This document shows, in pieces, positions 1 to 33,963 of a stretch of 33,963 bases of DNA. The stretch lies in assembly GCA_014379105.1 (NCBI GenBank), contig JACMML010000352.1, positions 1 through 33,963 of the forward strand. Direction: 5' to 3'. This DNA comes from Phycisphaerae bacterium. GTDB taxonomy: Bacteria > Planctomycetota > Phycisphaerae > Tepidisphaerales > Tepidisphaeraceae. A program made the translations under genes and the position numbers. Numbering within the stretch: the stretch's first letter is position 1; each line of letters begins with the position of its first letter. The notes below the pieces were generated by a model. It was given only the letters and a program-made list of their open reading frames with translations, did no database searches and was not told where the DNA came from.

Positions 1-2111
1 CCGCCGGCGTGGAATTCCAGCTCAGCAACATTGGCCGAGGAACCGTCCGGCCCGATGTAGCGGACGTAGCGGAAGTTGGCGCCGGTGGGGTTGACATCAA
101 CCGACGTCAATGTGCCGGCGGTGGGCGCGTTGGCGATCGTAAACAGATCGACGACGCCGGCGGCAAAATCTGCATCGTTCGATCCCTGGAACCGGCCACC
201 GACCATGCCGACCGAGTTTCCGTTGCGGGGGGCAAACTTGATCTGCCGGACCCAGCGTGGCGCGCCCAGGTCCAGGCCCACCCAGCCATCATTTGGAGTA
301 GTGGATGCGAAATAGGTGAAGAAATCACCGTCAAATGCGCTGCTGGCGGCATGGCCGGTCGTCCCGGGCGTGCTGAGACTGACGCCGCTTAACTTGCCGC
401 TCGTTGGCGCGGCACCGCTGCCGTTGTAGGCGATGCGGGTGATTCGGCCGTTATAGAAATCCGTGTAGTAGATCGCGCCGTCCGGACCTTGCACCAGATC
501 AACGGCACTGTTGGGCAGCGAGCGGAAGATCTGCCGCGTGGCCGGGTCGGGCAGACCGTTGGCGCCTTTGTACATCACGTATATCTGCTTGCGCGAATAG
601 TCCGTGAAAAGCATCGCCCCTTCGTACGCGGCCGGGTACGCGCCGCCGGTGTAGAAGACGATGCCCGTTGGCGAGCTGCCGCCGGTGGGTTCCACCGAGC
701 CGGGAACGATCTGCTGCGCGTGGGTGTAACTGAACCACGGCATGTTCACAGCTGACGGTCCTTGCGCATACAGGCTCTGCAGCAGCGGCAGATTGGCAGA
801 TGCATAGCCCGGCTGCGGACTCGGTCCTTCGTACGCCGGCCAGCCGAAGTTCTCGGCGCTGGCGTCGGAGGCATTGGTGATTCGGTTGATCTCTTCGTAA
901 TCATTCCATCCGGTTTCAGCGATCCAGATTTCGCTGGTTCCCGGACGGAATGTAAATCGGTACGGATTGCGCAAGCCATAGGAGATGATGCGTTTTGCAT
1001 TGGCATCACTGCTCGATGCGAATGGATTGCCTGATGCGCCCAGGCCGGTATCAGGATCAACGCGGATGATCGTGCCGTCGAGGCCGACCGGGTCGCCGCC
1101 GGAGCGGATGTCCTGGCTGCGCAGCGCGCCGCCTTCATTCGCCGGATCGTTGAAGGCATTGATCTGCCCGGTATCGACCGTGCCGAAGCTGGCGCCGTCG
1201 CCAGCCGAGGCGTAGAGAAAGCCGTCCGTGCCGAAACTCAGATCCCCGATGGAATGACTTGGATACTGATTCTGCCAATCGTGTATTAACACCTGCTCCA
1301 CGCCGGTCATCACGTTGCCACTGGCAACGAGCTTGGACAATCGGCCGCTGACGGTCGAGCTTCCGTCGCTGGAACCCGGATCGGAGTTGGTGTTGGCGGT
1401 TCCCCACTTGGGCGCTGTGCCGCCAACGTCGCCATCAAAAGTATACAGCACATACACATACGGCCGGCCGGTGGTGAACTGCGGATCGAGCGTCATGCCA
1501 AGCAGGCCGCGGTCCCAGTAGTTGTGAACCCGTGTGCGCAGGTCGGCAAATATGTCCGGCGTGGAATCCGAGAAGCTGTCAAACACCTTGATGACGCCGC
1601 GCTTCTCGGCCACGAAAATTCGCCCGTCATCCGCAAACTCGACGGCCGTCGGATCGACAAGACCTGAGATGGCAGTCGATTCATTAAAACTCGGCGCGCC
1701 CGTGGTGAACGACACCTCCCAGTCGGCGGCCAACGTTCCACCTCCGGCATCCTTCACGCCGCTCGCTCCGCCGACCACGCGCAGCAGGTAGTAGCTGTTT
1801 GTGGATTGCAAGTTCTGAACCGGATCGACCGTGAGCGTATTTGTGGATGTTGAATACGCGTACGCGGCAGCGACCTCATTGCCCGCGGCATCGAATAGTC
1901 GCACCGTGCTCGCGTTCAGAGTCGCCGCATTCATCGCTTCATTGAACCGCACGGTGAGGTCGCCGGAAGTGCTCGCTAGCTGCTGACCGTTATACGGAGC
2001 GGTGGTGGCAATGCTGGCGAAGAGGCGTCTGGATTCGAGCAGGTCGCAGCTTGCGACGGCGGAACGCAATAGCTTCTTGGATGCGGACGACAGGCGTGGA
2101 CGTGATGACAT
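1..2111 (-). CDS. PQQ-type glucose/sorbosone dehydrogenase-like secreted protein with N-terminal LEPR-like motif, Ig-like (SbsA-type) domain and C-terminal discoidin-like region; 3' end outside window
   Basis: Own reverse-strand translation from ATG at 2111: MSSRPRLSSASKKLLRSAVASCDLLESRRLFASIATTAPYNGQQLASTSGDLTVRFNEAMNAATLNASTVRLFD...FADDGRIFVAEKRGVIKVFD...RGLLGMTLDPQF...SIGDLSFGTDGFLYASAGDGAS...GLRNPYRFTFRPGTSEIWIAETGWNDYEEINR...; no stop before the window edge, so absent from the ORF track. Confidence 0.85.
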   Translation of the reverse strand, partial: MSSRPRLSSASKKLLRSAVASCDLLESRRLFASIATTAPYNGQQLASTSGDLTVRFNEAMNAATLNASTVRLFDAAGNEVAAAYAYSTSTNTLTVDPVQNLQSTNSYYLLRVVGGASGVKDAGGGTLAADWEVSFTTGAPSFNESTAISGLVDPTAVEFADDGRIFVAEKRGVIKVFDSFSDSTPDIFADLRTRVHNYWDRGLLGMTLDPQFTTGRPYVYVLYTFDGDVGGTAPKWGTANTNSDPGSSDGSSTVSGRLSKLVASGNVMTGVEQVLIHDWQNQYPSHSIGDLSFGTDGFLYASAGDGASFGTVDTGQINAFNDPANEGGALRSQDIRSGGDPVGLDGTIIRVDPDTGLGASGNPFASSSDANAKRIISYGLRNPYRFTFRPGTSEIWIAETGWNDYEEINRITNASDASAENFGWPAYEGPSPQPGYASANLPLLQSLYAQGPSAVNMPWFSYTHAQQIVPGSVEPTGGSSPTGIVFYTGGAYPAAYEGAMLFTDYSRKQIYVMYKGANGLPDPATRQIFRSLPNSAVDLVQGPDGAIYYTDFYNGRITRIAYNGSGAAPTSGKLSGVSLSTPGTTGHAASSAFDGDFFTYFASTTPNDGWVGLDLGAPRWVRQIKFAPRNGNSVGMVGGRFQGSNDADFAAGVVDLFTIANAPTAGTLTSVDVNPTGANFRYVRYIGPDGSSANVAELEFHAG

Positions 2112-2281
2112 TCAGGCTTCCTTATCCGGGCGCAAGCGATATTCTTCGGCGGCTGTTGGGGAGGATTATGCGGGCAGTAATGCCGGCGCAGAAGTGTCAA
2201 CAAGCATAGAAGTCATAAGCCGCATAGAGCGCAGCGTTAAGGTGGGAATACTATTTTGATTGGGCGGGCCGGAAGTCGCGA

Positions 2282-3622
2282 CTAAGACGCGCCGGGCGCG
2301 GCCGAGGAGTGCGGGAGGCGTGGGGTGGCCACGGCATTGCTTGCAGCGCGGCCGGCGAGCTGGCGGATTACCGAGCGATGGAACGCCCGGTATTGTTCCC
2401 CTTTGGCGGCGGTGGAAAAAATCTCGGCTCGGCGCTTCGCGGCCTCACCCATTGCGGCCACTTTTTCCGGGTGCTCGTACCAATCGCGCATCGCCAGAGC
2501 GATTCTGTCGACAATCTGTTCCGGCGTGGTGTTGTCATCAATAGGAATCTTTGTGCCGCACTCGTTGGTGACGATCATCGCCGGGGTGAGGTGATCCAGC
2601 GTCATCACCGGCACGCCCGCCAGCATCGCCTCGACAATCGCGCCCTGGCTGTCGCGCAGGACCGTGTGAACACACGCATCGGCCCGAGCGACCGCGCGCA
2701 CGCAATCGACATGCGGCATGTCGCCGGGCAGCTCGACGCGGTCGGCCACGCCGAGATCGCGGGCGAGCTGGGTGATCTGGCCGCGCATCGGGCCGTCGCA
2801 CAGGTGGATGTATCTTGCGTTGGGAAGGTTTGCCTTGGCGAACGCGCGGACGGCGAGATCAACGCCGCGGTAGTAGCTGAGTCCGCCACAACTGGCGAAC
2901 GTGAACGGCTGACTCGCCAAACGGCCCGCCCGCGCCTCGCTCGCCGCCGCCTGCAGCTCAGCCGATCCGGCAATCGCGGAGCAGACTTGAGCGATATTCT
3001 TTCCGCCGTAGCGACGGAACCAGGTTTCGCAGCTTGGAACGCCCGCGAGCAGCAGATCGGCTCGGCGGATGCAGCGCTTCAGAAGCGGGTCATGCCGCCA
3101 GATGTTTCGAGCCAGCAGACGGAAAAAATCTGAGAATCGCGCCGAGATCGGTCCATTGCGCGAGAAACGCTTCGGTAACTGGTCGCCGCCCCCGACGTGC
3201 CCGAAGATGAACCCTACGCCGTCATCCACAAGGCTTGCACCGGCGCTGGGCATCCACCAGCGGAAGAGCGATACGTGCTGGATCAGATCCAGCTTCACCG
3301 CGCGATGAATGCGCTTCGCCGCCCGCGCCGCCGCGAACTGCCAGAGGTAGTAGTGCAGATTGTAAAGTGAGTAGAAGCTGTTGCGCATCCAGCTCACGAC
3401 GCCGGGAAGTCGTACGTAGGTGACATTTACCGGGTGCGTCTTGTGGCGATCGCGCAGGTAGGGTTCGATCAATGATCGATTGTCTTCGTGCGTCACCAGC
3501 CACACGGGCTGTGTCCGCGCCAGGTCTTCGACGTAATGCCAGCCGAGCCCCCACTCGCTCCCGCGACCGGGACCGCAGGCGTAGGCGATGAACAGAAGCT
3601 TATAGGGTGATTCGCTGGTCAA
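2282..3622 (-). CDS. Glycosyltransferase family 4 (group 1) protein
   Basis: 446-aa ORF; N-term LLFIAYACGPGRGSEWGLGWHYVEDLA, C-terminal GT-B pattern (CDGPMRGQITQLARDLGVADRVELPGDMPHVDCVRAVARADACVHTVLRDSQGAIVEAMLAGVPVMTLD). Confidence 0.85.
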   Translation of the reverse strand: MTSESPYKLLFIAYACGPGRGSEWGLGWHYVEDLARTQPVWLVTHEDNRSLIEPYLRDRHKTHPVNVTYVRLPGVVSWMRNSFYSLYNLHYYLWQFAAARAAKRIHRAVKLDLIQHVSLFRWWMPSAGASLVDDGVGFIFGHVGGGDQLPKRFSRNGPISARFSDFFRLLARNIWRHDPLLKRCIRRADLLLAGVPSCETWFRRYGGKNIAQVCSAIAGSAELQAAASEARAGRLASQPFTFASCGGLSYYRGVDLAVRAFAKANLPNARYIHLCDGPMRGQITQLARDLGVADRVELPGDMPHVDCVRAVARADACVHTVLRDSQGAIVEAMLAGVPVMTLDHLTPAMIVTNECGTKIPIDDNTTPEQIVDRIALAMRDWYEHPEKVAAMGEAAKRRAEIFSTAAKGEQYRAFHRSVIRQLAGRAASNAVATPRLPHSSAAPGAS

Positions 3623-3905
3623 CTTGCTGACTCACTTGATTATCGGGTTCTCATAGAGACGCCTCAAGAACCTTCCTACTTCAATCGGCCTGACAGGCTC
3701 CTCACTCAATGCGAAAACCTGCGGCACCCCCGCGAAGGCACTTAAATCCGTCAGGAACCGCATAGTCCGTTTATCCGGAGCCGACGGGGCTAATTTCAAC
3801 CTTCATTCACTCATCAATTCGCTCGATGTAGGAGAGGAAACCCGGCAGAGTTGGATGCGTCAGCGCGTCACGAATTGGAGTCCGGGGCATTTTTGAGGAA
3901 CTGAT

Positions 3906-4625
3906 ATGAACCTGAAGATCATCGCCGCGTTCGCGGCCTCTACGTTACTGATGTTCGGCGGTTGCGACGCCGCACCCAAGGCCAAGCCTGCGTCCGCCGC
4001 GCCTGCGGCGAAGTTTGACGGGATGGCGCTGCGCTCCGGCGATCGTGTGGAACTGAAGTTTTTCTACGCGCCCGAGCTCAATGACACACAGCAGATCATG
4101 CCCAACGGCAAGCTGTCGCTCCAATTGATCGGCGACGTGCAGGCGGCGGGCAAAGCGCCCGGCGATCTGGCCGAGGAGCTCAAGACTGCCTACTCGCAGC
4201 ACCTCAAATATCCGAATGTCTCTGTCATCGTGCGCGAGATGTACCAGCGCAAGGTGTACGTGACCGGTGAAGTGATTCAGCCCGGCCTGGTCGATCTGGC
4301 CGGTGAGTTGAGCCCGCTGGAGGCGATCATGAACCGTGGCGGCTTCGCCATGACCACCGCCGAGACATCCAGCGTCATCGTCATCCGCCACGAAGGCGAC
4401 AAGCGCGTCGGCTACAAGATCGACCTCAAGACCGCGATGGCCGGCGGTGAGAGCGCCAACTTCCAGCTACAGCCGCAGGATATTGTTTACGTCCCCCGCA
4501 CCGCGGTGGTCAACATGAACAACTTCCTCGAGCAATACGTCACCAACATGATCCCGCAGAGCGGCTTTATTTACACCCGCTCCACGGGAAACAGCACGAT
4601 CGGCATCAACACCGCCGGCAACTAA
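3906..4625 (+). CDS. Polysaccharide export outer-membrane lipoprotein (Wza/OPX-like, Poly_export + SLBB)
   Basis: Signal with lipobox-like LMFGGC; LRSGDRVELKFFYAPELNDTQQIMPNGKLSLQLIGDVQAAGKAPGDLAEELKTAYS motif; ribosome-binding-like GAGGA upstream of ATG. Confidence 0.9.
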   Translation: MNLKIIAAFAASTLLMFGGCDAAPKAKPASAAPAAKFDGMALRSGDRVELKFFYAPELNDTQQIMPNGKLSLQLIGDVQAAGKAPGDLAEELKTAYSQHLKYPNVSVIVREMYQRKVYVTGEVIQPGLVDLAGELSPLEAIMNRGGFAMTTAETSSVIVIRHEGDKRVGYKIDLKTAMAGGESANFQLQPQDIVYVPRTAVVNMNNFLEQYVTNMIPQSGFIYTRSTGNSTIGINTAGN

Positions 4626-4654
4626 AGAACTTGGCAGCCTGAACCGCCCCAAGA

Positions 4655-7057
4655 TTGAATCGGCAAAGAAGGGAAGCAATCGTGAACGACATCATTCTTC
4701 CGACCGGCAGTGGATCTGATCCGCTGCTCCACACGTCGCGGGCAAAGCGGGCCTTCAGCGGTTCACCGCGCGATCTCCTCTTCGTGCTCTTCTGGCATCG
4801 CCGCAAGGTGGTCACATTCTTTGCGGTCGCCACGCTGCTGACCGCGCTGGCTGTGCTGGTGCTGCCGAGCACCTACCGCAGTGAATCCAAGCTATTGGTG
4901 AAGCTCGGAAGCGACACGATCACGCCCAGCGCTTCGGCATCCTTCGGCGGGCCAATTGTCCAACCGGTGATGTATTGGGAAGTGCAGATGAAGACCGAGC
5001 TGGAAGTGCTCCGCAGCCGTGAGATCGCGATGAGCGTCGTTGATCAACTGGGCGCCGGACGCATCCTGCGTAAAGGCGACGTGCAGGCGGGGTCGAAGGA
5101 AGACCCGATGTATAAACAGGCGCTTCTGGCGCTACAGACCAATCTTTCGCTCGAAGTAGTCCCCGACTCAAGCATTCTGCTGATCGCCTACCAGAGCGGC
5201 GACGGCAAGCTCGCGCGAGACGTCACGGCGGCGTATGTGGATCGGTATCTCGGGCTGCGGTCATCCGTTCGCGAGACGGCCGCGAGCGCGAAGTTTCTGA
5301 ATGGGGAACGCGAAGAGACTTTGAAGATCGTTCAGGATCTGGAAGACAAAATCCGCAAGATCAAGGACGAGGCCGGCGTCGGCAATATCGACGAGCAGCG
5401 CCAGATCCTGCAAAACCGAATTGGCGCCATGCAGTCCGATGTTGCAGCCGCCCGCGCCGCGGCGATCACCGCCGACGCCGAGGCTGCGAAGATCGAGCAG
5501 CGCCTGAAGAACATCCCCGAGCGGGTGATTTCCCAGCAGACAATCAACCAGGCGATGAACTGGGCAGACGAGCTGAAGAAGGACATCCACAAGCTCGAAC
5601 AGGACATGGCCGACGCCCGCGCCCGCTACAACGAGAACAGCCCGCAAGTAAGCATTATCGAACAGAAGCTCGCCAGCGCCAAAGCGTCGTTGGAACGTGG
5701 CTTGAATGAAGGCGGGAACGAGCGCGTCGAGTCGCTGAACCCCATCTACCAGGACCTGGCGCGGCGGCTCGAAGACGCCCGCACCAACTCGACGATCGGC
5801 AAATCAAAAGAGATCGCGATCGGCGACGAAATCAAGAATGCCGACGCGCAGCTGCAGAAAGTGAACCGCGTTGAAGTGACCATCAAGAATCTCCTCCGCT
5901 CCGCAAACCTGCGCGAGGATACGCTCAAGATGATCACGCAGGCCGCGGACCGCGCGGACATGCTCGCGGCGTTTCAAGGCGAGAATCTGAACAACGTCAG
6001 CATCGTCCAGCCCGCCACACTCCCGCTGCGGCCGGTGGCGCCGAATCGGCTGATGCTGCTGATGCTCGGCATGTTTGTCGCCGGAACCGGCGCTGTCGGG
6101 CTCGGTATCGCATCCGAGACCCTCAGCCGCACCGCCAAGCGCCCCGAAGATATCGATCGCATGTCCGGCCTGCCGAGCGTGTCGGTGCCAGTCATTGAAT
6201 CGCAGTCGTTCCTCGGAGCGGCGCCGTCGATCGGAATCACCGGCGGCTCCAACGGTCAGAAATTGCTGGCCGTGTCCAGAAGCGCGGATAACGGGCTGCT
6301 GCCCACGCAGACGGTTGATACAAATGTTGCGATGGTCTCGCCGGGCTCGCGCCGCAACGGCGATACGCGCGCGATTCGCCGCTGGAGCCCGCAATTGCTC
6401 CAATCCGCGCACGGAATCATCGACGGCCTTTTATTCGACGCGATTCACTCGTCTAAGAACCAGCAGGCGTTCGTGACCGGGTTGATCAGCTGCCGCCCGG
6501 GACAAGGCGCCAGCACGCTTAGTGCTTACGTCGCATCGGCGATCGCCGATCGGCTTGAGGCGTCACTGCCGCTGCACCCGGACGACCGCGTGCTGCTGGT
6601 GGACGCCGATATTTCCGAACCAACGCTCCATCGCGTGCTCTCGATTGATGACACGCCCGGACTCGGCGATTGGCTGGCGATCTCGCATATGGATGCACCG
6701 CCGGTGACAGAATTTATTCACGCGACGCAACATCCGCGTCTCTCGGTTATGCCCGGCGGGCGATCAAGCACGCTCACGCGACTGCTGGATCGTCTCGACC
6801 TGCTAATCGACGAAGCCACACGCGGCCATCGGCACCTCGTGCTCGACCTGCCGCCGGTTTCCTCAACGCCAACAGCGCTGCGACTGGCGGCCAAATGCAC
6901 GGCTGTGCTTCTGGTGGTGGAATGCGGGAACCTGCATCAGGAAGTGGTTCGCCGCTCGGTCCTGGCGCTACAGGCCGCCGGCGCGAATGTCTGCGGAGTG
7001 GTTCTCAATAAACGCCGTTTCCCGATCCCCGACTGGTTGTACGAACGGGCCTCGTAA
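4655..7057 (+). CDS. Wzc/GumC-like chain-length determinant with C-terminal CpsD/BY-kinase-like P-loop domain (Walker A degenerate); start may be the GTG at 4682
   Basis: 800 aa; N-terminal TM and Wzz region, long coiled coil, second TM after PLRPVAPNRLMLLMLG, then GLISCRPGQGASTLSAYVASAIADR...VLLVDADISEPTLHRVLSI...HLVLDLPPVSSTPTALRLAAKCTAVLLVVECG. Confidence 0.88.
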   Translation: MNRQRREAIVNDIILPTGSGSDPLLHTSRAKRAFSGSPRDLLFVLFWHRRKVVTFFAVATLLTALAVLVLPSTYRSESKLLVKLGSDTITPSASASFGGPIVQPVMYWEVQMKTELEVLRSREIAMSVVDQLGAGRILRKGDVQAGSKEDPMYKQALLALQTNLSLEVVPDSSILLIAYQSGDGKLARDVTAAYVDRYLGLRSSVRETAASAKFLNGEREETLKIVQDLEDKIRKIKDEAGVGNIDEQRQILQNRIGAMQSDVAAARAAAITADAEAAKIEQRLKNIPERVISQQTINQAMNWADELKKDIHKLEQDMADARARYNENSPQVSIIEQKLASAKASLERGLNEGGNERVESLNPIYQDLARRLEDARTNSTIGKSKEIAIGDEIKNADAQLQKVNRVEVTIKNLLRSANLREDTLKMITQAADRADMLAAFQGENLNNVSIVQPATLPLRPVAPNRLMLLMLGMFVAGTGAVGLGIASETLSRTAKRPEDIDRMSGLPSVSVPVIESQSFLGAAPSIGITGGSNGQKLLAVSRSADNGLLPTQTVDTNVAMVSPGSRRNGDTRAIRRWSPQLLQSAHGIIDGLLFDAIHSSKNQQAFVTGLISCRPGQGASTLSAYVASAIADRLEASLPLHPDDRVLLVDADISEPTLHRVLSIDDTPGLGDWLAISHMDAPPVTEFIHATQHPRLSVMPGGRSSTLTRLLDRLDLLIDEATRGHRHLVLDLPPVSSTPTALRLAAKCTAVLLVVECGNLHQEVVRRSVLALQAAGANVCGVVLNKRRFPIPDWLYERAS

Positions 7058-7096
7058 CAGGCCTGCGGAAGTCGAAATGATCGAGGTAACTGATTC

Positions 7097-8467
7097 GTGA
7101 GCAGCGCCGAATCCAACAACGCCCATGTGATCGATTACGGCCCGCGCGAACGCGCGACGCTCGGGGCGCTCTGGGGCCGTCACGGACGGGCGCTGCTGAC
7201 GCTTAGCGATCAGGCGGTGGTCAGTCTCGCGAGCTTCGCGACCAATTTCCTGCTGCTTCATCACTTCGCCAGCGGTGCCGGGGAGACGCACTACGCGTAT
7301 TACACGCTGGCGCTGAACCTGATGATCTGGGTGGCGGAAGTTCATGCCACGCTCGTCTTCACGCCTCACACGATGCTCTCTCCGCGGATGTCCGGTCACG
7401 CACTGCGGCGATTTCATGGCAGCACGCTGTTGCACCATTTTGGCGTCTCAATGCTCGCCAGCATCGCGACGTTGATCGCCGGTTTTGCGTATCGAAATAC
7501 CAATCCTGAATGGTCGCACGTGCTGGTCATTCTCAGCGCCGGGGCGATCCTGATCGGACTCCGCAATTATGCCCGGCCGTACTCATTTACCGCGAAGAAG
7601 CCGCACATTGCCCTGATACTGGATCTCGCCGTCTCGGCGCTGCAGATCGGCGGGATCATCGCGCTTCGCCATGCGGACATGCTGAATGCAACTACCGCCG
7701 TCGCGATGGTGGCCGGGGCGGCGGCGCTGCCTTCGCTCATCTGGCTGCTGCTGAACCAGAGCGCTTTTGCGCCGAGTGTCGCGGGCGCAATCAATGACCT
7801 GAAGTTTGAATGGCCGAATACGCGCTGGGTATTCCTGTCGGGCATGGTCTGGAACGCGGGTATGCAACTTTATCCGTGGCTGATCCTGTTACTCGGCGGA
7901 ACGCTTGAGGTCGCGCTGTGGGGCGCGTGTTATCAACTCGCGGCGGTCGCGAATCCGCTGCTGATGGGTTTGCAGAATTTCACAGGGCCGCGGATTGCCG
8001 AAGCCTACACCGAGCGCAAGCGCGAGGATTTTGTCAGCTTCGTGTACCGAACCGCGTTGTGGACATCGATCCTGATGATCGGGCCGGCGGTTCTACTGTC
8101 GGTGTTTGCAGACGGCGCGCTCACCTGGATAAGCAATGGTAAATTCCATGGTCACCAGGCGGCAATCACGCTCTTGTGTGCCGCGATCACGCTTCAGGCA
8201 ATCACCTTTACGCTGTCGCGCGGCCTGTTTGCGCTGCACCGCGCCGACCTCGATCTCTACTGCAATTTCGGCCCGCTCCTGTTGCTGCTGACCGGCGGCA
8301 CGGCGCTGACGCACGCGTTTGGTGCCACCGGCGCGGCCGGCAGTCTCCTCATCGCACAATTACTCTCAACCTCGTCCCGTGCGGTCCTGTTCCGCTACGC
8401 GGCAAGCCGCCATCATCAGATGCGGGACGTTGACCCTGTTCCCGAAGAAGTGCGAGGCTCGTCATGA
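7097..8467 (+). CDS. Wzx-like polysaccharide flippase / multi-TM transporter
   Basis: 456 aa with about a dozen hydrophobic segments, in the polysaccharide operon; MATE/Wzx-like topology. Confidence 0.75.
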   Translation: MSSAESNNAHVIDYGPRERATLGALWGRHGRALLTLSDQAVVSLASFATNFLLLHHFASGAGETHYAYYTLALNLMIWVAEVHATLVFTPHTMLSPRMSGHALRRFHGSTLLHHFGVSMLASIATLIAGFAYRNTNPEWSHVLVILSAGAILIGLRNYARPYSFTAKKPHIALILDLAVSALQIGGIIALRHADMLNATTAVAMVAGAAALPSLIWLLLNQSAFAPSVAGAINDLKFEWPNTRWVFLSGMVWNAGMQLYPWLILLLGGTLEVALWGACYQLAAVANPLLMGLQNFTGPRIAEAYTERKREDFVSFVYRTALWTSILMIGPAVLLSVFADGALTWISNGKFHGHQAAITLLCAAITLQAITFTLSRGLFALHRADLDLYCNFGPLLLLLTGGTALTHAFGATGAAGSLLIAQLLSTSSRAVLFRYAASRHHQMRDVDPVPEEVRGSS

Positions 8468-9780
8468 GCAGCCTTGCAATGCCTTCACCACGAGCGCACT
8501 TCGCCGCCCGCACCGACGGCTGGCCATGGGCGGCGGCGCTGGTGCTTTTCTCACTGTTCGCCGGCGCCACATGGGCGTGGGACGCAAGTCAGCGCTGGTA
8601 CGAAACCAGCACCGGCGACGTCAACGCGATGGTCGATCGCATCTCCGACGGCCAGCTCAGCCGGCAGGCGTCGTTCGCGCTTCTTGGGCTGTGGGGTCTG
8701 TGCGGCGTCTTCCTGCCCGCCCAGCGGCCTACGCGGCTCAAACTGTTGATCGCCTATCCGCTGATGGTCTTCTGCGCCTGGGCGTTCATCAGCATCATGT
8801 GGAGCACCGACACCCAGCAGACCGCCAAGCGGCTGGTCGTATTCGGCGCGATGATCTTGGCCGTCCTGTCCACCGTCCGCCGCTACGACGCGCGCGAGGT
8901 CGCACAGATCGCGTTCATCGCTTCCGGTTTGACCATGCTCTGCGGCATCGGCAACGAGATGCGCATTCTCATCACCGATTCACCGGTTTTCAGCCAATGG
9001 CGCTTCGGCGGAACCATGCACCCGAATCACGCCGGGCTGAATTGCCTGGTGGTGATGCTCTCGAGCCTCTACCTATACCGTTTTCAGAAGCAGCGCCTGT
9101 TCCTGCTGACCTTCGCGATCGGCACGTTGATCCTGCTGGTCACAAAATCGCGCACCGCGCTGATGGCATCAATCACCGGTTGCGGGATCTTCCTGCTTCT
9201 GGCGACGACAATCCCGCGCGCCGCGCTCGGCCTGCTCGCCGGTGCGTGGCTGATCGCCGGCGCGTTATGGCTGTCGTCTCTTCAGATGCTGCCGGACCTC
9301 AACGATCTTGCATCGATGGGCCGCGACGACATCAAGAAGGCGGACGTCAAGCAGCTCACGGGGCGCACGGATATCTGGAAATTCGCCGTCATGCAGGCCG
9401 GTCGCGATCCGAATCGCACGTTCGTCGGTTATGGCTACGAGACATTCTGGACGCCGACCAATGCCCGCGGCGTCTCCGATTTCGTCAAGTTTAAGATTTC
9501 CGAAGGACACTGCGTCTACCTCGACTGGTACCTCGAGCTCGGGCTGGTCGGCGCCGGGCTCTACGTCTTCATTCTGCTGACATCGCTGCTCCGTTGGGGC
9601 AAAGCCGCGGTGCTGCTGCAATCCCCGGCCGCGGCGCTGGCGGCGGCGGTGCTGGCGGCGGTGGTCGTGCACGGGCTGGCCGAATCATCACTCGGCGATG
9701 CGAACCTTCCCACCTTCATGAGTTACGCCGCAATGGCGGCCGCGGCTTTCCTGCGGAACGACGAGGACATCGACGCATGA
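8464..9780 (+). CDS. O-antigen ligase/polymerase (Wzy/WaaL-like) membrane protein
   Basis: 438 aa polytopic; FGGTMHPNHAGLNCLVVMLSSLYL...LLVTKSRTALMASITG motif pattern typical of the Wzy_C/O-antigen ligase family. Confidence 0.85.
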   Translation: MSSLAMPSPRAHFAARTDGWPWAAALVLFSLFAGATWAWDASQRWYETSTGDVNAMVDRISDGQLSRQASFALLGLWGLCGVFLPAQRPTRLKLLIAYPLMVFCAWAFISIMWSTDTQQTAKRLVVFGAMILAVLSTVRRYDAREVAQIAFIASGLTMLCGIGNEMRILITDSPVFSQWRFGGTMHPNHAGLNCLVVMLSSLYLYRFQKQRLFLLTFAIGTLILLVTKSRTALMASITGCGIFLLLATTIPRAALGLLAGAWLIAGALWLSSLQMLPDLNDLASMGRDDIKKADVKQLTGRTDIWKFAVMQAGRDPNRTFVGYGYETFWTPTNARGVSDFVKFKISEGHCVYLDWYLELGLVGAGLYVFILLTSLLRWGKAAVLLQSPAAALAAAVLAAVVVHGLAESSLGDANLPTFMSYAAMAAAAFLRNDEDIDA

Positions 9781-10943
9781 AAACCCCGCGCATCGCACTG
9801 ATCTCCGGAGACTTTCCGCCCACCATCAGCGGCATCGGCGACTACACCGAAAAGCTGGCCGGTGCGATCGCGCGCCTCGGCGGCGACGTTACTGTCGTCA
9901 CCTCAAAGGCTAACGGCATCCGCTCCGACTATCCCTTCGCGGTGCGCGCCGAAATGACTGGCTGGGCGAACCAGGATTCGCCGAAGCTGCTTACGATTCT
10001 GCGCGACTACGACATCGCCCACATTCAATACCCCTCGGGCGCATATGGCCGAAAGCTGATGATCAACTTTCTGCCGCGATTGATCCGCAAGCATTGTCCA
10101 AATACACGATCGCTTGTGACGATCCATGACTTCCGCGTCATGCGCTGGCGCTGGCGCGCGCGGGTCGGGCCGATGCTCTGGAGCATCGATGGGCTCATTC
10201 ACGTTGATCCGCGCGACGGCCCGTATCTCTCAAGCTGGATGCCGTTCGGCAAGCCGCCGACGCAGATCATCCCGATCGCCGCCAATGCCGAGCCTGTTCC
10301 CTGCACGCCGGACGATCGCAAGCGCTGGCGACAAGAACTGGGGTTCGCCGACGACGAAACCGTTGTAGCGTTCTTCGGCGTGCTCTACCCGCACAAGGGG
10401 CTACCCGAGCTTCACGAGGCGATCCGCACCCTGCGATCCCGCGGCCGAAAAGTTCGGCTGCTGGTGATGGGCGATTTTGACCGCGAAGCCGATTGGCGCT
10501 CGGCGATCGAAAATGATCTGCGCCAGCCGCACACGGTCTGGGTGCAAGGCGCTCCGCTCGACCGCGTCAGCCAATGTTTGCACGCATCAGATATGGCGGC
10601 GCTGCCGTTCCACAGCGGCGCTTCAACCAATCGCGGAAGCATGCTCGCGACGCTGGCGCACGGGCTGCCGACAGTCACCACCAACGGGCCGTGCACGCCG
10701 CCGGACCTGTGCAAGCAATTTGATCTGTCGCTGGTTCCGATCCAATCCGCCGAAGCGCTGACCAAGGCGCTCGACGAATTGATCGGCAGCGAGTCGCTCC
10801 GCGCCCGCATGCGCCAAAACTCGCTCGAGGCTATGGAGCGCATGAGCTGGCCGACCGTGGCCCGGCAGACGATCGCGTTTTATGGCCGCCTGCTCAGCCA
10901 AGGCATCGACATCCGGTCACCTGAGCAAAGGAAATCGGCGTGA
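9777..10943 (+). CDS. Glycosyltransferase family 4 protein
   Basis: Start chosen at the ATG overlapping the upstream stop (ATGA, 9777-9780): MKTPRIALISGDFPPTISGIGDYTEKLAGAIARLGGDVTVVTS; longer upstream ORF (9594) overlaps the polymerase gene. Confidence 0.85.
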   Translation: MKTPRIALISGDFPPTISGIGDYTEKLAGAIARLGGDVTVVTSKANGIRSDYPFAVRAEMTGWANQDSPKLLTILRDYDIAHIQYPSGAYGRKLMINFLPRLIRKHCPNTRSLVTIHDFRVMRWRWRARVGPMLWSIDGLIHVDPRDGPYLSSWMPFGKPPTQIIPIAANAEPVPCTPDDRKRWRQELGFADDETVVAFFGVLYPHKGLPELHEAIRTLRSRGRKVRLLVMGDFDREADWRSAIENDLRQPHTVWVQGAPLDRVSQCLHASDMAALPFHSGASTNRGSMLATLAHGLPTVTTNGPCTPPDLCKQFDLSLVPIQSAEALTKALDELIGSESLRARMRQNSLEAMERMSWPTVARQTIAFYGRLLSQGIDIRSPEQRKSA

Positions 10944-12145
10944 AGCTGCTCAATATCCACAACATCCACGCTCACCCCGGCGGAATGGAGATTGTGTTTG
11001 AAGCGCTGACGGCGCTGTTCAAATCACGCGGCCATGACGTCGTGGAGCTGGCTAAGAGCAATGCTGATCTAAAAAGCACGTGGCAAAAGCTGATGGCGTT
11101 CGGCGGGGCGATCTATTCGCGATCGGTCTATCGTGAGATCACCGATTTGCTCCAGCGCGAGCGACCGGCGGTGGCGCATGTTCATAATCTATACCCGCAG
11201 CTTTCGACTAGCGCGCTCGATGCGCTCTATGAACAGCAGGTGCCGGTGATCCTGCATACGGGCGACTACAAACTCAGCTGCCCCACCGCCCAGCACCTCC
11301 GCCACGGCAAAATCTGCGAGAAGTGCGTCGGTGGCCACGAATATTGGGCGGCGATTCACAATTGCCGTAACAGCCACGCGATGAGCGTCGCCTACTCGCT
11401 GCGTAACATGTGGGCCCGCGTCAGCCAGAGCGTGGTACGCGGCGTGAGCATCTATGCGTGCCCGACTCGTTTTGTCGCGGACATGATGATCCGTGCGGGT
11501 TTTCCCAAGGATCGGGTTCGCGTCGTCTACAACTTCTGCGATCTTCCGGACGTCGCGCCGCGCAATCACGCCGGCGAATACGTCGGCTATCTCGGCCGCA
11601 TCAGCCCGGAGAAGGGGCTCGACGTACTCATCGCCGCGGCGCGGAAAACCGGCCTGAAGACAAAGATCGCCGGCGACCCGTCACTGATGCCGCAACTCCA
11701 GGTCGGCCTGCCTAGCAACGTGGAGTTCGTGGGCAAGCTGAAGCACGATCACCTCGATGAGTTTCTTGACGGCATGCGCGTGCTCGTGGTGCCGAGCGTG
11801 TGGTACGAAGTCTTCGGACTCGTCTGCGTCGAAGCGCTCAGTCGCGGCATCCCGGTGATCGCCAGCGATATCGGCGGCCTGCCGGAGGTGGTGCATCACA
11901 AGGAAAGCGGCCTGCTCGTGCCCGCCGGTGATGTCGATGCACTGGCTGAAGCGATGCAGCTCATGGCTGACAACCCCGAATGGGCGATGGCGCTCGGAAT
12001 GCACGGGCATGAGGTGGCGCATCGACTCTTCACGCCCGAGGCGTTTTACCGGCACATCCGCGAGTTATGGTCCGAAATCTGCATTCCGACCGAAGTTCGC
12101 GCGCATGTCCCACTGGCAGGTCCTAAATCCGTGGCGCAATCGTGA
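10940..12145 (+). CDS. Glycosyltransferase family 4 protein
   Basis: HPGGMEIVFEALTALFKSRGHDVVELA...YLGRISPEKGLDVLIAAAR...VVPSVWYEVFGLVCVEALSRGIPVIASDIGGLPEVV; ATGA overlap with previous gene. Confidence 0.92.
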   Translation: MKLLNIHNIHAHPGGMEIVFEALTALFKSRGHDVVELAKSNADLKSTWQKLMAFGGAIYSRSVYREITDLLQRERPAVAHVHNLYPQLSTSALDALYEQQVPVILHTGDYKLSCPTAQHLRHGKICEKCVGGHEYWAAIHNCRNSHAMSVAYSLRNMWARVSQSVVRGVSIYACPTRFVADMMIRAGFPKDRVRVVYNFCDLPDVAPRNHAGEYVGYLGRISPEKGLDVLIAAARKTGLKTKIAGDPSLMPQLQVGLPSNVEFVGKLKHDHLDEFLDGMRVLVVPSVWYEVFGLVCVEALSRGIPVIASDIGGLPEVVHHKESGLLVPAGDVDALAEAMQLMADNPEWAMALGMHGHEVAHRLFTPEAFYRHIRELWSEICIPTEVRAHVPLAGPKSVAQS

Positions 12146-13385
12146 CGAAACAATTATTGTGACCAACTCCAGCAATCAATTTCCCCGTGAATCCGGCTGG
12201 CGGCCGCTGCGTATCGCCGTGGTCGGCGGACGCGGCGTGCCGAGCAGCTATAGCGGTGTGGAACGCATCTGCGAAGACCTCTTCGCCTGGTTCGCCGCCC
12301 GTGGACACAAGGTCACCATCTACTGCCGCAGCCAGGTGCTGACCGAGAAGCGTGGCGAATATCGCGGCATGCGGCTCGTCCGCACACCCGCGCCCGGTGG
12401 AAAGAATGGCGAAACACTGTCTCACTCCCTCAGCAGCCTGATCCACGCGGTGCTGCGCGGCGACGAGAATGGCGAGCCGTTTGACCTGGTCTCGCTGCAC
12501 ACCATCGCGCCCAATCTCTTTGCTCCGCTGCCGTATCTGGCGGGCCTGAGAATCATCTCGCACGTGCATGGGCTCGATCACCAGCGCGAAAAATGGAAAG
12601 GCATCGGTGCCCGGGTCATCCGCGCCGCCGAGCGAATGATGGTTCGCTGTGCGGATAAAGTGGTGGTCGTCAATCCAAGCCTTACCGACTACTACCGCGA
12701 CTCTTTCGGCATCCCCACGGAACTGCTGCCCAACGGCATCCACGCGATAGATGACCAATTCGAGCCCGATGTGAGTGTCATGGAAAAATTCGGGCTGACA
12801 TCAAAACGATACATCGTCAGCGTCGGCCGGCTTGTGCCGGAGAAGCGGATTCAGGACACCATCGCCGCGTTCAAGAAGATTAACACAGATTTTAAGCTCG
12901 TCTTCGTCGGCGAAGGCAAGCACAGCCCGGAATACGAGCAGATGGTGAAATCCCTCGCGGCCGCCGACCCGCACGGACGCGTGGTCTTCACCGGCCAGCA
13001 ATCCGGGCACGCGTTAGAGACGCTCTTCCGCTCGGCAGGTCTTTACGTCAGCGCGAGCGAACTTGAAGGTATGCCTTCGAGCGTGCTGGAGTGCATGGAG
13101 CGGCAGATCACGCCGATTCTCTCGGATATACCGCCGCACCGGGCGCTGTTCGGCGGCATTGCCGACTACGATCTGACTTTCGCGCCGGGGGATGTGCAGG
13201 CTCTAACCGAGAAACTCACATGGGCGATCAACCATCTGGATGAATGTCAGCAGCTTGGCGGTCGCGCCCGAGAGTTTGTCCGCCGCGAATACGCGTGGCC
13301 GGTACTGGCGGCGCGGACTGAACAGCTCTATCTGCGTGTCGCCGGCGAGTACGAAGCCGCAGAGGCGCTTGTGCCGACAACCTAG
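12105..13385 (+). CDS. Glycosyltransferase family 4 protein (start uncertain: ATG 12105 or GTG 12159)
   Basis: LRIAVVGGRGVPSSYSGVERICEDLFAWFAARGHKVTIYCRS...VSVGRLVPEKRIQDTIAAFKKI...LYVSASELEGMPSSVLECMERQITPILSDIPPH. Confidence 0.88.
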   Translation: MSHWQVLNPWRNRDETIIVTNSSNQFPRESGWRPLRIAVVGGRGVPSSYSGVERICEDLFAWFAARGHKVTIYCRSQVLTEKRGEYRGMRLVRTPAPGGKNGETLSHSLSSLIHAVLRGDENGEPFDLVSLHTIAPNLFAPLPYLAGLRIISHVHGLDHQREKWKGIGARVIRAAERMMVRCADKVVVVNPSLTDYYRDSFGIPTELLPNGIHAIDDQFEPDVSVMEKFGLTSKRYIVSVGRLVPEKRIQDTIAAFKKINTDFKLVFVGEGKHSPEYEQMVKSLAAADPHGRVVFTGQQSGHALETLFRSAGLYVSASELEGMPSSVLECMERQITPILSDIPPHRALFGGIADYDLTFAPGDVQALTEKLTWAINHLDECQQLGGRAREFVRREYAWPVLAARTEQLYLRVAGEYEAAEALVPTT

Positions 13386-14737
13386 TCTGATCGCCTCGCA
13401 CCGGCGGGCAGCAGTCCTTTGTTGGCGTCGATTCGCTCCCAGCCTTCCCCATCTTTCCGACGAGCGAATTTCACGTCCAGTTCGCCGTCCTGTTTTGCGC
13501 CGACCATTTTCTCCAGCTCGGCGTAACTGGAGAGCAGTCCCGGACCCCATTCGACCAGATTCGGCTTCGGCGGACCAAAAGCATTGTTGCCGATCTTGTT
13601 GATTAGCGCACCGCTGGCTTGCTCGGCCCCGCCGATGACTTTGAGGGGGCTGTATTTTTCGGTTATCGCGACATTGCTTTCGACTCGATTGTTCGTGAAC
13701 AGATTTTCTTTCACAAGGATCTCAGGTCCTGCATTCACGCCGTTGGCGCGATGTCCCTGCAGGACGATGCCAAGCTCTCGCGCGAAAATTGCGTTGCGAT
13801 GAATGTTATGATCGTGACCGGCGCGGTAGGCGAAGATGCCCGTGGCCACGTTCGCGATAACATTAAAGCTCACTTCCACGCCCCTGGTGTTTTCCACGAC
13901 GATCCCGCTTCCATCACAGTCGAAGATGTCATTGTTGCCGACGCTGACGCCCGCTCCCACCTCGTCGATATGAATCCCCATCCCTGCTCCGCGATCCAGG
14001 CCGAAGAGTTGATCGCCGATTCGGTTCTGAGAAATCCGAACATTACTCACATCCGCCGACCAAAGTCGAATCGCCGCCTGCCACTCATCGACCGGCTTGC
14101 GGCAGTTGCCGGAGAAGCGGTTGCCGCTGATGCTCAGGCCAGCCATCTTCGAAATCTGGATGCCGCTGCCATCATTCTTCAGAAATTCACAGCCGGATAT
14201 CAACAGCTTGGAAACGGTCTTTGCGTCATCGCCGGCCACCCAGATTCCCCGGCCACGCGATTCGGAGATGCGGCATCTGGCGATCGTGATATCCGTCCTG
14301 TCCTGATCCGCCCATATCATGATCGCGCCCCGCTGCGGATTCGCCGCGGCGGTAAACTCGATACCGACGATCACCACATGGCTGGCGGCGATGTCCAGAC
14401 AGTAATCGCGGACAGGCTTTCCCGTTTCGTCTGCGCCGGAGATGGTTGGGTATGAAGTTGCCGGACCAGCTCCATACCCTCGTAGAGAGATCGGTTTCTG
14501 AGGAGTTCCTGATCGCGTCAGCCTGATTGATTCATGCCACGTCGCGCCGGCGCGGAGGTTGATTGAATCGCCAGGCTCGAGTGGCTGCCGCTCGACGCGG
14601 CCTAGCGTCTTCCATGCCGACTTCTCGGACGTGCCGTCGGCGTCGTCATTGCCGCCGGGGTCCACATAATAATCCGTCGCGTAAGCAAATCGGCTTAGCA
14701 ATAAAGAGAGCAAGAACCCGATCAAAAAGCACCGCAT
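13382..14737 (-). CDS. Secreted right-handed parallel beta-helix repeat protein (possible polysaccharide lyase/epimerase-like)
   Basis: Signal peptide MRCFLIGFLLSLLLSRFAYA; DYYVDPGGNDDADGTSEKSAWKTL; repeated VVIVGIEF/NVRISQNRIGDQ/VSVGNNDIFDCDGSGIVVENTRGVEVSFNVIANV coil pattern. Confidence 0.8.
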   Translation of the reverse strand: MRCFLIGFLLSLLLSRFAYATDYYVDPGGNDDADGTSEKSAWKTLGRVERQPLEPGDSINLRAGATWHESIRLTRSGTPQKPISLRGYGAGPATSYPTISGADETGKPVRDYCLDIAASHVVIVGIEFTAAANPQRGAIMIWADQDRTDITIARCRISESRGRGIWVAGDDAKTVSKLLISGCEFLKNDGSGIQISKMAGLSISGNRFSGNCRKPVDEWQAAIRLWSADVSNVRISQNRIGDQLFGLDRGAGMGIHIDEVGAGVSVGNNDIFDCDGSGIVVENTRGVEVSFNVIANVATGIFAYRAGHDHNIHRNAIFARELGIVLQGHRANGVNAGPEILVKENLFTNNRVESNVAITEKYSPLKVIGGAEQASGALINKIGNNAFGPPKPNLVEWGPGLLSSYAELEKMVGAKQDGELDVKFARRKDGEGWERIDANKGLLPAGARRSD

Positions 14738-14885
14738 GGCGGGATTGTACCGCCGGCGCGGTACAGGGCTCGTAGATTAACGCCCGATTCCGTTCAGGCG
14801 CTGGCTGGGGCGCGGGATTTCGCGGCCGATTCCGTCGAATGGGGTATGTCATTTACTCTCGGCTATTCTCTCGAACTACGCCTGA

Positions 14886-15956
14886 ATGACCACACACACC
14901 GGCTTCATCCCGATGACGCTTACCGCCCGCGAGCCCGCGGCCGCCAAGGAGCGCGCCCGCCTGGGCCTGCTCGATGGTGCTCGGCTGCTCGCAGCCGCAG
15001 GCATCGTCTGGGCGCACGTATCGGCGACCGAATCGGGAACGCATCTTTACCCTGCACTCTCGCCACTCGGCACGTTCGGCGTACCGTTTTACCTCTTCAT
15101 CGCGATGCTGTTCATGGCGCGCGGGCTGACGCGCGATCCTCAAAAAACGTTCCGTCAGTATTTCCTTTCCCGACTGTTGCGCGTCTATGTGCCATTCCTC
15201 GCATGGTCGGCGATTTACATCGTCCTCGCTGAGGCGAAATTTGTGCTGCAAGATGGACATCTGCATTCACAGCCCTGGTCCACGTTCTATGCCGGCGGAC
15301 ACCAGCACCTGTGGTTTCTGCCGTTCCTGATGGTGATGACCATGATCGGCGCCGTTCTAGTGCGCACGCTTGAACACCGGGCGCATCTACGCGTCGCGGT
15401 CGCGGTTGGGTGCGTCATCGCCGGGGCAGTTGTGTGTTTCGTACCGGAACCGGGTTGGATCAGCCTGCGCGGGCCAGACGGTGACCTTGAATTCTGGCGA
15501 TTCGCATTTCGCGCACTGCCCAGCGCGTTCTGGGCGACGGCGTTCGCACTCATGTTTGCGACAAAGGGTTCACTGCCGCGCACGCGCCCGTCCGTCGCGA
15601 TCGCCGGAGCGGGCATTTTCATCCTGGCGCTGCTTGCGATGCACTGGCTCGAGCCGCTCCGGCCGCTTCGTGGGCTGGCGGGCTTCGGGCTGGTGCTGGT
15701 CGCGCTTTTGCCGGCATTCTCAACCGCGCGGGGCGGCGCGCTTGAGCAATTCGGATCGCTCGGGCGTTACAGCTACGGCGTCTATCTGTCGCACGTGGTC
15801 TTCGTACGTATCTTCGTACTCTGGGCGCAACGATTCGGCATCGAGCCGACAGCGTGGCTCATCGCGATGGAATTTGCGGTAGTTCTAGGTGCGTCACTGG
15901 GACTGAGCATCGTGCTCTCGCGGTCGCGGTACACGCGATGGCTGCTGGGGGAATGA
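14886..15956 (+). CDS. Acyltransferase family 3 membrane protein (EPS-modifying acyltransferase)
   Basis: LLDGARLLAAAGIVWAHVSATE...FYLFIAMLFMARGL...LLRVYVPFLAWSAIYIVL...GGHQHLWFLPFLMVMTMIG...YGVYLSHVVFVRI. Confidence 0.88.
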   Translation: MTTHTGFIPMTLTAREPAAAKERARLGLLDGARLLAAAGIVWAHVSATESGTHLYPALSPLGTFGVPFYLFIAMLFMARGLTRDPQKTFRQYFLSRLLRVYVPFLAWSAIYIVLAEAKFVLQDGHLHSQPWSTFYAGGHQHLWFLPFLMVMTMIGAVLVRTLEHRAHLRVAVAVGCVIAGAVVCFVPEPGWISLRGPDGDLEFWRFAFRALPSAFWATAFALMFATKGSLPRTRPSVAIAGAGIFILALLAMHWLEPLRPLRGLAGFGLVLVALLPAFSTARGGALEQFGSLGRYSYGVYLSHVVFVRIFVLWAQRFGIEPTAWLIAMEFAVVLGASLGLSIVLSRSRYTRWLLGE

Positions 15957-16003
15957 ACCGCTCGGCTGCTGGCTGGCCCGTCGATTCAATCACACGTTCG
16001 CGA

Positions 16004-16924
16004 TTATTTCTTCTTCGGCGCGTCGTCGCTGTGCGGTTTGACGACTGGATACCATTCGCCTTGATATTCCTTATTTTCCTCGGGCGCGGCTCCCGTGCTC
16101 TGTTGTTCCGCCGGCTCGTTTGAAAGCTTCTTGATGACCGCCGCCTCGGCGCGGCGCTCTTCGACGTCATCGCGCTCGTCGGCATTGAGAAGCATGCCTG
16201 CGACATTCTCTTCAAGCTTGGCGTTCAACGCATCCAGAGAAGTAAGGTCGTCCGAGGTAACGCGCGGCCCTTTGGCTTGCGCCTTCGTGGGTGAGTTTCT
16301 GACCTTGCTCAAATCAACTTCTGGCGCTTCGGGGGCCGGAACCAGTCCCATCTTGATCATCGCCTGAATCGCGATCGGCCACATGACCCCGATCAGCAAC
16401 ACGCTGGCGGCCATTGTCAGAACCCATGCATTTCGCGGCTTCTGCCACCACGACAGTTCCCTGTCCCCGGCCGCGAGCTGGTCGGCGCGGAGTCCGGACA
16501 CTTTCCACCAGGCGTATTTGTACGTCAGCTCTTTGAAGCCGTTCTTTTGCTCTTCCTGCAGATAATCCTGAAGTCGGTAATCCTTGTTGTCCGAAACCGC
16601 GAACGCCGGAACAGGCGCGACAACCGAAGCATGCTCTACAGGGTCCCAATTGCCGGTGGTCTTGTTGCGGCCTTTTACCGAAAAGTAGACGCGTTGCACT
16701 TTTTTGCCCTGGGCGTCGGTAATGAGTGGGTGGATGACGATATTCGTCAGGACCGGATCCCCCTTATCCGTCCGCATCCGCAGGACATTGACGAATTGCC
16801 CGAGGCCCCAGGTGCTGCCGGCATCGGAGACATCGGTGCTGCTGGTCCAGACAAAACCCAGGACGCCGCCGGTGAACAGCGAAATCAGCACCCACTGCCA
16901 GACGCGTAGTCGTTGAATAGCCAT
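16004..16924 (-). CDS. Membrane protein of unknown function (two hydrophobic segments, acidic C-terminal tail)
   Basis: Start chosen at ATG 16924 (MAIQRLRVWQWVLISLFTGGVLGFVWTSSTDVSD...); ORF-track N-terminal extension overlaps the divergent gene at 16996. Confidence 0.7.
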   Translation of the reverse strand: MAIQRLRVWQWVLISLFTGGVLGFVWTSSTDVSDAGSTWGLGQFVNVLRMRTDKGDPVLTNIVIHPLITDAQGKKVQRVYFSVKGRNKTTGNWDPVEHASVVAPVPAFAVSDNKDYRLQDYLQEEQKNGFKELTYKYAWWKVSGLRADQLAAGDRELSWWQKPRNAWVLTMAASVLLIGVMWPIAIQAMIKMGLVPAPEAPEVDLSKVRNSPTKAQAKGPRVTSDDLTSLDALNAKLEENVAGMLLNADERDDVEERRAEAAVIKKLSNEPAEQQSTGAAPEENKEYQGEWYPVVKPHSDDAPKKK

Positions 16925-16995
16925 AGCGGCCCCTTTTATTACAAACAATTTAGTTTTCAGTTGACCCGATTCGCCTGCCCGACAAACAATCAGCC

Positions 16996-17544
16996 ATGAC
17001 CCGACCGGCGAGTATACCGTTAGTGCTTTGCCTTTTGCTAGGCGGATGCACATCCTATGAGTACCAGTTCGTCCCCGCGGAGTCGCAGCCGCTGACTGTT
17101 CGCACGGATGAAGATCTGGTCGTCCAGGCCGCGCCGGCGCGGTTGCGTCTGCGGCAGGAAAAAAGCCGTTGCGTGCTGGTAGTTGAGAACGCCGGGTCCG
17201 ATACGTTTGCCGTGGACTCCGCCGGAAGCGCGATCGTGGATCCCTCCGGGCAATCAAGAGCAATCGCGCCGCGATTGCTGCCGCCGGGGTCATATTTCAA
17301 ACTGATCCTGCCGCCGCTCCGCGAGGTCGAGCCGCGCGGCCCGGAATTTCGCATCGGGCTGGGAATGCAGGTCGATGCCGCGCCGCGGCAAGATGCAGTA
17401 AAACCGATTTACCTGGCCATCGCGCCCGGCGCGACTGAATTCTGGGAGTGGGACGGGGATGGCGAAGTCCGTATCGTTTTGGCGCTAAAACAGAACGAGG
17501 AAACCAAGCGGCACCACTTTCTTTTGCGTCGATTTAAGAAATAA
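16996..17544 (+). CDS. Hypothetical lipoprotein
   Basis: 182 aa, N-term MTRPASIPLVLCLLLGGCTSYEY with canonical lipobox LLGGC. Confidence 0.7.
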   Translation: MTRPASIPLVLCLLLGGCTSYEYQFVPAESQPLTVRTDEDLVVQAAPARLRLRQEKSRCVLVVENAGSDTFAVDSAGSAIVDPSGQSRAIAPRLLPPGSYFKLILPPLREVEPRGPEFRIGLGMQVDAAPRQDAVKPIYLAIAPGATEFWEWDGDGEVRIVLALKQNEETKRHHFLLRRFKK

Positions 17545-17606
17545 CCGGCCGCAACATCGTCGAACAGCCCGCGTACAATTCAGCTTCTTCACACAAAGGA
17601 TCGCAG

Positions 17607-18410
17607 ATGACTGATTCATTCTCCCGCCGCGACTTGATCGCTCACACACTCCCTGCCATGGCGCTTGGCGCCGCGGTGCTTTCCGGCGTCGATGCATTGG
17701 CGCAAGACAAACCCGCGAGTGCTGCGGCACCCGAATCTGCAGTCATGAAGATGCTGGCCGCGGCGCAGAAGGATGGCGTATATTCTCTTCCAAAACTGCC
17801 CTATGAATACGCGGCACTCGAACCGCACATCGACGCCCAGACGATGGAACTCCATCACAGCAAACACCACGCGGCTTACGTGACCAACCTGAATAAAGCG
17901 ATCGACTCGCTAGCAAAGCTGAGGGATGAACCTGAAATCGACGCTGCAAAATTGTCCGCGCTATCACGCGATATCAGCTTCAACGCCGGTGGGCATATTC
18001 TGCACACCGTGTTCTTTGGGACGATGACCGACCAGACCAAGCCCGGTGGGGGCGGGGGCGGCGACGGTGACGGCGGAGTTCACGGCGCGATCAACAGTCA
18101 GTACGGCAGTCTGGATAAATTCAAAACCCACTTCACCAAAGTCGCCGCCGGCGTCAAAGGCAGCGGCTGGGCGATCGCATGGTACGAACCCGTTGCAGAC
18201 AAAATCCTCATTACCGAATCCGGCGACCAGGATCTACGCATGATCCCCGGCGGAATGCCAATCCTGCTGATCGATGTCTGGGAACACGCTTATTACCTGA
18301 AACACCAGAACAAACGCGCCGACTACATCAGCGCCTGGTGGAATGTCGTCAGGTGGAGCGAAGTCGATAACCTCTATCGCAATGTGAAGTCGATGACCAG
18401 ACGCATGTGA
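17607..18410 (+). CDS. Superoxide dismutase (Mn/Fe family) with Tat-type N-terminal signal
   Basis: SRRDLIAHTLPAMALGAAV twin-arginine segment; YSLPKLPYEYAALEPHIDAQTMELHHSKHHAAYVTNLN...GSGWAIAWYEP...LLIDVWEHAYYLKHQNKRADYISAWWNVVRW. Confidence 0.93.
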   Translation: MTDSFSRRDLIAHTLPAMALGAAVLSGVDALAQDKPASAAAPESAVMKMLAAAQKDGVYSLPKLPYEYAALEPHIDAQTMELHHSKHHAAYVTNLNKAIDSLAKLRDEPEIDAAKLSALSRDISFNAGGHILHTVFFGTMTDQTKPGGGGGGDGDGGVHGAINSQYGSLDKFKTHFTKVAAGVKGSGWAIAWYEPVADKILITESGDQDLRMIPGGMPILLIDVWEHAYYLKHQNKRADYISAWWNVVRWSEVDNLYRNVKSMTRRM

Positions 18411-18433
18411 CGCCATAAACGTCCCCAAATTCG

Positions 18434-18458
18434 CCCGCATCGAGATGCGGCGCTAAAC
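18434..18458. repeat. Palindrome + CTAAAC motif, copy 1
   Basis: CCCGCATCGAGATGCGGCGCTAAAC; perfect CCGCATC-GA-GATGCGG palindrome followed by CTAAAC. Confidence 0.55.
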
Positions 18459-19148
18459 ATGGAGGAGCGCCGGCACCGCATACGGCGGCTTGTTAATTCT
18501 CGCGGCTTCGCCAGAATCCGCTGGCCAATGCGCAGCTGTGCCTCATTTATCGTTGAACCCGTCGGCCTGACACTCGAAACGCTCCCTCGGCCATTGGTGT
18601 GGCGCGACGTGTATGCCAATGACAACCCAGTCGAACTGGAAATCGGTTCCGGCAAAGGGACATTCCTGGTCGAACAGGCGACGTCCCGGCCGGACACGAA
18701 CTTTTTCGGCATCGAATGGGCCAACTGGTTTTACCGATACGCCTCCGACCGGCTGCGCCGCCGGAGCCCAAATAATTCCCGCTGCATCCGCGCCGAGGCC
18801 GCGTTCTTTTTGCGCGAATTTGTGCCCGAGCAGTCGATCTCCGTTCTGCACATCTATTTCCCCGACCCCTGGCCAAAAACGCGCCACCACCGCCGCCGGC
18901 TGGTGCAGGAATCGTTCGTCCCGCTGATCAAGAAGATCCTCACACCGACAGGACGCGTGCAGATCGTGACCGATCACAAAGGCTATTTCGAAGAACACAT
19001 CGAGCCGACGATCAAGAACAGCGGGTTAACGATCATCGATTACAACCGGCCGGGATCGGCTAGCGATGGGGAATTTGTGGGGACCAATTTCGAGCGGAAG
19101 TATCGGAGAGAAGGCCGGCCGTTTTATGCGATCGCGGCGCAAATGTGA
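18459..19148 (+). CDS. trmB: tRNA (guanine-N7-)-methyltransferase; true start may be ATG 18528
   Basis: VELEIGSGKGTFLVEQA...NFFGIEWANWFYRYASDRL...HIYFPDPWPKTRHHRRRLVQESFV...TDHKGYFEEH. Confidence 0.93.
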   Translation: MEERRHRIRRLVNSRGFARIRWPMRSCASFIVEPVGLTLETLPRPLVWRDVYANDNPVELEIGSGKGTFLVEQATSRPDTNFFGIEWANWFYRYASDRLRRRSPNNSRCIRAEAAFFLREFVPEQSISVLHIYFPDPWPKTRHHRRRLVQESFVPLIKKILTPTGRVQIVTDHKGYFEEHIEPTIKNSGLTIIDYNRPGSASDGEFVGTNFERKYRREGRPFYAIAAQM

Positions 19149-19228
19149 TGCTCGACGATGCTGGATAATCGCACCACTTTGGGGTTTGACTGACACAGCG
19201 CACACATTGCATATGTGCCCTTCCAAAA

Positions 19229-19342
19229 TCACGGCTGCGTCGTCGATATCTCCGTGTCACCTGTTTTTGAATGACATGTGAACGATCCGCCAAAGCTCAC
19301 GGCGGCGATGATCACGATCAGCAGGAAATGTCGATAACGCAT
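19229..19342 (-). CDS. Small membrane-anchored/secreted protein (37 aa), below ORF-track length cut-off
   Basis: MRYRHFLLIVIIAAVSFGGSFTCHSKTGDTEISTTQP*; GAGG 5 nt upstream of ATG; starts 10 nt downstream of the preceding same-strand lipoprotein stop. Confidence 0.45.
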   Translation of the reverse strand: MRYRHFLLIVIIAAVSFGGSFTCHSKTGDTEISTTQP

Positions 19343-19352
19343 CGCGGCCTCG

Positions 19353-19943
19353 TTATTTGATCAGGTCTAGTAACGCTTTGAACTTGTCGGCGTTTTCGCG
19401 GTCGACTCGGGTATAGACCGCCTTTTCGGTCAGCAACGTCGGGCTGTCTATATTCTCTGCGATCACCTTCTCAAGTTCGGCGGGAGTCGTCACGGGCTTG
19501 TTCTTGAGGAAATCGGGATTGAGGGCCTGAATCGTCACCCCATTTTTACCCATGACGAGCTTCGCGACGAGATAGCGAATTTTCGCTGCTTCTGCTTCAG
19601 GCTTGAGCAACGCTTCCATCGCAAAGATTTCCAGGGAGATGAAGGTTTGTCCGCCGATCGGCGTCAACCAGGCGCGGCTTGTCATGGTCGCGTCGAGGGC
19701 TCGTTTGCCGTCCTCGCGCGGACGAATGATATATGCCTGCACAAGATAGCAATGGTCGTTCATTTTGTGCACGGCCCAGAAATCGTCCTGATCCTGGTCG
19801 GCCTTGTGCCAGATGCCGATCAGTGCGGGATCGAGCACAGCCTTCTCGGGATCACCGACGTAGGTCGGCAGGCAACCGATCAGAGACACGAAAAAGGAGA
19901 GTGCGAGCAATCGAAACGCGTGGCGCTTTGTCTGATTTTTCAT
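19353..19943 (-). CDS. Hypothetical lipoprotein
   Basis: MKNQTKRHAFRLLALSFFVSLIGCLPTYVGDPEKAVLDPALIGIWHKADQ; lipobox LIGC; ATGA overlap with moeA stop. Confidence 0.7.
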   Translation of the reverse strand: MKNQTKRHAFRLLALSFFVSLIGCLPTYVGDPEKAVLDPALIGIWHKADQDQDDFWAVHKMNDHCYLVQAYIIRPREDGKRALDATMTSRAWLTPIGGQTFISLEIFAMEALLKPEAEAAKIRYLVAKLVMGKNGVTIQALNPDFLKNKPVTTPAELEKVIAENIDSPTLLTEKAVYTRVDRENADKFKALLDLIK

Positions 19944-21208
19944 AGTGAAATCTCCATTGCCCGCACCGTGTCGCCGGCGCGGCGCGCCGGATCATAAGCC
20001 GGGCGAAGTACGAGGGCATTTGCTGCGGCGAGCGTAAATAGATCCGCCGACCCTTTCCACGAGAATACCGTGCAATGGCCATTTGCCACCGTGGCAGGCT
20101 GGTAAAACTCGCGCGGGCCGTTCGCGGGTAAAGCATTGTCCAGCACCACTTCCAGCCACCGGGGCTCGGGGCCTGCGCCACTCATCCGTTTCAACACACG
20201 CGAAACCAGGCAAAGTGTGCAGACATACGCAGAGACAGGATTGCCTGGCAGGCCGAAGATGATGCGTGGTGGGTGGGGACTGGGGATTGGGGATTGGGGA
20301 TTGTTTTCACTAAGCCCCAAGCCCCGGTCCCTAATCCCCATCACAAACGGCTTACCGGGTTTGATCTTCAGCTTTGTGATCGGCAACTCGTAGCCCATCT
20401 CTTTCAGCACGCGCGGCACGTAATCATATTCGCCCATGCTCATCCCACCGGTGACGAGCAGGACATCCACGCTCGCGCGCTCTATCGCATCACGAATCAA
20501 TCCCGGATCGTCCCGCACATGGCCAAGGTCGATCGGCTCGGCACCGAGCGTACGAACCATGGAGCAGAGAAGCAGGTTGTTGCTGTTACGAATTTGCGCG
20601 CCGGTTGGAACGCCGTCGATAGGGATGATCTCGTCGCCGGTTGTGAGAACGCCGACGCGCGGGCGAGCATAAACTTTCACAGTCACCGCGCCGACCGTCG
20701 CCAGCACCGCCAGTGCGGCGGGCGTGAGCGTTGCCCCGCGCCGCAGGACGACCTCACCGGCCGGGCGATCCGAGCCGCGATACGCGATCGACTGACGCGC
20801 CGTCACCGCAGCGTTGATGTCGACCTGGCCGTCTGCGCGTCGCGTGATTTGCTCCACCGGCACCACCGCATCCGCGCCGGGCGGCACGGGCGCGCCGGTC
20901 ATGATCGCAACGCACTCGCCGGATCCGACCGACCGCTCCCACACGTGCCCCGCCGCGACTTCGCCGACGAGACGGCGCGACGCCGATCCGTCCTCGCTTC
21001 GCACCGCGACACCGTCCATCAAGGCGCGGTCGAAAGGGGGATAGTCCCGATCCGCCACGATGTCTTGCGCCAGGATCAATCCGAGCACCCCAGCATCATC
21101 GATGCGCTGTTCCTTAACGCGCTGCGCGACCGGCAATGCGTCCAGAATCCCGATTGCCTGATCGACGGTCAGAAGATTTTCCGGAAGATCTTCTACCATC
21201 GAGCCCAC
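19940..21208 (-). CDS. moeA: Molybdopterin molybdotransferase, containing an unusual insertion before the GLPGNPVSA motif
   Basis: DRDYPPFDRALMDGVAVRSED...GECVAIMTGAPVPPGADAVVPVEQ...RPRVGVLTTGDEII...VTGGMSMGEYDYVPRVLKEMG...KIKPGKPFVMG...IIFGLPGNPVSAYVC. Confidence 0.95.
   Translation of the reverse strand: MGSMVEDLPENLLTVDQAIGILDALPVAQRVKEQRIDDAGVLGLILAQDIVADRDYPPFDRALMDGVAVRSEDGSASRRLVGEVAAGHVWERSVGSGECVAIMTGAPVPPGADAVVPVEQITRRADGQVDINAAVTARQSIAYRGSDRPAGEVVLRRGATLTPAALAVLATVGAVTVKVYARPRVGVLTTGDEIIPIDGVPTGAQIRNSNNLLLCSMVRTLGAEPIDLGHVRDDPGLIRDAIERASVDVLLVTGGMSMGEYDYVPRVLKEMGYELPITKLKIKPGKPFVMGIRDRGLGLSENNPQSPIPSPHPPRIIFGLPGNPVSAYVCTLCLVSRVLKRMSGAGPEPRWLEVVLDNALPANGPREFYQPATVANGHCTVFSWKGSADLFTLAAANALVLRPAYDPARRAGDTVRAMEISL
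20275..20340. repeat. Imperfect palindromic, G-tract repeat element inside moeA
   Basis: GGGGACTGGGGATTGGGGATTGGGGATTG-TTTTCACT-AAGCCCCAAGCCCCGGTCCCTAATCCCC: approx. 28-nt arms pairing around a short loop, 7-nt internal period. Confidence 0.85.
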
Positions 21209-21296
21209 GCTGTTCCCGCGTAAAAGCCCGGCAACGTGAACTGTCTAAATGGATCGCTCGCGCTGCCGCAGGTTTCACAAAACTAGCTGGAAGTCG

Positions 21297-23219
21297 TCAC
21301 ACCAGCGCCTTCACCGATTTTGCAATCCCTGCCGAATCCACTCCCTGGTGTCCCATCTGTTGCCAGAGTCCGCCGGAGCCTTCGGTGTGGGTGCCTATGT
21401 TGTTGTACTTGCCTTTGAAGCCGCGCTTCAGCAACTCCGATCCGAGCCGCGATCCGAGGCCCGTCTTTCGATTGAAGCCCTCGGCCACCAATACAAACGG
21501 CGCGGCGGCGAGTTTCTTCATGACCTCTTCGTCGTACACGTTCAATGTGCTCTTGGCGATCAGACCGACCTTCGTGCCGGCTTCGTTCAGCGTGATCACC
21601 GCATCGAGCGCGCGATAAACGGTTTCGCCGACCGCGAGGATATATCCGCCGCCGTTTGATTCGCGGATCACGTCGTCTTTGCCGGGTTTGAATGTGTAAC
21701 CTTCGCCATAAAACGGCTTGCCGTCTTGCGTGAGAATGTCCGGCACTGGGGCGCGATTGCTGAAGACGAATCGCAGGCCATCATCATTGAAGATGGCTTT
21801 GACGCACTTTGCGAACTGATGCTGATCTACCGGGAAATAGAGTCGCGTCGTGTCCTTGGCGTGGTCCGAATCGAGCCCGCCGTCGGCATACATGCTGTTG
21901 ATGCCAAAGTGGCACGTGTTGTCGGCCATGTCGTCCACGCCGCTGTGGCTGAAGTGGGCGAGCACATTGGCATAGTTCAATCGCGACATCGTGATCTCGC
22001 TGACGCACATTTCCAGGAACGCGCTGAATGTTCCAAAAATCCCCTGCTTGCCTTTGACGTATCCAAACCCCGCCGCCGCCGAGAAATTGCCGCGCTCCAT
22101 GATGCCGGCCTGCACGAACACTTCGGGAAATTTCTTATGGATGTGATGAAGCCCGCACGAGCCTTCCAGATCATTATCGAATACTCGAACACTCGCCAGC
22201 CGCTGCTCGGGCGTCAGTGCGCCGATGATCTCATTGACGATTTTCCCGAAATCGTCGCGGTTCTTGCCGACGCCGCTTGAGCCTTTGAACGTAAGCGGGC
22301 TCTTGTCCGTTTTGGCGGATTTCATCATCTCGATGGCTTTGTCATGTCCGCCGCGCTTCTCGAGGTATTTGATCGCGATTTCCGGCTTCAGCACCTCGTG
22401 TGCATGCGGATGACCCTCGGCCCCTTCGATGCCCGGCGCCATCTCGCGCTTGATCACCAGCCCATGCGGGCGGTCGTCCGTGAATGCCCGCGCGACCGCG
22501 GTGTAGAGCGCTTCGAAGTCTTCGCCCATTGTCGTATCGACCAGCAGGCCGTGACCGCTGAGGGTGCGGGTGAGGTCGTAGCCGACCATGTAATCCTGCG
22601 GGTGCCCGCCGATGGTGACGTTGTTGTCATCAATCAGCACCTTCACCGCCAATTGCTTGCCGACGCACAACCGCGCCGCCTCGGCGTTGTCCCCTTCCAT
22701 CTGCGAGCCGTCCGAGCCGAGCAGGATCACGCTCTTGCCCGGGTTCGCCATCGCGACGCCATTGGCGAACGCCCACATGTGTCCGAGCCGGCCGGAGCTG
22801 AACTGCACGCCTGGCGTGAGGTGCTTCTCAGGATGGCCGGGAAGCTTCTGATTATATTCGCGATAATGCAGCAGCTTTTCGGCCGGCATATCGCCGTTCA
22901 GCACGCTGAGCAGATATTGCGTCGCCACGCGATGCCCGGCTTCGTCATAGAATATCGGGACGATCGGCGCACCGCCGGCGATGAAAGCGCGGATGATCAT
23001 CACCTCGGGCACCGTGTCATACGCCCCGCCGGTGTGCCCGGAGAGCCCCTTGGCGCCGGCATAGGCGGTAAAGAAGACGATGGCGTCACGGGCGAGCTGA
23101 ATATTGTGCTTCAGCGTCGCCATTTCGTCCGGCGTCAGCTTCGGGTTGGCCGGGTTCAGCTTCAGGGGTTTCATCGCCGACAGATCAATAGGGAATTTTT
23201 CGCTCATGGTTTGACTCAT
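21297..23219 (-). CDS. Transketolase-like thiamine-diphosphate enzyme (single chain, 640 aa, divergent)
   Basis: LLGSDGSQMEGDNAEAARLCVGKQLAVKVLIDDNNVTIGG (ThDP GDG...N motif), RVFDNDLEGSCGLHHIHKKFPEVFVQAGIMERGNFSAAAGFG (Pyr domain), C-terminal transketolase domain. Confidence 0.85.
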   Translation of the reverse strand: MSQTMSEKFPIDLSAMKPLKLNPANPKLTPDEMATLKHNIQLARDAIVFFTAYAGAKGLSGHTGGAYDTVPEVMIIRAFIAGGAPIVPIFYDEAGHRVATQYLLSVLNGDMPAEKLLHYREYNQKLPGHPEKHLTPGVQFSSGRLGHMWAFANGVAMANPGKSVILLGSDGSQMEGDNAEAARLCVGKQLAVKVLIDDNNVTIGGHPQDYMVGYDLTRTLSGHGLLVDTTMGEDFEALYTAVARAFTDDRPHGLVIKREMAPGIEGAEGHPHAHEVLKPEIAIKYLEKRGGHDKAIEMMKSAKTDKSPLTFKGSSGVGKNRDDFGKIVNEIIGALTPEQRLASVRVFDNDLEGSCGLHHIHKKFPEVFVQAGIMERGNFSAAAGFGYVKGKQGIFGTFSAFLEMCVSEITMSRLNYANVLAHFSHSGVDDMADNTCHFGINSMYADGGLDSDHAKDTTRLYFPVDQHQFAKCVKAIFNDDGLRFVFSNRAPVPDILTQDGKPFYGEGYTFKPGKDDVIRESNGGGYILAVGETVYRALDAVITLNEAGTKVGLIAKSTLNVYDEEVMKKLAAAPFVLVAEGFNRKTGLGSRLGSELLKRGFKGKYNNIGTHTEGSGGLWQQMGHQGVDSAGIAKSVKALV

Positions 23220-23308
23220 AGGCCAAACACTATCGATCGATTCACCCGGTTCCGCAAGGCAACCGGGTATTCCAAAACTGCGCCTGAGGGGTTCAATGCT
23301 GTGGTGTC

Positions 23309-23328
23309 GTGTTTTTTGCTGAAAACAC
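23309..23328. repeat. Perfect inverted repeat / hairpin
   Basis: GTGTTTT-TTGCTG-AAAACAC, 7-bp perfect stem in intergenic region. Confidence 0.6.
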
Positions 23329-23352
23329 CCGCCGCGAGCTGCGGGGCTAAAC
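23328..23352. repeat. Palindrome + CTAAAC motif, copy 2
   Basis: CCCGCCGCGAGCTGCGGGGCTAAAC; matches copy 1 (18434-18458) at about 21 of 25 positions. Confidence 0.55.
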
Positions 23353-23584
23353 GACGGCGCGGGGAGGTGCGCGCGATACTACGTCTTGCGAGATACCGCT
23401 GGATGATCTTCACATTTCAAGATCCAAGTACATCGGTTCCCAGTGGACCGACGTCGGCGCGCAGCCCCTCTGTACGATCGCGGCGCGCTGCGCCGGTGGA
23501 TGCCATCCGCACCGAACTTCGGGATCGATATGCCTTGCGGTGAATATAGATGACAATTCCAGGCATGCTTGTGAGAATGCATCA

Positions 23585-24850
23585 ATGATCAATCGCATGG
23601 GGCTGGCAATCGTTCTGGTCTGCTGTCGATTTTTGTCAGCCGAGCAGATCGTCGGTGTGCAGGCGGCGGCGCTGGATCAGCCGCGGGTGTACATGGCGCT
23701 GTGGCGCGATCCTGCTAAAGCGCCGCTTGCGTTTGATAAATCGAAGATGCCGGAACTTGAGGCGCTCAAAGGCCTGGGACTTGATGCCGGCGACGGACCG
23801 ACGTTTGCCGTGCGGGCGTTTCTGGATACCGGCGCGAGCGACACGATGATCTCCACCGGCACGGCCGCTGGTCTGGGCATCAGGCCGCAGGTTTTTGGAG
23901 GAAAAGCCGCCAAGGTTTTTGACGTGGGCGTTTCGGGAGAGGAGTCGTTCGGCATCTCCGAGCCTCTCTACGTGGGCATCTCCGATTTCAGTTCCTCTCA
24001 GGAAGGTGGAAATCCCGCCGGGTACGTCCGCACCAAGGCGCCGACGTCGCTGAAGATGCGCGAGCAGGAAGGGATGCTCGAGCAGCTCACCGGCGGGATC
24101 GATGTGGCCGGGATGCCGGTGATGATGGGGAAGGTGGTGGTCATCGACGCGCGCGGATTGGCCGACCTCGAGCTGCTGAAGACGCGCGTGGTGGAGGCGA
24201 AGGATAAATCAATCCCCGCGACGGACTCGGCGATCAAATTGTCGTACGTGGATTTCACTCGCTTCACCCGCGTCGAGCCCGCCGGCGCCAAAAGGCCGGT
24301 CATGGCGGGGAACCCGATGATCGGCCCGCACCCGTTTCAAAAAGTCGAACCCGCAAAAAACGAGGCCGCCAAGCCCGTTGTCATCGGGCTCGGCAAACAC
24401 GAAGCGAAGCTGACGATGCTGCTCGATACCGGCGCCGCCGCGAGCATGATCTCAACCAAAACCGCGTCACAACTCGGCATCACCGTCGGCGACGACGGCT
24501 GGCTTATCGGCGTGCCGCGCGCCAAACAGTTTCAATTGCCGATCGGCGGGATCGGCGGATCGAGCAATGTCACTGGTTTCATCGCCGACTCGCTCACGCT
24601 GCCCGTCGCCAAAGGCGAGCCGATCATCTACAGCGGCGCGCCGGTGCTGGTGAAAGATATCAGCGTGACCGACTCAGTGACCCACGAAGAATTTACGCTC
24701 GACGGCATCTTCGGCATGAACTTCCTGGTCGCCAGCGTGCAGATCACCGGCGGCCTGCTCCCGGACATCGGCCGGTCCGGCGCGTCGCCGTTCACGATGA
24801 TCGTCATCGACAACGCGGCGGGGGAATTGCGGCTCAAAATCAACAAATGA
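23585..24850 (+). CDS. Retropepsin-like aspartic protease with two DTGA-containing lobes
   Basis: Two active-site-like motifs in one chain: VRAFLDTGASDTMISTGTAAGLGI and LTMLLDTGAAASMISTKTASQLGI; putative signal sequence at N-terminus. Confidence 0.8.
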   Translation: MINRMGLAIVLVCCRFLSAEQIVGVQAAALDQPRVYMALWRDPAKAPLAFDKSKMPELEALKGLGLDAGDGPTFAVRAFLDTGASDTMISTGTAAGLGIRPQVFGGKAAKVFDVGVSGEESFGISEPLYVGISDFSSSQEGGNPAGYVRTKAPTSLKMREQEGMLEQLTGGIDVAGMPVMMGKVVVIDARGLADLELLKTRVVEAKDKSIPATDSAIKLSYVDFTRFTRVEPAGAKRPVMAGNPMIGPHPFQKVEPAKNEAAKPVVIGLGKHEAKLTMLLDTGAAASMISTKTASQLGITVGDDGWLIGVPRAKQFQLPIGGIGGSSNVTGFIADSLTLPVAKGEPIIYSGAPVLVKDISVTDSVTHEEFTLDGIFGMNFLVASVQITGGLLPDIGRSGASPFTMIVIDNAAGELRLKINK

Positions 24851-24859
24851 TGAATTTAT

Positions 24860-24983
24860 AAATCCGAATGACGAAACGCAGAAATCCGAATCAAACACGA
24901 ATGACGAACGCGCGTTTTATTCGTCATTTTCCGTTTCGGATTTGATTCGAATTTCGGATTTCGGATTTCGTCATTCGGATTTT
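24860..24983. repeat. Long imperfect inverted repeat built from TCCGAATGACGAAA-type units
   Basis: Left arm AAATCCGAATGACGAAACGCAGAAATCCGAATCAAACACGAATGACGAA; reverse complement of right arm AAATCCGAATGACGAAATCCGAAATCCGAAATTCGAATCAAATCCGAAACGGAAAATGACGAA. Confidence 0.85.
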
Positions 24984-25026
24984 CCCGGTATTCTTAGCGG
25001 CCCAAGTTCTAACCGGCGGTAACCAT

Positions 25027-27270
25027 ATGATGCTCCGAACCTTCGTCGCTATCGTTGCGCTTCTTTGTCTAACCATCCACTCCTATTCGGCAAACCCAAT
25101 GAACGATCCGTCCAAGCTAACGCTCTGGTTTGATGCCCCCGCTAAGGTGCCGATGAACGAGGCGCTGCCGGTGGGCAACGGGCGGCTCGGCGGCCTGGTG
25201 TTCGGCGTGCCAGAGGCGGAGCGCATCGTGATCAACGACGACAGCCTCTGGACGGGCGACGACAACCCAGGCGGCGATTACAAAGCCATGGGCGCGTATC
25301 AGGTGCTTGGCGATCTCAACATCGCGCTGCCCGGCCACGAGAACCCAACAGAGTATCGCCGCGATCTGAACATCGCCGATGCGACCTCGCATGTGACCTA
25401 CACAGTGAACGGAACCAAGTACACGCGCGAGGTTTTTGTTTCGCATCCGGCGCAAGTGCTCGTGGTGCGCATGACTGCCGACAAGCCCGGCAGCTACACC
25501 GGCAGCGTGTCGTTCGCCGACGGGCATCAGGCCCCGACCGTCGCCACGGGCAATCAGCTGGCGGCTGCGGGCAAGCTTGCCAACGGGATGCTGCATGAAA
25601 CGCAGATCATGGTGCAGAACCAAGGCGGCTCGATGAGTGCCGCGGACGGAAAGATCGAACTATCCGCCTGTGACAGCGTGACGATCATCCTCGCGGGCGG
25701 GACGAATTACGCGATGAATCACGCCGCCGGCTATCGCGGCGAAGACCCGCACGCGCGACTCACGCAGCAGATCAAGTCCGCCGGCGAAAAATCATTTGAC
25801 GCGCTGCGAGCGGAGCATGTCGCCGATTTCAAGAAGCTGTTTGATCGGGTGTCGCTCGATCTGGGCGCATCAAAACCGGAGCAAAAAACGCCGCCCACCG
25901 ATCTGCGCAAAGCAGCCGCCAACAAAGCGACCGACCCCGAGATGGAACAATTGCTGTTCCAATTCGGCCGCTACCTGCTGATCTCCAGCTCGCGTCCCGG
26001 CGATCTGCCGGCGAACTTGCAGGGCATCTGGAACGAGAAGAACACCCCGGCCTGGAGTTCGGACTATCACTCCAACATCAACATCCAGATGAACTACTGG
26101 CCGGCGGAAGTGACGAACCTAGCGGAATGTCATACGCCGTTCTTTGATCTGATCCGCAGCCAGATCCCGTCGTGGCGCAAGCTCACGGCGGCGTCGAACG
26201 ATTTCAAGACCAATAAAGGCGGCATGACCGAGCGCGGCTTTGCGATCCGCACATCCCACAACATCACCGGCGGAATGGGCTGGAAGTGGGACAAGACCGC
26301 CAACGCCTGGTACTGCCAACATCTGTGGGAACACTACGCGTTCGGCCGCGACAAGGAATATTTGAAAGACGTGGCGTATCCGATCATGAAAGAGACTGTG
26401 GAGTTCTGGGAAGATCACCTCAAGACCTTGCCGGATGGAAAACTCGTTGTCCCCAACGCGTGGTCGCCGGAACACGGACCAACAGAGGATGGCGTCACCT
26501 ATTCGCAGCAGATCGTGTTTGATCTGTTTTCCAATTACGTATCCGCCAGCGACGCGCTGGGCGTCGACAAGGAATATCGCGCCAAAGTGATCGCGATGCG
26601 GGATAAGCTCGCTCAGCCGGGCATCGGCAGCTGGGGTCAATTGATGGAATGGATGTCCGAAAAGACCGGTGAGAAGGACGCCAAGGGCGTTGCTACTGCA
26701 CTCGATACGCCGCAGGACCATCATCGACATACGTCGCACCTGTTCGGCGTATTCCCGGGCACCTCGATCACGCTCGCGGCGCAGCCGAAGCTCGCAGAGG
26801 CGGCGCGGGTGTCGCTCGCGGCTCGGGGCAACTCCGGCGACGTGCGCGAGTGGTCGTTCGCATGGCGCACGGCGCTGTGGGCGCGGCTGCGCGACAGCGA
26901 GAAGGCGTATAGCCAGATTCAGCAACTGTTTGCCGATCGCAACACGTGCAAAAATCTATTCGGCCTGCACCCGCCGATGCAGATCGACGGCAACTTCGGA
27001 ATCACGGCGGCCATTGCGGAGATGCTGGTGCAGAGTCATGACGGCGCGATCGACCTGCTCCCCGCCCTCCCTGCGGCTTGGCCAACTGGAAGCGTGAAGG
27101 GGCTGCGCGCCCGCGGCGGATTTGAGGTGGATATCACGTGGGCGGACGGCAAACTCGTTAACGCGACGCTCCGGGGCAGCCCGGGGCTGCAAACGCGGGT
27201 TCGCTATGGACCGGTGGAAAAGGTCGTTTCAATCATTAACGCCCATGGCGAAGCGAGCTTTGTTCCCTGA
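25027..27270 (+). CDS. Glycoside hydrolase family 95 protein (alpha-L-fucosidase-like), secreted
   Basis: [30 protein letters not shown]...[12 protein letters not shown]...[27 protein letters not shown]...NAWSPEHGP...[23 protein letters not shown]. Confidence 0.93.
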
Positions 27271-27361
27271 CACAATCTTTCGGCGCTGGCTGCGTTACAA
27301 CAAGCGGCGTTACAACACCCCGACACATTCGCGGGTATGACTGGTACGGAGATGCGCTGCC

Positions 27362-27868
27362 ATGGAACAACTGACCCGACGACAAGCCCTGACCATCGCC
27401 GCCGCCACGTATGCGGCCTGCGCGTGTTGTGCGGACGCTGCCGACGAGCCGGGCGCTGAGAACCCGCCAGCCGGTGGTGGGGACAAGCCCAAAGGGCCGG
27501 CGCCCAAAGAAATCAACATCGGCAAGCCGGGCGATTTTGCTAAACCGGGCTTCTATGACAAATTTCGCGACAGCCAGATCTTCGTGGCGCGAATTGAAAA
27601 CAAGCTCGTTGCGATGTCGTCGCGCTGCACGCACAAAAACTGCGCGGTGAGGTTGAAGGACGGGAGCACCACGATGCTCCGCTGCCCGTGTCATAAAGCC
27701 GAGTTCGCCGAGCATGGACAGCCGGTAAGCGGCCCGGCGAAAGTGGCGCTGCCTCGGTTCGCGCTGAAACAAAACAGCGACGGAACCATCACCGTTGAGA
27801 CGACCACGAGCTTTGCCGAGAAGCAGTGGGACGACCCGGCGGCGTCCATCACGATCCCCGCCGCCTAG
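27362..27868 (+). CDS. Rieske [2Fe-2S] domain protein with Tat-like signal
   Basis: TRRQALTIAAATYAACACC N-terminus; CTHKNC...CPCHKAEF Rieske cluster motif. Confidence 0.9.
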   Translation: MEQLTRRQALTIAAATYAACACCADAADEPGAENPPAGGGDKPKGPAPKEINIGKPGDFAKPGFYDKFRDSQIFVARIENKLVAMSSRCTHKNCAVRLKDGSTTMLRCPCHKAEFAEHGQPVSGPAKVALPRFALKQNSDGTITVETTTSFAEKQWDDPAASITIPAA

Positions 27869-28806
27869 CGGGTTTGTGCATCCTTCAGCGCCTTCAGCAC
27901 CATCGTCCGGCCATCGAGCTCGTAGTCTCGGCGGTATACGCGCCGCACGAGCTCGGGTGAGATGGCTGTGTCGGATTCGCCGCCGTCGAGAACCGCACCA
28001 GACCGTCGCGCGATTGCGGCGAATCGCCCGGGGACGATTTTCACCGATAATTCCAATGGCCTGCCTGACGCGTCGAGATGCAAGACCGGATCGAGCTGCG
28101 CGAGGTGCGCCGGCGACTGCGGGATGACGAATGTCTGACTCCCAGGCACGATCGGTTCGACGACGCGCGCTTCGGCGGCGGCTGTGCGATAGATCCATTG
28201 ATCCACCTGACGATTCTCCGCATCCACGATGGTGACTGTCATGCGCGAATCGGTGCGTGAAAATTCGCCGCGCATCGGCACGACGGCCGCGATCGCGACA
28301 CCGCTGGCGAGCACGGCTGGAATCATCCAGCGCGATTTTGCCATGACAAGCCGGATCGCGAGCAACACCAGCGCCGTACCCACCGCCGCGATGACAATGT
28401 GGAATCGCGCCGCCGCCGGTCGCCCGGGCTGCCAGCCGTAGGTCGGCACGTACGCGTCCTGTAAATACATCGCAGATGTCAGCCCCGATGTCTCTGAATC
28501 AGGCTCCATCGTAATCGCCGGCCAGACCGCTAAGCGCTGCGGGATACCGTTCAGCGTGATGCCCGTCTCGGACGGCATCGTGCGCCAGTTCATCCACGGC
28601 ACGGTGACCGACGTTTTCCCCGGCGCCGGCCAATCAATGCCCAGGACGCCATTTCCGCGAAGTGAGATCAGTCCCGGTCGATCGGCGTGTAGGGAGAGTT
28701 CCGTATAGACGCCCGGCCTATACTCGCCATTCCCGACCGGCGCGACGTGCTGTGCAAATAGCGATGGCGTCATCAGGAGCAAGACCGCCAGAGCGCTGCG
28801 AAACAT
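27865..28806 (-). CDS. Hypothetical membrane protein (signal peptide plus one TM)
   Basis: Start chosen at ATG 28806 (MFRSALAVLLLMTPSLFAQHVAPVGNGEYRPGVYTELSLHADRPG...), one-base TGATG overlap with upstream gene; longer ORF-track start lies inside the debranching enzyme gene. Confidence 0.75.
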   Translation of the reverse strand: MFRSALAVLLLMTPSLFAQHVAPVGNGEYRPGVYTELSLHADRPGLISLRGNGVLGIDWPAPGKTSVTVPWMNWRTMPSETGITLNGIPQRLAVWPAITMEPDSETSGLTSAMYLQDAYVPTYGWQPGRPAAARFHIVIAAVGTALVLLAIRLVMAKSRWMIPAVLASGVAIAAVVPMRGEFSRTDSRMTVTIVDAENRQVDQWIYRTAAAEARVVEPIVPGSQTFVIPQSPAHLAQLDPVLHLDASGRPLELSVKIVPGRFAAIARRSGAVLDGGESDTAISPELVRRVYRRDYELDGRTMVLKALKDAQTR

Positions 28807-30719
28807 CACATCTCCAGTTCGATCGCCAGGCGAAGCACTTCTGACACGCTCCATGCCTGGGCGCACGCGCCAAGCGAGCGGTGCGGCGGCTGGGCTTCGT
28901 AGATCTCGGCGATCGAGCCGATGCAGCCGTCTTCCAGTGCGTCGATCAGCGGCTGAAGCCAGCGCCGGGCTTGCTCGACCGACGCGCGGGAGCGCCGATT
29001 CACGCGCAAGAACGCCTCCAGAAATGCCCCGATCGGCCACGGCCAAATCGTGCCGTTGTGATACGCGGCATCGCGCTCGAACTGTGAGCCGGTATACCGC
29101 GTGCTGTATTTCGGATGACCGGCCGAGAGCGTCCGCAGGCCGTATGGAGTGAGCAGGTCGCGCCGCACGACTTCAACCACCGCCTTCTGCTGTTCATCGC
29201 TAAGCGGAGAATTAGTCAGCGAGACGGCGAAAATCTGGTTCGGCCGGCACGCTTCGTCGCGACCGGTCTCGTTCACCACGTCCGCCAGCCCGCGGTGCGG
29301 GCTGATCCAGAACGTGCGCCGAAAACTGTCGGCCGCCTGCTTCGCGAGTTCGTCTTCGCCCATCAACACCAAGTCGTGATACCACAGCGCGTTAATCTCA
29401 ACGGCTTTGCCATGTCGCGGCGTGAAGACCACACCATTGGTCTTGGCATCCATCCATGTGAGTTGGCTGCTGGGATCGCCTTGCGAGATCAGCGCGTCGT
29501 TGGCGTCCATCTTGATGCCGAATCGCGTGCCGCGCCGGTAGCCGTCAATGATCTCGGCGCATGCGGGTCGGAGAATGGATTCAAAGGTCTCGTTGTCCCG
29601 GCTGCGCTTCAGATATTCAAAGACCGCGTGAACAAACCAGAGGCTCGCATCGACGGTGTTGTAGTGTGGCTGATTGGAGTAATCGTCAAAGACGTTGGGG
29701 ATCATTCCCTCGCTAACGAACTTGGCGAATGAGCAGAGCACGCGTCCGGCTTCGTCAAAACGCCCGGTGGATAGAAGCAGGCCGGGCAGTGCGATCATGG
29801 TGTCGCGGCCCCAGTCGCTGAACCACGGGTACCCGGCGAGGATGGTCTTGCCGTTGGGGTCGTCCGCGCTGGGACGGCCTACTACAAAATCATCCGCGGA
29901 CGCGATCAATCGCTGCTGCGTGCGGGACGGCGCGCTTTGCCCCGGCGTATTCTGCTGGCGCTTGGCGCATTCTGTGTCCCAGTCAAAGCGATCGACCGGC
30001 TCCAGTCCGGCCCAGAACACGACTGCCGTGGGTTCGGTAACTGAGATCGCGAAGTGCCCGGGGACGAAGAGATCCTCCGTGTCGTCCTGGCCGCGCTCGG
30101 TTTCGATGGCATAGTTAAAGTTGTACCACCAGTCTCCCTGGGCGACGAACCGCGTGCCGTCGCAGCGCATGAACAACTCATTGCCGTAGCGTCGCACCAC
30201 ACAGCCGCTCGGAAGCGGCCGCGTCTCCATCGAAGCGTCGGCGCGCAGCAACGAGTGAAAATCCCGCAGGCCAACGAACGGCTGAAGTCGAAACTCCACG
30301 GCCGCCGCGGCGATGCCAGGATTGATCTCGTACCGCACGCCAACGACGTTGCGCCCGTGACACAGCAGCACTTCCTTGGCGACGTGGACGTCTTCGGCGT
30401 CATATTCAAACCGCGTGGAGATTCCGTGCTGAAATCGGCCAAGAAACTGCTCGCCGTGGGGGACAATCACATCGCGGAACTGCGCCACGCCCAGCTCGAT
30501 CGACGACCCCTCCCGGTGAACTGATTCATTGATTCGCGAGAGCGCGACGATTCTTCCCACCGGCGGCAGCGTCGCGCCGACCAGCAGGCCGTGATAGCGT
30601 CGCGTATTGGCGCCGACAACCGTGGATGATGAAAACGCGCCGGTGCCGTTGGTCTGCAGCCATTCACGGCCGATCCACGGCTGAAGCTCGCCATATGTTT
30701 CAAACGAGTAAACGGCCAT
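28806..30719 (-). CDS. Amylo-alpha-1,6-glucosidase / glycogen debranching enzyme
   Basis: Start chosen at ATG 30719 (MAVYSFETYGELQPWIGREWLQTNGTGAFSSSTVVGANTRRYHGLLVGA); GYPWFSDWGRDTMIALPGLLL; YNTVDASLWFVHAV; HNGTIWPWPIGAFLEA. Confidence 0.93.
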   Translation of the reverse strand: MAVYSFETYGELQPWIGREWLQTNGTGAFSSSTVVGANTRRYHGLLVGATLPPVGRIVALSRINESVHREGSSIELGVAQFRDVIVPHGEQFLGRFQHGISTRFEYDAEDVHVAKEVLLCHGRNVVGVRYEINPGIAAAAVEFRLQPFVGLRDFHSLLRADASMETRPLPSGCVVRRYGNELFMRCDGTRFVAQGDWWYNFNYAIETERGQDDTEDLFVPGHFAISVTEPTAVVFWAGLEPVDRFDWDTECAKRQQNTPGQSAPSRTQQRLIASADDFVVGRPSADDPNGKTILAGYPWFSDWGRDTMIALPGLLLSTGRFDEAGRVLCSFAKFVSEGMIPNVFDDYSNQPHYNTVDASLWFVHAVFEYLKRSRDNETFESILRPACAEIIDGYRRGTRFGIKMDANDALISQGDPSSQLTWMDAKTNGVVFTPRHGKAVEINALWYHDLVLMGEDELAKQAADSFRRTFWISPHRGLADVVNETGRDEACRPNQIFAVSLTNSPLSDEQQKAVVEVVRRDLLTPYGLRTLSAGHPKYSTRYTGSQFERDAAYHNGTIWPWPIGAFLEAFLRVNRRSRASVEQARRWLQPLIDALEDGCIGSIAEIYEAQPPHRSLGACAQAWSVSEVLRLAIELEM

Positions 30720-30830
30720 CACTGGAATCTTAGCGGGCGTGCCCGGACGCGGCGAGCGATTGCCATACTCATGTTGTAACCCCAAAGCGCAGCGATTATC
30801 GTCCACCGTTTCATCATCCAAGGAGTTTTC

Positions 30831-31580
30831 ATGCCCGGCCCGCTCGATTTTGGCGTTCAAAGCTATTGCTTCCGCGAGTTCAAGGACAACGCAACCGTCG
30901 CCCAGAAGGTGAAACAGATCGGCCTGGACAAAATCGAAGTCTGCGGCGTCCACGCCGACTTCTCCAAGCCCGAGGCGTTCGGGGATGTCGTAAAAACTTA
31001 CAAGGACGCGGGGATCAGCGTGATCTCCATCGGCGTGCAGACATTCACCGGCGCCGACAACGAAGAAGCCTGGTTCCAGTGCGCACAAGCCGCCGGCGCG
31101 AAGCACATCTCGGCACACTTCCAGATCGGCAGCTACCAGACCGCGATTAAGAAGACGTCGGCGCTGTGCCGCAAGTATGGAATCAAAGTGGGCATCCATT
31201 GCCACGGCGGCTATATGTTTGGCGGCTCGCCGGACGTGCTCGAGCATCTGATCGGCCTTGGCGAAGGGGAGATCGGTCTGTGCATCGACACCGCCTGGTG
31301 CATCCAGATCGGCCCGTGGCAAGGCCAGCCGGTGAAGTGGGCCGAAAAGTTCGCCGGCAAGATTTTTGGCGTCCACTACAAGGATTTCACCTTCGACCGC
31401 AACGCCCAATGGCACGATGTAGTCGTCGGCACCGGCAACTTGGACCTGCCCGCGTTCGTCAAAGCCCTCCAGAACGGCGGCTTCGATGGCATGTCGGTCA
31501 TCGAATACGAAGCCGACCCCAAAGACCCAGTGCCGGCGCTGACCAAGTGCGTACAGCAGATGCGGACGGTAACTATCTGA
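30831..31580 (+). CDS. Sugar phosphate isomerase/epimerase (xylose isomerase-like TIM barrel)
   Basis: FGVQSYCFREFKDN...QIGLDKIEVCGVHADF...IGIHCHGGYMFGGSPDVLEHLI...LCIDTAWC...VHYKDFTF...MSVIEYEADP. Confidence 0.88.
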   Translation: MPGPLDFGVQSYCFREFKDNATVAQKVKQIGLDKIEVCGVHADFSKPEAFGDVVKTYKDAGISVISIGVQTFTGADNEEAWFQCAQAAGAKHISAHFQIGSYQTAIKKTSALCRKYGIKVGIHCHGGYMFGGSPDVLEHLIGLGEGEIGLCIDTAWCIQIGPWQGQPVKWAEKFAGKIFGVHYKDFTFDRNAQWHDVVVGTGNLDLPAFVKALQNGGFDGMSVIEYEADPKDPVPALTKCVQQMRTVTI

Positions 31581-31644
31581 ATGTCGACGAAGGCACGGAA
31601 AACTCGTTGTTTCTGATTGTAGATAGGCTAGACTGGATAGATTC

Positions 31645-31905
31645 ATGCGGAGCGTATCCATGGCCAGGACGACATCTGTCGGCATATACGAGGCTAAGAA
31701 CAAGCTTTCAGAGCTTCTCGATCGTGTTGAGGCCGGCGAGGTGATTAGCGTCACGCGGCATGGCAAGCAGGTCGCTTTGATCACGCCGGTCCATCACGAT
31801 AAGCCCAACGCTCAAGAGGCCATTGCCCGGGTCCGCAAGCTTCGGGTCGGTTCGCGCCTCAATGGTATGAACATCAAGCAACTGCGCGACGAGGGGCGAC
31901 GATGA
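31645..31905 (+). CDS. Phd/YefM-family antitoxin (start may be ATG 31660)
   Basis: VGIYEAKNKLSELLDRVEAGEVISVTRHGKQVALITPV. Confidence 0.9.
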   Translation: MRSVSMARTTSVGIYEAKNKLSELLDRVEAGEVISVTRHGKQVALITPVHHDKPNAQEAIARVRKLRVGSRLNGMNIKQLRDEGRR

Positions 31906-32309
31906 GCTGGATCGCGGATTGTTCGGTAGCAATGACCTGGTGCTTCGAAGACGAAACAACCCCGCGCACCGAGGCTTTGCTGGATCGAACCGGCTCAGAA
32001 CCAGTCATAGTTCCTCTACATTGGCCGCTCGAAATTACGAATGTCCTGCGGACGGCGGTGCGCCGGGGACGCTTAACTGAGGCACAGTCGGTGAAAAAAG
32101 CCGCCGCTTTAATGTCGCTCCCAGTTCGATACGATTTATTAACACATCAAGTCGCGTTCACTACCACGTACCAACTGGCGCAGCGGCACAAGCTGACGAG
32201 TTACGACGCGGCTTATCTGGAGCTCGCCATTCGCCTTGGCGCCTCACTGGCCACGAACGATCGCGATCTCATCGATGCGGCGCGGAAGGCCGGGGTTCAA
32301 CTTTTGTAG
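31902..32309 (+). CDS. PIN-domain (VapC-like) toxin
   Basis: IADCSVAMTWCFEDE...PLEITNVLRTAVRRGRL...LTSYDAAYLELAIRLGASLATNDRDLIDAARKAGV; ATGA overlap with antitoxin. Confidence 0.93.
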   Translation: MSWIADCSVAMTWCFEDETTPRTEALLDRTGSEPVIVPLHWPLEITNVLRTAVRRGRLTEAQSVKKAAALMSLPVRYDLLTHQVAFTTTYQLAQRHKLTSYDAAYLELAIRLGASLATNDRDLIDAARKAGVQLL

Positions 32310-32353
32310 ACGGTCTTGGCTGGCTCTGTGTAGTCTGACGTCCAGAGACAATT

Positions 32354-32857
32354 ATGACCGACCCACCTCTCGACCCTCGCTTCATCGAGCGCCCGGATGC
32401 TTCACTCCGGACGTACTACATCATCGTTTCGCTCCTTTCCGGCCCGGGAATCTTTTTGGCACTTCCGCCATTCATGTTTCGGTTCTACACGCTGCGATAC
32501 CGGTTTGATGATGAAGGCGTGTGGATGTCATGGGGCGTTATATTCAAGCGGGAAATCTATCTCACCTACCGGCGAATCCAGGACATTCATGTCACGCGGA
32601 ACCTGATCCACCGCTGGCTGGACCTCTCTTCGGTCGCAATCCAGACGGCGTCCGGGTCGGCGGCGGCGGAGATGACGATTGAGGGCATTCGCCGGCCGGA
32701 GGCGCTGCGGGATTTCCTTTATCAAAAAATGCGCGGTGCCCGCGGCGAACCCGCGCCGCACGTCGAAGACCCCGCCGATGACGAAGCGCTGGTTCTCCTG
32801 CGGCAGATTCGCGACGACCTCGCGGCGCTGCGACATCGACAGGAGCCGCGACAATGA
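32354..32857 (+). CDS. bPH2 (YdbS-like) PH-domain membrane protein
   Basis: FYTLRYRFDDEGVWMSWGVIFKREIYLTYRRIQDIHVTRNLIHRWLDLSSVAIQTASGSAAAEMTIEGI. Confidence 0.85.
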   Translation: MTDPPLDPRFIERPDASLRTYYIIVSLLSGPGIFLALPPFMFRFYTLRYRFDDEGVWMSWGVIFKREIYLTYRRIQDIHVTRNLIHRWLDLSSVAIQTASGSAAAEMTIEGIRRPEALRDFLYQKMRGARGEPAPHVEDPADDEALVLLRQIRDDLAALRHRQEPRQ

Positions 32858-33630
32858 ACGCCGACTCCGATCCGCCAACGACGCCGCCCGAGCGGATTAC
32901 CGAGCGGCCAACGGATCGTGCCGCTCGCTGGTTCTATCGCGGGCTCTGGCGATTCCTCGTCGATTGGCTGAGGGTGCCGGAAGACCGTCCTTCGTTGCCG
33001 GTGGAGCCGGGGCAGTTTCATTCCAGCTTCCGGCCGGCCGAGGGATTTCTGCGCTATCTCAAGTTCGGCTTCTGGATCGGCCTGACCCTTTTCGACGGCA
33101 TTCTGGCGATCACGTTGATCGTCATCTACGTCGCATCACCGATTGTTGGCCTGATCGTCACGCTGCCGATGCTGATCCTCATGATCCTGCCGGACATCGT
33201 GGCCTACGTCGCGATCCATCTGCGGTTTGATACCACCTGGTACGTGATGACCGACCGAAGCCTCCGACTGCGGCGGGGAATCTGGAGCATTCACGAAGTG
33301 ACGATCACTTTTGAGAATGTGCAGAACGTGAAAGTCACGCAAGGCCCACTGCAGCGCTGGTTCGGCATCGCAACGGTGGTCGTCGAAACCGCCGGCGGAG
33401 GCGGGACCAACGCCGACCCGCATCACGCCGGCCATCACGGCATGATCGAGGGAATCTCCAACGCCGAAGAAATCCGCGATCTCATTCTTCGCCGGCTCCA
33501 GCACAGCCGCAGCGCAGGGCTCGGCGACGAGGCGCACTTGGCATTACGGCCGACACCAGGATTTTCACCAGATCATGTGGCCGTGCTTAGGGAAATTCGT
33601 GAGCATGTCCGCGCCTTGGCGATGTCGTGA
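32854..33630 (+). CDS. bPH2 PH-domain membrane protein, paralogue of previous gene
   Basis: TWYVMTDRSLRLRRGIWSIHEVTITFENVQNVKVTQGPLQRWFGIATVVVETAGGGG...MIEGISNAEEIRDLILRRLQ; ATGA overlap. Confidence 0.85.
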   Translation: MNADSDPPTTPPERITERPTDRAARWFYRGLWRFLVDWLRVPEDRPSLPVEPGQFHSSFRPAEGFLRYLKFGFWIGLTLFDGILAITLIVIYVASPIVGLIVTLPMLILMILPDIVAYVAIHLRFDTTWYVMTDRSLRLRRGIWSIHEVTITFENVQNVKVTQGPLQRWFGIATVVVETAGGGGTNADPHHAGHHGMIEGISNAEEIRDLILRRLQHSRSAGLGDEAHLALRPTPGFSPDHVAVLREIREHVRALAMS

Positions 33631-33665
33631 TTTACGCGATCCAAGTAGAAACCTCGAACTAGAAA

Positions 33666-33699
33666 ACCCCGCCTCGATTTGAGGGCGGGGTCTTCTTTT
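33666..33699 (+). terminator. Intrinsic terminator, possibly bidirectional, between convergent bPH2 gene and rpsD
   Basis: ACCCCGCCTC-GATTT-GAGGGCGGGGT followed by TCTTCTTTT; A-rich (AGAAA) on the other side. Confidence 0.8.
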
Positions 33700-33778
33700 G
33701 CGGGCGTCCCACGATTCATTCTCGGGACAAAGCATCCGGGGTTTGAACGCGGGCACCGTTCTGAAAAATCATCGGTTT

Positions 33779-33963
33779 TTAGCGATAAAACTCGATGATC
33801 AGATTCATGTTCACTTCAAACGGCACGTCGTCCGGCGTCGGGACGCCGGTGACTTTGCCGGTGAGCTGTGCGGGATTCCATTCCAGCCATGCCGGGACCG
33901 TGTGGCCGGCCATCTGTTCCATGTTGTCGGCCATGCCGGGACCGTGTGGCCGGCCATCTGTTC
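33779..33963 (-). CDS. rpsD: 30S ribosomal protein S4, C-terminal part (5' end outside window; reading frame disrupted beyond about 33920)
   Basis: Own reverse-strand translation: ...NMEQMAGHTVPAWLEWNPAQLTGKVTGVPTPDDVPFEVNMNLIIEFYR*; matches the S4 C-terminal pattern. Confidence 0.88.
   Translation of the reverse strand, partial: TDGRPHGPGMADNMEQMAGHTVPAWLEWNPAQLTGKVTGVPTPDDVPFEVNMNLIIEFYR
33886..33963. repeat. 34-bp exact direct repeat (33886-33919 and 33930-33963), period 44
   Basis: GCCATGCCGGGACCGTGTGGCCGGCCATCTGTTC occurs twice. Confidence 0.95.

Follow-up and report, generated by a model that had tools for sequence, protein, structure and literature searches.

The window analysed here, a stretch of 33,963 nucleotides from the draft genome of a Phycisphaerae bacterium (family Tepidisphaeraceae), contains on its minus strand an intact moeA reading frame of 422 amino acids (19940–21208). 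Its product, a molybdopterin molybdenumtransferase, comprises all three MoeA domains in Pfam (MoeA_N, MoCF_biosynth and MoeA_C), and the closest named MoeA genes belong to Phycisphaerales, Phycisphaerae and Tepidisphaeraceae draft genomes. Inside this gene lies an imperfect palindrome (20275–20339). Read directly, the plus strand is GGGGACTGGGGATTGGGGATTGGGG at 20275–20299, followed by a loop and then by AAGCCCCAAGCCCCGGTCCCTAATCCCC, which ends at 20339. The G-rich arm (20275–20303, plus strand) is made of one GGGGACT unit, three GGGGATT units and a final G, i.e., four G4 tracts with a 7-nt period. The C-rich arm (20312–20339) reads GGGGATTAGGGACCGGGGCTTGGGGCTT on the minus strand and forms the 5' arm of the mRNA hairpin; the intervening loop (20304–20311) was delimited approximately from sequence and fold. 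Pairing of GGGG with CCCC is kept between the arms, and several of the triplets are mismatched. Both the heptad-spaced tracts and the G-tract-rich mRNA-sense arm had been described in a preceding sequence-only reading of this DNA, and both are there in the letters.

Chance is rejected as a source of the four tracts at 7-nt spacing, which were absent from every shuffle of the whole window, and the best inverted repeat within 20001–20600 outscored all of 200 shuffles. The only G4-type matches of the 34-kb window (four tracts, each at least GGG, with loops of 1–7) fall in the element, and its tandem GGGGATT/GGGGACT units fit the definition of a G-rich heptamer SSR of the GGGGA(C/T)T type. A repeat search of 20240–20370 at default seed and identity limits returned nothing, and a search of plasmids and phages at 1e-5 gave zero matches to the element, a result to which low-complexity filtering may have contributed. 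Rfam offered sub-threshold microRNA models only, which we discarded as generic hairpin matches.

An in-frame insertion in a MoeA loop

The element is translated in frame as GIRDRGLGLSENNPQSPIPSPHPPR, with IIFGLPGNPVSA immediately after. It had been proposed to be read through as roughly 20 low-complexity residues directly before the GLPGNPVSA motif, and reading frame and alignments agree on this. Between KPGKPFVF and VFGLPGNP, short-loop members of the family turn within a few residues (e.g., AKMPGGKF or ATIGDTF) and E. coli MoeA has GKLSNSWF; the corresponding segment of the window's protein, GIRDRGLGLSENNPQSPIPSPHPPRI, is about 20 residues longer, as measured on orthologue alignments with MoeA family members and E. 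coli MoeA. The loop is short in E. coli and several family members and variable in others; the case that would have refuted the earlier reading, a loop of equal length in all close relatives, does not hold. An AlphaFold model built from 34 sequences (mean pLDDT 92.4) places the insert-encoded stretch (about residues 292–315; 20268–20339, minus strand), which alignments and low pLDDT delimit, between strands 289–292 and 316–320, with pLDDT below 50 at residues 297–302. In the model, the insert is a disordered tip of a beta-hairpin, consistent with the surface loop that had been expected. The locus thus combines a palindrome in frame, an intact gene and an insertion relative to orthologues, as Rickettsia palindromic elements do.

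The element had also been called G-quadruplex-capable. Oligonucleotides of the pure units, (GGGGATT)3GGGG and (GGGGACT)3GGGG, form very stable G4s by CD, with T1/2 above 95 °C (PMC4692102), and an energy model with RNA parameters folds the mixed G arm alone, which lies on the template strand of moeA, into a quadruplex (−31 kcal/mol). For the complete element, however, the same model prefers a hairpin on the plus strand (−48 kcal/mol), and the mRNA strand folds at −43 kcal/mol (z = −4.7), a stability equalled in 0 of 200 shuffles. The published data on the same units support a capability to form the quadruplex, but the hairpin should outcompete it whenever both arms are present and should be the default structure.

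The heptads belong to a dispersed, lineage-specific repeat family

A BLAST search of the window's own genome with the 77-nt element returned 27 matches, the best other one spanning both arms (E = 1.9e-12). When a heptad pattern search was combined with reading of the loci, GGGG heptads were found at about 35 distinct sites, as inverted pairs at 16 and as single arms at 19; some copies sit at contig ends of this draft genome. The element is hence dispersed and not unique. The arms have a common order, with ATT/ACT heptads outside, CTT heptads inside and often GGTGA/TCACC towards the spacer; spacers vary, and heptad number differs from copy to copy. Distant copies share the heptad order and a TCAC(C/T)AAGCCCCAAGCCCC core with the moeA element. 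Most sites are extragenic, and about three of the 35 lie clearly inside ORFs: the copy in moeA, one in an Lpd-like protein (L048), where it falls in the lipoyl-domain linker, and those in the C-terminal tails of L026 and L271. The latter two are near-identical hypothetical proteins on different contigs (C61 and C153), the tails of which are encoded by GGGG heptads and a TTCGTTTGTTC motif. Among the copies read, no target-site duplication was evident by eye and no conserved end of the repeat was identified.

An inverted-pair pattern built on the GGGGCTT unit was found in two of 392 Planctomycetota genomes, namely the window's genome and G093, and a reversed control pattern in none of the 392; the GGGG-heptad family is accordingly not phylum-wide. 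The proposal of a mobile palindromic repeat stands as regards dispersal and lineage specificity, from which mobility is inferred. Two Y1_Tnp hits occur in the window's genome, and the adjoining DNA that we read holds no GGGG-heptad array. One contig (C196) carries at about 1300–2100 a Y1/RAYT-type gene (L280) with GTAG-tagged palindromes on both sides (TTGTAGCGGCCGCCGTCCCGGCGGC...), apparently a REPtron unrelated to the heptad repeat. Because this gene is flanked by a different palindrome, mobilisation of the heptads by RAYT is not supported. In the copies that we read, the heptad arms show neither a GTAG nor a CGTC tag, in contrast to REPs of the GTAG and CGTC superfamilies.

G093 belongs to the same class, Phycisphaerae, and to another family. 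About seven of its genes contain repeats of the GGGG-heptad type in frame. In lysS, mutS, rarA, gcvP and nadE, alignments show that the inverted pairs add residues relative to solved homologues; the mutS copy lies just upstream of the Walker A strand, and in gcvP and nadE the solved homologues already have a short variable linker at the position of the element. Going by ORF reading, a bioA-like gene and dnaE probably carry in-frame heptads as well. Several of the core enzymes concerned (L107, L110, L116, L282, L287, L294 and L298) act in DNA repair or replication (mutS, rarA and dnaE). Further ORFs that span elements of G093, such as L088, L092, L104, L284, L288, L293 and L297, were excluded, as they look spurious or lie upstream of starts. 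A congener of this organism (G474) has a shorter, different lysS loop without the element; the lysS loop of G480 (L308) is, like that of G093, long and of low complexity, and devoid of a palindrome.

Unrelated palindromes recur in the same MoeA loop

Six other Planctomycetota (G001, G025, G101, G102, G103 and G473) have a different in-frame palindrome in the same MoeA loop. Counting that of the window, unrelated palindromes have come to lie there at least seven times within one phylum. This recurrence is a new result that goes beyond what the sequence-only reading had proposed. The loop of G001 (L162, Phycisphaerales RYN_436) carries a long inverted repeat of TGCAAAT-type heptads, and that of G025 (L169, RYN_430) a perfect repeat with 26-bp arms of GGTCAGT-type heptads. 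Outside the family, the in-frame palindromes are CCCTCTCCCCCCGGGGGAGAGGG (L183), GCGGGGGACGTGAGTCCCC (L200, Schlesneria), GCACCCAGGGTGC (L207) and a GTAG-tagged repeat in a Gemmataceae member (L219). Each is dispersed in its own genome, with 80 matches in G001 (and 60 in its congener G022), 22 in G025, 44 in G473 and 70 or more in each of G101, G102 and G103; some of these counts take in both strands and thus stand for fewer sites, which leaves the conclusion unchanged. Insertion points within the loop differ between lineages. Every genus has a loop of its own length and sequence, length varies even where no palindrome is present, and most relatives lack one.

Nearly all of the genomes compared are drafts assembled from metagenomes. 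Among 83 MoeA genes, seven inverted repeats reached an ungapped score of at least 14, six of them in the loop and one, weak, outside. Across 80 MoeA loci (530 kb, with ORFs of 200 aa or more making up 452 kb, and the window's own locus left out), repeats scoring at least 19 numbered five in the MoeA loop, five in all other ORFs and 22 in intergenic DNA or near ORF edges. With the loop making up about 1% of the coding DNA, five against five corresponds to a binomial P of about 4e-8. The lysS gene, which also has a variable loop, served as control: a palindrome lies in this loop in one of 16 readable genes, that of G093, which indicates that not every variable loop shows such recurrence; lysS was accordingly dropped as a candidate second hotspot. 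Our literature search turned up no paper that describes dispersed heptamers or palindromes in the MoeA of Planctomycetota.

Discussion

How might a palindrome have come to lie within moeA? Very probably, the element belongs to a family of short repeats dispersed in this genome, one copy of which was inserted in frame as an inverted pair and is tolerated in a loop. The unit is a GGGGNNN heptamer array of about 30 nt, present singly or as an inverted pair that flanks a short variable spacer, and we envision a scenario whereby one such pair entered moeA in frame, in the beta-hairpin turn between the KPGKP and GLPGNP motifs. The insertion could survive there because length is unimportant in that turn and because the heptads happen to encode no stop codon in that frame. 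Copies may have arisen through DNA copying or transposition, and we infer that palindromes recur in the loop by survivorship at a permissive site rather than by targeting. In moeA, the element is probably selfish or neutral. Counting against this scenario, about half of the genomic sites are single arms, neither a target-site duplication nor a conserved end was seen, and some copies lie at contig ends of a draft assembly; the imperfect arms suggest that heptamer slippage in situ could have contributed.

Conceivably, such slippage might account for the whole element, if the polymerase slipped on G-rich codons and template switching supplied the second arm, with no mobile copy involved. In many bacteria, heptanucleotide repeats outnumber every other class of long simple repeat (PMC4679880), slippage has been proposed for them previously (PMC4679880, PMC4692102), and heptad number is indeed variable between copies. 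Yet the order and core common to distant copies, and the non-heptad palindromes that other lineages have at the same loop, make growth in place quite unlikely. Less likely still is that the insert is under selection, whether for a hairpin or quadruplex that tunes expression in the moeA message or DNA or for a useful protein loop. The predicted hairpin is very stable, and T1/2 exceeds 95 °C for the G4s of published heptads (PMC4692102), but a loop that differs in every genus, relatives that mostly do without a palindrome, and low-complexity residues modelled at low confidence render this reading highly improbable.

The convergence of unrelated repeats on a single loop raises the question of whether the loop is more than permissive. 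A common enzyme, for instance a Y1/RAYT transposase, might target it preferentially, given that Y1 transposase genes were present in 15 of 15 genomes examined and that the Gemmataceae insert bears the GTAG tag, a hallmark of RAYT-linked REPs (PMC3733652). We regard this as very unlikely, because insertion points within the loop are not the same, loop length is variable even without palindromes, and the GGGG heptads are untagged, the palindrome on either side of the Y1 gene on C196 being a different one that does bear GTAG. Alternatively, the MoeA hairpin loop may be a phylum-wide landing site that receives unrelated palindromes far more frequently than the rest of the coding DNA does. Insertion would then follow a shared route that depends on replication or on hairpins, and selection would maintain the frame. 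This possibility is doubtful, though not far-fetched; if true, one protein loop would record each lineage's repeat history.

In-frame palindromic repeats are known from Rickettsia and from scattered REP cases. The likeness to Rickettsia palindromic elements that had been suggested holds for behaviour, since both are dispersed palindromes that lie in frame in enzymes, leave the gene intact and are translated as extra residues. It would not extend to a common sequence family. The element differs in its heptad architecture and in its host, which is of a free-living-type planctomycete lineage. GTAG- or CGTC-tagged REPs and BIMEs are likewise inverted pairs of short units with variable spacers, dispersed and in some cases intragenic, including in repair genes (Di Nocera, 2013, PMC3733652), but the heptad unit is without their defining tag. 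A precedent for convergence exists in two Xanthomonas, which have different REPs at about the same site of recB (PMC3733652); with seven unrelated palindromes gathered at a single protein site, the convergence in MoeA is larger.

Judged by unit sequence, the element belongs with the GGGGA(C/T)T heptamers of Nostoc (cyanobacterial STRR), which have the same units and are dispersed, mostly intergenic (about one third are not) and G4-capable (Rehm et al., 2015, PMC4692102), and it resembles the GGGAATC heptamers of Xanthomonas, which are likewise dispersed, mostly intergenic and G4-capable and often form inverted pairs (PMC4692102). In contrast to both, the present repeat occurs in another phylum, varies in its units (GGGGCTT and others) and lies as an inverted pair in frame inside conserved enzymes. 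The TAACTGA heptamers of Beggiatoaceae also form dispersed arrays that are patchy across phyla (PMC4679880), but these are direct repeats, located for the most part ahead of start codons, and do not form inverted pairs within genes. In core genes (mutS, lysS and nadE), a heptamer repeat of the G4 type acts as inserted coding sequence. Two old questions become testable, namely by which route such repeats are copied and whether new segments of protein originate from them. As a natural record of repeats that settle in genes without breaking them, the MoeA loop might offer a ready means of sampling palindromic repeats that are active in uncultured lineages.

The window's genome also contains repeats of other kinds next to the GGGG heptads. 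At L007, L009, L019, L026 and L050, a second interspersed motif (TTGGCTTCGTTTGTTCG or GGGTTCGTTTGTTC) adjoins them to form larger composite repeats. At the starts of contigs C238 (L008) and C97 (L010), a tandem array of GGTTACT heptamers lies beside a GGGG-heptad arm; that both contigs end at such arrays suggests that the repeats break the assembly.
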